The translations under genes were made by a program, and so were the position numbers. From the NCBI GenBank assembly GCA_029882975.1, contig JAOUJW010000010.1:62001-126000 (forward strand): DNA of 64,000 nt, written 5' to 3'. The notes beneath the pieces were generated by a model. It searched no databases. It saw nothing but the letters and a program-made list of their open reading frames with translations, and had not been told where the DNA came from. Of this stretch, positions 1-64,000 are shown one piece after another. Position 1 is the stretch's first letter. The number at the start of each line of letters is the position of its first letter. The stretch is from Gammaproteobacteria bacterium. GTDB lineage: Bacteria > Pseudomonadota > Gammaproteobacteria > SZUA-152.

Positions 1-1
1 T

Positions 2-925
2 CGCGACAAAACCCTGAGCGATGCAGAAATGGACGCTTTTACCCAGTTTGCTTTGCAATTGACCTATCCACCCAATCCAAACCGTAATCTGGACAACTCT
101 TTAACTCCGGAACAGCAGGGTGGCGCGGACTTTTTCTTCGGTGCCAAGGCAGATACTTTCTTCGGCTGTTTTGAGTGTCATGTTGTGGACCGCGATGGTA
201 ACCGTGAATTTGGCGTAGCCAAACCCGGCTTTTTCGGTACGGACGGGTTTTACAACGTGACGCGTTTGTCCACTCAGGCCCTGAAAGTACCGCACTTGCG
301 AAATATGTATCAGAAGATCGGCATGTTCGGCTTCCCCAATATTCCACAGCACTTGCCGGACGTAGAAGGTGAAGAAAACAAACACATGGGTGATCAAATT
401 CGTGGTTTTGGTTTTCATCATGACGGCAGTCGCGGAACTTTGTTCTTACAACAAAGCGCCCGTGGATTTATTTTCCGTGAGCCGGGTACGAACGGTCCTA
501 GGGATCCGGGTAATCCTAACGGCTATCCACGTGACCGTAGCCTGGGCGATCCCATACGTCGTCAAACGGAGCAGTTCCTGCTGGCTTTCGATACCAACTT
601 GTTTCCTATTGTTGGCCAACAAATCACTCTGAGCAAAGGTAATGGCCATATTGTGGGTGCACGTATCGATTTGTTAATACAACAAGCCGATGCCCAACAG
701 TGCGATCTGGTGGCCAAGCAACAAAATGCGGGTTATTTGTATCTGGGTGGTGGCATGTTTAAGGCAGACAGCGCTGCAGCGGCTCAACTGAGTGATGCGG
801 CTTTACGCGATAAAGCCAATGCCGACTCGGGTGAGATTACCTATACCTGCGTACCCCCGGGTTCAGGAACGCGTATTGCTATCGATCGCGATGAAGACGG
901 GATTCTCAATGGGGACGAAGTCTGA
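2..925 (+). CDS. C-terminal part of a c-type cytochrome / MauG-like di-heme peroxidase family protein (5' end outside window)
   Basis: The reading frame is open from the left edge, so only the C-terminal part (about 307 residues) is present; the first internal ATG is at 29. A haem-binding CxxCH motif (CFECH) lies at bases 167-181. It is followed by a segment rich in aromatic and basic residues (FYNVTRLSTQALKVPHLRN) typical of cytochrome c peroxidase/MauG relatives, where 'VPsLRN' recurs. A glycine- and proline-rich segment follows. The last 12 residues, DRDEDGILNGDE, match an EF-hand or TSP3-like calcium loop (D1, D3, D5, G6, L8, E12). Such proteins are normally exported to the periplasm and carry two haems; the second haem site would lie upstream. 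Peroxidase activity itself cannot be shown. A Rho-independent terminator follows directly. Confidence 0.7.
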   Translation, partial: RDKTLSDAEMDAFTQFALQLTYPPNPNRNLDNSLTPEQQGGADFFFGAKADTFFGCFECHVVDRDGNREFGVAKPGFFGTDGFYNVTRLSTQALKVPHLRNMYQKIGMFGFPNIPQHLPDVEGEENKHMGDQIRGFGFHHDGSRGTLFLQQSARGFIFREPGTNGPRDPGNPNGYPRDRSLGDPIRRQTEQFLLAFDTNLFPIVGQQITLSKGNGHIVGARIDLLIQQADAQQCDLVAKQQNAGYLYLGGGMFKADSAAAAQLSDAALRDKANADSGEITYTCVPPGSGTRIAIDRDEDGILNGDEV

Positions 926-952
926 TTTTTGAGACGCAATAAGTGAAGAAAA

Positions 953-980
953 GGGCTGCAAGTACGCAGCCCTTTTTTTT
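953..980 (+). terminator. Rho-independent terminator of the cytochrome gene
   Basis: A perfect 7-bp stem, GGGCTGC (953-959) and GCAGCCC (966-972), encloses a 6-nt loop and is followed by eight T residues. Confidence 0.9.
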
Positions 981-1243
981 GTCGCCGGTTTTCTGCTTTT
1001 TGGTGACAAATATTTGACGAGGTCACGTTGAATCTGTTCACACGCTCACCACTGATGAGATGCTGTGTGATCCGCATGATGGCCTATACTTTAAAGAGAC
1101 GGTTATTTGAAATAAAATTTCATAAAAACAATTAGTTAAAATTGTTTTTTTTCGTTTGATTGTTGGCATTGTTAATGCTGCCTATTGTCCGCAATCGTTG
1201 CACATCGGATAGACTAAACCTTGCACGAATTCGGGGGATTCCT

Positions 1244-1777
1244 ATGAAAGAGTTGTACTGGACCATTTTTCCCAAACAAGAAAAATCGCAGAGACAATGC
1301 AGCGTATCCATCGCCAATCGCGGGAAAACCGCTTGTTCTGTTGTACGGGTCGAGGATCAGACTATCGTACGTCAGTTACGTACCGGTTTCGCTTTATCAC
1401 AAAAAGACATCGAGTTATTACGATGGTTGGGTAAGCATTTAAAACATCAGCAAGCGATTGATGTATTGGCTGCCTACAAATTTATGGAACCTGTCACTAT
1501 CTACAATGATCACCTTGATCCTCAGTCCTGCGTAACCACCTTTCGGCAACCAAGATATTTTCCTTGCCGTGCCGCCGTTTTGATTAATCGTGCCATGGTG
1601 GATTGTATTGCTGTGGAGAAAAATATTGTCGGCGATATTCTTTGTGTAACCATGAAAGAATTTCGGTATGCCGATGTCAAAGGTCGCACCCAAACGGTTC
1701 GGGGTATAGGGGTGTTTCAGGTGCCGGGAGATAAGGTGATTTCCACTTTAGTCAATGAAAAAACCCACAGCGGTTAA
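1244..1777 (+). CDS. Conserved-looking hypothetical protein, 177 aa
   Basis: I do not recognise this family. The frame is open from 1160, but the ATG at 1244 is preferred because a G-rich ribosome-binding site (cgggggatt) sits just upstream and the protein then begins MKELYWTIFPKQEK. It has no signal peptide or membrane segment, so it is probably cytoplasmic. The middle holds a run of basic and hydrophobic residues (LLRWLGKHLKHQQAIDVL) that looks helical, followed by a mixed, strand-like half with several valines and isoleucines. It stands alone between the cytochrome terminator and the kinase operon, with about 270 bp of non-coding DNA on its 3' side in which I see no clear element. Coding status is supported by the start context and the even amino-acid composition only. 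Confidence 0.55.
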   Translation: MKELYWTIFPKQEKSQRQCSVSIANRGKTACSVVRVEDQTIVRQLRTGFALSQKDIELLRWLGKHLKHQQAIDVLAAYKFMEPVTIYNDHLDPQSCVTTFRQPRYFPCRAAVLINRAMVDCIAVEKNIVGDILCVTMKEFRYADVKGRTQTVRGIGVFQVPGDKVISTLVNEKTHSG

Positions 1778-2048
1778 TGCGTCACGGAGTTGGAATGCTT
1801 CCACACTGCACCGGGTAGCCTCTGATTTACCGCTGCGTTGTTTACATGGATGTCGGTAAGCAACGTGAGTAGGGCGCCCTGGCGTCAATCATCCTTGCTT
1901 CTCAGCCCGGATTCCTTGCAGGACAGCACACATTTGTTACCACGATAATCCGCTGGGTGAAACGGCCATGATGCCAAAGTTGGGTTTGGAAAAATGTGGC
2001 TAATTAAAGTACTATGGACATAGTCATCCTTACCCTTATGCACAACAC

Positions 2049-2795
2049 GTGAAAATAGCCATACTCTCGGATATACACAGTAACCTGGAAGCCATGATCG
2101 CCTGTTGTCGTCGGGCTAGATCTGTTGGTGTAAAGCGTTATGTCTGCTTAGGGGATATGGTGGGTTATGGGGCGGATCCGGTGCCGGTGCTTGACTTGGT
2201 GATCAATCTTCCCGGACTTATTGCTGTACGAGGCAATCATGATGAAGCGGTTCTAACCGGTGAATATCACAATGTGAATCCCGCTGTGCAGCTGGTTTTC
2301 GCCTGGACCCGCGGAAAATTACTGGATCGGCATCGTCAGTTCCTACAGGAATTACCCTATGTGCAAAACGCCTATGGCGCGGTGTTTGCCCATGCTTCGG
2401 TTCACAATCCTCAATCCTGGCCTTATTTGCTGGACATGGTTTCCGTGAGAAATTGCATGTTAGCTGCCCCCAGGCCGGTCGTATTTACCGGCCATACCCA
2501 TCTTCCCGCATTGTTTCATGAAACTGCCGCGGGGGGCATCAAGCAACAGCTGGTTCGCGAAGACAGTGTTATTCCTGTATACCAAGGGAAGCGTTATTTC
2601 GTTAATGTGGGGTCGGTAGGACAGCCCCGTGACGGTAGCAGTACCTCGAGTTTTGTGGTTTATGATACGGTACAACGTGAATTAACCTTTCACCGAGTAG
2701 CTTACGACTATACGCAAACGGCCAAAAAAATCTTAGAGGCGGGATTTCCTCCGCAATTTGCCGAGCGCCTGGCAGGCAGGAAACAAGGGCCATGA
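2049..2795 (+). CDS. Metallophosphoesterase (calcineurin-like), coupled to the kinase gene
   Basis: This 248-residue protein has the full set of calcineurin-like metallophosphoesterase motifs: DIHSN near residue 8, GDMVGYG near 36, GNHDE near 61, a histidine in FAHASVHNP, and GHTHLP (about residues 154-159), followed by VNVGSVGQPRDG. These supply the Asp, His and Asn ligands of a two-metal centre. The family includes YfcE-type phosphodiesterases and PrpE/PP-type phosphoprotein phosphatases. The substrate cannot be read from sequence. The start is a GTG with no strong ribosome-binding site. The stop overlaps the next gene's ATG by four bases (ATGA), so the esterase and the Ser/Thr kinase are very probably translationally coupled. 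A role in removing the phosphate added by that kinase is a reasonable inference. Confidence 0.85.
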   Translation: MKIAILSDIHSNLEAMIACCRRARSVGVKRYVCLGDMVGYGADPVPVLDLVINLPGLIAVRGNHDEAVLTGEYHNVNPAVQLVFAWTRGKLLDRHRQFLQELPYVQNAYGAVFAHASVHNPQSWPYLLDMVSVRNCMLAAPRPVVFTGHTHLPALFHETAAGGIKQQLVREDSVIPVYQGKRYFVNVGSVGQPRDGSSTSSFVVYDTVQRELTFHRVAYDYTQTAKKILEAGFPPQFAERLAGRKQGP

Positions 2796-4198
2796 CGGCA
2801 ATCCATGAATTGGCTCCTGGAGATGAGTTTGACGGATTTACCCTTCAGGCACTGGAGTCCAGGCGTCTATATCATGATTTGTATCGGGTGGTTCACCCCG
2901 ATTATGATTTACCATTAATCCTAAAAGCCCCCCGCATCAATATAACTTTACCCGCCGCAGTTTTAACCGCATTTGAGACCGAAATGCGAATTTTGTCCCG
3001 CTTGCGTGGAGTCTATACCCCCAAAATTATCGCCAAAGGCGATTTGGAAACTTTACCCTACCTGGTGATGGAATACGTGGAGGGGGATGCCTTGCAACAG
3101 GCCGTCCACAGGGCGCCTGTTGATATTGACGAATTGCGACAGTTGATGGTTCCCGTGTGCAAGGCTGTACACGAAATGCATCGGCACAATATTATTCATT
3201 TGGATCTAAAACCGGGAAATATCCGCAATCGCGGTGATGGTCGTGCGGTTATACTGGATTTTGGCACGGCGCACCACAGCCAAATGCCGGATCTCTACGA
3301 GGATCCGCACAAACAGGCACCCCGTTCTTATCCCTATGTGGCACCGGAGCAACTGCAAGGTGTGCGTACCGATTCGCGCAGTGACTTGTTTGCCATAGGC
3401 GTAATTCTATACCGTTTGGCTACGGCTGAGTTGCCATTCGGTAAGGGCGATCCCTTAACGGTGAAAAAACGGTTGTTTTTACTTCCCAAGCCACCGCGCC
3501 TGCTAAACCCCGAAGTCCCTCCCTGGTTGCAGCAGATTATTCTTACCTGCCTGCAACGGCGCGCCCAGGATCGCTACGCCAGTGCCAAACAGGTGGCGTA
3601 TTATCTTTCTCATCCCAATGCGGTGCCCCTGACCCAACTGGCGGAATTGACACGTAAACCGGGCTTGATGGCAATAATGAAGTCCTGGTTTAACACGGAT
3701 AACGAACTTCAGAGTCAGCAGAATATGCAACCGCGCGAACGTATAGCCGGAGCTTCTCATGTGCTGGTGGCTGTGGATTTGGAACACACCGGCCAGGAAC
3801 TGCGAACTGCCATGCAACATACCTTGCGTCGATTAGCGCAACAGGATAGGAACATCTATTTCACTGTCATGACAGTAATGGACGATGCTGAGCTGGATGG
3901 GCGCGAAGACTTCTCAGACATAATCGATCAAGAACGTCCCGGACATATGCACCGGTTAATGGAGCTGCGTCATTGGATGAAAGCCTTGCCCATTGCCAAA
4001 CACCGTATTCATTATCAAGTGCTTCAGGGTAAGGCGGCACGCGAGATATTGGATTATGCTAAATACCATGTAGTGGATCATATATTGCTGTGTGCTCGTA
4101 GCAGCAGCGGATTAAGTCGTTATTTGGGCAGCGTATCTACCAAAGTTATGGCTGAGGCGCCATGTACTGTGACTGTGGTGAGAACACGTTTAGGGTAG
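2792..4198 (+). CDS. Serine/threonine protein kinase fused to a universal stress protein (UspA) domain
   Basis: The 468-residue protein has a Hanks-type kinase domain at about 15-275. It shows ATP-anchoring Lys45, Glu64, the catalytic loop HLDLKPGN (136-143), DFG (156-158), APEQ (184-187) and the helix-F Asp in SDLF (about 198). The glycine-rich loop is poorly conserved, so nucleotide binding may be unusual. A UspA-like alpha/beta domain follows from about 320 to the end (HVLVAVDL at its start; ILLCARSSSGLSRYLGSVSTKV near its end, resembling the Usp ATP-binding G-x-x-G-x9-G-S region). There is no membrane segment, unlike many bacterial kinases of this type. The fusion suggests kinase output linked to stress or nucleotide sensing. 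It is coupled by ATGA overlap to the phosphoesterase. A hairpin terminator follows. Confidence 0.9.
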   Translation: MTAIHELAPGDEFDGFTLQALESRRLYHDLYRVVHPDYDLPLILKAPRINITLPAAVLTAFETEMRILSRLRGVYTPKIIAKGDLETLPYLVMEYVEGDALQQAVHRAPVDIDELRQLMVPVCKAVHEMHRHNIIHLDLKPGNIRNRGDGRAVILDFGTAHHSQMPDLYEDPHKQAPRSYPYVAPEQLQGVRTDSRSDLFAIGVILYRLATAELPFGKGDPLTVKKRLFLLPKPPRLLNPEVPPWLQQIILTCLQRRAQDRYASAKQVAYYLSHPNAVPLTQLAELTRKPGLMAIMKSWFNTDNELQSQQNMQPRERIAGASHVLVAVDLEHTGQELRTAMQHTLRRLAQQDRNIYFTVMTVMDDAELDGREDFSDIIDQERPGHMHRLMELRHWMKALPIAKHRIHYQVLQGKAAREILDYAKYHVVDHILLCARSSSGLSRYLGSVSTKVMAEAPCTVTVVRTRLG

Positions 4199-4222
4199 GT
4201 GTGTGCTTCCTTGCGGGTACGG

Positions 4223-4249
4223 GCGGGTTATCAGAGCATAACCCGCTTT
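4223..4249 (+). terminator. Hairpin terminator between convergent kinase and acs genes
   Basis: A perfect 9-bp stem GCGGGTTAT/ATAACCCGC (4223-4231 and 4238-4246) is followed by TTTAAATT. The T tract is short and suits the plus-strand kinase transcript better than the minus-strand acs transcript. Confidence 0.65.
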
Positions 4250-4262
4250 AAATTGAATTGAC

Positions 4263-6227
4263 TTACTCCTTGCCTTGAAGTTGTAACACAATGGATTCGT
4301 TTTCCAAGGTCGAGGTGTCCTGCGTGATTTCCTCGCCATTGGCGATGGAGCGTAACAACCGTCGCATAATTTTTCCCGAACGGGTTTTGGGCAGATTATC
4401 GGAGTAGCGTATTTCATCCGGTTTGGCGATGGGACCGATTTGTTCGCTGACCCACGCCCTGAGCTCTTGAGTCAGTTTAGCGTCAATACCGCCTTCGGGT
4501 CGGGTTCCCTTTAGCACGACAAAAGCGAATATGCCTTCACCTTTGATTTCATCCGGGCGGCCCACAACAGCGGCTTCCGCCACTTTGGGATGGGCTACCA
4601 GTGCGGATTCCACTTCCATGGTGCCGAGTCGATGGCCCGAAACATTCAGTACATCATCAATCCGGCCCATAATCCAGAAGTAACCGTCTTCATCGCGCCG
4701 GGCGCTGTCTCCGGCAAGATAGTAGCGGTTATCAAATTTGGCCCAATAGGTTTCTATATAACGTGAGTCATCGCCCCAGATGGTGCGCAGCATGGATGGC
4801 CAGGGTTTTTTAATGACCAAGTAGCCACCCTGGTTGGCCTGAGTAATGGGGGCACCGTTTTCGTCAACAATGTCGGCGTCAATACCCGGTAAGGCTCGGG
4901 TACAGGAGCCGGGTTTGGTCGCCGTGACACCGGGTACCGGTGCAATCATATTGGCTCCGGTTTCGGTTTGCCACCAGGTATCGGTAATAGGGCATTGCTC
5001 TTTGCCGATAATGCGGTGGTACCACATCCAGGCTTCCGGGTTAATGGGTTCACCTACCGTGCCCAATAGTCGAATGCTGGATAAATCATATTGAGCCGGT
5101 ATCTCATCGCCTTGCTTCATCAAAGCGCGGATAGCCGTGGGCGCGGTATAAAATATGGTGACTTTGTGATCCTGACATATTTTCCAAAAGCGCCCAAAGT
5201 CGGGGACGGAGGGCGCGCCTTCGTACATGACCATGGTGGCGCCCACCGCTAAGGGTCCGTAAGTGACGTAACTGTGGCCGGTAATCCAGCCTACATCGGC
5301 GGTACACCAGTAAATATCGTTGTCTTTGATGTCAAAGACCCATTTCATGGTGAGTATGGAGTTGAGTAGATAGCCGGCCGAGGAGTGTTGGATACCCTTG
5401 GGCTTGCCGGTGGACCCGGAAGTGTACAATAAGAACAAAGGGTGTTCGCTTTCGACCCACTCCGGGTCGCATTGGTCGCTCTGGCCTGTTTCTATGTCGT
5501 TCCACCAAATGTCACGGCCGGATTGCATATTAATATTCTGACCGCTGCGTTTTAACACCACGACCGATTCGATGCTGCCACAGCCGTTATTCAATGCGGT
5601 GTCCGCTGCGACTTTGAGTTCCACAATTTTACCACCACGATGACCGCCGTCAGCGGTGATGAGCATTTTCGCCCCGGCATCCTCGATGCGATCTTTTAGT
5701 GACTCTGCCGAAAACCCCCCGAAGACCACTGAATGGACCGCACCAATACGGGCGCAAGCCAACATGGCGATGGCGGCTTCCGGTACCATGGGCATGTAGA
5801 TGACCACCCGGTCGCCTTGCTGGATGCCCTTGGACTTGAGGCCGTTGGCAAATTGACTCACCCGTTGGTGCAGCTGGGCATAGCTGATGTGCTGGGTATC
5901 ACCTTTTTCACCTTCGAAGATGATAGCGGTTTTATCTGCCTTATCGCTCAAGTGGCGGTCGATGCAGTTGTAGGCCACATTGGTCAGACCGTCCTCAAAC
6001 CAACGGTAGTGGGGAGCATTGCTGCTGTTTAAGATGGTATTAAAGTCTTTGTTCCAGTGAATTTCCTGGCGGGCCATGGTAGCCCAGAATTGTTCGTGAT
6101 CTTGGGTCGCATCCGCATAGAGCTGGTCCAGTTTGGCAGAGTTGATATTAGCCGCTGCGGCAAACTTCTCCGGAGGTGGAAATTTTCGATCTTCCTGCAG
6201 GATGGATTCGATATTTTCAGTGCTCAT
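4263..6227 (-). CDS. acs: Acetyl-CoA synthetase (AMP-forming)
   Basis: At 654 residues this is full length for Acs, which activates acetate to acetyl-CoA through acetyl-AMP in the cytoplasm. The adenylate-forming motif [11 protein letters not shown] lies near residue 267. TWWQTETG and the hinge region [20 protein letters not shown] are intact. The C-terminal [11 protein letters not shown] near residue 612 contains the conserved catalytic lysine that is acetylated in enzymes controlled by Pat/CobB-type systems. The ATG at 6227 has a strong ribosome-binding site (GGGAGG five bases upstream). It is the third gene of a minus-strand series after dksA and gluQ, but a gap of about 100 bp from gluQ leaves room for its own promoter. 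Confidence 0.97.
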
Positions 6228-6331
6228 ATGGCCTCCCTGGTATTCTATGTATTGGACCCAAATTTAAAGATGGATAGGGCGCCTATGGTAGCAGAGCTGT
6301 TGCTGTGAAGCCATGATCCACCTCACTTGGC

Positions 6332-7222
6332 TCAGGCGCTGCCCTCGACGTTAACATAGGGGATGTATTGTTGCCGGCTCAGTGTGTTTAATTCCCATTG
6401 TTGCACGGCCCATTGAATCAGCGTATCCAGTGACAGGTCCGGAGGCGATAAGCCTAACAGCCTGAGTATAATCCGCCAGTTCTCCACGGGTTTGGTGTTG
6501 TCGACCGCACGTGCGAAAGTTTGTTTACTGAGTTTTTCTCCCTCGGGGTTCACGAGTATGGGAATGTGGGCGTACGTCGGTTGACTCAATCCCAGCATTG
6601 ATTGCAATACCAGCTGACGTGCCGTGTTATCCAACAAATCAAAGCCCCGTACCACATGGGTCACCCCCTGAAAGGCGTCATCCACTACCACCGCCAGTTG
6701 GTACGCATACAAACCGTCTGCGCGTTTTAAGACAAAATCGCCCACTTCTTGCAGCACATTTTGGCATTGTTGTCCTTGCAGTTGATCGGTGAAACACACG
6801 GTCCGATCCTCCAGTCGCAGGCGAATAGCCGCTTTGGAAGTGCTGTACCCCAGGTTGCGACAGCTGCCGGGATATACATGAGGATTCTGACTGTTTGCTT
6901 GTATGGTTTTACGTGAACAGGTGCAAACATAGCTGAACTGTGCTTGTTTTAACTGTTGCAGAGCGGCCTCATAGGCTTCAGTGCGCGTGCTTTGGTACAA
7001 GACTGCGTCATCCCAAGCCAAACCATGCCGTTCTAAAGTGGTGAGTATTTGTGAGCTCGCACCGGGGGTTTCTCGAGGTGGATCCAGATCCTCCATGCGC
7101 ACCAACCACTGTCCATTGTGATGACGGGCATCCAGGAAACTGCACACGGCGCAGAGCAGAGATCCCATGTGTAGGGGGCCGGTGGGTGAGGGGGCAAATC
7201 GTCCTCTATAGAATGGGACCAT
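6332..7222 (-). CDS. gluQ: Glutamyl-Q tRNA(Asp) synthetase
   Basis: The 296-residue protein matches GluQ-RS, the truncated GluRS paralogue that attaches glutamate to the queuosine base of tRNA-Asp. It has the class I signature APSPTGPLHMGSL (HIGH-like HMGS), a zinc site built from C-x-C and Y-x3-C residues (YVCTC ... YPGSC), and EKLSKQ as its KMSKS-like motif. It lacks the anticodon-binding domain, as expected from its length. Its place directly after dksA is the classic gammaproteobacterial arrangement. The queuosine-pathway gene queF is elsewhere in this window, so the substrate nucleoside is presumably made. The ATG start has no obvious ribosome-binding site. Confidence 0.95.
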   Translation of the reverse strand: MVPFYRGRFAPSPTGPLHMGSLLCAVCSFLDARHHNGQWLVRMEDLDPPRETPGASSQILTTLERHGLAWDDAVLYQSTRTEAYEAALQQLKQAQFSYVCTCSRKTIQANSQNPHVYPGSCRNLGYSTSKAAIRLRLEDRTVCFTDQLQGQQCQNVLQEVGDFVLKRADGLYAYQLAVVVDDAFQGVTHVVRGFDLLDNTARQLVLQSMLGLSQPTYAHIPILVNPEGEKLSKQTFARAVDNTKPVENWRIILRLLGLSPPDLSLDTLIQWAVQQWELNTLSRQQYIPYVNVEGSA

Positions 7223-7245
7223 GTTGTGAGGGCTACAGGCAGCCT

Positions 7246-7273
7246 AAGGTGCAACACGCTGGTGCTGCACCTT
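7246..7273 (-). terminator. Hairpin between dksA and gluQ (possible partial terminator)
   Basis: An 8-bp stem AAGGTGCA/TGCACCTT (7246-7253 and 7266-7273) lies between the two genes. There is no good U tract on the minus strand, so it may only attenuate read-through or protect the dksA 3' end. A terminator between dksA and gluQ is known in enterobacteria. Confidence 0.4.
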
Positions 7274-7287
7274 TACGGGTTTAGATG

Positions 7288-7740
7288 TTATTTGCCGTAC
7301 TGTTTTTCCCTAATTTCATTCAGGGTTTTACAGTCGATGCATTGAGTGGCGGTGGGGCGGGCCTCCAGACGTTTGATGCCGATTTCCACGCCGCAAGAAG
7401 AACAGTAGCCATATTCTTCGTTTTCCAATGCCGTAATGGACTCATCGATCTTCTTAATCAATTTACGTTCACGGTCCCTTGTGCGTAACTCCATGGTGAA
7501 GTCGGATTCCTGGCTGGCTCTGTCGTTGGGATCCGGAAAGTTAGCGGCTTCATCCTGCATGTGGTGCACAGTCTCATCCACTTTATCCATGAGTTCCTTT
7601 TTCCAGTTAAGCAGCATCCCTCTGAAATGCTCAACCTGATTCGGGTTCATGTATTCTTCCCCTTTCTTTTCCTTGTAAGGGGTAAAATTCCGAAAGTCGA
7701 GATCGGCACTCGATTCTTTTGCTTTCTTCTTCACAGCCAT
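7288..7740 (-). CDS. dksA: RNA polymerase-binding transcription factor DksA
   Basis: The 150-residue product has the DksA plan. The N-terminus (MAVKKKAKES) is basic. A coiled-coil follows, with its tip at DPNDRASQESDFTMELRTRDRERKLI; this contains the conserved D-x2-D-x-A pair of acidic residues that enters the RNA polymerase secondary channel. The four-cysteine zinc finger is CSSC and CIDC. DksA works with ppGpp to repress stable RNA promoters and activate amino-acid genes. An upstream in-frame ATG at 7755 exists, but GGAG eight bases before the ATG at 7740 and the usual length of 151 residues favour 7740. A minus-strand promoter candidate lies at 7784-7812. Confidence 0.96.
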   Translation of the reverse strand: MAVKKKAKESSADLDFRNFTPYKEKKGEEYMNPNQVEHFRGMLLNWKKELMDKVDETVHHMQDEAANFPDPNDRASQESDFTMELRTRDRERKLIKKIDESITALENEEYGYCSSCGVEIGIKRLEARPTATQCIDCKTLNEIREKQYGK

Positions 7741-8065
7741 CTTAACTGCTCCCATTTACAGGTATAAAAATTTAAGGGCGAATCTTATATCAAAAACGAC
7801 TGACAAACACAATCCATTATCTAATTATGGCTTTTTTTTCACCATTTTGCTTTTGTGGTCAATAGGCTCATTTTAGTTAGTAAATTAATTCGATAGAAAG
7901 TTTAGACCCACAATGGCTTTTTGCCGAAAAAATTTTTAGGTAGACTGTCAGGCTTGGTTTTTATTTGAATAAAGATTGAGCATGAATTGACTGAAGCAAA
8001 GATTTGCTTCCTCAATCGCCATCAAGTAATCTTTGCAACTTATTGTTTTTAAAGGTGTTAAAAAC
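7741..8065. other. Divergent intergenic region between dksA and cbbY
   Basis: This 325-bp AT-rich stretch separates the divergent dksA and cbbY genes. It contains the dksA promoter candidate. The cbbY side has a TTGACT at about 7987 as a possible -35 and an AAAGGTG ribosome-binding site just before the GTG start at 8066. I see no RNA gene or repeat in it. Confidence 0.6.
7784..7812 (-). promoter_or_regulatory. Candidate sigma-70 promoter of dksA
   Basis: On the minus strand TTGTGT (7807-7812) is separated by exactly 17 bp from TATAAG (7784-7789), about 45 bp before the dksA start. The match to consensus is moderate and no other evidence is available. Confidence 0.4.
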
Positions 8066-8824
8066 GTGGCTGAATTAAAGGCAATTATTTTTGATGTAGA
8101 TGGTACGCTGGCGGATACGGAGGAGATGCATCGGCAGGCATTCAATATCCAGTTCACCGAAGCGGGTTTGGATTGGTTTTGGTCTAAGGAGAGGTACTTG
8201 GAGTTGCTCGCCGTAACCGGCGGTAAAGAGCGTATGCTGCATTTTATAGATACCTACAAACCCGCCTTTGAAGCCCCCCCTGACCTGGATCAATACATTG
8301 CCCAAATGCACAAAGGTAAGACGGAAAAATACACACGGATGATGGCTTCGGGTCAAGTGACTCTGCGAACCGGGGTCAAGCGCCTGTTGGAACAAGCCAA
8401 ACAGCAGGGGGTACGTCTGGCCATTGCCACGACTACCACGCTGGCCAATGTGGAAGCCTTATTGGCCAGCACATTGGGTGAAGGAGGGATGGCTTGGTTT
8501 GACGTGATCGGAGCCGGAGATATGGTACAAGCGAAAAAACCGGCACCGGACATCTATGACTACGTTTTACGGGAACTGGGCTTGGATGCAAGTGAGTGCG
8601 TTGCCCTGGAGGATTCGGAAAATGGTATTCAGGCGGCCCGTGCGGCGGGGCTTACCACAGTAATTAGCACCAACGATTTTACCCGTACGCATAATTTTGA
8701 CGGGGCTGCATTAGTCGTGGATCATCTGGGCGAGCCGGACCAGCCATTTACAGTGGCGGAGGGAAACACTTATGGCCATACTTATCTAAACTTGGAATTA
8801 TTGCGACACCTCCTGGCCTCTTAA
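8066..8824 (+). CDS. cbbY: CbbY-like HAD phosphatase (xylulose-1,5-bisphosphate phosphatase family)
   Basis: The 252-residue HAD hydrolase has motif I FDVDGTLADTEE with both catalytic aspartates near residues 9-11, motif III lysine in KKPAPD and motif IV EDSENG. The run HRQAFN, the DWFW segment and VTGGKERM are strongly reminiscent of CbbY from Calvin-cycle operons. CbbY removes xylulose-1,5-bisphosphate, a dead-end inhibitor of Rubisco. The GTG at 8066 is chosen because AAAGGTG lies at proper spacing and the protein then starts one short strand before motif I; the frame also extends to an ATG at 8033. No Rubisco gene is in the window, so the Calvin-cycle role is an inference from similarity. 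Other CbbY/Gph-type sugar phosphatases remain possible. Confidence 0.8.
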   Translation: MAELKAIIFDVDGTLADTEEMHRQAFNIQFTEAGLDWFWSKERYLELLAVTGGKERMLHFIDTYKPAFEAPPDLDQYIAQMHKGKTEKYTRMMASGQVTLRTGVKRLLEQAKQQGVRLAIATTTTLANVEALLASTLGEGGMAWFDVIGAGDMVQAKKPAPDIYDYVLRELGLDASECVALEDSENGIQAARAAGLTTVISTNDFTRTHNFDGAALVVDHLGEPDQPFTVAEGNTYGHTYLNLELLRHLLAS

Positions 8825-8861
8825 ACGTGGTAATACGGGGTGGTGTTGAAAGGAACACGCA

Positions 8862-10040
8862 GTGAGCACAACCTCGGATAAATGGCATTTTGCCCAACGT
8901 TTAGCACATATTGAACCTTTTCATGTGATGGCCATATTGGCTCGTGCCCGAGAGTTGGAAGCTCAAGGCCGGTCGGTGGTGCACATGGAAATTGGCGAAC
9001 CCGATTTCACCACACCCAAAACCATCATCAATGCCGGTGTGGCGGCTTTGGCGCAGGGCAAAACCCACTACACCCCCGCATCGGGTTTGCCACACCTGCG
9101 CGAAGCCATTTCCCGGTTTTATGCGGATGAGTATGGCAGGCATGTACCTGCTCAACAGATTGTGGTGACGCCGGGAGCCTCCGGAGCGTTAATGCTTATT
9201 TTGGCGGCTTTGGTCAATCCGGGGGATCAAGTGTTAATGTCGGATCCGGGGTATCCTTGTAACCGGCATTTTGTTCGCTTATTGGAAGGCGAACCGGTTG
9301 GCGTTCCCGTGGATGACAGCAGCAACTATCAAATCACACCGGAACTGGCGCAGCAGCACAAGGGACAGCGTACGGTGGCCGTGATGGTGGCTTCACCTTC
9401 GAATCCCACCGGAACCTTGTTGTCCGAGTCACAATGTCGAGATTTGTTGCGTTGGGTGGAAAAAAACGATGCGTATTTGATTGTAGACGAAATTTACCAC
9501 GGCCTGGTTTACGACACTGTCGCATTTACTTGCGCTAATTTGTCGGAACGGGTGTTTGTGATTAATAGTTTTTCTAAATATTTCAATATGACCGGTTGGC
9601 GCCTGGGTTGGTTGGTATGCCCCGATCATATGACCGGCAGCATAGAAAAATTGGCGCAAAACCTGTTTCTGGCACCACCAACCATATCCCAGTATGCGGC
9701 CTTAGAGGCTTTTTCTCCGGCAACGCGGGTACAGTTGGAACAGCGGGTCGAACAGTTCAAACAGCGGCGCGACTATTTATTGCCCGAACTGCGGCAGCTG
9801 GGTTTTCAGATTGCATCCACCCCGCAGGGTGCGTTTTATCTGTACGCCAATTGCGCTGCATTGACTCAGGACAGTTTTGATTTTTCACAACGTTTATTGG
9901 AGCAGGCGGCAGTGGCGGTAACGCCGGGAATTGATTTTGGCCGGCATCGTTCCCAAGAGCATTTACGCTTTGCTTACACCACTGGCATGGATGCATTGGC
10001 TCAAGGTATTAATAATATCAATGGCTATATCAATAAATAA
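8862..10040 (+). CDS. Class I/II pyridoxal-phosphate aminotransferase (aspartate aminotransferase-like)
   Basis: The 392-residue protein is a fold-type I aminotransferase. It shows the N-terminal EIGEPDFTTP motif, GASGALM at the phosphate-binding turn, SPSNPTG, a VDEIYHGLVY strand carrying the pyridine-nitrogen Asp, the PLP lysine in NSFSKYFNMTGWRLGW (around residue 237), and a C-terminal LRFAYTTG with the substrate carboxylate-binding Arg. The GTG start has AAGGAA upstream. The family transfers amino groups between aspartate, alanine, tyrosine or similar amino acids and 2-oxo acids; the exact substrate cannot be told. It follows cbbY by 37 bp and may be co-transcribed with it. Confidence 0.9.
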   Translation: MSTTSDKWHFAQRLAHIEPFHVMAILARARELEAQGRSVVHMEIGEPDFTTPKTIINAGVAALAQGKTHYTPASGLPHLREAISRFYADEYGRHVPAQQIVVTPGASGALMLILAALVNPGDQVLMSDPGYPCNRHFVRLLEGEPVGVPVDDSSNYQITPELAQQHKGQRTVAVMVASPSNPTGTLLSESQCRDLLRWVEKNDAYLIVDEIYHGLVYDTVAFTCANLSERVFVINSFSKYFNMTGWRLGWLVCPDHMTGSIEKLAQNLFLAPPTISQYAALEAFSPATRVQLEQRVEQFKQRRDYLLPELRQLGFQIASTPQGAFYLYANCAALTQDSFDFSQRLLEQAAVAVTPGIDFGRHRSQEHLRFAYTTGMDALAQGINNINGYINK

Positions 10041-10238
10041 TATATGCTCTCCTTAAGTCATTCAATTCTCAAATATATCTTAATTGTTTAAAAGCTTATT
10101 AAGTGTCGAGATATTTAACAAAATCTGGAAAACGGCGATACACTTAGGTAAAGTTGAACAAGAATTAACCAAATTGTGACACGGTTCCCCTCAAGCGTGG
10201 GGTAGCGGCACGTAATTTTGAGTGTGAGATTAAGATTC

Positions 10239-10754
10239 ATGTTTGAACGCAGTGACTATAACCCCCAAAGTGGTGAGCAATATCAAATGCGAGGCACACG
10301 CAGAGATCGACGAAGAACCACAGCGAAAACCGCTGTTTATTCAATTTTTAAAAATCGCCGCGTAGGGCCGCGTCGAGTTTCTGAAGAGCAAGTGGATGTG
10401 TACGTAGACCGTCACGAGCCCTGGTTCGTTTACATGGCCATAACGGCCTTGTTTTTAAGTATTTGTGATGCCTTTTTTACCCTGGCTTTGTTGCAGCACG
10501 GTAGTGAGGAATTAAATCCGTTCATGCTCTATTTCATCCAACAAGGGGAGACAGTTTTCCTGTTGGTGAAATTTTCCATGACGGCGCTGTGCCTACTGTT
10601 TTTGGTGATGCACAAAAATTTTCGTTTTTTAAATCGATTCAATGGCTACCATTTAATGTACTTAGCCTTTTTTATGTATGGAGCCCTGGTAAGCTATGAG
10701 TTCGCTATGTTAGTGAGCGTGGATTTCTTCTCCAAATTGTTTGTTGGTTTGTAG
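10239..10754 (+). CDS. Small integral membrane protein, DUF5658-like
   Basis: From the ATG at 10239 the protein has 171 residues; in-frame TTG (10218) and GTG (10224) starts are alternatives and no ribosome-binding site decides. The first 50 residues are very basic (RGTRRDRRRTTAKTAV, NRRVGPRRV) and probably cytoplasmic. Three hydrophobic segments follow, at about residues 67-90, 107-125 and 137-160. The pattern 'CDAFFTLALLQHGSEELNPFM' resembles DUF5658 proteins, whose function is unknown. Its stop codon is immediately adjacent to the stop codon of the convergent cysZ-like gene, so no terminator fits between them. Confidence 0.7.
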   Translation: MFERSDYNPQSGEQYQMRGTRRDRRRTTAKTAVYSIFKNRRVGPRRVSEEQVDVYVDRHEPWFVYMAITALFLSICDAFFTLALLQHGSEELNPFMLYFIQQGETVFLLVKFSMTALCLLFLVMHKNFRFLNRFNGYHLMYLAFFMYGALVSYEFAMLVSVDFFSKLFVGL

Positions 10755-11489
10755 TCAAGCCTTAAATTCTTTCACCCAGAGCAAGGTGGCACCCGCAACG
10801 GCTGCGGGCATAACAAGAAAATTGGCAATGGGGGTCATGGTTGCTACACTGACCATGGCGCCAAAGCCATACGAAGTCAGACGTTTTCCTTTCAGTTTTT
10901 GTTTTTGTTCGTCAAATAACAAATCGTGATTTCCCATGGGATAGTCCGCGTATTCCAGGCAAAGCATCCAGGAAGTAAATAAGAACCACAACACCGGTGC
11001 GGCGAAATGGATCACTGGAATCCAAAATAGAATTAAAAAAGGAATGGACCAGCCCAGAAAATAGAGAATCTTACGCAGCTCATTGGCGATAGCGGGAATG
11101 AAGTTGGCAACAAAACTCTTGCCGGATTCGGTCTTTTCCATTGTGGCGGCGTTCGGGTCCAGCGTGCGTTCCACGGCTTGTGCCAGTAAACTATTGAAAG
11201 GTGCGGCGACTAGATTAGCCAGCAGGGAGAAACAAAAAAACACCACCAGCAGGATGCCCATAGCGAACACAATCCACAGTAGCCAGGATAGCCATTGCAG
11301 CCATTCGGGTATTTGCGCATTGACCCAATCCGTCAGCAGGGAAAACTGGGCAACCCCAAACCAGACAAGAGCGGCGAACAACAAGACATTAATACTCAGC
11401 GGTATCACTACATAGCCACGTATGCCTGGCTTGAAAATCAGCCCTAAACCGCTGAATAAATACGTTGCGCCTTTAACCGGATTGCCCAT
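10755..11489 (-). CDS. cysZ: CysZ-like sulfate transporter / EI24 family membrane protein
   Basis: The 244-residue protein fits CysZ in length and character. The N-terminus is NPVKGATYLFSGLGLIFKPGIRGYVVIPL. Several long hydrophobic helices follow, then the family-typical FSLLANLVAAPFNSLLAQAVE and DYPMGNHDLLFDEQK...RLTSYGFG segments. CysZ supports high-affinity sulfate uptake for cysteine synthesis in the inner membrane. It starts three bases after the upstream sugar kinase stop, so queF, the kinase and cysZ probably share one transcript, although their functions look unrelated. No cysteine-biosynthesis genes are adjacent, so the functional assignment rests on family similarity. Confidence 0.85.
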   Translation of the reverse strand: MGNPVKGATYLFSGLGLIFKPGIRGYVVIPLSINVLLFAALVWFGVAQFSLLTDWVNAQIPEWLQWLSWLLWIVFAMGILLVVFFCFSLLANLVAAPFNSLLAQAVERTLDPNAATMEKTESGKSFVANFIPAIANELRKILYFLGWSIPFLILFWIPVIHFAAPVLWFLFTSWMLCLEYADYPMGNHDLLFDEQKQKLKGKRLTSYGFGAMVSVATMTPIANFLVMPAAVAGATLLWVKEFKA

Positions 11490-11492
11490 AAT

Positions 11493-12794
11493 TCAGATTT
11501 CCTCCTCGAGAGACGACTTGCATCCCCATTGTGCCAATTTTGCCGCACCGAAAGCTGCCTCAGTATGCTCTGCTTTCAATACGGGTACACCTAAATAACG
11601 TTGACGGATTTCAAGCCAGGGTTGGTTGTCAGCACCACCGCCGTTACTGAACACGCGACGTGGATAAACACCGCATAAATCCCTCAATAGATCGTAACCA
11701 CGTTTCTCCACAGCGGCAACCCCCTCCAGCAGTCCCTGAAAAAACTCCAGGTCCGAGTCGGGCCTTGGGCTCAGTTGCGGTGCCAGAGTGGGGTCGGCGA
11801 TGGGAAATCGCTCTCCCGGTTGACTCAAGGGGTAGTACTTTAGTTCCGTATCCTGTTGCGGTTTTATTAATGGGGTCATTTGCTGTAGTTGTTCTTTGCT
11901 AAAGTATTGCAAAAATACCGCTGCGCCACTGTTGGATGCGCCGCCCACAAGCCAGCGGCCGAAAAATGGTTGGCTGTAGATTCCGTACTCAGGGGCAAAT
12001 AAAGGTTTGTCGCTGAGTAATTTGAGCACCAAGGTGGAACCCAGCGAGGTGACGGCGTCTCCCGCCACATGAGCCCCGGAGGCGATGAAAGCCGCTGTAC
12101 TGTCGGTGGTGCCGGCGACTATTTGGGTATGGGCAGGTAACCGTAACCGTTGGGCGATTGACGGGCTGATGTGAGCCACAGTCTGGCCGGGAGCAAAAAC
12201 TTTGGGAAACCCGGTCAAGGGAAGATTCAACTGTTCCAACCAACTCGGCCATGGGTTGGTTTGGGATTTTATAAGGGGGTCATAACCCAGTTTGAGACTG
12301 TTGTTGCTATCGGTGTAACCAAAAATTCCGCTAAGACAGCCACTGATCCAGTCCGCCTGATGCAGAATTCTCAAATCACCCACAGGATACCCGTTGTCCT
12401 GGAACCAGAGCACTTTGGCCAATGTGGAGCTGGGCCCTTGAGCTGCCGAATGGGCTGGGCTTATCGCGGCGATGCGTCGGGCTTGCTCCTGGGCTCTGGC
12501 ATCGTTGTACATCAGTGCGGGGCTGTGGACCTGGCCGTTGGCATCGCACAGTAATACAGTGGCGGAGGTGCCATCCACACTGATGGACTGGATGCATGCC
12601 GGATCAATTTGGTTGATAACCGCTTCCAGGGTTTGCAGGCACAGGTCCCACCATATGGCCGGATCCTGTTCCACCGCGTTGCCCCGGCTTTGAGGCGGGG
12701 GAAAAGAGGTGCGCTGCTGTGCCAGAACCCGATTGTGTGAGTCAATGACGCAGGCGCGACAACCGGAAGTACCCAGATCCAGGCCAATGAACAT
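11493..12794 (-). CDS. FGGY-family pentulose/carbohydrate kinase
   Basis: The 433-residue protein opens with the FGGY phosphate-1 motif (GLDLGTSGCRACVID). It contains the catalytic DARA region (YNDARAQEQARRI), the adenosine-binding GTTDSTAAF and a C-terminal SNGGGADNQPWLEIRQRYLGVPV segment. It is shorter than classical xylulokinases (about 480-500). The DLGTSGCRACVID start and overall size are closer to the cyanobacterial/plant D-ribulose kinase group, so a D-ribulose or D-xylulose kinase role is suggested but unproven. It lies in a tight minus-strand run between queF (12 bp upstream) and cysZ (3 bp downstream). Confidence 0.8.
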   Translation of the reverse strand: MFIGLDLGTSGCRACVIDSHNRVLAQQRTSFPPPQSRGNAVEQDPAIWWDLCLQTLEAVINQIDPACIQSISVDGTSATVLLCDANGQVHSPALMYNDARAQEQARRIAAISPAHSAAQGPSSTLAKVLWFQDNGYPVGDLRILHQADWISGCLSGIFGYTDSNNSLKLGYDPLIKSQTNPWPSWLEQLNLPLTGFPKVFAPGQTVAHISPSIAQRLRLPAHTQIVAGTTDSTAAFIASGAHVAGDAVTSLGSTLVLKLLSDKPLFAPEYGIYSQPFFGRWLVGGASNSGAAVFLQYFSKEQLQQMTPLIKPQQDTELKYYPLSQPGERFPIADPTLAPQLSPRPDSDLEFFQGLLEGVAAVEKRGYDLLRDLCGVYPRRVFSNGGGADNQPWLEIRQRYLGVPVLKAEHTEAAFGAAKLAQWGCKSSLEEEI

Positions 12795-12806
12795 GGATTG
12801 AGTTAA

Positions 12807-13196
12807 TCAGGGCAGCTGTACGGGAACAGGCGGGGTCCATTCAGGGTGGCGGTGCTCCACAACGACGGTTGTATAAATGCCGCCGCGTACATTAAAATCA
12901 CCACTCAACCTTATGAAACGCGGTTGGCAGGCTTGGACCAAGTCGTTAAGTATCTGATTAGTAACGGCTTCATGAAACGCGCCTTCTTCCCTGAAAGACC
13001 ACATGTATAATTTAAGGGATTTGAGTTCAATACAACGCGAATCCGGTACATATTCAATGGAAAATGTGGCGAAATCCGGCTGTCCCGTTTTCGGACACAG
13101 GCAGGTAAATTCCGGCACTTCTATTCGAATAGTATAATCCCTGTCAATATTAGGGTTATCAAAAGTTTCGATTTCTTTGCTGGGTTGACTAGGCAT
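12807..13196 (-). CDS. queF: NADPH-dependent 7-cyano-7-deazaguanine reductase, unimodular type
   Basis: The 129-residue size matches the short, unimodular QueF class. The active-site cysteine lies in [16 protein letters not shown], which with the following Asp forms the covalent thioimide with preQ0. [21 protein letters not shown] holds the QueF NADPH-binding signature and catalytic Glu. The enzyme reduces preQ0 to preQ1 in queuosine synthesis. Many gammaproteobacteria instead carry the longer bimodular form. I looked for a preQ1 riboswitch in the roughly 190-bp upstream region and did not see a convincing one. gluQ, which acts on queuosine in tRNA-Asp, is about 6 kb away. Confidence 0.95.
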
Positions 13197-13387
13197 AAAC
13201 AGGTCTCGTATGGTAGTTTGGCTCGCTAACTTTGGTCGACATAAATGGCCGACAAAACAGGGCTGGTTCTATAAGGAGGCGTAGTTTATCACAGGCAGTG
13301 GACGATCACGCAAAGCGAAATAAGCATTACAAGTCGGGTTTCAAAAACCCCGGTCATAACATCTAATAAAGGAATCATGGATCTCAC

Positions 13388-16300
13388 ATGCGCTTGAGCA
13401 AAATCAAACTCGCAGGGTTTAAGTCGTTCGTAGACCCGACCACCATTCCACTACCATCCAATTTAATTGGCGTGGTCGGGCCCAACGGCTGTGGCAAATC
13501 AAATGTTATCGATGCGGTGCGATGGGTAATGGGGGAATCTTCGGCTAAAAATTTGCGCGGTGATTCCATGGCCGACGTTATTTTTAACGGTTCCAATACC
13601 CGCAAACCCGTGGGGCAGGCATCCATAGAGCTGATTTTCGATAACAGCGACGGCACTCTGGGTGGCCAATATGCCCAATACAGTGAGATTTCCATTAAGC
13701 GTATGGTCTCTCGTGACGGTCAGTCACAGTATTACCAAAACGGTACCCGCTGTCGCCGCCGGGATATTACCGACATATTTTTAGGTACAGGCCTGGGACC
13801 ACGCAGCTATTCCATTATTGAACAGGGAATGATTTCTCGATTGATTGAGGCCAGACCGGAAGACTTGCGCGTTTTCCTGGAGGAAGCTGCCGGAATTTCC
13901 AAATACAAGGAACGGCGAAAAGAGACCGAAACCCGGATTCGCCATACCCGCGAGAATATGGAACGTTTGACCGATTTGCGCGAGGAACTGGCCAAACAGC
14001 TGGATAAGTTGCAACGCCAATCCCGCACCGCAGAAAAATATAAAATTCTCAAAGAAGAAGAGCGCTTGCTCAAGGCGCAGTTAACGGCGTTGCGCTGGCA
14101 GGGCTTGGATCGCCAAATCCAAGCTAAACAGGAACAGATCGGCGAGACGCGGAATCGTTATGAAGCGGTCATAGCCAAACTGCGCAGCATCGAGGCAGAC
14201 ATAGAGAAACAAAGAGACCAGCATCTGGAAGCCAGCGAGGAGTTTAACGAAATCCAGGCGAGCTACTACAGTGTGGGTTCGGAGATCGCCCGGGTGGAGC
14301 AGTCCATTGCTCACACCAAGGAACGTAAAACTCAAAATGAGCAGGATTTGAAAACTGCGGAAGAGTCCTGGTATGAAGCGTCCGCGCACATAAAAACCGA
14401 TCTTACCCGCATCGAGGAACTGAGCGCTGCTTTGGAAGAGAACCAACCTGCCTTGGAGTTGGCGCGAGAAAAAGAAAGCAATTCTGCTGCAGAACTGGCG
14501 GATGCCGAGCAGGCTATGAATACCTGGCAAGCACAGTGGGAAGATTTCAATAATAAAGCGGCCGAACCTGCACAGAAAGCTGAAGTGGAACGTACCCGCA
14601 TTGCTCACCTGGAACAACAGATTCTCAGAGCCCTGGATACCCTGAAGCGCCTCGAGATCGAGTTGGAGTCTTTAGTGCCGGATGCATTGGCGATGGAAAT
14701 TGAACAGCTCAACAGTGAACAGGAGATCAACACAGCACGTTGCGACGAAATGCAACATCAGCTGCATGAACAATTGAACCAGATCAGTGAACAGCGTGAA
14801 CGCAATGTGGAGTTGGATCGACAGCTAAACGAACGGCGTGGCAAATTACAAAGTCTGCAGGGCCGCCAATCTTCTTTGGAAGCTCTACAACAGGCGGCCT
14901 TAGGCAAACAAGAAGGCGTGGTGACATCCTGGTTGGAGCAAAACGGATTGGGCCAGGCCCAACGTCTGGCTCAATCCCTTGATGTGCAGGTTGGATGGGA
15001 AAAGGCAGTAGAATGCGTACTGGGCTTTAATTTGGAAGCGGTTTGCATCGATGGTTTGAATTCCGTCAGTGATATACTCAGCAGTTTTGAAAACGGCAGC
15101 CTGGCTTTGTTCGATACTGCTGTGACTGTCGAACCGGCAGCAAGCAATAGCGAACTGGGTGAGTCCTTACTCAGTAAAATCAGCTCGCCCTGGAACGTCA
15201 ATACCCTGATGCCGGGTGTCTATTGTGTGGAAGATCTAAGTTCGGCACTGGCATTGCGCCCGCGCTTGTTGGATCACCAATCACTGATTTGTCGCGACGG
15301 GGTTTGGGTTGGTAAAGGTTGGTTGCGACTTCTTAAGGAAAGCGACGAAAAACAGGGTGTAATACAGCGCGAACAGGAACTGGCTAATTTGAATGAAAAT
15401 ATTCAAGTGCTGGAAGCGCAAATCGAACAGTTGCAATCGGATTTGCAACAGGGGCGCGATAGCCTGCATTCCATGGAGGAGCAACGAGAAGCACTACAGA
15501 ACGAACACAATCAAGCGAATCAATTAAAAGCGCAAGTGCAATCCAAGCTGGGTGGTAAGCAAGCGCGCTACGATCAGGTTGTGCAGCGTCGTGAAACCAT
15601 TCTGGCTGAAGTGAAAGAATTAAAAACCCATAATCTAAAAAGCGAACAGGAAACCGAAGCCGCACGCGGGTCTCTGGACGGTGCCATTCGTATGATGGAA
15701 GAGTTTGCGCAACAGCGAGAACTGTTGGAAGCCAGCAAAGACGAGTTACGTCGACGTTTGGATGATACCCGTTCTGTGGCCAGGCACGATCGGGATGTGG
15801 CCCATGATATAGCCATGAAAATACAAACCATGCGTACCGAACTGAATTCCACTGAGCAGAACCAGCAACGCATGGACAAACAACTGGAGCAGCTCACCGC
15901 CCGGCGGGAGGAGTTGCAACGTCAAATTGAAGAAAGTGAAGCACCGCTGCAACAAATGGCGGAAGAATTGCAGGACTTTTTAAACCGGCGCGTTGACGTA
16001 GAGGCTCAACTCACAGCAGCCCGTCGAGGTGTCGAAGAACTGGACCATTCCATGCGAGCGCTGGCCAGTGAACGCCATGAAGTGGAACAGGGTTCAGAGT
16101 CCATACGTCAGGAAATGGATCTGATGCGCATGGCGCAACAGGAACAAAAAGTACGTCGCCAGACCCTGGAAGAGTCCTTGCAGGAAACCGGGCACGATCT
16201 CGCCACTTTGTGCGAGCAAATGCCGCCGGAAGCCGAGGAGACACTCTGGCAGGAGAAAGTGGATAAAATGGCACAACGGGTTCAGCGTCTGGGACCCATT

Positions 16301-16903
16301 AATCTGGCCGCTATCGAAGAGTATCAGCAACAGCTGGAGCGTAAAGAATACCTGGATGCTCAATTTGACGATTTGAGCGAGGCTCTGTTGACGTTGGAAA
16401 ACGCTATTAAGAAAATCGATCGCGAAACCCGTTCCCGATTTAAAGAGACCTATGAAAAGGTTAACGAAGGTTTCAAAGAGTTATTTCCGCGGTTGTTTGG
16501 CGGTGGTCAATCGTATCTGGAGCTCACCGGTGAAGATCTGCTGGACACGGGCGTAACAGTAATGGCGCGACCGCCGGGTAAACGTAACAGTAGTATTCAT
16601 TTGCTTTCGGGCGGTGAAAAAGCGCTGACGGCAGTGGCACTGGTATTTTCCATATTCCAGTTGAATCCGGCTCCTTTTTGCATGCTGGATGAGGTGGATG
16701 CACCGTTGGATGACGCCAATGTGGGCCGATTCTGCAACATGGTTAAGGAAATGTCGGAGCATGTGCAGTTTATTTTTATCACCCATAACAAAATTACCAT
16801 GGAAATGGCCAACCAACTTAACGGCGTTACCATGCATGAACCGGGTGTGTCCCGCATTGTTGCCGTGGACGTGGATGAAGCCTACGATATGGCAGTGGGG
16901 TAG
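13388..16903 (+). CDS. smc: Chromosome segregation protein SMC
   Basis: At 1171 residues this is full-length bacterial SMC. The Walker A GPNGCGKSNVIDA lies near residue 30. A glutamate/glutamine-rich coiled coil runs to a globular hinge at about 510-660 (LEQNGLGQAQRLAQ ... KGWLRLLKE), followed by a returning coiled coil. The ABC signature LSGGEKALTAVAL is near 1072 and Walker B FCMLDEVDAPLDD near 1100. SMC entraps and loops DNA with ScpAB kleisin partners to organise replicated origins. Many gammaproteobacteria carry MukBEF instead, so a true SMC points to a lineage outside the enterobacteria and vibrios. zipA follows after 74 bp. Confidence 0.97.
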   Translation: MRLSKIKLAGFKSFVDPTTIPLPSNLIGVVGPNGCGKSNVIDAVRWVMGESSAKNLRGDSMADVIFNGSNTRKPVGQASIELIFDNSDGTLGGQYAQYSEISIKRMVSRDGQSQYYQNGTRCRRRDITDIFLGTGLGPRSYSIIEQGMISRLIEARPEDLRVFLEEAAGISKYKERRKETETRIRHTRENMERLTDLREELAKQLDKLQRQSRTAEKYKILKEEERLLKAQLTALRWQGLDRQIQAKQEQIGETRNRYEAVIAKLRSIEADIEKQRDQHLEASEEFNEIQASYYSVGSEIARVEQSIAHTKERKTQNEQDLKTAEESWYEASAHIKTDLTRIEELSAALEENQPALELAREKESNSAAELADAEQAMNTWQAQWEDFNNKAAEPAQKAEVERTRIAHLEQQILRALDTLKRLEIELESLVPDALAMEIEQLNSEQEINTARCDEMQHQLHEQLNQISEQRERNVELDRQLNERRGKLQSLQGRQSSLEALQQAALGKQEGVVTSWLEQNGLGQAQRLAQSLDVQVGWEKAVECVLGFNLEAVCIDGLNSVSDILSSFENGSLALFDTAVTVEPAASNSELGESLLSKISSPWNVNTLMPGVYCVEDLSSALALRPRLLDHQSLICRDGVWVGKGWLRLLKESDEKQGVIQREQELANLNENIQVLEAQIEQLQSDLQQGRDSLHSMEEQREALQNEHNQANQLKAQVQSKLGGKQARYDQVVQRRETILAEVKELKTHNLKSEQETEAARGSLDGAIRMMEEFAQQRELLEASKDELRRRLDDTRSVARHDRDVAHDIAMKIQTMRTELNSTEQNQQRMDKQLEQLTARREELQRQIEESEAPLQQMAEELQDFLNRRVDVEAQLTAARRGVEELDHSMRALASERHEVEQGSESIRQEMDLMRMAQQEQKVRRQTLEESLQETGHDLATLCEQMPPEAEETLWQEKVDKMAQRVQRLGPINLAAIEEYQQQLERKEYLDAQFDDLSEALLTLENAIKKIDRETRSRFKETYEKVNEGFKELFPRLFGGGQSYLELTGEDLLDTGVTVMARPPGKRNSSIHLLSGGEKALTAVALVFSIFQLNPAPFCMLDEVDAPLDDANVGRFCNMVKEMSEHVQFIFITHNKITMEMANQLNGVTMHEPGVSRIVAVDVDEAYDMAVG

Positions 16904-16977
16904 TTGTACCCCAAGGGTAGAGCGGCCAAGGGTCGCAAGCAGGTTGCAAGCCTCTGAGGCAAGCGTAGAGGAAGAAC

Positions 16978-17799
16978 GTGCCGAACATCGAAATAGACCT
17001 TGAGGCATTTTTCGCCAATGATCTTAGGCTGATGTTAATCGCTGCCGGGGTATTTATTATCCTTGGTATCTACATCAACGGACGCAGGGTCAAGCGTAAG
17101 AACGGACAAAGTGGATTGGATCTGCAGTCTTTGGAACCGGGTTTCTCTCCACTACAAAAGCATGACGAAGACGATTTTTTTATGGACGAAGATGTCCATG
17201 TGTTGGATTGCGAAGGGGATTTTGAAAGTCTTACCAACGAAGACGATTTGGTGCAATTCGACCGTCTTCACACAAAGCCGGCTCGAAAAGAAGAATATGT
17301 CGTGGAGGATTATGTGCCTCCGGTACCGCTGCCCCCCGGCGTCGAGCCTCTGATTATTTGTGTTAATGTCATTTCCCCAAAAGCTTCCAAGTTTCGTGGT
17401 GTGGACGTGAAGGCCAGTATCGAGTCCACATCTTTGGTCTACGGTGACATGAGTATTTATCATTATTATGAACAAGCCGACCCCCTGGACCGAAAAGTCA
17501 GGCAAAAGGTTTTCAGTATCGCCAGCGCGACCGAACCGGGGTATTTTGACCGTTCCCGGTTGAGCAGTTATGAAACAGCAGGTTTAACCCTGTTTCTGCA
17601 AATCCCCGGCCCCTTGGACGGCGTCCTGGCCTTTGAGCGCATGTGCCAAGTTGCCAAATACTTCGCCGGGCGTTTAGGAGGCGTGTTCTGCGATGAAAAA
17701 CGCAACAAAATGACCCTGCAAGCCATGGCTAACATCAAAGACGAAATTTCCGCTTACAACCTCAAACTCAGAAGTCTCAATCGCCGCTCAGTGCATTAA
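16978..17799 (+). CDS. zipA: Cell division protein ZipA
   Basis: The 273-residue protein has ZipA architecture. A short periplasmic N-terminus is followed by one membrane anchor at about residues 16-35 (LRLMLIAAGVFIILGIYING), a basic stretch (RRVKRKNGQ), an acidic and proline-containing linker, and the globular FtsZ-binding domain from about 125 to 270 with IICVNVISPKASKFRGVDV at its start and DGVLAFERMCQVAKYFAGRLGG near its end. ZipA tethers FtsZ to the inner membrane at the division site. The GTG start has GAGGAAG just upstream. It follows smc as in many gammaproteobacteria, but the usual next gene, ligA, is absent here. Confidence 0.93.
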   Translation: MPNIEIDLEAFFANDLRLMLIAAGVFIILGIYINGRRVKRKNGQSGLDLQSLEPGFSPLQKHDEDDFFMDEDVHVLDCEGDFESLTNEDDLVQFDRLHTKPARKEEYVVEDYVPPVPLPPGVEPLIICVNVISPKASKFRGVDVKASIESTSLVYGDMSIYHYYEQADPLDRKVRQKVFSIASATEPGYFDRSRLSSYETAGLTLFLQIPGPLDGVLAFERMCQVAKYFAGRLGGVFCDEKRNKMTLQAMANIKDEISAYNLKLRSLNRRSVH

Positions 17800-17852
17800 T
17801 TATTTTATCGGTAGCAAGGTAGCAGGCTACAGCCGGGCTACGCTACTTGTAG

Positions 17853-18056
17853 CGGGTAGGGCGGAATAGTCTCTCCCGGCTCCTGCCTTTCGCGACACTT
17901 GCTACTTTACCATCTACCGGCGGACGTACGGATATCACCGTGGGTTCTATTCAATTAGCCTCGAACGGTATTATGAAAGCCGGGTACTCCGCTGATGAGC
18001 CCTTAACGCTTGCTTACAACATTGTGGGTGGAAAATACAAAATTGTGGTGCAATGA
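17853..18056 (+). other. Possible gene remnant: unassigned open tail in the zipA-mfd gap
   Basis: A frame free of stops runs from 17853 to a TGA at 18054-18056. Its last 50 or so residues read like protein (...TGGRTDITVGSIQLASNG, then IMKAGYSADEPLTLAYN and a final YKIVVQ). No ATG, GTG or TTG precedes this segment in frame, apart from an internal ATG that would leave about 25 residues. It may be the broken 3' end of a lost gene, perhaps where ligA would be expected, or chance. The first part of the gap (about 17808-17870) has imperfect GTAGC/GCTAC inverted repeats that may serve as zipA's terminator. Confidence 0.3.
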
Positions 18057-18084
18057 ATCGTGCCATCATTAGGTTCACCATATC

Positions 18085-21000
18085 TTAGCCCTGCAACAAA
18101 CCTAAACACTGCTCCGCAAACTGCCGCCGTTGTGCCGGGTCTTCCAGTTTCTTGACGATGCGCAGTTTGTCCTGGCCTTCCAGTTTGTAGGTATTGTATT
18201 GGGTTTGGATCAGCTTAATGATGTTCATAGGGTCTATATTGGGTTTGGTGTTAAACACAATGCGGCCGCCTTCGCTGCCCAATTCCAATTTTTTGATACC
18301 CAGAGGTGTCGCCAGAAGCTTAAGTTCGGTTATGCTAAACAGGTTCTTGGTGTTTTCCGGTAACAAGCCGAAGCGGTCGATCATTTCCACTTGCAGTTCC
18401 CGCAGTTCCGCTTGATCCGCCGCGTTGGCAATACGTTTGTACATAATCAAACGTGAGTGCACATCGGGTAAATAGTCATCGGGGATCAGCGCAGAGATGC
18501 CCAAGTCCACTTCGGCACCGTGATCCAGGGGTTGGTCCAGTTCCGGTTGTTTGCCTGATTTCATGGCTTTGACGGCCCGTTCCAGCAGGTCCATATACAT
18601 ATCAAATCCGATTTCGTGCATTTGTCCGCTTTGGTCTTCGCCCAGCAATTCGCCGGCACCTCGGATTTCCAAATCGTGGGTGGCCAGGGTGAAGCCGGCG
18701 CCCAGGTCTTCGATGGACTCGATGGCTTCCAGTCGTTTGACGGCATCGGCGGTCATGGACTTGGGCGGGGGTGTGATGAGATAGGCATAGGCCTGGTGAT
18801 GGGAGCGTCCCACACGACCGCGTAATTGGTACAGTTGGGCCAGGCCAAAACGATCGGCGCGGTTAATGATGATGGTGTTGGCATTGGGAACGTCAATGCC
18901 GGTTTCAATGATGGTGGTGCAGACCAGTATACTGAAACGTTGGTGATAGAAATCCGCCATAACGCGTTCCAATTCCCGCTCGCGCATTTGCCCGTGGGCA
19001 ATTTCCACCTTGGCTTCCGGCAACAAAGCGGCAATTTGTGCCGCCATTTTTTCGATGGTTTCCACCTGATTGTGCAGGAAAAATACTTGACCGCCGCGGC
19101 GAATCTCACGCATGCAGGCTTCCTGGATTTGAGTATCGTTCCATTGGCTGGTAAAAGTTTTTACCGCCATGCGTTTGGCCGGAGCCGTGGCGATAATGGA
19201 TAAGTCGCGCAAACCGGAGAGGGACATGTTGAGGGTACGGGGAATGGGTGTGGCGGTGAGGGTGAGCAGGTCCACTTCCGAGCGCAGTTTTTTGAACTGC
19301 TCTTTTTGGCGTACGCCGAAACGGTGTTCCTCGTCAATGATCACCAGACCCAGGCGTTTAAACTTCACCGTATCTTGAATCAGTTTGTGCGTACCGATAA
19401 TAATGTCCACGGTTCCGCTCTCCAGACCCTTGAGGATCTCGTCTTGTTCTTTTTTGGAGCGAAACCGGGATAGGGACTGTATTTTAACCGGCCAGTCGGC
19501 AAAACGGTCTTGAAAATTTTCGTAGTGTTGTTGTGCCAGCAGTGTGGTGGGCACCAACATGGCCACTTGTTTGCCATCTTGTACCGCCACAAAAGCCGCT
19601 CGCATGGCCACTTCGGTTTTACCGAAGCCGACATCGCCGCACACCAGTCGGTCCATGGGTTTGTCGGAACGCATGTCCTGAATCACACCGGTGATGGCAT
19701 CCTCCTGATCCGGGGTTTCTTCAAAGGGAAAGGCGCGGCTGAAGGTTTGATAGCCTTCTTTGTCCAACTGATAGGAATAGCCTTTGCGGGCTTCGCGCCG
19801 GGCATAAATATCCAACAGTTCTGCCGCCACGTCACGGGCTTTTTCCCGTGCTTTGCGTTTGACTTTTTCCCAGTGTGGACTGCCCAGCTTGTGCAGGGGT
19901 GCCGTCTCGGGAGAAGCACCGGTATAACGGCTGATTAAATGCAAGGAGGCCACCGGCACATAGAGTTTATCTTTACCGGCGTATTCCAGGGTTAAGAATT
20001 CCTGTTCTGTGGCGCCCACTTGCAATACTTGCAGGCCTTGGTAACGGCCCACGCCGTGATCTTCATGCACTACGGGAGAGCCGGGCTCCAGTTCCACCAG
20101 ATTGCGAATGACCAAATCCGGATCACGCTGTTTGGCGCGACGGCGGCGTTGTTGCAGCACTTGCTCGCCGTACAACTGAGCTTCGGCAATAACCACCAGA
20201 TGCGGATCTTCCAGTTGCAGGCCTTGCTGCAGCGCGGCAACAGTGATAGCAGGGCTGGTGCCGCTTTGCAGAAACTGCTGCCAACTATCAACAACGGTGG
20301 TTTTTATTCCCCGTTCTTTGAGCAAATCGGCAAGACTCTCGCGTCGTCCGGTGGATTCGGCGGCGAATAAAACCTGGCCGTCATAACTGTTGAGAAACAG
20401 TTCCAGTTTTTCCGTGGGGTTGGCGGCGCGGGAATCGATATTCAGACTTTGGGGTTTGATACTGCTGAAGTTGTAATTGTCAGGTTTATCTTCATGCTTA
20501 AAACTCTGTAGTGTAACAATAGGAAAACGATTAATGTTTTCATACAGTTCATTAACCGGTAAAAAACCCTGGCGTGGCGGTAAGGGTGGACGTTCACTGT
20601 TGTATTGGTATTGATCGTAGCGTGTGTTGACTTCCCGCCAAAAAAGCTCGGCTGCACCCTGATAATCGCCAAAACCGGCAATAATGGTGTTTTCCGGTAA
20701 ATAGTCGAATAATACGGCGGTATTCTGAAAAAACAGCGGCAGATAGTACTCTATTCCCGACGGGGTGATGCCATTGCTGACGTCATGATAAATACGGCTG
20801 TTTTGCGGGTCGCCTTCAAAACTCTGGCGGTAGTTTTCCCGAAAGGTTTTGATGGAGTCGTCGGTAAATGGGAACTCCCGGGCAGGCAGTAAGCGTATGC
20901 GTTGCACTTTTTCCAAGGAGCGTTGGTCTTCGGCATCAAAGGTGCGGATGCTTTCGATCTCCCGGTCAAACAACTCGATGCGGTAGGGTTGCGAGCCTCC

Positions 21001-21543
21001 CATGGGAAATAAATCCACAATACTGCCCCGTACAGCGAATTCGCCGTGTTCCATCACCTGGGACACCACTCGGTAACCCGCCTGAGTTAAGCGTTGGCGC
21101 AAGGCTTCCAGGTCGATGTCATCACCCACATCCATGACAAAGTAGTGGGCATCTAAGAATGCGCGGGGCGGCAAGCGATGCATAAGGGTGGAAATGGGTA
21201 CAATCAAAATGCCCTGTTGCAACTGGGGCAAGCGGTACAGGGTGGCCAAACGATCGGAAATGATATCCTGATGAGGGGAAAAACCGTCGTAAGGCAGGGT
21301 TTCCCAATCCGGAAAGCTAAGCAGGGGTAATGTCTCGGTGCCTGCGCCGAAAAAGCGGCATTCGTATTCCAAACGGGTGGCACCGGGCGTATCCATGGTC
21401 AAAGCTACCACGGGAGCGTTTTCCAGGCGTGCGGCATTGCACAGGGCCAGGGCGGCGGCGCTGCCGTAGAGGCGGCCCCAATGGGTTTTAAACCCCGTTT
21501 TCCGATGGATGTTAGGGGTAAAAGGTGACTGTAACTGACTCAT
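18085..21543 (-). CDS. mfd: Transcription-repair coupling factor Mfd
   Basis: The 1152-residue protein is full-length Mfd. The UvrB-homology N-terminus carries ALTMDTPGATRLEYECRFFG and SFPDWETLPYDGFSPHQD. The RNA polymerase-interaction domain begins at VVHEDHGVGRYQGLQ near residue 494. A RecG-like translocase follows, with Walker A CGDVGFGKTEVAMRAAF near 634, DEEHRFGV near 736, the TATPIPRTLNMSL motif III and QLRGRVGRS motif VI. The C-terminal TRCF domain is present. Mfd pushes stalled RNA polymerase off DNA lesions and recruits UvrA. It is the only gene in its transcription unit, since the neighbour on its 5' side is more than 200 bp away. Confidence 0.98.
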   Translation of the reverse strand: MSQLQSPFTPNIHRKTGFKTHWGRLYGSAAALALCNAARLENAPVVALTMDTPGATRLEYECRFFGAGTETLPLLSFPDWETLPYDGFSPHQDIISDRLATLYRLPQLQQGILIVPISTLMHRLPPRAFLDAHYFVMDVGDDIDLEALRQRLTQAGYRVVSQVMEHGEFAVRGSIVDLFPMGGSQPYRIELFDREIESIRTFDAEDQRSLEKVQRIRLLPAREFPFTDDSIKTFRENYRQSFEGDPQNSRIYHDVSNGITPSGIEYYLPLFFQNTAVLFDYLPENTIIAGFGDYQGAAELFWREVNTRYDQYQYNSERPPLPPRQGFLPVNELYENINRFPIVTLQSFKHEDKPDNYNFSSIKPQSLNIDSRAANPTEKLELFLNSYDGQVLFAAESTGRRESLADLLKERGIKTTVVDSWQQFLQSGTSPAITVAALQQGLQLEDPHLVVIAEAQLYGEQVLQQRRRRAKQRDPDLVIRNLVELEPGSPVVHEDHGVGRYQGLQVLQVGATEQEFLTLEYAGKDKLYVPVASLHLISRYTGASPETAPLHKLGSPHWEKVKRKAREKARDVAAELLDIYARREARKGYSYQLDKEGYQTFSRAFPFEETPDQEDAITGVIQDMRSDKPMDRLVCGDVGFGKTEVAMRAAFVAVQDGKQVAMLVPTTLLAQQHYENFQDRFADWPVKIQSLSRFRSKKEQDEILKGLESGTVDIIIGTHKLIQDTVKFKRLGLVIIDEEHRFGVRQKEQFKKLRSEVDLLTLTATPIPRTLNMSLSGLRDLSIIATAPAKRMAVKTFTSQWNDTQIQEACMREIRRGGQVFFLHNQVETIEKMAAQIAALLPEAKVEIAHGQMRERELERVMADFYHQRFSILVCTTIIETGIDVPNANTIIINRADRFGLAQLYQLRGRVGRSHHQAYAYLITPPPKSMTADAVKRLEAIESIEDLGAGFTLATHDLEIRGAGELLGEDQSGQMHEIGFDMYMDLLERAVKAMKSGKQPELDQPLDHGAEVDLGISALIPDDYLPDVHSRLIMYKRIANAADQAELRELQVEMIDRFGLLPENTKNLFSITELKLLATPLGIKKLELGSEGGRIVFNTKPNIDPMNIIKLIQTQYNTYKLEGQDKLRIVKKLEDPAQRRQFAEQCLGLLQG

Positions 21544-21676
21544 GCAACTGCAATACCGCGGGTTAATTAAGTTGAGCCGCGTATTGTAGTCTCTATGTCA
21601 GACGGTTTAAAGCGCTTGGACCTAACATTGCTGGAGCGTGAAACATTACCGATGTTTCATGTATTTCCACTAAAAC

Positions 21677-21697
21677 TGTGGATAAGTCTGTGTATAG
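21677..21697 (-). promoter_or_regulatory. Two adjacent DnaA-box-like sequences upstream of mfd
   Basis: Read on the minus strand, 21677-21685 is TTATCCACA, a perfect match to the DnaA consensus TTATNCACA. 21689-21697 is CTATACACA, one mismatch. They share orientation and are 12 bp apart start to start, in the 210-bp non-coding gap between mfd and the channel gene. Binding is not shown. Confidence 0.35.
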
Positions 21698-21753
21698 TTC
21701 CCCGGCGCTTATACGATTCGGTGGGTGGGTTGGATTGGTTGTGTTTTACGCAG

Positions 21754-22791
21754 TCATCGGGACATCTTCTTGACCACCATAACCACGAACACTGCCATGG
21801 TGAAAGCCCCAACGAAAGCTTCTGTTGCTGCCATGAGCCGGGTGATTTGAAACGGCGTAATGTCGCCGTATCCCAATGTGGTGAAGGTGACAACGCTGAA
21901 ATACAGACATTCCATCAGGGTGCCGAAATTCTGTTGTAATGACATTGTGCTGCTTAATTGGACAATTTCACCGTTGGATTTCACCCCAAACAACGCGAAC
22001 AACACCATAAATATTGCAATCACCGTCATGGAAAATAAAATCACACGGGTTGGTTGTTCGCCATAACCGCTGAACAAATCCAATAATTTGGAACCCAAGC
22101 GCTGTATTGAAAAGCGTGGCATTTGAAACCGTTTCATGATCATTTCCCGCCGAAAGAAATAGCCGGCCGTATGGGAGTGACCTTGTCCGTCCAGAATCGT
22201 GCGCAGGTTGCGGTAGACCTCTTCCGCTTCATTGAGTAAGAGAGCCTTTTGTTCCGGGTCGGAACATATTTCCGCCTGGTTTTCCTGGAGGACCTTCTCT
22301 CCCCATATAACCCCTTCCAAACGGGTTTTATCCAGTATAGTTCCCAACAAATTGGCATTGGTGAGATTGACGCTGTGAAGATTGGCGCCTTTGAGGTTGG
22401 TTTTCATTAAGGAACTGTTGCTTAAGTTAAGGCGAAACATATGCGCCCCGCGCAAGTCAGCGCGGTAAAAATCCGTGTTTAGCATTTGATAGCCATCATT
22501 GGAGCCGTGATGAATCAAATCAATGTCGCGCAGGTCCACGAAAGCGAGTTTGTAGCCCTGCGCCACTTTTACTTTTCGGATTTGACTTTGAAGATTCAGG
22601 CGAATAGCCGGGTCGGTACGAATTTGTTCCGAATCATGCCACTTGCAATACTCTCCTTCCTCTACGGGTTCCTGGCAAGGTTTGCCATTTGGCGTAATAT
22701 ATTGGCATTGGATCGCGGTAACGGATGACAAGTCCGTCGCTTGATCCTGTTCCGATAGGCTTGTGGAGACAATGTTAACAGGTTGTGACAT
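21754..22791 (-). CDS. Potassium-channel-like protein with Cys-rich N-terminus and pentapeptide repeats
   Basis: The 345-residue protein has three parts. Residues 29-52 form a compact Cys/His cluster (C29, C39, C49, H52; CQYITPNGKPCQ ... YCKWH) that could bind zinc. Residues about 84-165 are pentapeptide-repeat-like (DLRGAHMFRLNL, LKGANLHSVNLTNANL). From about 225 there are two transmembrane helices flanking a pore loop with the K+ selectivity filter TLGYGD (305-310), as in Ion_trans_2 channels with two helices per subunit. The pentapeptide coil would lie in the cytoplasm before the pore, where channels often carry ligand-sensing domains. The gating ligand is unknown. The start is an ATG near the -1 side of a 150-bp gap shared with the divergent peptidase gene. 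Confidence 0.85.
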   Translation of the reverse strand: MSQPVNIVSTSLSEQDQATDLSSVTAIQCQYITPNGKPCQEPVEEGEYCKWHDSEQIRTDPAIRLNLQSQIRKVKVAQGYKLAFVDLRDIDLIHHGSNDGYQMLNTDFYRADLRGAHMFRLNLSNSSLMKTNLKGANLHSVNLTNANLLGTILDKTRLEGVIWGEKVLQENQAEICSDPEQKALLLNEAEEVYRNLRTILDGQGHSHTAGYFFRREMIMKRFQMPRFSIQRLGSKLLDLFSGYGEQPTRVILFSMTVIAIFMVLFALFGVKSNGEIVQLSSTMSLQQNFGTLMECLYFSVVTFTTLGYGDITPFQITRLMAATEAFVGAFTMAVFVVMVVKKMSR

Positions 22792-22947
22792 GATATAGTG
22801 TTTTCAAACGTTGGTACGGGATTTTTCAAGCTGCATAAATTTAACCATAAAAACGATTATAGATAAGCAAAATGTGTGCACGATCGGTGAATGTAATTTT
22901 TTGTTAAACATTTCCGTTAGACGGCAGGGTAAGACAGGGAAAGCGAA

Positions 22948-24402
22948 ATGAAAGTATTGGTAAAGCTGTTGGTGCTGATAGCAACGATGTTGTTTGGCTT
23001 GGCGCTCATTCTCGCAGTGCGCACAGTGGCCTCTGCTCCCGAAGTAAGGGCTGCAACGGACCTGACGTTAGTGGACGACGCGGTAGTGCAGAAACTTTCA
23101 CTGGCAGTTCAACAGGCAACCATTTCGGATCCTAACTATTTCAATGCTAAAACGTTTTTGAACTTTCACAGCTTACTGCAGCAGCAGTTTCCCTTATTGC
23201 ACCAAAGTGCACCACCACTGCAAATCAATCAATACTCACTATTATTTCATCTGCAGGGAAAGCGCCGTGATCTAAAACCCATCATCGTCTTGGCTCATTT
23301 TGATGTGGTGCCTGCGCCAAATATTACTCGTTGGACAGAGCCTCCGTTTTCCGGGACCCTTCGTGACGGTTACGTTTGGGGACGTGGTAGCATGGACGAC
23401 AAGGGGGCTTTGATCGCTATTCTCCAGGCTTTGGAGATGATGATGGCAGATGGTCAGGAACCGCAACGGGATATTTACCTGGCTTTGGGTCACGACGAGG
23501 AAACCGGCGGCAACGAAGGCGCTGTCCATCTTGCTCGGTATTTACAGCAACGAAATGTGAAAGCGGAATACATTTTGGATGAAGGGGGAATGATAACCCA
23601 AGGAGTGGTGCCTGGGGTTGTCCCGGCTGTGGCTTTGATCGGTGTCGCGGAAAAAGGTTATGTCAGCTACGAGGTGACCCGGCACAGCAACGGCGGTCAT
23701 TCTTCAGTTCCTCCGCCATCCACTGCCGTGGGTGAATTGAGTGCTTTTGTTACCGCTGTAGAAGCTCATCCTGCGGAAGCCGTCTTACGGGCTCCGGTTC
23801 GGGATATGTTCATAGGGCTGGCTCCTCATATGCCTTGGGCTCAGCGTATGGTGTTTTCCAATTTGTGGTTATTTGAACCTTTGGTGTTGTCTCAGTTAAG
23901 TCGTGCCCCCAGTACGAATGCGGTGATTCGCACCACCGCCGCAGTCACTATGTTTAATGCAGGCGTAGCAGATAATGTGTTACCGGCTCAAGCCAAAGTG
24001 ATGATTAATTTTCGCTTGCATCCCGGTGACAGCAGTGACCGGGTTTTGTTGCGACTGCGGGGCTTAGCGGGAGATAGGGAGCTGGAATTTAAGCCCTTCG
24101 GTAAGATTCATGAGCCCTCACCTGTCGCATCGATTGATGCCACCGGGTTTCGCCACATTACATCGAGCTTAAGCCAGGTCGATCCGACCATTGTTGCTGT
24201 ACCGTCTTTAACAGTCGCCGGTACCGATTCTAAACATTACCGCAGTGTTAGTGAAAATGTTTACCGGTTTCGTTTTAACCGGATAAGCAGAGAGGATATA
24301 AAACGCTATCATGGTGTGGATGAGCGGGTTCGTATTGAAGATTTAAAAAAAGCCGTATTGTTTTATCGTTTGCTATTTACGGGCTTGGAGGGTTTGGAAT
24401 GA
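22948..24402 (+). CDS. M20 family metallopeptidase, membrane-anchored (carboxypeptidase S-like)
   Basis: The 484-residue protein begins with a hydrophobic helix (about residues 7-26) that acts as a signal anchor. The M20 metal-binding residues are visible: His in LAHFDVVP near 118, Asp in GRGSMDDKGA near 150, the catalytic and metal Glu pair in GHDEETGGNEG near 185, Asp in YILDEGG near 212, and a C-terminal His in GTDSKHYR. The inserted lid/dimerisation domain follows the Gly-His-Ser segment NGGHSSVP. The layout resembles yeast carboxypeptidase S and mammalian PM20D1, which act on peptides or N-acyl amino acids. The stop overlaps the ATG of the thioesterase by four bases. Confidence 0.88.
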   Translation: MKVLVKLLVLIATMLFGLALILAVRTVASAPEVRAATDLTLVDDAVVQKLSLAVQQATISDPNYFNAKTFLNFHSLLQQQFPLLHQSAPPLQINQYSLLFHLQGKRRDLKPIIVLAHFDVVPAPNITRWTEPPFSGTLRDGYVWGRGSMDDKGALIAILQALEMMMADGQEPQRDIYLALGHDEETGGNEGAVHLARYLQQRNVKAEYILDEGGMITQGVVPGVVPAVALIGVAEKGYVSYEVTRHSNGGHSSVPPPSTAVGELSAFVTAVEAHPAEAVLRAPVRDMFIGLAPHMPWAQRMVFSNLWLFEPLVLSQLSRAPSTNAVIRTTAAVTMFNAGVADNVLPAQAKVMINFRLHPGDSSDRVLLRLRGLAGDRELEFKPFGKIHEPSPVASIDATGFRHITSSLSQVDPTIVAVPSLTVAGTDSKHYRSVSENVYRFRFNRISREDIKRYHGVDERVRIEDLKKAVLFYRLLFTGLEGLE

Positions 24403-24800
24403 TGTTTAAAATCCCAATGAGTGTCCGGGATTATGAGTGCGACATGCAGGGTATTGTCAATAATGCCGTATATCAAAATTATTTGGAGCATGCCCGTCAC
24501 GAGTTTTTAGGCTCACGGGGAAAATCTTTTAGTGCGTTGCTGCAAGAGGGAATTCACGCGGTTTTGGTACGCATGGAAATAGACTACAAACAGTCTTTAC
24601 ACAGCGGTGATCAATTTGAAGTCAGTGTCGTGATAAAACAGCATTCACCCCTAAGGTTGTTGTTTGCACAGACTATCACGAGGAAAGATACTGTCGTTGT
24701 CGACGCCAAGGCTTATGTGGCTTTGCGCAACGAAGAGGGGAAGTTGCAACATACGGACTCTTTGTTTCAACTGCTTTCGCAATCGATTTCCCAATCTTAG
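24399..24800 (+). CDS. Acyl-CoA thioesterase, 4HBT/YbgC hotdog family
   Basis: The 133-residue protein is a single hotdog domain. The N-terminal motif RDYECDMQGIVNNAVYQNYLEHAR is the 4-hydroxybenzoyl-CoA thioesterase signature, with Asp in place near residue 15. It probably hydrolyses an acyl-CoA thioester in the cytoplasm; the acyl chain is not predictable. It is coupled to the M20 peptidase by an ATGA overlap and also has its own GGAGGG ribosome-binding site. If the peptidase acts on N-acyl amino acids, the pair could release and process acyl groups, but this is speculation. Confidence 0.88.
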   Translation: MMFKIPMSVRDYECDMQGIVNNAVYQNYLEHARHEFLGSRGKSFSALLQEGIHAVLVRMEIDYKQSLHSGDQFEVSVVIKQHSPLRLLFAQTITRKDTVVVDAKAYVALRNEEGKLQHTDSLFQLLSQSISQS

Positions 24801-24907
24801 TCGAAAATCATCGCTTGTTTTACCTCTTTAATCATGGCTTTTCTCCGTAGTTGGGAAGCTGTGCTATGTTTACTGGGGCTATAGGGTCACAATCAGGAGT
24901 ATTGAAA

Positions 24908-25810
24908 ATGAAAGGACTATCAACTTATAGAGGATTGATCGCACTATTATTGGCTCTGGTGCCAGGGGTGCCTGTGGCAGGGCCACAAGAAGCAGCAGCG
25001 GTGTCAACACAATCGCAGGCAGCGCAAAATGTGGCCACCACCTCAGCGACTGTTTTGGCTGAGACTGAACTTAGCGACAGCATCAACGGGCATTGGCAGC
25101 AATTCAAAAAACAACATCTGGATCCGGTAACCCGGCAATGGTCAGACGAGTTGGAAGACGCTCAACGCGCTGCGTTGGACGTACTGGAAAAAGCGCAGTA
25201 TGGAAGCGATAAAATTGTTAACATACTACAGAAGTCCAAATCATTTCCGCCGGGGCTTAAGAATCCCAAGCAAACCATTGAGGGGGCCAATGTCCAAATC
25301 ACCATCAAACAAGCTTATTTGCAACAAATGATCAGCGAATTAATGAGCAGCCCCATTGCTTTGGATTCGGACGTTACCAATAGCTATTTTAAATTACGTA
25401 AGGTGAGAATCGCATTTAACGAAAAACGTAACGTGATTATGGCATTTTTTAACGACGGTTATGCCGGATTCCGAGGTTTGGTAAAAGCAGGTATAAAGGT
25501 CAATAGTGCCACAATGCAATTCGCGCCTACGGTGGTTACTCAGGGCAACCGAACCTGGTTGCGCCTTAAAGCGCGGATGACCTACATCGATATTGCAAAT
25601 CACTCTTCGGTGGTGGATAAGCTATTTGCTTCTATTGCTGAGGAATTGGTGCTAGGGAAAGGCTATTTACTGGAAAGAGACTTAACGCCTTTGCTGGCCG
25701 TGAGTCAGGAAATTTCCCTGTTTGGTCAAGAACGGAAAGTAAACATAATGCCGCAACAAATCTCTGTAAATGTTAATAAGGACCGCATGTTCATCGCGGC
25801 TCGTTTATAA
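24908..25810 (+). CDS. Exported protein of unknown function, paralogue of the next gene (DUF1439/YceB-like fold suspected)
   Basis: From the ATG at 24908 (CAGGAG upstream) the product has 300 residues; a longer frame from 24851 lacks such a site. Residues 1-24 look like a signal peptide (LIALLLALVPGVPVAG). A Gln/Ala/Thr-rich and helical stretch leads to a C-terminal domain with alternating strands. Its closing part (FAPTVVTQGNRTWLRLKARM, VDKLFASIAEELVL, VNVNKDRMFIAARL) lines up with the same segments of the following lipoprotein, so the two are probably tandem duplicates. The order of segments resembles the YceB/DUF1439 lipoproteins, which are lipid-pocket-like envelope proteins; this is a weak inference. 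Confidence 0.65.
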   Translation: MKGLSTYRGLIALLLALVPGVPVAGPQEAAAVSTQSQAAQNVATTSATVLAETELSDSINGHWQQFKKQHLDPVTRQWSDELEDAQRAALDVLEKAQYGSDKIVNILQKSKSFPPGLKNPKQTIEGANVQITIKQAYLQQMISELMSSPIALDSDVTNSYFKLRKVRIAFNEKRNVIMAFFNDGYAGFRGLVKAGIKVNSATMQFAPTVVTQGNRTWLRLKARMTYIDIANHSSVVDKLFASIAEELVLGKGYLLERDLTPLLAVSQEISLFGQERKVNIMPQQISVNVNKDRMFIAARL

Positions 25811-25820
25811 GGACTGCAAG

Positions 25821-26546
25821 ATGCGCAAGCTGACGCGAATTCTTGTGTTGGAGCTGTTCGCCGTTTTCCTGGTGGCTTGCGGCGCGACATCTACCATTCC
25901 CTCTGTGGATTCAGGCACTGGCGAGATCGGTGATAGAATCATTACCCTATGGGGCGGTGTCGAACCCGTACAGTTACCGCCACTGAACCCTGAGCTGACT
26001 GATCCGGATGTTACATTGGAATTCAGTGACACCATGATCAAGAAGCTCATTAATAATTTTATTGGCGAGGGATTCCGAATACCTTTGCAAAATTCCAAAG
26101 TACATCACTTGGATGATAGTTATATTGTATTGGAGAAATTGACCCGTTTTCGCGCCGGGGAAAAAGGTGCCTTAGCCATAGGTGGCAGCGGTAAGGCTGT
26201 GTTAAAAGGGATTGTTTCCAGCAATACCATAGCGGTGAAAGATATAGTCATCCAATTGGCTCCCCGTTTGGAAACAAGGGGTAAAAAAGTATTTTTGCGC
26301 CCATACTTGGCGGTGAGTTTTCTTGATATTGACAATATAATTCCGCCTCTTGATAAAGCCCTGGCCAATCTCATTAATGAACTGCTATATAAGGATAGGT
26401 TCCTGGAACGATTGTTGTTTGATGTTACAGAGATATTCAGACCGGTGATGCAACATCCGTTTCGAAAAGGAAAAATTAATTTCCGGCTGAGTCAGCACAG
26501 CGTTGTGGTGCAAGAGAACCGATTATTGGTGCAGGCCAAGCGTTAA
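25821..26546 (+). CDS. Lipoprotein of unknown function, paralogue of the preceding gene (DUF1439/YceB-like suspected)
   Basis: The ATG at 25821 follows AAGGA and starts a 241-residue protein with a clear lipoprotein signal (LELFAVFLVACG; lipobox LVAC, Cys near residue 20). The mature part has a short Pro/Ser linker, then a helix (SDTMIKKLINNFI) and strands, LAPRLETRGKKVFLRPYLAV, a helix-rich LDKALANLINELLYKD, and a terminal VVVQENRLLVQAKR. These parts match the previous gene in order and spacing. The separation of 10 bp indicates one operon. One protein is soluble and one lipid-anchored, so they may act as a pair in the envelope. Function is unknown. Confidence 0.68.
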   Translation: MRKLTRILVLELFAVFLVACGATSTIPSVDSGTGEIGDRIITLWGGVEPVQLPPLNPELTDPDVTLEFSDTMIKKLINNFIGEGFRIPLQNSKVHHLDDSYIVLEKLTRFRAGEKGALAIGGSGKAVLKGIVSSNTIAVKDIVIQLAPRLETRGKKVFLRPYLAVSFLDIDNIIPPLDKALANLINELLYKDRFLERLLFDVTEIFRPVMQHPFRKGKINFRLSQHSVVVQENRLLVQAKR

Positions 26547-26599
26547 TTGGCAAAATAGCGTAAAATAGGTATGGTGATCAACAAGAGGTTCCCAATGTC

Positions 26600-27772
26600 G
26601 TGAGGCGACATCATTCCAGACGTAACTTTCTAAAAGCCGGCGCAGCATGCGTGGCTTTTCCCGCGACGTTTCTCAGTGCTTGCAAAAACCAAAAGCCACC
26701 CGATACCTTGCTGTCGGCGGATGAAAATTCAGTTCGGTTACCGCAGGGTTTTACGTCTCGACTCATTGCCCAATCCGGAGAACGGGTACATCCCGATTCT
26801 CCGTATCAGTGGCATGCCGCTCCCGACGGCGGCGGCACTGTCGCCCTGGACGATGGCGGCTGGCTGTATATTTCCAACAGTGAAATGCCAAAAAAAGGCA
26901 AAGTGGGGGTGATTCGCTTTAATGGCGCAGCAGAGATTGTGTCTGCGTACTCGATTTTGGAAGGGGGAAACAGAAACTGTGGGGGTTGCGTGACACCCTG
27001 GGGGAGCTGGTTGTCTTGTGAAGAGGTCCATAATGGGCGGGTTTGGGAGTGTGACCCTATGGGAAAGAACCCGGCCATGGTCAGAACCCAAATGGGCATA
27101 TTCAAGCATGAGTCGGCTGTAGTGGAACCCAGTACTCTGAAGATCTATATGACCGAAGACGAGAAAGACGGCTGTCTCTATCGCTTTACACCAAATATAA
27201 GTGACAATGGTGCGGTTGATTTATCTCAAGGTTTGTTGGAAGTAGCTATTGGTATATCCGGGGAACCTGATAAACTGGCTTGGGAAATCGTTCCCGATCC
27301 CAATGCAGACACAATACCTACCCGGTATCAAGTTAAGCAGCGCCGAGTATTTCGCGGTGGCGAAGGGATTTGTTACTACGACGGTAAAGTGTATTTTACC
27401 ACCAAGCGCGACAACCGTGTTTGGGTGTTGTACGTCAATAACTCCACCATTCAAGTCATCTATGATGGAAATAAGAAGGACAAAAACACGGGTTCCTACG
27501 GCATATTACAAGGTGTGGATGCACTTGTTGCAGATAGGCTGGGGAGCTTATACGTCGCTGAGGACGGTGGTGATTTTCAGGTGGTGAAATTGACGCATGA
27601 TGGTCGCACCCGAGCGGTGGCACAGCTGGCTTCACAGGGTTTATCCGAGGTCACGGGAGTGGCGTTTAATCCCGATTACACAAGATTGTATTTCAGTTCG
27701 CAGCGGGGGTTTTTAGGGGCTCCGGAAGGTGGGCGAACCTATGAAGTCACGGGGCCCTTTCATAGTTTATGA
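26600..27772 (+). CDS. Tat-exported PhoX-like (DUF839) protein
   Basis: The GTG at 26600 begins a 390-residue protein with a twin-arginine signal (SRRNFLKAG, then a hydrophobic stretch ending FLSAC). The nearby ATG at 26595 is out of frame. The mature part resembles the PhoX/DUF839 beta-propeller family: WHAAPDGGGTVALDDGGWLYISNSEM, the NCGGCVTPWGSWLSCEE segment with conserved Cys and Glu, and GGEGICYYDGKVYFTTKRDNRVW. PhoX is a calcium/iron alkaline phosphatase, but it is longer, and many DUF839 proteins have no proven activity. The cysteine at the end of the signal could also serve as a lipobox. The stop overlaps the ftsH-like start by four bases. Confidence 0.75.
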   Translation: MRRHHSRRNFLKAGAACVAFPATFLSACKNQKPPDTLLSADENSVRLPQGFTSRLIAQSGERVHPDSPYQWHAAPDGGGTVALDDGGWLYISNSEMPKKGKVGVIRFNGAAEIVSAYSILEGGNRNCGGCVTPWGSWLSCEEVHNGRVWECDPMGKNPAMVRTQMGIFKHESAVVEPSTLKIYMTEDEKDGCLYRFTPNISDNGAVDLSQGLLEVAIGISGEPDKLAWEIVPDPNADTIPTRYQVKQRRVFRGGEGICYYDGKVYFTTKRDNRVWVLYVNNSTIQVIYDGNKKDKNTGSYGILQGVDALVADRLGSLYVAEDGGDFQVVKLTHDGRTRAVAQLASQGLSEVTGVAFNPDYTRLYFSSQRGFLGAPEGGRTYEVTGPFHSL

Positions 27773-29679
27773 CCGGTCAAAAAATAGATCCGTATGCCGA
27801 GGTGCCGGAGTTTGGGCCGGGCGAAAAGCCACCGCGCAACTCTGCGCTTTTGGTCTACATCGTTATCACCGTGGTTTTTTCCGTCAGCTATTTTCTCCTA
27901 TACATGGGGCAGGGGCGGGACCCCGTTTACGAAATCAACTACAGCGATTTCAAGTTATATTTGAGCCAGGAAAACGTTCATGAGGTAATCATCCGAGGCG
28001 AAACTCTGGAAGGTCATTTGTTTGATGCGCTACCTATTGGTCCTAAGGGTCAAAACTCCACCCATTTTATCACCCGGATTCCCCCCTTCGGTGAAGAGAA
28101 CCTGTTACAGGCATTGGAACAAGCCGAGGTTAAAATTAAGGTGGAAAAGGAAAAGCAGCCGGGGATGTTGTCTGCGTTTATTCTGTCTTTATTGCCCTGG
28201 GTGGTGTTCTTTGTAGTGCTGATTTGGTTTGTGCGCCAGGCCAGACGAGGGATAGGCGGAGGAATGGGGGGAGCGGGAGGTGATTTACAGCGGTTTTTGG
28301 ACTTGTCGCGTAAGCAAACCGTTATTCCCGATATTAGATTTGAGGATGTGGCAGGGCAAGCTGCCGCGAAACAGGAAATCATGGAAATTGTGGATTATCT
28401 AAAAAATCCACAGAAATATCTGAAAATGGGTGCGGAAATTCCCCGCGGGGTGTTGCTCATGGGGCCTCCGGGAACAGGGAAAACCCTTATGGCAAAAGCG
28501 TTGGCGGGAGAGGCCGGCGTGCCCTTTCATTCCATTTCCGGTTCTGAATTTATAGAAGTTTTTGTGGGCGTGGGAGCTTCCCGAGTCCGCAGTTTGTTCG
28601 ACTCGGCCAAGCGCCATGCACCCAGCATTATTTTCATCGACGAATTGGACAGCGTGGGGCGTACTCGTGGTACGGGATTAGGTGGGGGACACGATGAGCG
28701 GGAACAGACTTTGAATCAGATTTTGGCGGAAATGGACGGTTTCGCAGGGCATGAAGCTGTGATTGTGTTGGCAGCGACAAACCGTCCTGATGTATTGGAC
28801 CCGGCTTTATTGCGTCCAGGCCGATTTGATCGGCACGTGACTTTGGATCTACCCGACGTGGCCGACCGGGAAGCTATTTTGAAAGTCCACAGTCAGTTGT
28901 CACCGATGGCTGAGGATGTGGATTTAAGGCGGGTTGCTCAGGCGACCCCCGGTTTTTCAGGGGCCGATCTGAAAAACCTGGTCAATGAAGCCGCCATCTT
29001 AGCTGCTCGAGAGAACCTTAACGAAGTCCATATGCGTCATTTCGACGATGTGCATGATAAGGTGATTATGGGTACGGAACGGGCTTTGGTAATGACAGAG
29101 GAAGAAAGGCACCGTTTGGCAGTGCACGAATCCGGGCATACTGTCGTGGCTTATTTCCTCCCCAATGCCGATGCGTTATACAAAGTCAGTATCATACCCA
29201 GAGGCCGTGCTTTGGGGGCGACGCAACAGTTACCGGAACATGAGCGTCATACCTTGCCCGAGGACTATTTGAAGGATCGATTGGCTGTGGTACTTGGCGG
29301 TAGGGTGGCCGAGAAAGATCTGTTGGGTTCGGTCAGTTCCGGTGCTGATGACGATATTCATCAAGCCAGTGCTATTGCCAGGGCTATGGTATCCCGCTGG
29401 GGTATGTCGGAGGAAATAGGACCGGTAGATTTACGCGAGTCTGAGGAACATCCGTTCTTAGGCCGAGATATTGCCCAGCCACGTCATTACAGCGAGCATT
29501 CAGCGGAAGAAGTAGATGATGCTGTGAAAAAACTATTACTGGATGCAGAGTTACATGCCAGGGCTGTGATTCAAAATCATCGTCAGGGTTTGGAGCAGCT
29601 GGTGGCCCAACTGGAACAATATGAGAGCCTGAATCGAGAGCAGATTGAGCAATGCTTGGGGCCGAAACCAAAGCAATAG
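27769..29679 (+). CDS. FtsH-family ATP-dependent zinc metalloprotease
   Basis: The 636-residue protein has two N-terminal membrane helices (about residues 27-45 and 134-153) flanking a small periplasmic domain. The AAA+ module follows, with Walker A GPPGTGKT near 231, Walker [10 protein letters not shown] near 286 and the second region of homology ([21 protein letters not shown]). The M41 protease has the zinc motif HESGH near 453. FtsH extracts and degrades membrane and soluble proteins. Walker B reads DELD rather than the usual DEID. It is not in the common rlmE-ftsH-folP context but is coupled to a Tat-exported PhoX-like gene, so it may be a second, specialised FtsH. It terminates at the hairpin at 29732-29762. 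Confidence 0.92.
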
Positions 29680-29731
29680 TGGTGTGAGCTCAAGTGTTTA
29701 GGGCGTTTTAGTGTTTGCTCTTTCCATTTTT

Positions 29732-29762
29732 GCCTGCCTGGTTGATAATGGCAGGCTTTTAT
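29732..29762 (+). terminator. Rho-independent terminator after the ftsH-like gene
   Basis: The stem GCCTGCC/GGCAGGC (29732-29738 and 29750-29756) is followed by TTTTATT, ending just upstream of argS. Confidence 0.8.
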
Positions 29763-29781
29763 TCGCCGAGTACACAGATCA

Positions 29782-31524
29782 ATGAGTTTGACCCAGCTTT
29801 TAGTGCAACGATTTAAAGACGCCTTTGTTCAGGCTTTTGGATCCGACTACGCTCACATGGACCCCCTCATCCGCCCCACCCAGGATCCCCGTTTTGGAGA
29901 TTTTCAGGCCAATTTCGCTATGGGTCTGGCAAAAACCTTAAAGCGCAATCCGCGTGAGGTGGCGACACAGGTGTGTGACTGTTTGCAATTGGATGATCTT
30001 TGCGAAAGTGTGGACATCGCCGGGCCGGGCTTTGTTAATGTGCGGTTTTCGGCCGCTGCGTTGTGCCGCTATTGTTTGCAATTAGCCGGTGATGAACGCT
30101 TGGGTATTCGTGTGACAGAGCAACCACAAACCGTGGTGGTGGACTATTCCGGCCCTAATGTCGCCAAAGAAATGCATGTGGGGCATTTACGCAGCACCAT
30201 CATTGGAGACGCCATCGCTCGAACCCTGGAGTTTCAGGGGCACAAAGTCATACGCCAAAACCATGTAGGGGATTGGGGTACCCAGTTCGGCATGCTTATT
30301 GAGAACTTATTGGATAAAGGCTGGAGTGCCGATGCCAATGCGGCCTACGGTGATTTAAATGCCTTGTACCAGGAATCCAAACAGCGTTTTGATGCGGATG
30401 AGGAATTTAAGGCGCGCAGCCGTGAACGCGTGGTGGCCTTGCAAGGCGGCGACCCTCAATCGGTAGCCATATGGAAATCATTGGTGGAATTGTCTGAACG
30501 CTATTTCAGTTCGGTATATCAACAGTTGGATGTCACCCTAAGCAACGATCATATTCGGGGTGAGAGCAGTTATAATAAGCACCTGTCGCAGACAGTGGAG
30601 CAATTACAACAGCAGCAACTGGCCACCCTGGACCAAGGGGCGCAAGTGGTGCACTTGCCGGATGTTGCCGAGATTCCCTTGATTATACAAAAATCCGACG
30701 GGGGTTATTTGTATGCCACCACCGACCTGGCGTGCCTGGAATATCGCTTACACACATTAAATGCACACCGAGTTATCTATGTGACCGATGCTCGGCAGAT
30801 TCAACATTTTGCCATGGTGTTTGCCACAGCCCAAAAAGCCGGTTGGGTGGGCGACAGCTCTTTAGAGCACGTTCCCTTTGGTTCGGTGTTGGGTGAAGAC
30901 GGCAAACCCTTTAAAACCCGCAGCGGTGAGGTAGTGCGATTAATCGACCTTATTGATGAGGCTAAACGTCGTGCCACCGAAGTGGTCAAAGAAAAAAACC
31001 CAGGATTGACGTCAGACGAGCAAGACAACATTGCAGCAACGGTGGGGATTGGTGCCATCAAATACGCTGATCTCAGTGGAGATAGAATCAAGGACTACGT
31101 GTTTTCCTGGAGCCGCATGTTGGCAATGGAAGGTAATACCGCGCCTTATATTCAATACGCCTACACTCGGGTTCGATCCATATTTCGCAAAGCCCTGGAA
31201 GGTAGCGCTGGTCAATTTGATCCATCCACGTTAACACCGGAGCAACTAACCATGGTGCACGACGCGGAAAAAGCTCTGTGCTTGAAACTGAGCCAGTTCA
31301 GCGGCTCAGTGGATTCAGTGGCGTCCAGTTTGGAACCGCATCGATTGTGTAATTACCTGTTTGAACTGGCCACTGCGTTTTCCACTTTTTTCGAAGCTTG
31401 CCCGGTGATTAAGGCCGATAGCGACAACAGTCGTATTACACGAATGTTGCTGTGTGATGTAACGGCTTCCACGATCAAGTTGGGTTTACAGCTGTTAGGT
31501 ATTCGCGTCCTGGAAAAAATGTAA
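29782..31524 (+). CDS. argS: Arginyl-tRNA synthetase
   Basis: The 580-residue protein is full-length class I ArgRS, which charges tRNA-Arg with arginine. It shows the N-terminal ArgRS-specific additional domain, VVVDYSGPNVAKEMHVGHLRSTIIGD with the HIGH-like HVGH, the family's KMSKS equivalent KPFKTRSGEVVRL, and the C-terminal DALR anticodon-binding domain (PYIQYAYTRVRSIFRKA ... ATAFSTFFEACPV). The ATG has only a weak ribosome-binding site. It is a single-gene unit behind a terminator and ends three bases from the stop of a convergent hydrolase gene. Confidence 0.98.
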   Translation: MSLTQLLVQRFKDAFVQAFGSDYAHMDPLIRPTQDPRFGDFQANFAMGLAKTLKRNPREVATQVCDCLQLDDLCESVDIAGPGFVNVRFSAAALCRYCLQLAGDERLGIRVTEQPQTVVVDYSGPNVAKEMHVGHLRSTIIGDAIARTLEFQGHKVIRQNHVGDWGTQFGMLIENLLDKGWSADANAAYGDLNALYQESKQRFDADEEFKARSRERVVALQGGDPQSVAIWKSLVELSERYFSSVYQQLDVTLSNDHIRGESSYNKHLSQTVEQLQQQQLATLDQGAQVVHLPDVAEIPLIIQKSDGGYLYATTDLACLEYRLHTLNAHRVIYVTDARQIQHFAMVFATAQKAGWVGDSSLEHVPFGSVLGEDGKPFKTRSGEVVRLIDLIDEAKRRATEVVKEKNPGLTSDEQDNIAATVGIGAIKYADLSGDRIKDYVFSWSRMLAMEGNTAPYIQYAYTRVRSIFRKALEGSAGQFDPSTLTPEQLTMVHDAEKALCLKLSQFSGSVDSVASSLEPHRLCNYLFELATAFSTFFEACPVIKADSDNSRITRMLLCDVTASTIKLGLQLLGIRVLEKM

Positions 31525-31527
31525 ACC

Positions 31528-32370
31528 TTAGTGTTTTCTCCGATAAACATGGTTTGATAAGAATTGTTTTAATCCATGCTTATAGATGTCACCGCTAAGT
31601 AGAAAGCCATCGTTGTGTCCACCGTGAATGGTAAGCAGTTGTTTGGGCTGCTGTGCGGTTTCATATAAGCTAAGTCCATGCGCATAAGGGATCACTTCAT
31701 CTTCAGGGCTGTGCACAATTAAAATAGGGCACTGAATCTGCTCTAAGCGTTTTCGCGAATCATAGGAGTAGCGCGACAACAGTCGTACAGGAAAAACCGG
31801 CCAGGGTACCACACGGGCTGCCATGTCTTTAGCAGAGGTAAAGGTCGACTCTAATATCAAGCCGGCGACCGGGTAGTTCGCTGCTGTGTAGCCGGCGATT
31901 GCGCCTCCCAGAGATCGGCCGAAAACGGTAATGGTTTCTGAGGCGATTCCCCGCTGTTGAGTTAAATACTCTATCGCCGCATCGGCATCCTTGTATGTGC
32001 CGGATTCAGACGGAGAACCCTGACTGCGCCCATAGCCCCGGTAGTCCGGAATGAATACGCTAAAACCCAACTGATGAAAAAGTTGAATCGAGTCGAGTCG
32101 ATGCGAAATATTTCCGGCGTTGCCGTGGAAAAACAGTAACACACCGTTTTGGTTTGGATGAGGGATGTACCAGGCATGAAGGGAAATTCCATCACGGGTG
32201 TTCAGTGTAACATCTTCAAATGCCAGGCCGAGGTTCCCGGGGGTGGCTTGGATTTCCCTGGAAGGCATTTTGGGATAGTAGATCAAACCGGGTTGCATAA
32301 AGTACAACAACGCCAACATGGCGATGTAAGCAATCGCGGCAATCTTTAACACGTTAAGTAATGTGTCCAT
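31528..32370 (-). CDS. Membrane-anchored alpha/beta hydrolase (BEM46-like)
   Basis: From the ATG at 32370 the protein has 280 residues; a TTG at 32391 is an alternative. A hydrophobic helix (about residues 4-25) anchors it to the inner membrane. The hydrolase fold shows the oxyanion stretch LLFFHGNAGN, the nucleophile elbow GRSLGGAIA (G-x-S-x-G), an Asp in HSPEDEVIP, and the catalytic His in GGHNDGF. This is the BEM46/YfhR-type arrangement. Substrate unknown; related proteins act as esterases or lipases at membranes. It converges on argS with only three bases between stops, so the transcripts must overlap. Confidence 0.85.
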   Translation of the reverse strand: MDTLLNVLKIAAIAYIAMLALLYFMQPGLIYYPKMPSREIQATPGNLGLAFEDVTLNTRDGISLHAWYIPHPNQNGVLLFFHGNAGNISHRLDSIQLFHQLGFSVFIPDYRGYGRSQGSPSESGTYKDADAAIEYLTQQRGIASETITVFGRSLGGAIAGYTAANYPVAGLILESTFTSAKDMAARVVPWPVFPVRLLSRYSYDSRKRLEQIQCPILIVHSPEDEVIPYAHGLSLYETAQQPKQLLTIHGGHNDGFLLSGDIYKHGLKQFLSNHVYRRKH

Positions 32371-32843
32371 GCGTAGCGGGTAACCCGACAAATCCGAGTG
32401 CTTTGAACCAAGCCTTAATCAATTTCCTTATCAAGACTCTAGCAAACTCAGAGTTGCCGGGTTTTGCTGTTAGTTCTTTATTTTAGATCGCCTATTATGG
32501 TCAAACGATACATATTGCGGATGATCATGAATGTCCCCCTGGAATTTTTATCGATTGAATGTCACTTGTCAGTGACTAGTGGCAACTTATAGCACCAAAA
32601 GCAATGACGAGGCAAAGAAAACCGGGGAAAAACTGAGACACAGATCGAATTTTTTCAATGTCTGGTTTATTTTCAAACAATCTCAATTATACTTTTTAAT
32701 GAATATCTGCGTTTTTAGATCGATTTTTCCGGTGCCATTAGTAACGTCGTTCAACCGCAATGTCCCTCGAAGAAACCCAGCACGATTCACGAATAAGCAG
32801 TATTTTTTTCAGTTATATTTCAATTGGTAAGGAACTTTTCTAT
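32371..32843 (+). other. Non-coding region upstream of the cold-shock gene (probable promoter and long leader)
   Basis: About 470 bp separate the divergent hydrolase and cold-shock genes. A TATACT at 32688-32693 could be the -10 of the cold-shock gene. It would give a leader of roughly 145 nt, which is the kind of long 5' UTR that regulates cspA in E. coli. A small perfect hairpin GTCACT/AGTGAC lies at 32561-32576. Short open frames here (for example 32579-32830) overlap the csp start out of frame and look non-coding. Confidence 0.45.
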
Positions 32844-33047
32844 ATGAACAACGGCATTGTAAAATGGTTTAACAAAGATAAAGGTTACGGCTTTATTACA
32901 CCCAATGACGGGAGTAAGGATGTATTCGTACACTATTCGGCAATTCAGGGATCAGGGTTTAAAGAGCTCCATGAAGGGCAGAAGGTAAGCTATGAAACGG
33001 AAAACGGCCCCAAAGGTTTACAGGCTGCCAAAGTGATGCCTGATTGA
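32844..33047 (+). CDS. Cold-shock protein, CspA family
   Basis: The 67-residue product is a single OB-fold cold-shock domain with both RNA-binding motifs: KGYGFITP (RNP1) and VFVHYSAI (RNP2), preceded by GIVKWFNKD. It binds single-stranded RNA and DNA and melts structures in mRNA. The frame is open from 32760, but the ATG at 32844 has TAAGGAA at good spacing and gives the standard length. It has its own terminator. RNP1 has KGYGFIT rather than KGFGFIT, as in several Csp subtypes. Whether it is cold-induced cannot be told, but the long leader fits. Confidence 0.97.
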
Positions 33048-33069
33048 AACCACGAATTAAACAACTCAA

Positions 33070-33095
33070 AGCCCGCTTGCAGCGGGCTTTTTTTT
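33070..33095 (+). terminator. Rho-independent terminator of the cold-shock gene
   Basis: The 8-bp stem AGCCCGCT/AGCGGGCT (33070-33077 and 33081-33088) has a three-base loop and is followed by a run of T to 33095. Confidence 0.95.
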
Positions 33096-33177
33096 GCAAA
33101 ATAGAAATGGTTGAGCGCTTGACGAGAATATAAGAGATTGCTAATATACTGGCTTCGTACTCATTCAGGTGGACAAA

Positions 33178-33954
33178 ATGGCAAAATCGTGTGACTTGAC
33201 GTTTCAGCAAAAAAGTTTATTTCAGCAAGGATATCAACAATTTACCCCGACAGAGTTAAAGCAGCTTGAATGGGGCTTGCGGTTTACCCCGGCGGTTTGT
33301 TCCCTTATTACCGCATTTGCCTTGTATTACCAGTTACCGGTTGTTTTGTATGCCGTGGCATTTTTGGGAATCTGGGCATTTTTCTTTCCGGCTAAACACC
33401 CCATGGATTTATTATACAATCACGCAGTGCGTTACATGTTCTCAGCGGTAAAGCTACCGGAAAACCCCTTCCAGCGTCGTCTGGCTTGTTTTGCAGCCGG
33501 CGTAATGAATGTGGCTGCAGCCAGTTTGTTTCTGTTGGGTTTTAATGTGGCTGCGATCGTTGTCGGTGTGATGTTGTTATTTCTACAAGCTATCGTCATT
33601 TTCACGCATTTTTGTACCTTGTCGTGGATGTATGAAGGATTGATGCGGTTGTTAGGTAAATGGCATGCTCCTATTGATCTGGACAATGCCAAATCTTTAT
33701 TACAACAAGGCGCCATGCTGGTGGATGTGCGCAGTCCCAATGAATATGAGAAGGACTCTATTCAGGGTGCGATCAATTTGCCTTTGGAAGATCTACAACA
33801 CCATTTGGAAACCTATCGGGAAAAAGTTTGTTTGGTTTTTTGCAATAGTGGGACTCGAAGTCATATTGCTGCAGAAAAACTCAAGCATCACGGTGTTAGT
33901 GAAATATTCAATGTGGGTGCGTATGACAGAGCCAAACAGTTGTGCGAAGCATAA
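33178..33954 (+). CDS. DUF4395-like membrane domain fused to a rhodanese
   Basis: The ATG at 33178 follows AGGTGG and gives 258 residues; a GTG three codons earlier overlaps that site. The first about 155 residues hold four hydrophobic segments and the DUF4395-like features WGLRFTPAVCSLITAFAL and KHPMDLLYNHAVRY, ending in FTHFCTLSWMYEGL. Residues about 165-258 are a rhodanese domain (LVDVRSPNEYEKDSIQGAINLPLEDL) with the active-site loop VFCNSGTRS, whose cysteine would carry a persulfide. Rhodaneses move sulfane sulfur; a membrane-tethered form could process reduced sulfur next to a DUF4395 channel or carrier of unknown function. Terminators lie on both sides, so it is monocistronic. Confidence 0.85.
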   Translation: MAKSCDLTFQQKSLFQQGYQQFTPTELKQLEWGLRFTPAVCSLITAFALYYQLPVVLYAVAFLGIWAFFFPAKHPMDLLYNHAVRYMFSAVKLPENPFQRRLACFAAGVMNVAAASLFLLGFNVAAIVVGVMLLFLQAIVIFTHFCTLSWMYEGLMRLLGKWHAPIDLDNAKSLLQQGAMLVDVRSPNEYEKDSIQGAINLPLEDLQHHLETYREKVCLVFCNSGTRSHIAAEKLKHHGVSEIFNVGAYDRAKQLCEA

Positions 33955-33978
33955 CGATACGACTCAAATGAAGTTTCA

Positions 33979-34008
33979 AACGGCCACACATAAGTGGCCG
34001 TTTTTTTT
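33979..34008 (+). terminator. Rho-independent terminator after the rhodanese fusion
   Basis: The stem AACGGCCAC/GTGGCCGTT (33979-33987 and 33994-34002) runs into eight T residues. Confidence 0.95.
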
Positions 34009-34193
34009 GGATTGATTTATATCAAGTGATGCGACAACATAAAATGTCATAATAGTACAAAGGCAATATCTGTCATGCGTTGTTTAAAACATTGGCAGTA
34101 AATACATACTCAGTTATTACAATAATATAGAGCTTGCCGGGTTTCATTATCATTACCGAGGTCTGGCAGGCTCTTTGTGCTTGGGGAGCCATT

Positions 34194-34964
34194 ATGCAGG
34201 CAAATATTCTTTATGAAAGTGACGGTCACAAAGTCATGACTTTTACCGATTTGGTCACCGGTGAAGGCATACAATCCAATCAATTGGTCATTGTGAACAA
34301 AGATCATTCCGCGGTATTCGATCCCGGTGGTGATCTGACCTATATGCCCTTGAGTATGGCCATTGCCAAATACGTTCGTGTTAAAGATGTGGATTTTGTT
34401 TTTGCAACACATCAGGATCCGGACATAGTTTCTTCCCTGGATAAATGGCTGATTTACAGCGATGCCAAAATAGTCATTTCCAAACTATGGCATCGATTCA
34501 TTCCCCATCTGGTTCCAGGTTATATGAAAGAAAAAGGCCAAGGAAGAATTGTTCCAATACCGGACGAAGGCGCCAATATTAAATTGGGTGATGCAACCAT
34601 CAAAGCCATTCCGGCACATTTTCTCCATTCCGTCGGTAACTTTCATTTTTATGATTGCAGCAGCAAAATATTATTTTCCGGTGATGTTGGCGCTTCCTTG
34701 GTTGATGCTGAACCGAATCGACCGGTACAGGATTTTAAAAAACATATTGCCAAAATGAGTGGTTTCCATCGACGTTATATGGTTTCCAATAAAGTGTGCC
34801 GATTATGGGTTAATATGATTCGAGAGTTGGATCCGGAGATGATTGTGCCTCAACATGGCCGGCCCTTTCAGGGTAAAGAAATAATCAACGAATTTTTAAA
34901 CTGGTTTGAACAATTGGAATGTGGCATTGATAATCTGTTTCAACAACACTACAAACTCCCTTAG
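34194..34964 (+). CDS. Metallo-beta-lactamase-fold diiron protein, ODP (oxygen-binding diiron protein)-like
   Basis: The ATG at 34194 has GGGGAG six bases upstream and gives 256 residues; the open frame begins at 34134. It matches the beta-lactamase half of flavo-diiron proteins but lacks the flavodoxin domain. Metal ligands appear in THQDPD (H-x-D-x-D, with Asp where flavo-diiron enzymes often have Glu), AHFLHS, SGDVGAS and PQHGRPF. This stand-alone form is the ODP type, described as an oxygen sensor for chemotaxis in a spirochaete. No chemotaxis gene is next to it here, so sensing versus catalysis is open. It is flanked by an upstream terminator and a small unknown gene downstream. Confidence 0.85.
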   Translation: MQANILYESDGHKVMTFTDLVTGEGIQSNQLVIVNKDHSAVFDPGGDLTYMPLSMAIAKYVRVKDVDFVFATHQDPDIVSSLDKWLIYSDAKIVISKLWHRFIPHLVPGYMKEKGQGRIVPIPDEGANIKLGDATIKAIPAHFLHSVGNFHFYDCSSKILFSGDVGASLVDAEPNRPVQDFKKHIAKMSGFHRRYMVSNKVCRLWVNMIRELDPEMIVPQHGRPFQGKEIINEFLNWFEQLECGIDNLFQQHYKLP

Positions 34965-35132
34965 GTTTTCTTGCGGTTTTACTGGTATTTTCACACGATT
35001 TTGAATGTTGATGCTCTGGCATATTATCTGCTTGAATAATTGGGAATTTTGGCACCGGTTTTAAGCATCAATTCTCACGGATGTTTTCCACTGGCACACA
35101 CATTGTGAATACAAACAGGAGGTTGGGGGCCC

Positions 35133-35426
35133 GTGGAAGCCTTAATTGAGAGAAAACTGCATTGCATTACCAACGCCGGTCAGACATTGGCGGTGACTAT
35201 TCAAATCAGTGCCCCGGTCCAGGAAGGCGGAGAATGGAGCAATGAGATTACCATCGACGGTTTACTGGATAATACCTACCATGTGAATGGTGTGGATTCA
35301 TTCCAGTCTATGTGTTTGGCTTTCTGTTTTGTCCGTAATATTTTGAAAAAATTTCGTGAAACCGGCGGCACGCTCATGTGGTCCGATGCATCCGGTGAGT
35401 TGGATATGGAAATGATGTTTTCTTGA
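35133..35426 (+). CDS. Small conserved hypothetical protein, 97 aa (DUF6968-like)
   Basis: A GTG start is preceded by AGGAGG. The protein has no signal or membrane helix. It reads as strands then a helix: LIERKLHCITNAGQTLAVTIQISAP, ... DSFQSMCLAFCFVRNILKKF, and an acidic C-terminus ending EMMFS. The layout resembles DUF6968, a group of small proteins of unknown function that often occur near toxin-like or immunity genes. That link is not evident here. It converges with a possible small gene 18 bp downstream. Confidence 0.65.
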   Translation: MEALIERKLHCITNAGQTLAVTIQISAPVQEGGEWSNEITIDGLLDNTYHVNGVDSFQSMCLAFCFVRNILKKFRETGGTLMWSDASGELDMEMMFS

Positions 35427-35444
35427 CGTTACCGATGGATTGCC

Positions 35445-35591
35445 TCAATCAAAGTCGATAGTAATTGAATCTTCGGTTTCCGCGTCGCTTTTGTGAAACA
35501 CAGGCTCGCGTTTCCAGGTGATGCGGTCTGTTACTTCTTCTGTTATATGCAAAAACAAGTTAAGCAGCAGCTTTTTAATGTTACGCAACAT
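35445..35591 (-). CDS. Possible small protein, 48 aa
   Basis: The ATG at 35591 is preceded on the minus strand by AAAGGGG at eight bases, a good ribosome-binding site. The product begins MLRNIKKLLLNLFLHI, an amphipathic basic segment, and ends in a strongly acidic tail (KSDAETEDSITIDFD). No family is recognised. The frame also extends upstream to 35630 without a better start. Support is limited to the start context and the asymmetric charge. Confidence 0.35.
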   Translation of the reverse strand: MLRNIKKLLLNLFLHITEEVTDRITWKREPVFHKSDAETEDSITIDFD

Positions 35592-35724
35592 ATGACTACC
35601 CCTTTGACACCAGGCGAGATGAAAACTCACTAACTATAACAAGTGGTGGGAATTGTGCCGTGAAACGTGTCACAGACCGGGAAGGGGACGTCAGCGAACG
35701 AACAAACAGTGACGTTGTTAACAG

Positions 35725-36633
35725 TTAAATGTTATTTGCTACATTGGAATAATAACGCTTGGCTTTTTTGAAATTGGCAAGTATCCAATTGCGAATTCGG
35801 TTGGCGTCGCCGTATTTGCTGTATTTGCCCCATGAATTGAGCAGCACAATGGTCACGGGACGTTCGGCAATTTCAGCAAACATAACCAGGCAATAACCTG
35901 CATCTGAGGTAAACCCCGTTTTACTTAAGTCGATTTTCCAGCTGTCGCTACGTAGCAGTCGGTTTGTGTTGATAAACTTTATGGAATGGTTGTTTCTGGC
36001 ATTCAGAACCTCGCCTTTATCGACGGTACTCATGCTGCGAATCAACGGGTAGTAGTAAGCGGTTTCCAGCAAAATAATCAAGTCATTGGCACTGGCTACA
36101 TTGTCGGGGTGTAAGCCGGAGGCATCTGCGAATGTCGTATTGTGCATACCCAGTATTTGCGCTTTTCGGTTCATGGCTTTGATGAACGCTGCCTTTCCGC
36201 CGGGGTAGGTGCGGGCCAGAGCCGACGCTGCGCGATTTTCAGAAGCGGCGAGAGCCAACTGCAACAATTCTCCCCGGGTGAGTATGGAACCGTATTTCAA
36301 ACGTGAACGGGACCAACGCAAACGATCTTTGTCTTCGCGCAAAATGGTTATGTATTCATCCAACGCCTGGTTAGAGTCCAGTACAATCATGGCAGTCATC
36401 AATTTTGTGATAGATGCCATGGCCAGAGATTCCCTGGAATTTTTGCTGTATAAAGTGACTTGTTCTCGACTGTCTTTAACGATAACGGTGCTGGAGTGTA
36501 ATTTTAACTGGTTCGGATCTAGAAATTTTTTTAAGATGCGACTATCCACAAACGGAGTTTCACCGGCCCAACCCACTGATACAGCGGCGAGCAGGTATAT
36601 ACATGTGGTGATAATTATTCCTTGGCGTAACAT
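35725..36633 (-). CDS. pbpG: D-alanyl-D-alanine endopeptidase, PBP7/PbpG-like (S11 family)
   Basis: The 302-residue protein has a signal peptide (about residues 1-23, ending VGWAG). The low-molecular-weight penicillin-binding protein motifs are all present: S-x-x-K as S74-ITK77, SEN at 131-133, and KTG at 238-240. Its length and the lack of a C-terminal membrane anchor fit PBP7 (endopeptidase) better than PBP5/6 carboxypeptidases. It would cleave DD-crosslinks in peptidoglycan in the periplasm. The gene is monocistronic and divergent from a small zinc-ribbon-like gene. Confidence 0.88.
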   Translation of the reverse strand: MLRQGIIITTCIYLLAAVSVGWAGETPFVDSRILKKFLDPNQLKLHSSTVIVKDSREQVTLYSKNSRESLAMASITKLMTAMIVLDSNQALDEYITILREDKDRLRWSRSRLKYGSILTRGELLQLALAASENRAASALARTYPGGKAAFIKAMNRKAQILGMHNTTFADASGLHPDNVASANDLIILLETAYYYPLIRSMSTVDKGEVLNARNNHSIKFINTNRLLRSDSWKIDLSKTGFTSDAGYCLVMFAEIAERPVTIVLLNSWGKYSKYGDANRIRNWILANFKKAKRYYSNVANNI

Positions 36634-36881
36634 AGAATTACCTTGAATCTGTTAATGTTCAATCATATGTTATTTGCATCCGCTATGCCTGTATCCACCC
36701 CCTTCTTGGGTATATCGGAGTGAATAGCTATTAACTAAAGAAAACTAAAGCGTTCCCAATATCAGGTGTGTAATGGGAAGTGAAAAATACTTTACGATAC
36801 AAATGCATACATAGAATAGCACACTGGCGAAAATCGGTATGTATAAAGAATGTGTTAAATTTATAAATAGGGAGTTTAGAC

Positions 36882-37133
36882 ATGCCCACATATGACTACA
36901 AGTGCGACTTCAATGAACGGGTCATTGAAGTTCGCCATTCCATGGCCGATGAGATACGCAGCTGGGGCGAGCTTTGTCAAAAAGCCGGAATTGATCCCGG
37001 TACGACCCCGTCAGATACACCTGTACATAAATTGGCAACTGGCGGACAAATTGTTAAAAGCGGACGCTTAGGTGAGACCACTCCTCCGTGTGGGCAAGGG
37101 CCATGTTGCGGCGGTGGTTGCAGTCTGATGTGA
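36882..37133 (+). CDS. Small Cys-rich FmdB/zinc-ribbon-like protein, 83 aa
   Basis: The protein starts MPTYDYKCDFNERVIEVRHSM, like FmdB-family regulators (MPxYxYxCxxC), but the second cysteine of the first pair is missing. Its C-terminus is a dense cluster PCGQGPCCGGGCSLM that could bind a metal. A central helix (RSWGELCQKAGIDPG) and KLATGGQIVKSGRLG complete it. An ATG and GGGAG upstream support the start. The function of such proteins is unknown. It precedes glutamate dehydrogenase by 40 bp and may share its transcript. Confidence 0.7.
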   Translation: MPTYDYKCDFNERVIEVRHSMADEIRSWGELCQKAGIDPGTTPSDTPVHKLATGGQIVKSGRLGETTPPCGQGPCCGGGCSLM

Positions 37134-37173
37134 TTTAACGGGGCTCAAATAGATGGGCTAAGCTGAGGTGACA

Positions 37174-38508
37174 GTGAATAAACCGGTGGATGTGGAAAAA
37201 CTTGAGCCAGCTGAAGACCTGGATCCTTTGCATATCACCCAAGCCCAGTTATTGCGGGCCATAGAGCATTTGGATGATATGAAACGCGGTGTTATCGGTT
37301 TTCTTAATTCTCCCAAACGCACGATATCGGTCTGTTTTCCCATTGAGATGGATGACGGATCGGTGCAGATATTCAAAGGTCATCGGGTGTTACATAACCG
37401 GGTTTTGGGTCCGGGCAAAGGTGGAATTCGGTTTCATCCCGATGTCACTGCCGAGTCCGTAGTAGCATTAGCGGAGTTGATGACCTGGAAATGCGCTTTG
37501 ATACGGGTTCCGTTTGGCGGTGCCAAGGGTGGTGTGGCTTGCAACACCAAAGAACTCAGTCTGCGCGAATTACGGCGTATCACCCGCCGCTTTATTACCG
37601 AACTGGGCGACAACATCGGTCCTCATACCGATATTCCCGCGCCGGATTTGTATACTGATGCGCAAACCATGGCCTGGGTATACGATACCTACGACATGAT
37701 GCATCCGGGAAGAAACAATCTGCCTGTGGTTACGGGAAAACCTTTGGAAATTGGGGGTTCGGTGGGAAGACAGGACGCCACCGGGCGGGGGGTGCTGTAC
37801 GCCACTCAAAGAGTATTGTCTAACCAGCTGATTACCGACATGGAAAGCGTTGAAGGCGCACGCATCGCGGTACAGGGATTTGGCAATGTGGGCGAAGCGG
37901 TTGCCACTTTGTTTGCTGAGGCCGGTGCCGTAATTGTTGCCGTCAGTGATTCCCAAGGTGGGATATACAACGAAAAGGGTCTGGATATTTCTGCCGCTCT
38001 CGCTTACAAGGCGCAGCACGGTTCTGTGGTGGGATTACCGGACACTTTGACGATTACCAATGAAGATTTGTTGACTATCCCCTGTGATATTCTGATCCCC
38101 GCCGCCTTGAGTTGTCAGATTCGTCTGTCCAATGTGGATCGTGTGCAGGCCAAAATGGTTGTTGAAGCGGCTAACAGCCCGACCACCTTAGCAGCTGATG
38201 ATAGTTTAGCCAGGCGAGGCGTGTTTGTGATCCCGGATATTCTTGCCAACGCCGGAGGGGTGACGGTGAGCTATTTCGAATGGGTGCAAAACATCGAAAA
38301 TGAAGAATGGGATTTTGACGAGGTTAACAAGAAACTGCGTTTGAAAATGAACCGGGCAGCTGACGCTGTGGTGGATCGCTGGAAAAAAATGCTGCAGGAA
38401 CAGGAACAAAAACCGAGTGAAGATCCTGTCAATTTGCGTACGGCTGCTATGATGTTGGCTGTAGAACGGCTGGCGCATGTCACATTGGAGCGCGGAATTT
38501 GGCCCTAG
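37174..38508 (+). CDS. Glu/Leu/Phe/Val-type dehydrogenase, probably glutamate dehydrogenase
   Basis: About 444 residues. The substrate domain has GKGGIRFHPDVTAESVVALAELMTWKCALIRVPFGGAKGGV, with the catalytic lysine in the GGAKGG motif and the preceding K residues that bind 2-oxoglutarate. An NAD(P) Rossmann fold begins at RIAVQGFGNVGEAVATLFAEAGA. It interconverts glutamate with 2-oxoglutarate and ammonia. Two GTG starts occur at 37168 and 37174; the second is preferred because GAGG (37165-37168) then acts as the ribosome-binding site. The overall layout is that of hexameric GdhA/Gdh2-like enzymes from archaea and Gram-positives rather than E. coli GdhA, so NAD or NADP preference is open. Confidence 0.92.
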   Translation: MNKPVDVEKLEPAEDLDPLHITQAQLLRAIEHLDDMKRGVIGFLNSPKRTISVCFPIEMDDGSVQIFKGHRVLHNRVLGPGKGGIRFHPDVTAESVVALAELMTWKCALIRVPFGGAKGGVACNTKELSLRELRRITRRFITELGDNIGPHTDIPAPDLYTDAQTMAWVYDTYDMMHPGRNNLPVVTGKPLEIGGSVGRQDATGRGVLYATQRVLSNQLITDMESVEGARIAVQGFGNVGEAVATLFAEAGAVIVAVSDSQGGIYNEKGLDISAALAYKAQHGSVVGLPDTLTITNEDLLTIPCDILIPAALSCQIRLSNVDRVQAKMVVEAANSPTTLAADDSLARRGVFVIPDILANAGGVTVSYFEWVQNIENEEWDFDEVNKKLRLKMNRAADAVVDRWKKMLQEQEQKPSEDPVNLRTAAMMLAVERLAHVTLERGIWP

Positions 38509-38517
38509 CGGGGGCGA

Positions 38518-39021
38518 TCAAGGCGTTGTTGTGGGGCTGGAGTGGCTCTCGTCGGGTGAATTATCCGGCGGTGAGGCGGGAGGCGGTTTTTTCTTCGGTT
38601 TGTGGTTATTAAACGTTGCCCAGATTCCAGCCAGGGGCGCCAATATCAACACGCTTAAGGTGCAATAGTCCAATATGGGCTGACCGGTGATGCCTGGGGT
38701 GTCATGGCTGCGGTGAATATAGGGCGAAATCTTGTTGACTAACTGCTCCATGGCCTGGCCGCCAATGGTGTTGTGGTATAAGTCTGCCGGTATGTAGACA
38801 AAACCTAATAAAAGCAACCAGATAGCTACGCCAATGGCCAAGGTGACAACAAATAAAAACACCCCGTAACCAACCGAGCACACTGTCATTTCTATGAGTA
38901 CGGACCACAGGGAACGAAACGGTCGTAAACCTTCGTTTTTATAGCAGCGTAAGCCGACCCAAACTGACATGAGCAGAATGGTAGCCGCTATCGTACTAAT
39001 GTAAATGGTTAAGTAGTCCAC
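38518..39021 (-). CDS. Hypothetical membrane protein, 167 aa
   Basis: I do not recognise this family. There are three likely membrane helices at about residues 3-23, 42-78 (one long or two short) and 117-136. The last about 30 residues are proline-, serine- and lysine-rich (KPKKKPPPASPPDNSPDES) and disordered. The stop lies 9 bp from the convergent glutamate dehydrogenase stop. No neighbours hint at its role. Confidence 0.65.
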   Translation of the reverse strand: MDYLTIYISTIAATILLMSVWVGLRCYKNEGLRPFRSLWSVLIEMTVCSVGYGVFLFVVTLAIGVAIWLLLLGFVYIPADLYHNTIGGQAMEQLVNKISPYIHRSHDTPGITGQPILDYCTLSVLILAPLAGIWATFNNHKPKKKPPPASPPDNSPDESHSSPTTTP

Positions 39022-39157
39022 TTGAATATTATAATCTTTTAATTATGATCCAGGCGTTTGTAAGGTTTCCTGGATTAGCCCCTGAGGTTCAGATCTAAAT
39101 TGTATAACAATTGTAAGAAATTACCACAGTTACCGGATGAAAGACGGGTGAAAGACA

Positions 39158-39805
39158 TTGAACAGTTCTAGTGATTTTTGGGTTTTGTCATCTATGTGGT
39201 TGATTTATTATATAATTCATTCAACGTTAGCGGCTAATTCAGTGAAAAGCCGACTGTATCGCCTCCATCCGCTGGTACCTCGGTACTATCGTTTGAGCTT
39301 TAATTTGCTGTCCTTGCTGTTACTAATGCCCATCGCCTGGTTTTTGGCCGTATATCAAGCTCCGATTTTGTGGCGTTGGGACGGTGGGTGGTTGTACGTT
39401 CAAATCTTCATCACCGCAATGGTGGTGCTGGGCTTTTATCTCAGTTCTAAAGGTTATGATTTGCAGGAGTTTGCCGGATTGCGGCAATGGAATCAGCATT
39501 CTGACCCTGGGCCCATGGCTTTAACCCAATGGCATCGCTATGTGCGCCACCCCTGGTATTTTTTGGCGTTGGTTTATATTTGGAGTCGTGATATGGATAG
39601 TCTGTTCTTGTGCAGTGCTATTCTGCTCAGTTTGTATTTTTATATCGGTTCTAAATTGGAGGATCGGAAACTGTGCGAGTTATATGGTGCCACTTACCTC
39701 AGTTACTGTGAGCAAGTGCCGGGAATTTTTCCTATACCGGGTCGGTATCTTAGTAGGTCACAATGGCAGAAAATGATTACATTGAAACAAAAGCCAACTG
39801 AGTAG
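39158..39805 (+). CDS. Isoprenylcysteine-methyltransferase-like / NnrU-type membrane protein
   Basis: The 215-residue protein has about five membrane helices and the C-terminal signature of the ICMT/PEMT-like membrane methyltransferases: WHRYVRHPWYFLALVYIW followed by a second basic/acidic motif, GSKLEDRKLCELYGATYLSYCEQVPGIFP. In that superfamily these segments bind S-adenosylmethionine, and the same fold includes MddA and NnrU-related proteins. The substrate is unknown. The frame starts at a TTG (39158) with GGGTG upstream; the first in-frame ATG is at 39194. Three small-RNA candidates lie on the opposite strand just after it, and the first of their terminator hairpins may terminate this gene too. 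Confidence 0.75.
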   Translation: MNSSSDFWVLSSMWLIYYIIHSTLAANSVKSRLYRLHPLVPRYYRLSFNLLSLLLLMPIAWFLAVYQAPILWRWDGGWLYVQIFITAMVVLGFYLSSKGYDLQEFAGLRQWNQHSDPGPMALTQWHRYVRHPWYFLALVYIWSRDMDSLFLCSAILLSLYFYIGSKLEDRKLCELYGATYLSYCEQVPGIFPIPGRYLSRSQWQKMITLKQKPTE

Positions 39806-39811
39806 TGGTAA

Positions 39812-39891
39812 ACAGAAAAAGCCCGCGGGGGCGCGGGCTTGTAAGGGGGCATCTAGCATGACAACATTCCCGTTGTCATTTAGTAGAAGCT
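39812..39891 (-). ncRNA. Candidate small RNA, copy 1 of 3
   Basis: Read on the minus strand, an RNA of about 80 nt would begin near 39891 with GCTTCTAC. It forms an 8-bp hairpin ATGACAAC/GTTGTCAT around a GGGAAT loop (39858-39879), has an unpaired C-rich linker GATGCCCCCTT, and ends in the 9-bp terminator AAGCCCGCG/CGCGGGCTT (39819-39840) followed by TTTTTCTGTTT. No protein is encoded. It shares its order of parts with two further copies nearby. Ends are estimated from the -10-like box and the U tract. Confidence 0.6.
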
Positions 39892-39897
39892 GGGTTT

Positions 39898-39930
39898 ATT
39901 TTATTGCTTCAAACCTGAATACAAGCTTAA
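39898..39930 (-). promoter_or_regulatory. Promoter-like block of small RNA copy 1
   Basis: On the minus strand a 33-nt block begins TTAAGCTTGTATTCAGGTTT and ends in a TAAAAT -10-like hexamer. The same spacing and similar bases precede copies 2 and 3. Confidence 0.5.
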
Positions 39931-39989
39931 TGATTTGCCCCAACTATAAAAAATTTAGTTTTCAAATGTGTTAACAAAAAAGCCGCAGA

Positions 39990-40069
39990 TAAAAACAAGC
40001 CCGCGGGGGCGCGGGCTTGTCCAAGGGGGCATCTAGATGTAACTTTCATCCGTGTGTTACTGTAGAAGC
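39990..40069 (-). ncRNA. Candidate small RNA, copy 2 of 3
   Basis: The minus-strand RNA would start near 40069 with GCTTCTAC. Its 5' hairpin has a 5-bp stem GTAAC/GTTAC with the loop ACACGGATGAAA, which includes a GGA core as in CsrA sites. It repeats the linker AGATGCCCCCTT of copy 1. It ends with an 11-bp perfect terminator ACAAGCCCGCG/CGCGGGCTTGT (39995-40020) followed by TTTTTATC. Terminator and linker are almost identical to copy 1 while the 5' hairpin sequence differs, which suggests selection on structure and on the linker. Confidence 0.6.
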
Positions 40070-40075
40070 GGATTC

Positions 40076-40108
40076 AGTATACGACACAAAATCTGAACAC
40101 GTGCTTAA
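40076..40108 (-). promoter_or_regulatory. Promoter-like block of small RNA copy 2
   Basis: On the minus strand the 33-nt block begins TTAAGCACGTGTTCAGATTT and ends in TATACT, a near-consensus -10 box. Its spacing to GCTTCTAC matches copy 1 to within one base. No good -35 is visible, so an activator may be needed. Confidence 0.55.
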
Positions 40109-40150
40109 CAATTGATCTTTGATGGACACTATTTTTGTTTTATAAGAGCA

Positions 40151-40222
40151 GAAAAGAATACAGCCCGTCCAGGCACTGAAACGGGCTGTAGGGGACCTGA
40201 ATGACGCAATGAACATTCAGGC
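40151..40222 (-). ncRNA. Candidate small RNA, copy 3 of 3 (diverged)
   Basis: On the minus strand an 8-bp hairpin CCTGAATG/CATTCAGG (40196-40221) is followed by the linker TCCCC and a 10-bp perfect terminator TACAGCCCGT/ACGGGCTGTA (40159-40190) with a TTCTTTTC tail. The order hairpin, C-rich linker, terminator matches copies 1 and 2, but the sequences differ and the loop has no GGA. The 5' end is less certain. Confidence 0.5.
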
Positions 40223-40227
40223 CTGTG

Positions 40228-40260
40228 TAGTTAACGCTGTTAACCTTAATATAACCTTAA
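40228..40260 (-). promoter_or_regulatory. Promoter-like block of small RNA copy 3
   Basis: The minus-strand block begins TTAAGGTTATATTAAGGTTA and has the same 33-nt length as the other two. Its -10-like end (TAACTA) is weaker, and a TATATT inside it is an alternative -10. Confidence 0.35.
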
Positions 40261-40298
40261 TTGTAACCTGATTTTTCACCAAAGTTGGAGATTCATTG

Positions 40299-40706
40299 AT
40301 GTCGAAAGATCCGCATATAAGCAAAGCGGTTAATAAAATCATTCAATCTGCTTTAGATGGAGACCCGCTGGAGAAATTAAAGATTCCACTGCGACAATTT
40401 GCACAGGAGCGGGATTGGGAGCAGTTTCATTCACCTAAAAATTTAAGTATGGCATTGGTCAAAGAGGCGGCGGAGTTGGTAGAACATTTTCAATGGCTGA
40501 CCGAACCCCAAAGCTATGCGTTGGAGTCGGATAAGCGGGATCAAGTGCGCTATGAGATGGCAGATATACTCATTTACCTGGTTCGAATCGCCGACCAACT
40601 GGATATAGAATTATTGTCGGCCGTCAAAGAGAAAATCCAAATAAATAAAAACAAGTACCCTGTCGATAAGGTCAAAGGCAGTTCTAAAAAATATAACGAA
40701 TATTGA
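40299..40706 (+). CDS. MazG-like nucleotide pyrophosphohydrolase (dCTPase/XTP3TPA type)
   Basis: The 135-residue protein is a small all-alpha NTP pyrophosphatase. The motif NLSMALVKEAAELVEHFQW supplies the E-x-x-E pair and YEMADILIYLVRIADQ the E-x-x-D pair that bind magnesium. The size and these motifs match the RS21-C6/XTP3-transactivated-protein group, which hydrolyse modified or excess dCTP. The ATG at 40299 follows TTGGAG; a TTG directly before it is not needed. The C-terminus is lysine-rich. It is monocistronic and divergent from the small RNA candidates, so its promoter lies within or beside the copy 3 block. Confidence 0.88.
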   Translation: MSKDPHISKAVNKIIQSALDGDPLEKLKIPLRQFAQERDWEQFHSPKNLSMALVKEAAELVEHFQWLTEPQSYALESDKRDQVRYEMADILIYLVRIADQLDIELLSAVKEKIQINKNKYPVDKVKGSSKKYNEY

Positions 40707-40736
40707 CGCAGAAATTAAGCAATGTTTTTAGCCTTG

Positions 40737-41123
40737 CTATTTGGAAAACAATGATAGAAACATTCGTAAATACAAAAAAACAAGAACAACGGTAAAAATC
40801 AGTAGCAACAATGATCCTTTGTTTTGGAGCAAGCGCACTAACGTGAATCCTATGCGTTGAGTCAGTGGTGCGTTAGGGTCATATCCCGTCTCTTGCTTGT
40901 ACTTTTTTCGCGCTATTTGCGCATATTCTTGCTGATACTCATCAAACAGGGATTGGGCCTTTTCGAAGTCCTGGGCGTCCTTAATCCACAATGCCGCATT
41001 GCTAAAGCCCCAGCGATTGCCCGGAGTTTCATAATAGTCAATGTGATGCTGTTCCAGCACTTTTTTCATGCCCTCGGCTTCCCGATCCGCATCCATTGGG
41101 TAGGAGAATAATCTTTTACTCAT
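40737..41123 (-). CDS. DUF6164 family protein
   Basis: The 128-residue protein starts with a DUF6164-like domain (LFSYPMDADREAEGMKKVLEQHHIDYYETPGNRWGFSNAALWIKD), which in gammaproteobacteria is a common gene of unknown function. It resembles a putative signal-transducing DUF2007 fold. One C-terminal membrane helix spans about residues 105-125. AGGAA lies just before the ATG. Orientation would place the domain in the cytoplasm. No operon partner. Confidence 0.8.
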   Translation of the reverse strand: MSKRLFSYPMDADREAEGMKKVLEQHHIDYYETPGNRWGFSNAALWIKDAQDFEKAQSLFDEYQQEYAQIARKKYKQETGYDPNAPLTQRIGFTLVRLLQNKGSLLLLIFTVVLVFLYLRMFLSLFSK

Positions 41124-41230
41124 AAGTTCCTAAGGTGTTTAAATAAAACTGGTTACAATTAGCCTGCAACATTCTATAATTTTACTAGTCCTTTTTATAC
41201 ACAAGCCATACACAAGAAGAAGCGGGGATC

Positions 41231-42190
41231 ATGATAAGGTCGGTCATTATAGCGGTTTTAGTGGTAGGGGCTTTTGTGGCCGGGAGTACCGGGAGTACCG
41301 GTGTATGGGCTGGAGGCGATTGTACCGGGAAGTTCCAAAACGGAGGCAGGCCCGAACTGAAGGATATCGCATCGGGAGCCAATCTGTGTGGTGCAGATTT
41401 CAGCGGCTTGCAATTGACCGGAGTGGATTTGCGTTTCTCCGACTTGCGTGGAAGTAATTTCAGCAAAACCAAACTAAAAGACGTTTTATTTCACGGTGCA
41501 CTGCTTACGGATGCTAATTTTGCTCAAGCAGAATTGCGCGGAACCGGTTTTGTAGGGGCAGAGGCGCGCGGTGTCTCTTTTACGGCCGCTAAGGTTTCCA
41601 GGTGTGACTTTATCGCAGCCGATTTAAGTAATGCTTTGTTGGCTAAACTGGACCTGAAAGACAGCAAAATGGTTGGCGCTGTATTGGCGGGAGCCGATTT
41701 GTCCGGAGCGGATCTTCGTGGTGTCAACATGTTGGGCGTGGATTTAAGTCGAGCCCGGTTAATGGATGCACAGATGGATCAAGCGAACCTGGAGTGGTCA
41801 ATACTTAACCAAGCTAATTTTCAAGGGGCTCGCCTGGCGCAAGTTAATTTTACGCTGGCTACGTTGGAATCCGTGGACTTCAGTTTTTCCAATTTGTATT
41901 CGGCTAAGTTTAAGGATGCCTATTTATACAAATCCAAGTTTATGAATGCGGACTTGAGCGGCGCTTCTTTCTATCGAGCTTATATGGTGGAGGCGCAGTT
42001 AGAAGGCGCCAGCTTGGTCGGTGCAGACTTTTCCTTTGCCAATTTGCAGAATGCCTTACTGGTGCATGCGGATCTCAGCAATGCTTTGCTCATGAACGCG
42101 GATATCCGTAGCGCGGATTTTAGTGACGCCATATTGGAAGGCACGGTACCTTCCGAGTTACCCATTGATGATGCAGGTTACGGTCGTTAG
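41231..42190 (+). CDS. Exported pentapeptide-repeat protein, 319 aa
   Basis: A signal peptide (about residues 1-27, ending GVWAGGD) leads into an almost continuous pentapeptide-repeat domain from about residue 44 to 305, with many A(D/N)Lxx units such as GADLSGADLRGVNMLGVDLS and NADLSGASFYRAYM. That predicts a right-handed four-sided beta-helix of roughly 50 repeats. A short repeat GSTGSTG sits in the signal region. Cytoplasmic members mimic DNA or act as scaffolds, but this one should be periplasmic. Function is unknown. A second pentapeptide protein in the window is a channel. Confidence 0.85.
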   Translation: MIRSVIIAVLVVGAFVAGSTGSTGVWAGGDCTGKFQNGGRPELKDIASGANLCGADFSGLQLTGVDLRFSDLRGSNFSKTKLKDVLFHGALLTDANFAQAELRGTGFVGAEARGVSFTAAKVSRCDFIAADLSNALLAKLDLKDSKMVGAVLAGADLSGADLRGVNMLGVDLSRARLMDAQMDQANLEWSILNQANFQGARLAQVNFTLATLESVDFSFSNLYSAKFKDAYLYKSKFMNADLSGASFYRAYMVEAQLEGASLVGADFSFANLQNALLVHADLSNALLMNADIRSADFSDAILEGTVPSELPIDDAGYGR

Positions 42191-42224
42191 CCTCCGACCT
42201 TACTGATTTCGGCCGGCGCCAGGG

Positions 42225-43340
42225 CTAGGCTTGAAAATGCTGTAAAGCCTTACCGTTATCCAGTACAGCGCGGATTTGATCTGCCGCTTGAGGTAGGGGA
42301 GTGCCTTTGACATGCCACAAACACAGAGCACCGCTGTAAATCAATGCATCCCGAGTGATCCCTGCTTCTCCCCGTAAAGCAGCCAAACCCATTTGTGCTG
42401 CGGTTTTAGCCAGTGCAGGAATGTCTGCTGCTACGGTGCTGTCATCATCTTGGCGTTGTAGGTTCTCGGGTAAGGGGGCGGCCCTCAGCTCCTGGCTGAT
42501 GCCCAATTCCGTCGGATTTAAGTCTTGATCCTGTTCTGCATTGTTATCATGATAATAAAAACATTTTCCGGTTTGACGTAATGACGGTGTGATCCCCCCT
42601 TCCACACCGCGTATCAACAGGGCACTGTCGAAGCCGGAATGCCGTGCCAGCATGGCATAAATACGGGGGTAGGGTTTATGGACATAACCTGTCACTAAGT
42701 GGGTTTTTTGACGTCCCCGCAAGGGTCCGGTCAACACATCAATGGTGGTGAGACAGGGCCGCTTTACCATGAGACGACGCAGTTCGCTCAATTGATACAA
42801 TTTAGGTGAAAATACCTTTTGATCGATGTAAGTCCATGCAATACGGCTGTCGCTTAGGCGGGCAGCTGCTTGTTGGCTGCTAAGATTCACATCGATACCG
42901 GCTGCCGCCAAAATCTGGTGGTGAGTGGCTCCCCATTTAGGTCCCATTTTCTCCACACCTTCGGTATAGGCCGCGACCCCGCAGGCCGCCAGTACGGCCG
43001 GTACAAACGGTGCTGCAGGAACGCAACGATTGTAACCGTTATAGGGGTCTGCCAAAGCCACAACTTCGTCCGCTTCAACGGAGGTTGGGGGAGTGGACTC
43101 GCAAATGGCTTCCAGTACACCTTTCATCTCGTCATCGGTCTCCCGTTTCATGCGCAGACCAATGAGAAACACGGCAGCTTGAACCGGGTCAACGGTTTGG
43201 TCCAACACAAACCGGGTGGCGGCTTTCGCTTCCTCCAGAGAAATGTTTTTGCTCAATTCCGGACCGGTTGCCACTCGCTGAATAACAGAGCGCATGGTGG
43301 CCAGTGGGTCGGAGTAAAGGTCGGTACTTGGGTTCGGCAT
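42225..43340 (-). CDS. Anthranilate phosphoribosyltransferase-like protein (TrpD2/YbiB family)
   Basis: The 371-residue protein resembles the TrpD2/YbiB branch of nucleoside phosphorylase/TrpD-like enzymes. It has the N-terminal helical domain (LSLEEAKAATRFVLDQTVDPVQAAVFLIGLRMKRET), a central GVAAYTEGVEKMGPKWGATHHQ region where TrpD has its PRPP loop, and LIRGVEGGITPSLRQTG. YbiB binds nucleic acids and is not a tryptophan enzyme, so the true substrate is unclear. It follows the Rieske gene by about 30 bp on the minus strand, so the two are probably co-transcribed. In other proteobacteria such genes occur near nitrite or nitrate assimilation genes. Confidence 0.82.
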   Translation of the reverse strand: MPNPSTDLYSDPLATMRSVIQRVATGPELSKNISLEEAKAATRFVLDQTVDPVQAAVFLIGLRMKRETDDEMKGVLEAICESTPPTSVEADEVVALADPYNGYNRCVPAAPFVPAVLAACGVAAYTEGVEKMGPKWGATHHQILAAAGIDVNLSSQQAAARLSDSRIAWTYIDQKVFSPKLYQLSELRRLMVKRPCLTTIDVLTGPLRGRQKTHLVTGYVHKPYPRIYAMLARHSGFDSALLIRGVEGGITPSLRQTGKCFYYHDNNAEQDQDLNPTELGISQELRAAPLPENLQRQDDDSTVAADIPALAKTAAQMGLAALRGEAGITRDALIYSGALCLWHVKGTPLPQAADQIRAVLDNGKALQHFQA

Positions 43341-43370
43341 TTGAGAAAAGTCCTGTCTGGCAGCCTCTGG

Positions 43371-43697
43371 TCAGAGGTCGTTTAAATTAACAAAAATTTC
43401 ACCATCAATGATTTCAATGGGGTAAGTACGCAAAGGTTCGTCTGCCGGGTCGTCCAGAGCTTCTCCGCTATTTAAGTCGAAGCGACTGCCGTGCAGTGGG
43501 CATTTTACGTAGTGGTTTTTCAAAGACCCGGTGCAAAGTGAAGCATCTTCATGAGTGCACATCTCATCGACAGCAAAAAACTGTCCCTCACTATAGGCAA
43601 TGAGTAGACGTTTTTCTCCAATACGGAAACATTTCATCGTTCCGGGCTCGAATTCGGCGATGTGAGCTATTCGTATGTTGTGGTTTTCCATGGGCAT
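43371..43697 (-). CDS. Rieske [2Fe-2S] ferredoxin-like protein
   Basis: The 108-residue protein carries both Rieske motifs: CTHEDASLCTG (C-x-H) and CPLHGSRFDLNSGE (C-x2-H). These bind a [2Fe-2S] cluster through two Cys and two His. It has no signal peptide, so it is a soluble cytoplasmic electron carrier or a NirD-like small subunit. The frame has two ATG candidates, at 43697 and 43691. It is upstream of the TrpD2-like gene in one unit. No oxygenase partner is visible. Confidence 0.9.
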   Translation of the reverse strand: MPMENHNIRIAHIAEFEPGTMKCFRIGEKRLLIAYSEGQFFAVDEMCTHEDASLCTGSLKNHYVKCPLHGSRFDLNSGEALDDPADEPLRTYPIEIIDGEIFVNLNDL

Positions 43698-43836
43698 CTA
43701 TTGTATCTGTCCGACAACAAAAAAATCCATATCTCACTGGTGGTAGCGACGGGGGGCTAGGAGATTCTGCTCTCAGGTGGTGTCCTGGAACTGCTACACT
43801 TGTAGCCGGAACCACGGAAAGAAGGAAAATGCTACA

Positions 43837-45477
43837 GTGAATTCTATAACAGACAGCTCCGCTTGGGGATCATTGCAAATACATTGGTCGACTCTTAAAA
43901 ATCTCCACATGCGAGAGCTGTTTGCCAAAGACAGTGACCGATTTTCCCGGTTCAGTTTACAGGTGGATGACTTTTTTCTGGATTTCTCAAAAAACCGTAT
44001 TACTACTCAAACCCTGGAGCTACTGCTCCAATTGGCACAGGAAGTGGGATTGAGCCAAGAAATCCATCGCATGTTTGAAGGCGAAAAAATCAACTTTACT
44101 GAACATCGAGCAGTCTTGCATACGGCCTTACGCAATCGTTCCGGAGAACCGGTGTGTGTGGACAATGAGAATGTGATGCCGGAGGTGCACGGGGTATTGG
44201 AACGTATGGGGGTGTTTGCCACCAAGGTGCGATCCGGTGAGTGGCAAGGTTACAGCGCTAAACGTATAACGGATGTGGTGAATATTGGCATCGGTGGATC
44301 TGATCTGGGGCCCAAAATGGTAACCGAGGCACTACGGCCTTTTAGCAGCGGCGATTTGAATATGCATTTTGTCTCCAATGTGGATGGAGCAGATTTGGGC
44401 GCGGTGTTGCAACGGTTGGATCCCGAAACCAGTTTGTTTATTGTGACTTCCAAAACCTTTACAACTCAGGAGACCATGGCCAACGCCAACAGCGCCAGGC
44501 AGTGGTTTTTGTCTCACCACAATGAGGAGTCAGCTTTGGCGCGGCACTTTGTGGCGGTGTCCACCAATCTGGATGCTACGGCAGAGTTTGGTATCGATAG
44601 TGATAATGTTTTTGGGTTTTGGGATTGGGTGGGAGGTCGTTATTCGCTATGGTCGGCAGTTGGGCTGTCCATCATGATATCGATTGGCGAACAACATTTC
44701 CGGGAATTATTGGATGGTGCCTGGCAAATGGATCAGCATTTTCGTAGTGCACCATTTTCCGAGAATATGCCGGTCATTCTAGGACTTCTGGGGGTTTGGT
44801 ATATTAATTTTTTCGGCGCCGAGACCCATGGCATATTTCCCTATAATCAGTCTTTACACCGTTTTGCTGCCTATATGCAACAATGTGATATGGAGAGTAA
44901 CGGTAAACGTATCAATAAACAGGGCAGTGAGGTGGATTATGAAACCGGGCCTATTGTTTGGGGCGAGCCGGGGACCAACGGTCAACATGCCTTTTTTCAA
45001 CTGGTACATCAAAGCGATCGTTTGATCCCCTGCGACTTTATCATGCCGATACACAGCCAATATCCCCTGGAAGGGCATAATGATTATTTAACAGCCAATT
45101 TTCTCGCGCAAACCGAAGCGCTGATGAAAGGTAAAACCGAGGCTGAGGCTCGTGCCGAATTGGAAAGTAAAGGCATGAGTACCGAGCAAATCGACGCTTT
45201 GTCGCCGCACAAAATATTTCCCGGTAACAAGCCCAGCAATTCTTTACTATTTCCTGCTTTAACCCCACAAGCCCTAGGAAAACTAGTGGCTTTGTATGAA
45301 CATAAAATATTCGTGCAGGGAGTCCTTTGGGGTATCAATTCCTTCGATCAGTGGGGTGTGGAATTGGGAAAACAACTGGCATCCAATGTTTTGGAAGAGT
45401 TAAAATCTGGTAAAGTCACTAAGGAGCATGACGCTTCCACTGCGGGTTTGTTAAACTACATTTTTGATAATCGATAG
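43837..45477 (+). CDS. pgi: Glucose-6-phosphate isomerase
   Basis: The 546-residue protein aligns along its length with E. coli Pgi (549). LFAKDSDRFSRFSLQVDDFFLDFSKNRI forms the N-terminus, and VVNIGIGGSDLGPKMV and the catalytic GAETHGIFPYNQSLHRFAAYMQQ and EGHNDYLTANFLAQTEALMKGKT segments are present. It interconverts glucose-6-phosphate and fructose-6-phosphate. The open frame extends upstream to 43777, but GTG at 43837 has GAAGGAAA before it and gives the right N-terminus. The lipoprotein gene at 45493 follows closely and may be co-transcribed. Confidence 0.97.
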   Translation: MNSITDSSAWGSLQIHWSTLKNLHMRELFAKDSDRFSRFSLQVDDFFLDFSKNRITTQTLELLLQLAQEVGLSQEIHRMFEGEKINFTEHRAVLHTALRNRSGEPVCVDNENVMPEVHGVLERMGVFATKVRSGEWQGYSAKRITDVVNIGIGGSDLGPKMVTEALRPFSSGDLNMHFVSNVDGADLGAVLQRLDPETSLFIVTSKTFTTQETMANANSARQWFLSHHNEESALARHFVAVSTNLDATAEFGIDSDNVFGFWDWVGGRYSLWSAVGLSIMISIGEQHFRELLDGAWQMDQHFRSAPFSENMPVILGLLGVWYINFFGAETHGIFPYNQSLHRFAAYMQQCDMESNGKRINKQGSEVDYETGPIVWGEPGTNGQHAFFQLVHQSDRLIPCDFIMPIHSQYPLEGHNDYLTANFLAQTEALMKGKTEAEARAELESKGMSTEQIDALSPHKIFPGNKPSNSLLFPALTPQALGKLVALYEHKIFVQGVLWGINSFDQWGVELGKQLASNVLEELKSGKVTKEHDASTAGLLNYIFDNR

Positions 45478-45492
45478 TGGTTGGAGCGAAAA

Positions 45493-45792
45493 ATGTCCTA
45501 TTTCTATGATTGGTCAGTCAAAGTGATCAGCGGCGTTGTTCTTGCTGTGGTTCTATTTGGGTGTTCAGAAGAACAGCAGAATAAATTGTCCCGTTTGGGG
45601 GTGACGTGGCTGGAAGGGGATTACCGGGTTACTTATGCTGACGGTAGCCACGTCAAATCCTGGACAGTGAAAGACGGTAAAGTCACCAGTGACCCGCAAA
45701 AAGGCTATTACTACTTTTGGGCCAGGGTGGACGGTAAGTCCGTGTATGTGCAAACACCGGTGGGGCGAACCTACATCGAAGAAATCAAGTAG
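45493..45792 (+). CDS. Small lipoprotein, 99 aa
   Basis: The ATG at 45493 has GGAG six bases upstream. The N-terminus is a lipoprotein signal with lipobox LFGC (Cys near residue 28). The mature part of about 72 residues is rich in Tyr, Trp, Val and Lys, reading as beta strands (WLEGDYRVTYADGSHVKSWTVKDGKVTSDPQKGYYYFW). This family is not recognised. It follows pgi by 15 bp. Confidence 0.7.
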   Translation: MSYFYDWSVKVISGVVLAVVLFGCSEEQQNKLSRLGVTWLEGDYRVTYADGSHVKSWTVKDGKVTSDPQKGYYYFWARVDGKSVYVQTPVGRTYIEEIK

Positions 45793-45971
45793 CCTACACC
45801 GGGCCGGTAAGTCAATCTGTCATCGCCGTAGACTATGAGGTAAATCAATAAAAACGGAAAAATAGCAGCATTGATTTTACTATAGTTACTGTAGAGGATG
45901 TGTATTAGTGATGACAGAGTAATTTGGCACTTATTTTGGAATTGCTTGGGAAAAGTCTGAGTGATAGCTCA

Positions 45972-46811
45972 ATGAGCGGCACAAATCGGAGTATTAAGCG
46001 TTTTTCACGTTGGGCCGTTTTATTGGTCTGTACAGGTTTGTTTTTATTCTCCTGTTTTGCACATTCGATCAATGTTGCACCTGCGATCGATGTTGCACCT
46101 GCGATCGATGTTGTAGCGATCGATGTTGTACCTGATCCTGACGATGCGGATTCCAGCACAACAATTAACACACCCGATAAAAAAGGACTGATATCCGATT
46201 CATTGTACTTTTTCTCCTACCAAGTGTTTTTTCTCGGTTTGATTTACGTATTACCGGAGGACGAATCGGGTTGGAGCACCGAACAAAAACACGGCAACCC
46301 GTTTGACAAGTGGGGTTACAATGTCACCCATCCGGAATGGGACCAGGATCGGTGGTACATCAATTATGTCGGTCATCCTTACTTTGGCGGTACCTATTAT
46401 GTACGCGCCAGGGAACGGGGTTACGATCCCAAGACTGCTTTTTGGTATACGGTGATGATGTCCACTTCCTGGGAGCTGGGTTTGGAAGCATTGGCTGAAC
46501 CGGTCTCCATTCAAGATATGATTGTTACGCCTACCTTTGGAAAAATGGTGGGTGAATTTTTTATGCGGGTGCGCCAACCCATCAAAAACAAACGTCCCAT
46601 TACGCGATCCACCAGTGATGGCATCATATTATTTCTAACCGACCCCATCGGTAGCTTGAACAATAAATTCAGGCGCGTTTTCGGCTGGAAAGATCATCTG
46701 GAGTTGCATCTCTCCAGTCGTGAGGCCAACAGGTATCTTGATCCCGTTGGTGAACTGGCTGGTGTTCAAGTTCAGGAAACGCTGGGCCTGCGTATCAGTC
46801 TGAAGTGGTAG
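45972..46811 (+). CDS. DUF3943 domain-containing protein
   Basis: From the ATG at 45972 the product has 279 residues. It has a signal-like helix (WAVLLVCTGLFLFSCF, with Cys close to its end so a lipoprotein cannot be excluded), then tandem repeat units (VAPAID/VVAID) coded by near-identical DNA, and a DUF3943-like domain from about residue 85: NPFDKWGYNVTHPEWDQDRWYINYVGHPYFGGTYYVRAR with FWYTVMMSTSWELGLEALAEPVSIQDM. DUF3943 is a bacterial domain of unknown role that occurs in outer-membrane or periplasmic proteins; the conserved HP-G-x(6) motif invites comparison with membrane enzymes. The alternative TTG at 45924 lacks a clear ribosome-binding site. Confidence 0.75.
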   Translation: MSGTNRSIKRFSRWAVLLVCTGLFLFSCFAHSINVAPAIDVAPAIDVVAIDVVPDPDDADSSTTINTPDKKGLISDSLYFFSYQVFFLGLIYVLPEDESGWSTEQKHGNPFDKWGYNVTHPEWDQDRWYINYVGHPYFGGTYYVRARERGYDPKTAFWYTVMMSTSWELGLEALAEPVSIQDMIVTPTFGKMVGEFFMRVRQPIKNKRPITRSTSDGIILFLTDPIGSLNNKFRRVFGWKDHLELHLSSREANRYLDPVGELAGVQVQETLGLRISLKW

Positions 46812-46844
46812 TCCGGCGATTTCGGGCGCAAATTTACTGTATGA

Positions 46845-47507
46845 TCAGGACAGCTTTGCGGAGAACACGGAATTACGGCTGCGGACATAGGCAATGATTT
46901 CATCGGGATAACTGGCCGGTACACTGTTTAACACAGAGTTGCGTTTTAGCAGTTCCTCGCTCCATTTTTTAATAGCCGGCAGATCGTCAAAAAAATCCTC
47001 CCCGGACAATGAGCTTAGAACACTTAAATAGCGAAACAGGGGTGCATATACGGCATCTACCATACTGAATTCGGCGCCGGAAAAAAAAGGACCGTCGGAT
47101 AAAAACTCTTCCAAGGTATCCAATCGATCGACGATGGTGTTGCGTTGCTGTTTGTGGAGCATGGCATCTGTGGTTGTATAGTAACTGTATACACTGGACA
47201 AGATGTCGTTACCAAACTCCATCCAGGCTTTTTGTTTGGCTTTTTGCATAGGGTCACTCGGATATAAGGAGCCCGGTGAAATGTCGTCAATAAACTCGAT
47301 AATAGGAATGGATTCAAATAGGGGCTCTTTATCCACCAATAGCACCGGCACCTTTTCTAAAGGTGACACATCATAAAACCAAGGTGGCGGGCTATCCAAG
47401 TCGATGTATTCAATCTGGTGCGGTAGGCCTTTTTCAGCTAACACGATTAGTGCGCGCTGCACAAAAGGGCACAGTGCGAAGCTGATCAATTTCAATTCGG
47501 GAGTCAT
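46845..47507 (-). CDS. Glutathione S-transferase family protein
   Basis: The 220-residue protein has a thioredoxin-fold N-terminus with CPFVQRALIVLAEKGLPHQIEYIDL, in which CPF is the omega/SspA-like position of the catalytic residue, and VPVLLVDKEPLFESIPIIEFID as the glutathione-binding cis-Pro and Ser region. An all-helical C-terminal domain follows. AAGGAAAA lies before the ATG. Related proteins conjugate or reduce glutathione adducts, or act like stringent starvation protein A. Which applies is unknown. It is divergent from the DnaJ-related gene. Confidence 0.88.
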   Translation of the reverse strand: MTPELKLISFALCPFVQRALIVLAEKGLPHQIEYIDLDSPPPWFYDVSPLEKVPVLLVDKEPLFESIPIIEFIDDISPGSLYPSDPMQKAKQKAWMEFGNDILSSVYSYYTTTDAMLHKQQRNTIVDRLDTLEEFLSDGPFFSGAEFSMVDAVYAPLFRYLSVLSSLSGEDFFDDLPAIKKWSEELLKRNSVLNSVPASYPDEIIAYVRSRNSVFSAKLS

Positions 47508-47649
47508 ATTCGGTTTTCCTTCTTTGCTGCGGGCTTACCCGTCCACTGCCTATGTTTCTATGTCCAGTTATGGTGAGGTCTACGTACGTGAATTTTCTAT
47601 GCTACCATTAGGTTCATGATTGTGTTTTACCAACTACGTGGTTAGTTCC

Positions 47650-48228
47650 ATGTCGGATTCCATCACCCTCGAATTATCGTCCGTCGTGCTGGATGTCATC
47701 GAGCGGCACCCTGATGGTTTGAGCGAATACGAATTCATGAAGTTCCTCAAAACCAATTATAACACTGCCCAAATAGAAAATGCATTTGACAATAATCACT
47801 CATTATTTAAGGCACATTTTATCTTGTTTCATGTGCTTTATAAATTGCGTAATGATTTGTGGCTTGAAAAAAAGGGGCATTTGGATATAAGCCCGCTCAA
47901 AATCCAGTTGCTGCCCTATGTCGAGCAGGAATCAGGGCTCACGGAATTTGATGAACTTGCCGCCTACTATCTTGATATTTCTCATCTGAAAAACACCAGT
48001 GCCACAGAGGTTGAGCAAATGCTGAGTACGTTTTATGAGCATTTGTCCGGTTGGGGTAAGCGTAAATGGGCTTTAGAGCAGTTGGGGCTTGAAGACCCTG
48101 TGGACAATGCTACCATTCGCATCACTTACAAACGTTTGGTGATGAAGTTTCATCCTGACCGAGGCGGAGACAAGGAAACGGTTCAGCTCATCAATGAGGC
48201 TGTCAAAGTACTATTAGGGAAGGTGTAA
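47650..48228 (+). CDS. DnaJ-related protein with C-terminal J domain
   Basis: The 192-residue protein has a PF12339-like (DNAJ_related) N-terminal region (SSVVLDVIERHPDGLSEYEFMKFL ... LFKAHFILFHVLYKLRNDLW) and a C-terminal J domain (about residues 135-190) with the HPD motif in KLVMKFHPDRGGD. The J domain stimulates Hsp70 ATPase activity, so this is a specialised DnaK co-chaperone. It lacks the G/F and zinc-finger parts of DnaJ. The ATG at 47650 is preferred to upstream 47620. A DksA/TraR-like gene follows after 7 bp in the same direction. Confidence 0.85.
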   Translation: MSDSITLELSSVVLDVIERHPDGLSEYEFMKFLKTNYNTAQIENAFDNNHSLFKAHFILFHVLYKLRNDLWLEKKGHLDISPLKIQLLPYVEQESGLTEFDELAAYYLDISHLKNTSATEVEQMLSTFYEHLSGWGKRKWALEQLGLEDPVDNATIRITYKRLVMKFHPDRGGDKETVQLINEAVKVLLGKV

Positions 48229-48235
48229 GAAAGTT

Positions 48236-48589
48236 ATGAGTCTTGATGCTCAGGAACTGGAACGATTACGCTGTCAACTTTTGCAAAAACAGGAGCAATT
48301 GCTGGCGCTGGATAAAACCAACAAAGAGGCATCGCAAACGGTGGAGTTGGATCAAACCCGAGTGGGTCGTTTATCCCGTATGGATGCTTTGCAGGGACAG
48401 GCTATGTCACAGGAAGCCGGACGCCGGCGTAGTCAGGAACTACAAAAAATTCAAACTGCACTGACTCGGATGGATGCCGGGGAATACGGTTTTTGCCTGC
48501 GTTGCGAAGAACCGGTGCACAAAGCGAGGTTGGAAGTGGACCCTGCTGCAACCTTGTGCATACAATGTGCTGAAGATCAAACAACATGA
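48236..48589 (+). CDS. DksA/TraR-family C4 zinc-finger protein
   Basis: The 117-residue protein has a Gln/Glu-rich helical half that could form a short coiled coil, followed by the C4 finger CLRC...CIQC of the DksA/TraR family (EYGFCLRCEEPVHKARLEVDPAATLCIQC). It lacks the usual DksA length and acidic-tip residues, so it is a paralogue such as the YbiI/TraR-type rather than a second DksA. Some members bind RNA polymerase's secondary channel. The stop overlaps the ATG of the amidase gene by four bases. Confidence 0.85.
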   Translation: MSLDAQELERLRCQLLQKQEQLLALDKTNKEASQTVELDQTRVGRLSRMDALQGQAMSQEAGRRRSQELQKIQTALTRMDAGEYGFCLRCEEPVHKARLEVDPAATLCIQCAEDQTT

Positions 48590-50229
48590 ATTGGATTAAT
48601 ATATATCATTTGAACACTTCGCGGGTAATGTTTATGTTCCACAAATTTAGTCAATGGTTGCTTATTGTTCTTGTCGCGGTAGCGATCAGCGCCTGCGCGC
48701 GTGTGCCGCTGCGACATGCGGATACCTATACTCCACCACGGCCGAGCGCAAGCGATGAACCCTTCACTTTGGTGGAGGCCACCATTGGTGATGTCCATAG
48801 AGCATTTCGTAACGGTAAATTGTCGTGTCTGGAACTGGTGCGGGAATACCTAAACCGCATCAAGCAATACGATAGCGTGTCCAAATTAAACGCCATTACG
48901 TTTGTTAACAAACGGGCGGTGGAAACGGCGCTCAAACTGGATGGCGAGTTTAGGCGTTCCGGAAAATTGCGTTCCATGCACTGTGTTCCTCTGATCGTAA
49001 AAGACAATTTCCTCACCAAAGATTTGCCCACAACGGCCGGGTCACAGGTGTTGCGCAGTTTTATTCCGGATAACGATGCATTTATGGTGGCTGCTCTGAA
49101 ACAAGCCGGTGCGTTAGTACTGGCTAAATCCAATATGGCAGAGTGGGCATTCAGTCCCTATTTCACCATCAGTTCTACTGCGGGAGAGACTCGCAATCCC
49201 TATGATTTGAATCGAGTGCCGGCCGGTTCCAGTGGCGGTACGGCAGCTGCCATCTCAGCGAATCTCGGTTTGGTTGGGTTGGGAACGGATACGGGTAACT
49301 CCATTCGGGGGCCGGCATCACACACTGCTTTGGTGGGTATTCGTTCCACCTTGGGAAGTACCAGTCGCAGCGGTGTCATTCCTTTACTGATGAATCGAGA
49401 TGTTGCCGGTCCATTAACGCGTACCGTGGAAGACGCGGCGCGGGTGTTTGCCGTGATTGATGCGTACGATCCTGAAGATCCGATTACCAAAAAAGGTAGA
49501 GACAAGTTACCGGTGGATTATACACAGTCATTGAGTCGCTCCGGTCTCAAAGGCATGCGCATTGGTGTATTGAGAACCCTGGTGCAACCGGGAGATGAGG
49601 ATTTTGAAATTACGGAAATATTTGAACGTGCGCTTCGCGATCTGCACAAAGCCGGGGCGGTTATCGTTGATGCGGTGGACATACCGAATTTTGCGGAATT
49701 GCGCAAAATCAACGGGTTTTGCAGTCGGTTTCGTTATGATATTAACCGTTTCTTTAAAAGTATGGGGGATAAAGTGCCCGTTCAATCCCTGGCACAAATC
49801 GTAGAGTCCGGCGCTTTTCACGAAACCAGCAAACGTGCTATGGATTGGGCAATGTCGGTGGATGTGGCACCTGAGGAGCAGGAAATTCCTTGTGTGGATG
49901 TGGAGGGTGATCCCCGGCGCAAATCCTATCGTGACACGGTACAGTGGGCTATGGACAAACAACAATTGGATGCCCTGGTCTATCCCACCTGGACCAATCC
50001 CCCGCGCTTGCTGGGTGATCTGGACAGTCCGAACGGTAATAACAGCCCGGTTATTGCCCCCCATACGGGGCAACCTGCCATTACGGTACCTATGGGGTTC
50101 ACTCAATCCGGGTTGCCAACGGGTATCCAGTTTTTGGGGCGGGAGTTTTCCGAGGCGCTTTTGTTTCAACTGGCCTACGCTTATGAGCAAGCGACGCTGC
50201 ATCGACAACCACCGGCCATGTTTCCCTGA
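48586..50229 (+). CDS. Amidase-signature family lipoprotein/secreted amidase
   Basis: The 547-residue protein has an N-terminal lipoprotein-like signal (LLIVLVAVAISACARVP; an ATG at 48628 may be the true start if the first 14 residues are not used). The amidase signature follows: catalytic Lys in PLIVKDNF near 137, the GSSGGTAAAISANLGLVGLGTDTGNSIRGPAS segment near 213 with cis-Ser and Ser nucleophile. The Ser-cisSer-Lys triad is intact. It would hydrolyse amides in the envelope; the substrate is unknown. The gene overlaps the DksA-like gene by ATGA and precedes an unknown secreted protein. Confidence 0.88.
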   Translation: MNWINIYHLNTSRVMFMFHKFSQWLLIVLVAVAISACARVPLRHADTYTPPRPSASDEPFTLVEATIGDVHRAFRNGKLSCLELVREYLNRIKQYDSVSKLNAITFVNKRAVETALKLDGEFRRSGKLRSMHCVPLIVKDNFLTKDLPTTAGSQVLRSFIPDNDAFMVAALKQAGALVLAKSNMAEWAFSPYFTISSTAGETRNPYDLNRVPAGSSGGTAAAISANLGLVGLGTDTGNSIRGPASHTALVGIRSTLGSTSRSGVIPLLMNRDVAGPLTRTVEDAARVFAVIDAYDPEDPITKKGRDKLPVDYTQSLSRSGLKGMRIGVLRTLVQPGDEDFEITEIFERALRDLHKAGAVIVDAVDIPNFAELRKINGFCSRFRYDINRFFKSMGDKVPVQSLAQIVESGAFHETSKRAMDWAMSVDVAPEEQEIPCVDVEGDPRRKSYRDTVQWAMDKQQLDALVYPTWTNPPRLLGDLDSPNGNNSPVIAPHTGQPAITVPMGFTQSGLPTGIQFLGREFSEALLFQLAYAYEQATLHRQPPAMFP

Positions 50230-50237
50230 GGTTTAGG

Positions 50238-50819
50238 ATGCAACAGAACATGAAAAGGCAATTGGGTTGGATGGTTTTGGTATTTTTACTTCCAAGTACC
50301 TTTTATCAAGCTGTACTCGTTGCGAAGACTGATACGAAGGAACAGCCACAAGAACTCATTTACGAAGACAAATTTGTGGAGGTGAAAATTATTCCACGTT
50401 CTCCCGAGCAAATGCTGGCGTTTTACGAAGGTCGCGGTTTTCCTGTTATGGCCAAGCAACGGATCGCCAAAGCCTGTTTTTTTACCGTGATTATTCAAAA
50501 CAAAAGCAACAACAGACTTTGGTTGGATATGAGTCAATGGCAATTTGGAAGCAAAGATCAATCCTTGCGTCTCGACAGACACTTTTGGCAACAGCAGTGG
50601 GATGAGATCCAATTAGCCCCCGCGTATCGTTCAACCTTTGGCTGGACCTTACTGCCGGAAGAACGCGGCTTATTTCCGGAAGAAGGTGTTGGCGGAAACG
50701 TGACTCTGCGTTTACATCAAGAAGCTGTCACTTGGTTGATAGAGTTTCCTACAAACGATAATCGTAAGGGAAAGCGATACCGCGTACCGATAGGACCATT
50801 ACAATGCAAATTGAAATAA
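50238..50819 (+). CDS. Secreted protein of unknown function, 193 aa
   Basis: An N-terminal signal (LGWMVLVFLLPSTFYQAVLVAK) suggests export. The mature protein has strand-like stretches with a PxxPxQMLAFYEGRGFP motif and a WQFGSKDQSLRLDRHFWQQQWDE stretch. I do not recognise it. It sits between the amidase and a TlpA-like gene, whose start overlaps its end by 16 bp, so the three are one operon. GAGG precedes the ATG. Confidence 0.6.
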   Translation: MQQNMKRQLGWMVLVFLLPSTFYQAVLVAKTDTKEQPQELIYEDKFVEVKIIPRSPEQMLAFYEGRGFPVMAKQRIAKACFFTVIIQNKSNNRLWLDMSQWQFGSKDQSLRLDRHFWQQQWDEIQLAPAYRSTFGWTLLPEERGLFPEEGVGGNVTLRLHQEAVTWLIEFPTNDNRKGKRYRVPIGPLQCKLK

Positions 50820-51385
50820 TCAGAGTAACCGTGGCCGGGTTGATTCTGGGTGTTGTCTTACCCGGTGTGATCGCAGCCACGGAGCTAAGTCAAAAGTCAT
50901 CGCAAAAGTCATCGCAAAAGTCATCCCAAAAACCATTCCAAAACCCACCGAAAGGTATTATTGTGGCCGCCCCCCGTGCCGCACCGGCTCTGAAATTAGC
51001 CGATATGGATGGCAACGAGTATGATATTAACCAGTCACGGGGCCATTGGGTATTTGTGCATTTCTGGGCGAGCTGGTGTGGTCCGTGTCGACGGGAAATG
51101 CCCAGTATTCAAAAGCTCATTCCCAAGCTGAAAGGTTGGCACATTGCTATCATCAACACGTCCGAAACCGAAGATACCGTGTTTAGTTTCCTGGCCGAAG
51201 TGGCTCCTGAATTGGGGGCGCTGTTGGATTTGGACGGCGGAGTGACCCAGGCTTGGCAACCTCGTGGTTTGCCATCGACATTCTTGGTCGATCCCAAAGG
51301 ACAGGTTCGCTATGTTGTCCTGGGTGGGCGCGATTGGGAAAAACCGGAGTACCTGAATTTCTTGCATCATTTACCAACCCAATAG
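50804..51385 (+). CDS. TlpA/ResA-type periplasmic thioredoxin-like protein
   Basis: The 193-residue protein has an N-terminal signal (VTVAGLILGVVLPGVIAAT), then tandem Ser-Gln-Lys repeats (SQKS) coded by near-identical 12-bp units, and a thioredoxin fold with the redox motif WASWCGPCRREMP near residue 90. LPSTFLVDPKG provides the cis-Pro. TlpA-type proteins reduce disulfides, for example during cytochrome c maturation or outer-membrane protein assembly. Its start lies inside the preceding gene. No cytochrome biogenesis gene is adjacent. Confidence 0.88.
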   Translation: MQIEIIRVTVAGLILGVVLPGVIAATELSQKSSQKSSQKSSQKPFQNPPKGIIVAAPRAAPALKLADMDGNEYDINQSRGHWVFVHFWASWCGPCRREMPSIQKLIPKLKGWHIAIINTSETEDTVFSFLAEVAPELGALLDLDGGVTQAWQPRGLPSTFLVDPKGQVRYVVLGGRDWEKPEYLNFLHHLPTQ

Positions 51386-51666
51386 TCGACGTCGTGTCTG
51401 GACTTAAGATTCCATTAGTGTTTCCTTAACGCTTCGTTACACCCGTTTTGGCGCAGATAAGAGGAGCGGTTAAGCCGACAAACGGGAATGTCGTTTTGGG
51501 TCAAAAAAACAGCCTATCTCTTTGTTTATTATGGAATAAAGTCCTGTTTATAGGGTAATCGGATAAGTTTGACCAATAATATCTGTATCGGTAACATGAG
51601 CTTGTCTGGTTTTTACCAGCGAAAGAAGCACTGTCAGGGGGGCTTCAGAAAAAGTGAATTAGTGAG

Positions 51667-52686
51667 ATGAAACTGCAATACCTTAGCAATGACAAATACA
51701 ATCAACTGGTGTTTAAAAGCATTGTTGGCGACACCGGTTACTCCACAGAACTTTTTATTTCTGATCATGGGTTTCCCAGTATCGGATACAATTTTAACCT
51801 TAAGGACCCGGTGGTTCTGCGACAGGTTTTGTTTGCCATGGGCTTTGATATTTCCGGTGCGGTTCTCAGTGGTGAGGCCGCTGTCGCTGAGAAATACTAT
51901 ATAGAGTTGATTTTTAGTGCCTTCCAGATTGTTAGCTGTAAAGATGCAGCGTCCTTAAAACGAATCACTAACAATATCCTAATGACAAGAGCTCAAGATG
52001 AACGCTATGACCCGGATTTTGTGCGGTTACAGCACTTTGTAGCTGAGAAGCCCAAAGGCATGATTACTTCGCTGGCATCGATCATTAGTTACTACGAGGA
52101 GCAACTGGATCGTTGGTTGGAAAGTTTTGAGAACATGAGTCCGCAACTTTCGCTTAAATCTGCAGAGCGGTCGGTGTTGTTCAGCCTGGCGTACCAAGGA
52201 TTGATAGGGATGGAGCAGGATGGGAAAACTCCAAAATTTTCTGCTTTAGGTCAAGCGCTGTTGCAACAAAACCGCGCAGAGTGTTGGTATTTGATTCGCT
52301 ATACCGCGTTTATTGGCGACCAAATAGGCAATCGCATTATCAAGAAACGCTATTTTGAAAGTGAATTGTTTAGTCTGTATGAAGAGGGAGAAACGGCGAT
52401 TTCTCTTGCCCCATCCCGCTGTAAAGCAATCTATAAAATGTTTTTGGACAACAAACAGAAAATTCTAAATCACGAGACCATGTACGCAGCGCAAATCCGG
52501 GCGGCATCCAAACACTATGACTCATTAGGGGTCAAGATTCGAACCTTAGAACAAAGTTTTGATCTTGTGTATACACATATTCGTGAAATGAAGTCTTTGA
52601 ATTCAAATTTTATACGAACTTCTTTGGAAAAGGTTCCAACTCTGGTTCCTATGAATTTCGTAGCCAGGAACACACAAGCTGTTTAA
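51667..52686 (+). CDS. Lysozyme-like (pesticin/T4-type fold suspected) protein, possibly inactive
   Basis: The 339-residue protein has no signal peptide. Its N-terminus ends in SDHGFPSIGYNFNLKDP and recalls the lysozyme-like 'D-x-x-G-x-x-T-I-G-Y-G-x-N-L' segment. Residues about 205-245 (ECWYLIRYTAFIGDQIGNRIIKKRYFESELFSLY) resemble the 'W-x-x-IRY ... KRRYxExxLFxLY' part of pesticin-like muramidases. The Glu and Thr expected of the catalytic triad look altered: Asp22 stands near the Glu position and Ser38 at the Thr position. It may be a degenerate muramidase, an immunity-like protein or a cargo/structural relative. A terminator follows. The homology call is moderate and was made by eye. Confidence 0.55.
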   Translation: MKLQYLSNDKYNQLVFKSIVGDTGYSTELFISDHGFPSIGYNFNLKDPVVLRQVLFAMGFDISGAVLSGEAAVAEKYYIELIFSAFQIVSCKDAASLKRITNNILMTRAQDERYDPDFVRLQHFVAEKPKGMITSLASIISYYEEQLDRWLESFENMSPQLSLKSAERSVLFSLAYQGLIGMEQDGKTPKFSALGQALLQQNRAECWYLIRYTAFIGDQIGNRIIKKRYFESELFSLYEEGETAISLAPSRCKAIYKMFLDNKQKILNHETMYAAQIRAASKHYDSLGVKIRTLEQSFDLVYTHIREMKSLNSNFIRTSLEKVPTLVPMNFVARNTQAV

Positions 52687-52729
52687 ACCGACTAATAATA
52701 AAACCACTCCAGATAAACCGTCTTTAACC

Positions 52730-52756
52730 ACCGCAGCCAGTCTGCGGTTTTTTTTT
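52730..52756 (+). terminator. Rho-independent terminator after the lysozyme-like gene
   Basis: The stem ACCGCAG/CTGCGGT (52730-52736 and 52742-52748) is followed by a run of T to 52756. Confidence 0.92.
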
Positions 52757-52828
52757 CTACCTCACCGCATGCTGCAGCGAAGCAGGAATCATGTTATAAC
52801 ACATATTCCGGGACCTTCGGAGAGTTGA

Positions 52829-53578
52829 ATGGCGGTTTTGTGGAGTAAGGTAGTCGACGATACCCGTTATGAAGTGCGTACGGCCGGAAAATCATTACGG
52901 TTGTACACCAACGGAGTATTTCATAGTCAATATAATGCGGATAGTCCGGCCTCGGGCAGTGTCTGGGATTTATTGTTTTTGCCTGCATATTTATCCAATC
53001 CTGCGACCATAAAGAACGTGCTGGTGTTGGGAGTAGGGGGCGGTGCAGTCGTTCGTCAGTTACAACATTTCTTACATCCAACCCGCATTACGGGTGTCGA
53101 GTTGGATCCCATGCATTTGTATATTGCCAAACGATTTTTCAAAATAAACCGTCCTAACACCTATTTATACGAACATGATGCGGTACATTGGTTGCGTTCC
53201 TACCAAGGTCCTAAATTCGACTATATTGTGGACGACTTATTCAGCGACGCCTCCGGTGAGCCGGAACGCGCTGTGGAAGCGGATCATGGCTGGTTTTCCT
53301 TATTGCTAAAGCATTTGAGTTCCAATGGTGTTTTGGTTATGAATTTTGTGTCAGCAAAAGAGCTGAAACGCAGTGCTTTTTTTTCCAACCGTTTGGTGAA
53401 GTCCCAATTTCGATCCGCGTTTAAACTGGAAACCCCTAGTAATGAGAATGCCATCGCTGCCTTTTTAAAAACTGCTTCAAGCACCAAAGCCCTGTTGCGA
53501 AACCTATCAGCTCCGGAACTCCACGCGGTACTTAGAAATTATCCGGAAAAGTATCGGATACGAGCTATCTCTATGTAG
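52829..53578 (+). CDS. Spermidine synthase-like SAM-binding methyltransferase-fold protein
   Basis: The 249-residue protein has the Rossmann core of spermidine synthases: VLVLGVGGGAVVRQL near residue 68, GVELDPMHLYIAK, and a DD pair in IVDDLFSDASG. The N-terminal part is short and strand-like (GKSLRLYTNGVFHSQYN), as in SpeE. GGAGAG lies before the ATG. Classical SpeE has an active-site Asp in 'DSTDP'; here that part reads VDDLFSDAS, so the protein may use another nucleophile or substrate. The stop overlaps the ribosome-binding site of the next gene. Confidence 0.85.
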   Translation: MAVLWSKVVDDTRYEVRTAGKSLRLYTNGVFHSQYNADSPASGSVWDLLFLPAYLSNPATIKNVLVLGVGGGAVVRQLQHFLHPTRITGVELDPMHLYIAKRFFKINRPNTYLYEHDAVHWLRSYQGPKFDYIVDDLFSDASGEPERAVEADHGWFSLLLKHLSSNGVLVMNFVSAKELKRSAFFSNRLVKSQFRSAFKLETPSNENAIAAFLKTASSTKALLRNLSAPELHAVLRNYPEKYRIRAISM

Positions 53579-53591
53579 GGGGGAGAACGTA

Positions 53592-54164
53592 ATTACTTAT
53601 CACGATGCGGGTTTTTTACGCCTAGTCTGGGATGCTAGGCAATGCGAACTGGAGTTTAAGGGTTTACGTATCGTAGCGCGCCCACTAAATTCTGCTCCGT
53701 TTGCCGTACAGGCATACGTGGAAGAGGAAGATACCCACCGGGTATTAGGGGCGTATCATGATGTAACAGAGCCGCGCCAATCCACACGTAAACTTGTTAC
53801 TGAAATGCTCAACGACAAACCTTCCTTTCCCGGACAGGTGATCGTCACCGGAAAATATCCCAAACGACTATTGGCCATTGTGCATGACTTAGAACAGGAG
53901 CCTTCCTGGCGGGTGGAATGGGTCAATGAAGCGCTGCAAGAGGTGTTTGAGATCGTAAATCGGGAAGGATTTCGTTCTATTGCTGTTCCCATACTGGGAG
54001 GTGTGCACGGGCGAATCAGTGCGGTACGTTTTATGAAAATGATTCGTTGCTGCCTGGACCGAGGGGTACCACCCACTTTGGAACAGTTGTGGTTAATTCT
54101 CCCGCCGGGTGAGAACTGCCGTATTCTGCAACCATTAAAAGATCCACAAGTGGTGAGTGACTGA
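53592..54164 (+). CDS. Macro-domain-like protein, 190 aa, probable ATT start
   Basis: The open frame has no ATG, GTG or TTG until a GTG at 53718, yet the 42 codons before that read like protein (ITYHDAGFLRLVWDARQCELEFKG). A GGGGGGAG ribosome-binding site (53578-53585) stands six bases from an ATT at 53592, so ATT is the likely start. The C-terminal half resembles a macro domain: PGQVIVTG, AIVHDL, then WVNEALQEVFEIVNREGFRSIAVPILGGVHGRISAV. Macro domains bind or hydrolyse ADP-ribose. The call is from motif order only. It is coupled to the methyltransferase gene. If annotated from 53718 it would lose its N-terminus. Confidence 0.55.
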   Translation: MTYHDAGFLRLVWDARQCELEFKGLRIVARPLNSAPFAVQAYVEEEDTHRVLGAYHDVTEPRQSTRKLVTEMLNDKPSFPGQVIVTGKYPKRLLAIVHDLEQEPSWRVEWVNEALQEVFEIVNREGFRSIAVPILGGVHGRISAVRFMKMIRCCLDRGVPPTLEQLWLILPPGENCRILQPLKDPQVVSD

Positions 54165-54231
54165 CGGGTTGGGAAAGCGTATGGAATAAAAGATTTGGAG
54201 AAGGTTTTAAAAGGGGGTAGTGAGAGAATCC

Positions 54232-54258
54232 CAGACCGGAAAAAAGCATTCCGGTCTG
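54232..54258. other. 10-bp inverted repeat downstream of the microprotein frame
   Basis: CAGACCGGAA/TTCCGGTCTG (54232-54241 and 54249-54258) forms a perfect stem with a seven-base loop. Neither strand has a clean U tract right after it, so it may be a shared, weak terminator for the macro-like gene and the microprotein. Confidence 0.45.
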
Positions 54259-54277
54259 ATCTTGGATTTTTCCCCGA

Positions 54278-54346
54278 TTAACCGAAAAATGCACCGGCGA
54301 ATGCGATAGACAGTAACACTACAAATAAAATAATAACTAAATCCAT
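54278..54346 (-). CDS. Candidate 22-residue membrane microprotein
   Basis: A minus-strand frame starts at an ATG (54344-54346) preceded by GAGGGGGAG, a very strong ribosome-binding site, and codes 22 residues: MDLVIILFVVLLSIAF, then AGAFFG and a TAA. It is almost entirely hydrophobic and would span the membrane once. It is too short for standard gene finding. Small single-span proteins such as KdpF, CydX and CcoQ act as subunits of membrane complexes, but no such complex is adjacent. It lies in the 447-bp gap between the macro-like gene and arsR. Confidence 0.5.
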   Translation of the reverse strand: MDLVIILFVVLLSIAFAGAFFG

Positions 54347-54611
54347 TGAAATCTCCCCCTCAATATTTTTTAACATTCGCTCAATTTTAGAGCAGGCAAA
54401 AGAGTACCCAAGAAATTAACCTAGGTCAACCGTTGGTTATTAACCACAGTAAAATAGTGGAATATTTTCTGTAACATTTGGGGGGCTCGTGATACTGCAT
54501 ATTACTGAATCAGCACTAAATTTTCGTGAAAGGCTTGTGAATTGGGTTATGTTTGTCTAGTTTCTAATGAATGGATGTTCATAACAGTTTGTAATTTAAA
54601 GGGAGAAAGGA
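54347..54611. other. Non-coding gap between microprotein and arsR
   Basis: This AT-rich stretch is upstream of both the minus-strand microprotein and arsR. A TTGTGA...TAGTTT pair with a 17-bp spacer (starting about 54535) could be a promoter. The arsR operator candidate is at 54565-54584. Nothing else is evident. Confidence 0.4.
54565..54584. promoter_or_regulatory. Candidate ArsR/SmtB operator upstream of arsR-pst
   Basis: The imperfect palindrome TAATGAATGG/ATGTTCATAA contains ATGAA-N6-TTCAT and resembles SmtB/ArsR operators. It sits 28 bp before the arsR start, a usual position for self-repression. Confidence 0.4.
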
Positions 54612-54920
54612 ATGGCGGAAGTCAGCTGTGCCACAATAATGCGGGTCTTGGGAGATGAAACGCGCTTGGGGGTGGTAAAGCAGTTGTTGCATACACCCAA
54701 ACAGGTGAATGAATTGAATCAAGCCATTCCTGTGAGTCAGAGTCTACTGTCACATCATTTGAAAATTCTGCGCGATGCCGGGCTGGTTATTGCCAAACGG
54801 GCCGGCAAAGCTGTTTTGTATGATATTTCTCCAAAATTTAGATTACCTTCCGGAATTAATTTGGGCTGCTGTCAGCTGGAGTTTGATTCAACAGAACAGG
54901 AGGGCCGCAATGCTATCTAA
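54612..54920 (+). CDS. ArsR/SmtB-family transcriptional regulator
   Basis: The 102-residue protein is a winged helix-turn-helix of the ArsR family: LGDETRLGVVKQLLHTPKQVNELNQAIPVSQSLLSHHLKILRDAGLVIAKRAGKAVLYDISP. There is a cysteine near residue 6 and a CC pair in LGCCQ near the C-terminus; whether they bind metal is unclear. GGGAGAAAGGA precedes the ATG. Its 3' end overlaps pstS by 11 bp, so it is translated with the pst operon and very probably regulates it. In arsenic islands ArsR genes often accompany phosphate transporters. Confidence 0.9.
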   Translation: MAEVSCATIMRVLGDETRLGVVKQLLHTPKQVNELNQAIPVSQSLLSHHLKILRDAGLVIAKRAGKAVLYDISPKFRLPSGINLGCCQLEFDSTEQEGRNAI

Positions 54921-55719
54921 AGTGTTCTTAGGCGTGGCAGTGGTCTGCCTGAGCGCTTGTTCTGACACCGGGCCGTCACAAAAACTGGTGTTAACCGGTT
55001 CCAGTACCGTGGCTCCCTTGGCATTGGAAATCGGGCGCCGATTTGAGCAGCAACACCCCGGCGTGCGCATTGATGTGCAGACCGGTGGTTCTTCTCGGGG
55101 CATTGCCGATGTGCGTCGCGGGGTGTCACAGATAGGAATGGTATCTCGTGCATTGAAACAAAAGGAGCAGGATCTATCGGCGTTTATCATTGCTCGAGAC
55201 GGTGTGGGCGTTGTGGTACACAAGGATAATCCCATAGACAATTTAAGCAGTTCACAAATTGTGGATATTTATACCGGTAAAGTTCGCAATTGGGAAACGA
55301 TGTCAGGGCTGAAGGCAGCCATTACGGTGGTGAACAAGGCAGAAGGGCGTTCCACTCTGGAGGTTTTTTTGGAGCATTTTGGCTTAAAAAACAGTCAAAT
55401 CACCGCAGATGTCATTATTGGTGACAATGAGCAGGCTATTAAGACGGTGGCAGGTAATGTCAATGCCATCGCATACGTGTCTGTGGGTACTGCGGAACAT
55501 GATATCGCAGTGGGTGTTCCCATAAAACTGGTGTCTTTGGATGGAAATGCGGCAGCCACTAAAACCATTGCCCTGGGACGTTATCCCATGTCTCGTGTAC
55601 TCAACTTGGTGACACGCCATCGGCCCGAAGGCTTGCAAAAGCAGTTTATAGAATTTGCCAGTTCCACCCAAGTGAGGGATTTGGTGGAAGGACAAAGCTT
55701 TGTTGCCGCTTCCCACTAA
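54910..55719 (+). CDS. Phosphate-binding lipoprotein, PstS-like
   Basis: The ATG at 54910 follows AGGAGGGCCGCA and starts a 269-residue protein with lipobox LSAC (Cys near residue 16). The mature part has the PstS-like TGSSTVAPLALEIGRRFEQQHPGVRIDVQTGGSSRGIADVRRGVSQIGMVSR, with the STVAPL and GGSSRG loops that hold phosphate. It would deliver phosphate (or arsenate) to PstCA. It is shorter than canonical PstS (about 320) and belongs to the 'PBP_like' branch. It ends 20 bp inside the pstC start region. Phosphate specificity is inferred from family and operon. Confidence 0.88.
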   Translation: MLSKVFLGVAVVCLSACSDTGPSQKLVLTGSSTVAPLALEIGRRFEQQHPGVRIDVQTGGSSRGIADVRRGVSQIGMVSRALKQKEQDLSAFIIARDGVGVVVHKDNPIDNLSSSQIVDIYTGKVRNWETMSGLKAAITVVNKAEGRSTLEVFLEHFGLKNSQITADVIIGDNEQAIKTVAGNVNAIAYVSVGTAEHDIAVGVPIKLVSLDGNAAATKTIALGRYPMSRVLNLVTRHRPEGLQKQFIEFASSTQVRDLVEGQSFVAASH

Positions 55720-56550
55720 TAAATGGTTTCCACCGCTGTTGCTGCTATGCACGTTGATTGTGTGCAGTCTGCTATTTTTCATTATAGTTTTTTTGTTAGA
55801 TGAGGCGGCCTTGGGGTTCACCGGTATTGGTGCTTCACGTTTTCTGGGACTGGCTTGGAATCCGACGGAAAATCAATACGGGATCCTACCCATGTTGTTG
55901 GCAACCTTATTGTTAACCTTTGGAGCATTGCTGTTGGCTGCACCCCTAGCCATCGCCATTCCGTGTATTGCAATTATTATAGTTTCGGTCGTATTGCCGC
56001 CATTTACCGTCAGGCACTGCAGTTGATGGCCGGCGTTCCCTCGGTGGTGTATGGCTTTTGGGGTTTGGTGGTTCTGGTGCCAACGATTGCACGTTTGCAG
56101 CCGCCGGGGGCCAGTCTATTGGCGGGCACTATTATTCTGGCGCTGATGATATTACCCACCATTGCATTGATTGTGGATTCGCACCTTAAAAGCTTGCCTC
56201 CCCACTATATACAAAATGCTAAAGCCTTGGGTCTAAGCCGCTGGACCACGGTGCGTCAAATCCTGCTGCCGGCAGCCCGTTTAGGTATTCTCACTGCCAT
56301 GTTGTTGGGAGTGGCACGTGCGATGGGGGAGACCATGGCCGTTCTCATGGTCTGTGGCAATATTGTCAAACTGCCCTCCAGCGTATTTGACCCGGTACGG
56401 GCATTGACCGCCAATATTGCGCTGGAGATGGCCTATGCTATGGACGCTCACCGGGCGGCGCTGTTTTTTTGCGGGGTGGTTTTATTGGGATTGTCTATGC
56501 TGGTTGTCAACTTGGTAGCGCAACTGGAGCGAGGTAGATCTTATGTATAG
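55700..56550 (+). pseudogene. pstC: Phosphate ABC transporter permease PstC, disrupted by a 1-nt frameshift
   Basis: A first frame from TTG at 55700 (AAGGA before it) codes the N-terminal helix and WNPTENQYGILPMLLATLLLTFGALLLAAPLAIAIP. A second frame, offset by one base, continues at about 55963 with VYCNYYSFGRIAAIYRQALQLMAGVPSVVYGFWG and runs to 56550. It carries the permease signature (NAKALGLSRWTTVRQILLPAARLGILTAMLLGVARAMGETMAVL). The joined product would be about 283 residues, normal for PstC. The break lies around 55958-55964; one missing base would restore it. It may be a real inactivation, a sequencing or assembly error, or a programmed shift. No slippery heptamer is apparent. The rest is intact, arguing for an error or a very recent loss. 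Confidence 0.85.
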
Positions 56551-57409
56551 CGTGCATCTACAGGAATATACACAAGGAAAACTCGAAGTTTCCGCACTGC
56601 TTCTGGGTTTGGTGGCCATAGCTTTGATGTTTTTATTTGCCTTCATACTGATTGATGTATTTTGGGTTGGTATTGACAATATTTCCTGGGCTTACCTAAC
56701 TCAAACCCCTCTGGAGTCGGGACGTGCCGGCGGTATTGGGCCGGTATTGGTGTCTACATTGCTAATTTTGGCGGTATGTCTCGTGGTCACTGTGCCCTTA
56801 GGTTTGGGAACAGCGGTACTATTGGCTGAATATCTGCCACTGGAAAACCCATTGGGTTGGTTCGTACGCCGAACCTTGGATATTTTGGCCGGTGTTCCCT
56901 CTATTGTGATCGGTTTATTCGGGAACGCGTTTTTTTGTGTGCAACTGGGTTTGGGATTTTCCATCCTGTCCGGTGGATTGACATTAGCCTGCATGGTATT
57001 GCCCATTTTTATTCGTGCCTCTGAAGATGGGTTTCGTTGCATAGATGACAGCTATCGGCACAATGCGTCGGCGTTGGGCTTGACCCAAGTGTCCACCATT
57101 CGTTATGTACTTTTTCCCATGGCTTTACCGGCCATAGCCGTGGGCTTGAGTCTGAGTGTGGGAAGAGCGTTGGCAGAAACCGCCGCTTTGATTTTTACCA
57201 GTGGTTACGTTGACAGAATGCCGGATTCTTTGTTGGAATCAGGAAGGGCATTGTCTATTCATATTTTTGATTTATCCATGAATGTGCCCGGCGGTGACAG
57301 CCGTGCCTATAGTGCTGCTTTGGTTTTGCTGGTGCTGATAGTGTCTATCAATGTCACGACTCAAATATTGATGCGAAGTTTCTTAAAACGAAGGATAGTA
57401 AACGTATGA
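56543..57409 (+). CDS. pstA: Phosphate ABC transporter permease PstA
   Basis: The 288-residue protein has about six membrane helices and the MetI-like loop HNASALGLTQVSTIRYVLFPMALPAIAVGLSLSVGRALAETAAL. GLGTAVLLAEYLP and LAGVPSIVIGLFGNAFF are typical of PstA. With PstC it forms the inner-membrane channel for phosphate. The ATG overlaps the pstC stop by eight bases, and the stop overlaps pstB by four bases (ATGA). The frame is intact, so selection may still act on the operon despite the broken pstC. Confidence 0.93.
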   Translation: MYSVHLQEYTQGKLEVSALLLGLVAIALMFLFAFILIDVFWVGIDNISWAYLTQTPLESGRAGGIGPVLVSTLLILAVCLVVTVPLGLGTAVLLAEYLPLENPLGWFVRRTLDILAGVPSIVIGLFGNAFFCVQLGLGFSILSGGLTLACMVLPIFIRASEDGFRCIDDSYRHNASALGLTQVSTIRYVLFPMALPAIAVGLSLSVGRALAETAALIFTSGYVDRMPDSLLESGRALSIHIFDLSMNVPGGDSRAYSAALVLLVLIVSINVTTQILMRSFLKRRIVNV

Positions 57410-58230
57410 AACCTATGATTTTATCGGATTTTGCAGTGGAGGTCGCCGCTCCACAAGCCTGCACCGCCTCCAGTCTGATTTCTTGTGAAAATCTTAGCGT
57501 TTATTACGGTACGCATAAAGCCTTGGACGGTATCAATATTGAAATTCCGGAAAAGCGCATATATGCCTTAATGGGACCATCCGGTTGTGGTAAAACCAGT
57601 TTGCTATATGCGATGGCTGGATTGCTGGGGCAGGTTCCCAATGCCAGGGTCAGTGGTTCTATTCAATTCAAAGGCAAAGATTTAACCGATGTGAGCAGTG
57701 CTCAATCGGTGCGACATCACATTGGCTTTGTGTTTCAAAAACCCACCCCGTTTCCCTTTTCCATATATCGAAACCTGGAATTGGTTATAAAAGAGCACGG
57801 TATAAAGGACAATAGCGAAGTCCGGCATCGCATAGAGTCGGTGCTTTGCCGTGTGGGTTTGTGGTCAGAGGTGAAAGACCGACTGCATAAATCGGCCTTG
57901 GCTTTATCTGGCGGGCAACAACAGCGACTGTGTATGGCTCGGGCTTTGGTTTTACAGCCAAGCGTATTGTTAATGGATGAACCGTGTAGTGCTTTGGATC
58001 CTATTTCCAGTGGCGTTATCGAGGAGCTTATTTCGGATTTGGGAAGAAATCACAGCGTTATTCTGGTAACCCACAATTTGGCTCAAGCCAAACGACTATC
58101 CCACGATACGGCGTTTTTTTGGGTGAATGGGACTGCCGGTGTTTTAATTGAGTCAGGTCCAACCCCGCATTTGTTTGCCCATCCAAAGCATGAGTTAACG
58201 GCAGCGTATGTATCCGGGGCCAGAGGCTGA
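57406..58230 (+). CDS. pstB: Phosphate ABC transporter ATP-binding protein PstB
   Basis: The 274-residue ATPase has Walker A GPSGCGKTS at 57-65, LSGGQQQRLCMARAL near 167, Walker B VLLMDEPCSALDPIS near 187 and the H-loop VTHNLAQAKR. The signature and switch regions are typical of PstB. About 25 residues precede the first strand (ILSDFAVEVAAPQACTASS), slightly more than usual. No phoU follows; the next gene is a convergent phosphatase. This unit therefore lacks the usual PhoU regulator, which fits control by ArsR. Confidence 0.94.
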   Translation: MKPMILSDFAVEVAAPQACTASSLISCENLSVYYGTHKALDGINIEIPEKRIYALMGPSGCGKTSLLYAMAGLLGQVPNARVSGSIQFKGKDLTDVSSAQSVRHHIGFVFQKPTPFPFSIYRNLELVIKEHGIKDNSEVRHRIESVLCRVGLWSEVKDRLHKSALALSGGQQQRLCMARALVLQPSVLLMDEPCSALDPISSGVIEELISDLGRNHSVILVTHNLAQAKRLSHDTAFFWVNGTAGVLIESGPTPHLFAHPKHELTAAYVSGARG

Positions 58231-58246
58231 CTTGCTGAATAGAACG

Positions 58247-58726
58247 TCAGGGGTGTCTCAGGGTGAGCAGTTCGCCACTGCCTTCTTGTAGCAGGTTCCA
58301 GGGACGCGATAGATTAATGTGGGCCAGGGAAGCCGGTCTCATGGCGTGTTTCTCATGAGTGAGTTGGTACAGCAATTGTTCCAGACCCGGATTGTGGGCC
58401 ACTACCATAACGCTTTGAATGTCTGCTGCGATAGTGTTTAGTTGTGCCAGTAATATAGAAGGTGTGGCTAAATACAGCTGTTTTGACACCGTGAGCTGGG
58501 GTAAAGGCGATAAGGCTTTGGCAACCGCTGAGGCGGTCTGAGTGGCTCTGTCAGCAGCAGAGCAGAGAATGGTTTCCACGTGCAATCCGTTACTCTGCAT
58601 CCATTGTCCTACATGCAAAGCGCTATCAAGACCATTTTGGGTTAATGTGCGGGCAAAATCAGAACTTCCGGAGGCGGCCTCGGCATGCCGTAATATGTAG
58701 AGTTGCTTGTGCGAAAGGGTATTAAT
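58247..58726 (-). CDS. sixA: SixA-like phosphohistidine phosphatase, probable ATT start
   Basis: The frame codes 159 residues if it starts at the ATT at 58724-58726. This includes the catalytic LYILRHAEA (RHG/RHAE motif of histidine phosphatases), a conserved acidic LTQNGLDSALHVGQW segment and VVAHNPGLEQLL, the second catalytic His. E. coli SixA is 161 residues. There is no ATG, GTG or TTG between the upstream in-frame stop and 58618, and starting at 58618 (TTG) would remove the RH motif. The ATT overlaps the kinase stop (ATTAA), an arrangement like an ATGA overlap. SixA removes phosphate from histidine of HPt or PTS proteins. Coupling suggests it acts with the upstream kinase's pathway. Confidence 0.75.
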   Translation of the reverse strand: MNTLSHKQLYILRHAEAASGSSDFARTLTQNGLDSALHVGQWMQSNGLHVETILCSAADRATQTASAVAKALSPLPQLTVSKQLYLATPSILLAQLNTIAADIQSVMVVAHNPGLEQLLYQLTHEKHAMRPASLAHINLSRPWNLLQEGSGELLTLRHP

Positions 58727-61700
58727 TTTTACTTTTCTTGTTGCGTTTGATTCGGTTGTTTACATAGACGTAATGGGCCAAAGAAGTCTTTTTCCCGTTC
58801 TTGTTGACAACGTCAATTTTCAGCTTGTGGATCCCGCTGGGAAAACGTTTGGAATTAAAAGTCAATGACGGGCTCAAAGGATTCTTGGCTGTTCCCAAAT
58901 AGGTTTTATCCAACCAAAAGCTCACTTTGTCGATTCCCACGGCATCGTTGACAGTCGCCTTGATAGCCACTTTACCGGTTAATAGACTCTCTTTTGCGGG
59001 TTTGAGTTTGGTGATCAAAGCTCCATCAGAGTCCAATCGGGTTGGTGTTTGTGTGCCAAACATATCATCCGTAGAATCGTTATAGTTGGATGCAATGGTA
59101 AAGAACTGATTGAATTTTAAACTGGTGTGGTTCACGTTGCTTTGTGCTACCGCTAAAATGGATTGTGCAACGGCGCGTCGGTAGAAATGTGTATCAACGT
59201 TTGATTTGGCGAATTCTATTTGGCCTGAGGCGGAACGGCCATCCAATACACCGTCGTGGGATATATCCTGATAAGAAATTTGTGAGAAACCTGCTGAGGT
59301 ATATTTGGTGTGGGGTTTGACCTCCAGTGCATGGGACAAGTCCAAGGTAACATTGGAAATGGCAGCGTTGAACATACCGTAAGCCAGTTCGGGAGTTATG
59401 AGGCCGTTGTGTTCGCTGTCGGTAAAACGCCCGGAAGGGGTGGTTTCCATAAACTGAAAGCCGATCACGTTCTGCATTCTGCGGTAGGCTCGGTTTTGAG
59501 CTTTGCCCGGGGTAAGTCCGCGTTTCATGAGGTATTGGGTCAAACCTGCGGCGACGTGGGTGAAATAGGTGAGGTTAACCAGCGCTTCGTTTTGATTTTT
59601 TAGGTTAATAATGGAACTTAATACCATTTGTTCTGAGGGAATGCGTACCAATTGGTCGGTCATGATTTCACGGTACTCACCACCGTAAGCTGCAATAAAA
59701 ATGGTGCTATCAGGCGAGTCAGGAATGTTCAGAGAGTAGTCACCATTAGAGTCTGTTCGCGTTTTGCCAACAAACTTGGAGTGTGGTTTGGTGTCGGTTA
59801 AGCGCGCCACACGTATCGTTGCATTTCTTAAGAAACCACCAATATTGGCGGTACCGCTGACGGTAATGGTTTTCACTGCCGGTTTCGGCTTCTTATTAAC
59901 GCTTTTGGGTTGTGTGGTTTCTCTGCTAATAACGGGTGTTGCTTGTACCACTTCCGCCGGCTTCACCGGCTTGGGTTCAAGTTCGGGCTCAACAGTAGCG
60001 CTGGGTTTCGTGTCCTGATTGAACTTGTCGCGAATAGCCTTAATACGTTGTTGTTGCTGGGCCACCAATCTACCTGCCGGAGAGTCTTTAAATTCAGAAG
60101 GAGGCGTACCAAACAACTCAACATTGCTGTTATTGACCAGCAAGGCAATTTTATAATATTCATTGGCGGCAAATTCATTCTCAAAGGAACGGCCAAACTC
60201 CATAATAGACTCTGCCAGTTCTTCGCGGAATTTGCGCGGGGAAAAAGCGCGGGCACCAAAATGAACGGCACCGTTGGCGGACGTGCCATTGAGTAAACCA
60301 TCGTGCTTAACATCGTTAAAAACCATGTCGCTGAATTGGATCAGATTCTTGCTGTCCGTTGAGGTGTTGTTCATTTTGGAGAGCAGATTAACTGTGGCTA
60401 ACTGAATAATACTGAACTTGTCATTATCCTTGGGGTTGTTTGCAGAATTGGCATTAACATCCGAAGCTTTGCTCACCAGTATATTGTCGATTTGCATGAA
60501 ATCCGACACTGTGGCATTGGCCCTGGCGACGGCGGCGCTGGCTTCGTATTTATTGCTCAAGTACATGGCCAGGGCAGTAGACATGTGGGAAAAGAGCGTG
60601 ATATTAACTCCCATTTCCTTGCCTTCAGTGTAATTAAATACAGCCATCAGTTGCCTGGATTTCTCCGGAGTAGAAGCGGTTAACAGCAAAGTTTCCGAGC
60701 TGATATTGAGCGGCAGGACGAACACGCCATTTTCATTGGCTTTTAATTTGTCCAGCTTTTCGATTCTGGAGAAATCGAAATTATTTTTAGCCGCAGAACT
60801 GAAGGAATACACACTAATAGTGGAGTGCGCCAGTTGGCCGCTCTGCACCATGCCGTAAATGCGACCCGTCGCCGGTGGACTGTAGGTGACCGTGTTAAAC
60901 AAGGAAAAAGCACCAAAGGTAACCGCCAGCAATGAAGCAGCCATGGCTGCCGAAAGCATCCAGCGCCGTTTGGGAGCGGCATTGCTTGTATTGTTTTTAT
61001 TCTTCTTTGCAGTAGGTTCTTTGTTCTTTTTGAGCATGGCTTGCTTCAATGCCTCAGCAAGCTCAACACCGGATTGGTAGCGGTCTGCGGGATCTTTGGA
61101 TAATAACTTAGTGACCACATAGCGCATGGATTTGGGAACTTCCGGTCCCAGATTCATGGGTTTGGGGTCCAATGTGGTGATTTTGTACATCAACGTGGGA
61201 ATCGTGTCCCCAGTGAAGGGGCGTTCACCGGTGATGAGTTGATACAAAATGACACCGACGGAGAATAGATCGGCACGACCGTCCACAGGAGTGCCCTGAA
61301 TCTGTTCCGGAGACATATACTGTGGGGTGCCCAGCACGTCACCCATGCGGGTTTTCATGGTGATCTCAGGGTCTTCGAAGTGGGCGATACCAAAATCGGT
61401 GATTTTTACTTTAAAACTATTGGAGATAATAATGATGTTGCTGGGCTTGATGTCACGGTGGACAATACCTTTATTATGCGCATAGTCCAAAGCCAAGGCC
61501 AACTGCGTGCCTATGGTGACGATTTCGGTGAAGTTGAATTTGCGTCCCGCTTTGATGAGGTCGCTTAGGGGAACACCCTTGAGACGTTCCATAACAATGA
61601 AAGGACGTTTGTCCATTTCATCGATATCATATATAGAAACAATATTGGAATGGGACAAGCTGCCAACTGCTTTAGCTTCCCGGAAAAAACGTTCCAAATA

Positions 61701-61844
61701 TTCGTAGTTGTCCGAGCGGTCTTCCCGAAGTATTTTTATAGCAAGCAAACGGTCGGTCTTAGGGTCATAAGCTTCATAGACGTCTGCCATGGAGCCTTTG
61801 CCTATGTGCTCTCTTACTTGATATCTGTTTATTTCCCTAAGCAT
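58722..61844 (-). CDS. Transmembrane serine/threonine protein kinase with duplicated ectodomain, 1040 aa
   Basis: The cytoplasmic N-terminal kinase (about 8-270) has Gly-loop GKGSMADVYEA (15-25), K37, E56, HRDIKPSN (129-136), DFG (150-152) and MSPEQ (177-181). A basic Lys/Asn linker and one membrane helix (about 296-316) follow. The 720-residue outer region holds two tandem related units. Each has a carboxypeptidase-regulatory-like beta segment, a helical part (ITLFSHMSTALAMYL; LTYFTHVAAGLTQYL) and a DISHDGVLDGRSASGQIEF-like motif (DVKHDGLLNGTSANGAVHF in the first). A Pro/Lys/Thr-rich linker separates them, and a final Ig-like segment (LKPAKESLLTGKVAIKATVND) ends the protein. The outer part probably senses an envelope signal. 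The ligand is unknown. Confidence 0.92.
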   Translation of the reverse strand: MLREINRYQVREHIGKGSMADVYEAYDPKTDRLLAIKILREDRSDNYEYLERFFREAKAVGSLSHSNIVSIYDIDEMDKRPFIVMERLKGVPLSDLIKAGRKFNFTEIVTIGTQLALALDYAHNKGIVHRDIKPSNIIIISNSFKVKITDFGIAHFEDPEITMKTRMGDVLGTPQYMSPEQIQGTPVDGRADLFSVGVILYQLITGERPFTGDTIPTLMYKITTLDPKPMNLGPEVPKSMRYVVTKLLSKDPADRYQSGVELAEALKQAMLKKNKEPTAKKNKNNTSNAAPKRRWMLSAAMAASLLAVTFGAFSLFNTVTYSPPATGRIYGMVQSGQLAHSTISVYSFSSAAKNNFDFSRIEKLDKLKANENGVFVLPLNISSETLLLTASTPEKSRQLMAVFNYTEGKEMGVNITLFSHMSTALAMYLSNKYEASAAVARANATVSDFMQIDNILVSKASDVNANSANNPKDNDKFSIIQLATVNLLSKMNNTSTDSKNLIQFSDMVFNDVKHDGLLNGTSANGAVHFGARAFSPRKFREELAESIMEFGRSFENEFAANEYYKIALLVNNSNVELFGTPPSEFKDSPAGRLVAQQQQRIKAIRDKFNQDTKPSATVEPELEPKPVKPAEVVQATPVISRETTQPKSVNKKPKPAVKTITVSGTANIGGFLRNATIRVARLTDTKPHSKFVGKTRTDSNGDYSLNIPDSPDSTIFIAAYGGEYREIMTDQLVRIPSEQMVLSSIINLKNQNEALVNLTYFTHVAAGLTQYLMKRGLTPGKAQNRAYRRMQNVIGFQFMETTPSGRFTDSEHNGLITPELAYGMFNAAISNVTLDLSHALEVKPHTKYTSAGFSQISYQDISHDGVLDGRSASGQIEFAKSNVDTHFYRRAVAQSILAVAQSNVNHTSLKFNQFFTIASNYNDSTDDMFGTQTPTRLDSDGALITKLKPAKESLLTGKVAIKATVNDAVGIDKVSFWLDKTYLGTAKNPLSPSLTFNSKRFPSGIHKLKIDVVNKNGKKTSLAHYVYVNNRIKRNKKSKN

Positions 61845-62410
61845 GTTATTTTCTACCGCTTACCGACTGGTTTATTATCTTGTTTATAGATTTTAATTGG
61901 TTTTTAATTCATAAAAGATGAATTACTGAGTTTTTATATCAGTGACGACAATATTAACTACGTGACGACAATATTAACTACAAAAACCACACACTGCCTG
62001 GAGCCCCTATCAATTATGGACTTATCCATTGAAAAAACTGCCCGAAACAGACAGCCCTGGAATTATCAACTGATTTGCCTAAGAATCCCCCCGCAGCATT
62101 TGTAAATTAGCTAATCATTAGACCTTGTGTCAATAGTTACACACATATTCGGAAATATTAACGGGTTTTAGGGGCAGAATTCCCGCTAAGCGACGTATGT
62201 TTTTGGCGATCAACGATTTAAAGCATTGTTTTGTCAAAAATGTCATGCATCGATTTTGTTGATAAACAATGTAAAGCGGAATTTAGAGAGAGTCTAAATC
62301 GATGTGCGGCGTGTCTTGTGAACGACATGTTTTGAGCGTCATTCGTCAGTTTTATTGTTATTATCGTTTTGTTTGAGTCCGTACCCGCTTAAGGAAAGGT
62401 TGGTGAGATT
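61845..62410. other. Gene-free 566-bp AT-rich region with tandem repeat
   Basis: No convincing frame is found. It lies between the divergently transcribed kinase and the exported protein at 62411, so it must hold both promoters. A perfect tandem 20-bp duplication is at 61942-61981. Several near-palindromic AT-rich words (for example around 62145-62160, ATATTCGGAAATATT) and TTGTGTCAATAG/ACACAC-like stretches are seen, without a clear assignment. Confidence 0.55.
61942..61981. repeat. Tandem duplication of a 20-bp unit
   Basis: The 20-bp unit GTGACGACAATATTAACTAC occurs twice back to back without mismatch, about 100 bp upstream of the kinase start. Confidence 0.95.
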
Positions 62411-62947
62411 ATGATCAGATTATTATTCGCCGCTGCTGTAGTCCTGTTAGTCGACAGTGCTTTTGCTGCATCACTCCCTTTGTCCCCACTACCAACAGGT
62501 GATGGCGATGCCGCATGGGGTATGAATGTGGAGCAATTACAGCAGACTCTGAAGGTGCATAAAGCAACACCGGGCAGTGAGTACAGTTATGCCGATCATG
62601 CAGAAACCAATCCCGATGTTTATGTGCGTAAGGTGTCGGACGGTACTCGCTATGAATATTATTTTTTCAAAGGCGTTTTGTACAAGATCTATATCGTCTA
62701 CAGTAAGAATCGAACCAGTCCCACTTTTTATCGCAGCCTGGTACAGGAAACGGCAGCCCTATACGGCAAACCCAAAGGTCACTATCAAGAAACCGTGTTT
62801 GGAATTCCGGTCACCCATACGGTTTGGGAAGATCAACGCACCAACCTGGATATACGGTCCGGTGCTGGTTTTGTGTATCGAGTATTACAGGACAGGATAG
62901 TCCTCAAGGAAAAGACACTGCAGAAGCAGCGGGAAAACTCGATCTGA
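62411..62947 (+). CDS. Exported protein of unknown function, 178 aa
   Basis: A signal peptide (about residues 1-19, ending DSAFAA) leads into DAAWGMNVEQLQQTLKVHKATPG, a pattern (WG-M-x-x-E-x-L) that occurs in small periplasmic proteins of unknown role. VRKVSDGTRYEYYFFKGVLYKIYIVYSKN and a YGKPKGHYQETVFGIPVTHTVWEDQRTNLDI segment follow, consistent with beta strands. GGTGAG precedes the ATG. The family resembles DUF4124-free, single-domain periplasmic proteins, but I cannot name it. It is convergent with the TROVE gene. Confidence 0.7.
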   Translation: MIRLLFAAAVVLLVDSAFAASLPLSPLPTGDGDAAWGMNVEQLQQTLKVHKATPGSEYSYADHAETNPDVYVRKVSDGTRYEYYFFKGVLYKIYIVYSKNRTSPTFYRSLVQETAALYGKPKGHYQETVFGIPVTHTVWEDQRTNLDIRSGAGFVYRVLQDRIVLKEKTLQKQRENSI

Positions 62948-63066
62948 TATTTGGATAGGGTGTTTAGGGGAGGGAGGGCGCATGGTTTTTGTGTCCGCCC
63001 GCATACACTGGTTTTTCGGTTTTACCGCACTTCCTGGTTTCTGCAACTATATATACGTTTGGGTAG

Positions 63067-63092
63067 AGGGCAGATAGCGCTCTATCTGCCCT
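63067..63092. other. Long inverted repeat between convergent genes
   Basis: The perfect 11-bp stem AGGGCAGATAG/CTATCTGCCCT (63067-63077 and 63082-63092) has a four-base loop and lies just beyond the TROVE gene stop. It lacks a U tract on either strand but may stabilise or terminate both transcripts. Confidence 0.55.
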
Positions 63093-63096
63093 TAAC

Positions 63097-63999
63097 TCAA
63101 ATGTTGGTCTCATACTCTTGCATGAAGCCAATTACAGCTTCGCTGAATCCATCGATATGTACCCATGGACCGTAACCGACACCATTTTTGTAGCTGGCGA
63201 CATTGATCATGTAACCTTTACCTTTTGGAGCAGGAACCGGATCACTGGATTGCTCATCCGTGATGACAATCAAGCGGTCATACTGCAATTGATTCATCCG
63301 AGTAACCGCCTTACCCAGGTAAGTACCTCCACCACCGCTGCGTTTGATCGCGTCGAGCAATGCCAAACCTTTACGACTCGGCATTTCGTACACCTGAGTA
63401 TCAAAAGTATGAACTTCGTAATCCTCAGCGATTCCGGCCACCAATGCTGCCAAAGCGCCGGCTGCATCGATACGGTTTAAATCACTTTTTTGCGAAAGCT
63501 TCCAAGTCATTGAGCCGGAAACATCGATCAATACAACGGTCTTCCCGCGCAAAGGCCGCATTCCGGTTACAGCCAGCTGCATGGCTTTATCAATAGCATG
63601 TTCCCACTTAGGAACCGCATTGGCAGCAGCAACAAATCGAAAAGGCAGGGCTTTGGATCGTTCTGCACCATCTGCAAGCGCTTTGAATACCAACTGCTTA
63701 TCCACATCGGCATCACGCATGTTGCGTAGGTTGCGCAACAAAGCCATGTAACCCAACTTTTTCTCACGCAATAAGCGCTCAAATGTGGATTTCTTATCTT
63801 TACCGGCGGACAAATTCACCTCCCAGGTATCCGCACTGGTTAACGTTCCGTCGATCATTTGCTTCCACACCGCTTCCTGTGCTTTGTCTTTTGGTTTTGC
63901 GTGACACAAAAACAAAGAATCACGCAATTTAACCGTACCGTTACGGTCGTATTTTGCTAATGCATAGGCATTAAATTTATGCCAAGCTCGCGCCAAGCC
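63097..63999 (-). CDS. TROVE/Ro60-like RNA-binding protein (C-terminal part; 5' end outside window)
   Basis: The frame is open through the right edge, so only the last about 300 residues are present. The N-terminal portion (RAWHKFNAYALAKYDRNGTVKLRDSLFLCHAKPKDK ... WEVNLSAGKDKKSTFERLLREKKLGYMALLRNLRNM) matches TROVE HEAT-like repeats, and the C-terminus is a von Willebrand A-like domain with the MIDAS motif DVSGSMTWKLSQ. Ro60 (Rsr in bacteria) is a ring that binds Y RNA and misfolded RNA and works with exonucleases. A Y-like RNA gene would be expected near the other end, outside the window. The convergent exported gene ends about 150 bp away. Confidence 0.88.
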   Translation of the reverse strand, partial: GLARAWHKFNAYALAKYDRNGTVKLRDSLFLCHAKPKDKAQEAVWKQMIDGTLTSADTWEVNLSAGKDKKSTFERLLREKKLGYMALLRNLRNMRDADVDKQLVFKALADGAERSKALPFRFVAAANAVPKWEHAIDKAMQLAVTGMRPLRGKTVVLIDVSGSMTWKLSQKSDLNRIDAAGALAALVAGIAEDYEVHTFDTQVYEMPSRKGLALLDAIKRSGGGGTYLGKAVTRMNQLQYDRLIVITDEQSSDPVPAPKGKGYMINVASYKNGVGYGPWVHIDGFSEAVIGFMQEYETNI

Positions 64000-64000
64000 G

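Follow-up and report, generated by a model that had tools for sequence, protein, structure and literature searches.

Three tandem C-rich small RNA candidates behind PhoP-type promoter boxes in a gammaproteobacterial genome

Three tandem units on the minus strand at 39812-40231 of the 64-kb window (the whole stretch of DNA analyzed here) are each predicted to encode a small RNA (sRNA) and are each preceded by a PhoP-type promoter box. Since relatives carry such RNAs elsewhere, the units look like members of an undescribed regulatory RNA family. We consider it probable that this is a PhoP-type-activated, C-rich and presumably Hfq-dependent family of sRNAs that block ribosome-binding sites. Computation supports the structures, the promoter architecture, their conservation, the covariation of the stems and the presence of this box at a PhoP-like operon; transcription, activation by the PhoP-like regulator, Hfq dependence and target repression are inferred from there. 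What goes beyond the first-pass annotation of this DNA is the common PhoP-type promoter, the tandem array of a sister species and the long form in sister genera.

The units lie between the gene of a 215-aa protein without a Pfam match (39158..39805, plus strand, convergent with the sRNAs) and the gene of a MazG-like nucleotide pyrophosphohydrolase (40299..40706, plus strand, divergent from the sRNAs). The first-pass annotation had described this region as gene-free, and no credible ORF was found between the two flanking genes; its three units with the minus-strand order of hairpin, unpaired C-rich linker and GC-rich terminator, with stems of 9, 11 and 10 bp, were all recovered. Predicted lengths are 73-81 nt when transcription is taken to start 7 nt past the -10 hexamer; the first nucleotide is then a purine that lies at the 5' hairpin or immediately ahead of it. 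Unit A (about 40069 to 39989, minus strand) is predicted to be an 81-nt sRNA composed of a 5' hairpin, a linker (GATGCCCCCTT; GAUGCCCCCUU in the predicted sRNA) and a terminator with a perfect 11-bp stem (39995-40020). Its paralogue, unit B (39891 to 39813, minus strand; 79 nt predicted), has an identical linker (GAUGCCCCCUU) and a 9-bp terminator (39819-39840). The divergent member of the set, unit C (40222 to 40150, minus strand; 73 nt predicted), contains a 9-bp hairpin, the linker UCCCC (TCCCC in the DNA) and a terminator with a perfect 10-bp stem (40159-40190). The terminators carry U-tails, and the terminator loop is also C-rich in units A and B. Compared with dinucleotide shuffles, the predicted RNAs fold with z = -4.9 (A), -5.4 (B) and -5.8 (C), and none of 200 shuffles folds as well. 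The likeness of copies 1 and 2 in linker and terminator, noted in the first pass, holds but is in fact wider, as units A and B share 76% identity over a 115-nt stretch that takes in the promoter, which indicates gene duplication. A and B are thus adjacent homologous genes with a common seed, as sibling sRNAs are, and C is divergent. CsrA-type GGA loops occur in the 5' hairpin loops of A and B and are missing from the loops of the relatives, so they are not a conserved feature.

The promoters of the three units share one architecture, TTMAG-N5-R-TTMAG followed by 10-11 nt and a -10 hexamer, with the unit starting at a fixed distance. The promoter of unit A (40076..40108, minus strand) consists of the box TTAAGCACGTGTTCAG, N11 and TATACT, and its direct repeat with an 11-bp period has the same spacing as in other members. 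The corresponding elements are TTAAGCTTGTATTCAG, N11 and TAAAAT for unit B (39898..39930, minus strand), and TTAAGGTTATATTAAG, N10 and TTAACT for unit C (40229..40260, minus strand), in which both half-sites are TTAAG. The full architecture occurs at exactly three sites on both strands of the 64 kb, one before each unit; the shorter pattern TTMAGN6TTMAG was observed three times against 0.55 expected, a number reached in 0/100 shuffles. A purine precedes the second half-site in every short-form member, and across 24 genomes of the family the strict promoter pattern matched 47 times, compared with 6 for a reversed control. The published PhoP consensus of Pseudomonas aeruginosa is GTTCAGNNNNNRTTCAG (PMC3156716). 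The window box agrees with this box (GTTCAGN5RTTCAG; consensus from PMC3156716), and the promoters of the P. aeruginosa PhoP regulon show the same direct repeat and half-site spacing as those described here. A TTCAG-type direct repeat with an 11-bp period upstream of the -10 hexamer, the arrangement of PhoP-activated promoters, is therefore present. In P. aeruginosa, PhoP acts as a repressor of retS and rsmZ, and its sites there fall downstream of the -10 region and ahead of the start codon (PMC3156716); unlike those sites, the box here lies upstream of the -10 hexamer and hence in an activator position. As a separate observation, the sister species G001 has a TTAAG-N6-TTAAG repeat with the flank of unit A (TTGTTAAGCACCTGTTAAGATTTTGT) upstream of a gene for a PhnD-like substrate-binding protein (L016:1500-1530).

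A DNA search retrieved a triple tandem array in G001, which belongs to the same genus (L014), and one copy in another genus (L013). The covariance model R1, built from the transcribed part only of four sequences, gave 45 matches when applied to the 24 family genomes, 9 of which were accepted as members, down to 28.7 bits. These are units A and B of the window and seven members in G001, G002 and G004, so a covariance search, as suggested in the first pass, returned seven relatives in three other genomes. All 9 accepted members have a perfect 10/10 box, which lies 39-43 nt upstream of the match in 8/9 and 65 nt upstream in G004:C26, a member with a longer 5' part; the other 36 matches have boxes of at most 8/10 and resemble ordinary terminators. 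The coincidence counts as evidence because R1 was built without the promoter, and it is not fully blind because the 36 matches were rejected partly for the missing box and their plain-terminator look. It is a largely independent computational test that links the RNAs, apparently an undescribed family, to a specific two-component promoter. Unit A is in the alignments of both R1 (89.2 bits) and the promoter-plus-RNA model R2 (111.3 bits). Unit B scores 53.8 bits with R1 and 79.8 bits with R2, though it is outside both models, and unit C, which was included in no model, scores 22.4 bits with R2 (E about 0.004).

G001 holds four members, and gene neighbourhoods differ between the member loci examined. 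Synteny with the MazG-like neighbour did not lead to relatives: the 80 loci retrieved in this way belong to distant bacteria, and the members found sit in other neighbourhoods. Neither short- nor long-form members were detected outside the family with R2 and R3 (a model of the 3' part of the long form) among 369 genomes sampled from the class, where weak members could be missed owing to stricter filters and four weak R3 matches were left uninspected. The outside-family matches looked at were without box and terminator-like, and a weak R2/R3 match within the window (32974-33097) is a plain terminator.

In an alignment of ten members fitted to the structure, and therefore leaning toward it, 95% of cells pair, against 35-47% when the alignment is slid, and both-side changes occur in 8/16 pairs against 2.7 expected by shuffling. 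The arms of the 5' hairpin differ in sequence and are still complementary in 8/9 members listed, with the diverged G004:C26 pairing partly. The stems do covary in related genomes, a point on which the proposal of sibling small RNAs had been made to depend; that proposal is now well supported by the common promoter, the terminator, the covarying stems and the relatives in three genomes. The linker stays rich in C. Units A and B and three of the G001 copies have GCCCCCU, the remaining G001 copy has GCCCUCU, and both G002 and one of the G004 copies have GCUCCCU; the other G004 copy, with AUCCUUU, is more diverged. Before the last paired base, the short forms contain 119 unpaired C versus 24 unpaired G in total (89 versus 15 in the seven relatives, 30 versus 9 in the window's three). 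One point against the proposed reading is that runs of C, which appear in the loops of several relatives, are missing from the 5' hairpins of both A and B. The unpaired C-rich region that characterizes anti-Shine-Dalgarno sRNAs is present.

In the genera g3 (seven genomes) and g5, the same box precedes a predicted RNA of 161-191 nt with several unpaired C-rich patches (L184:1540-1722, L185, L188, L189, L190, L206, L207 and L215:1570-1730). This long form has a CCCCGC terminator stem, and at the loci whose surroundings were read a PmrB/QseC-like kinase gene lies upstream of it. Unpaired C number 24-39 per molecule and unpaired G never exceed 4 (232 versus 20 over all long forms), and no Rfam match was found in three of its loci searched. 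R3 also picks up both short forms of G004, at 26.7 and 23.2 bits, which hints, without proof, that the long and short forms may share common descent. Two architectures, tandem short copies and one long multi-patch RNA, thus stand behind one promoter in sister genera and offer a testable case for the evolution of sRNA dose and seed number.

The own genome encodes a PhoP-like response regulator with a PhoQ-like kinase (G000:C19), which follow a cytochrome c gene and have a box of the same type, TTCAGTTTGTATTCAG. The best NCBIfam models are PhoP for the regulator and PhoQ for the sensor (202 bits versus 91 for the next), and the proteins are named only PhoP-like and PhoQ-like because the curated cut-offs are not reached. 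Orthologues of the regulator occur in 18 other genomes of the family at 66-76% identity, and a TTCAG repeat lies 0.5-1.5 kb upstream of its gene in 13/13 genomes examined, the own genome included. In G001, only a paralogue of the PhoP-like gene was found in an assembly that is 91% complete and in 290 contigs. The PhoP-like protein is the best candidate for the activator of the sRNA promoters. The PhoP/PhoQ-like pair at L102:4173-6774 follows a small cytochrome c gene, a neighbour that seems unusual. A second regulator/kinase pair, in the RR2 operons (L168, L169, L170 and L171), is preceded by a TTCAG repeat at a distance of about 2.1-2.2 kb, and the operon at L168 also includes cytochrome b561, c-type cytochromes and a small PepSY-like protein.

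We propose that the three tandem genes encode trans-acting sRNAs, each of which would be transcribed independently from its own sigma70-type promoter. An OmpR/PhoB-type response regulator, most plausibly PhoP of the pair at G000:C19, would bind TTMAG-N5-R-TTMAG about 10-11 nt upstream of the -10 hexamer. The resulting RNA of 73-81 nt would expose its C-rich linker (CCCCC(U) or UCCCC) between an architecturally conserved hairpin and an intrinsic terminator. Most likely, the partners of the C-rich patches are G-rich ribosome-binding sites in target mRNAs, with pairing probably helped by Hfq, so that translation would be repressed while the two-component system is active. Multiple copies may provide a higher dose and a more diverse seed, and in the sister genera one long RNA with several C-rich patches would act behind the same box. 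An Hfq gene is encoded in the own genome, and together with the C-rich patches it would fit translational repression at G-rich ribosome-binding sites. The first-pass suggestion that the linkers pair with Shine-Dalgarno sequences stays a hypothesis. A scan of the own genome for perfect 9-nt complements of the linker (UGCCCCCUU) returned 39 sites without enrichment at start codons or ribosome-binding sites; one of them (L280, a lipoprotein gene at G000:C31) has a clear Shine-Dalgarno position, which is at chance level. PhoPQ in other bacteria senses low Mg2+ or envelope stress. A broader and still tentative idea, to which we give a low probability, is that a family-wide PhoP-type system drives C-rich RNAs mimicking the 16S anti-Shine-Dalgarno sequence, short and tandem or long and multi-patch, as a sponge or as a broad brake on translation at G-rich ribosome-binding sites under Mg2+ or envelope stress.

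The same sRNAs might instead be activated by a PmrA/QseB-like response regulator (RR3 or RR2). In two sister genera a PmrAB/QseBC-like regulator-kinase pair (RR3) immediately precedes the long form, and a TTCAG repeat is found about 2.1-2.5 kb upstream of RR2 operons in 5/7 genomes. Counting against the PhoP-like protein itself, G001 has four sRNA members and no PhoP-like gene was found in its fragmented assembly. Several half-sites are TTAAG, both of them in unit C, and such variants also resemble PmrA/QseB-type sites. We nevertheless regard this assignment as rather unlikely, because the box occurs upstream of RR3 loci in only 2/20 and of the PhoP-like operon in 13/13, and in six g3 genomes the strict pattern has just two sites, one by the PhoP-like operon and one by the sRNA.

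Another alternative concerns the action of the RNAs, which could titrate a protein, such as Rho or an RNA chaperone, rather than pair with Shine-Dalgarno sequences. Rho favours C-rich unpaired RNA; the strong excess of unpaired C over G, the repeated patches of the long form and the lack of target enrichment at ribosome-binding sites all agree with titration. Rho sites, however, are long and unstructured, whereas the patches here are short (about 4-10 nt) with stable stems between them, and A, B and three of the G001 copies all retain the linker sequence CCCCCU, as would suit a seed for base pairing; we judge titration unlikely. A further reading, that the units are only decorated transcription terminators and repeats with no functional RNA, agrees with the many weak model matches in the family that are plain terminators. 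The members have perfect boxes at fixed spacing, a covarying 5' hairpin, a kept linker and unrelated gene neighbourhoods, which makes this explanation very improbable. Activation by the PhoP-like regulator and pairing with ribosome-binding sites remain the preferred reading.

No Rfam family exceeded the gathering threshold for the units, in agreement with the first-pass remark that no named family has this arrangement; the best sub-threshold scores (20-22 bits) are at chance level, and the matches to AgvB, Trp leader and CRISPR repeat were dismissed as such. MgrR and PinT are enterobacterial sRNAs activated by PhoP/PhoQ, and PinT, at about 80 nt, is alike in size to the units (PMC12721325). 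The units differ from both in their C-rich linkers, tandem copies and lineage, with no sequence relation seen, and may represent a PhoP-type sRNA arm outside enterobacteria. The Neisseria siblings NgncR_162/163 are adjacent, 78% identical and block ribosome-binding sites through single-stranded regions (PMC9973317). Units A and B are likewise adjacent with their 76% identity over 115 nt, but have two stem-loops versus three in the Neisseria siblings, and the box present here is not mentioned in the available part of that report. IsrR has stem-loops and several exposed C-rich regions that act on Shine-Dalgarno sequences (PMC9410917), and such exposed regions are common to IsrR, other staphylococcal C-rich sRNAs and the units. 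IsrR is controlled by Fur and belongs to Firmicutes, and homology with the units was neither seen nor expected. Elsewhere in the own genome, downstream of gltD (L246:1495-1509, G000:C1), an element of the form CAUCUA-hairpin-GCUAGAUGCCCCCUU shares 15 identical nt with the linker of unit B; it has no box or clear terminator, and the preceding hairpin after gltD carries a CCCCUCCUCCUC loop.
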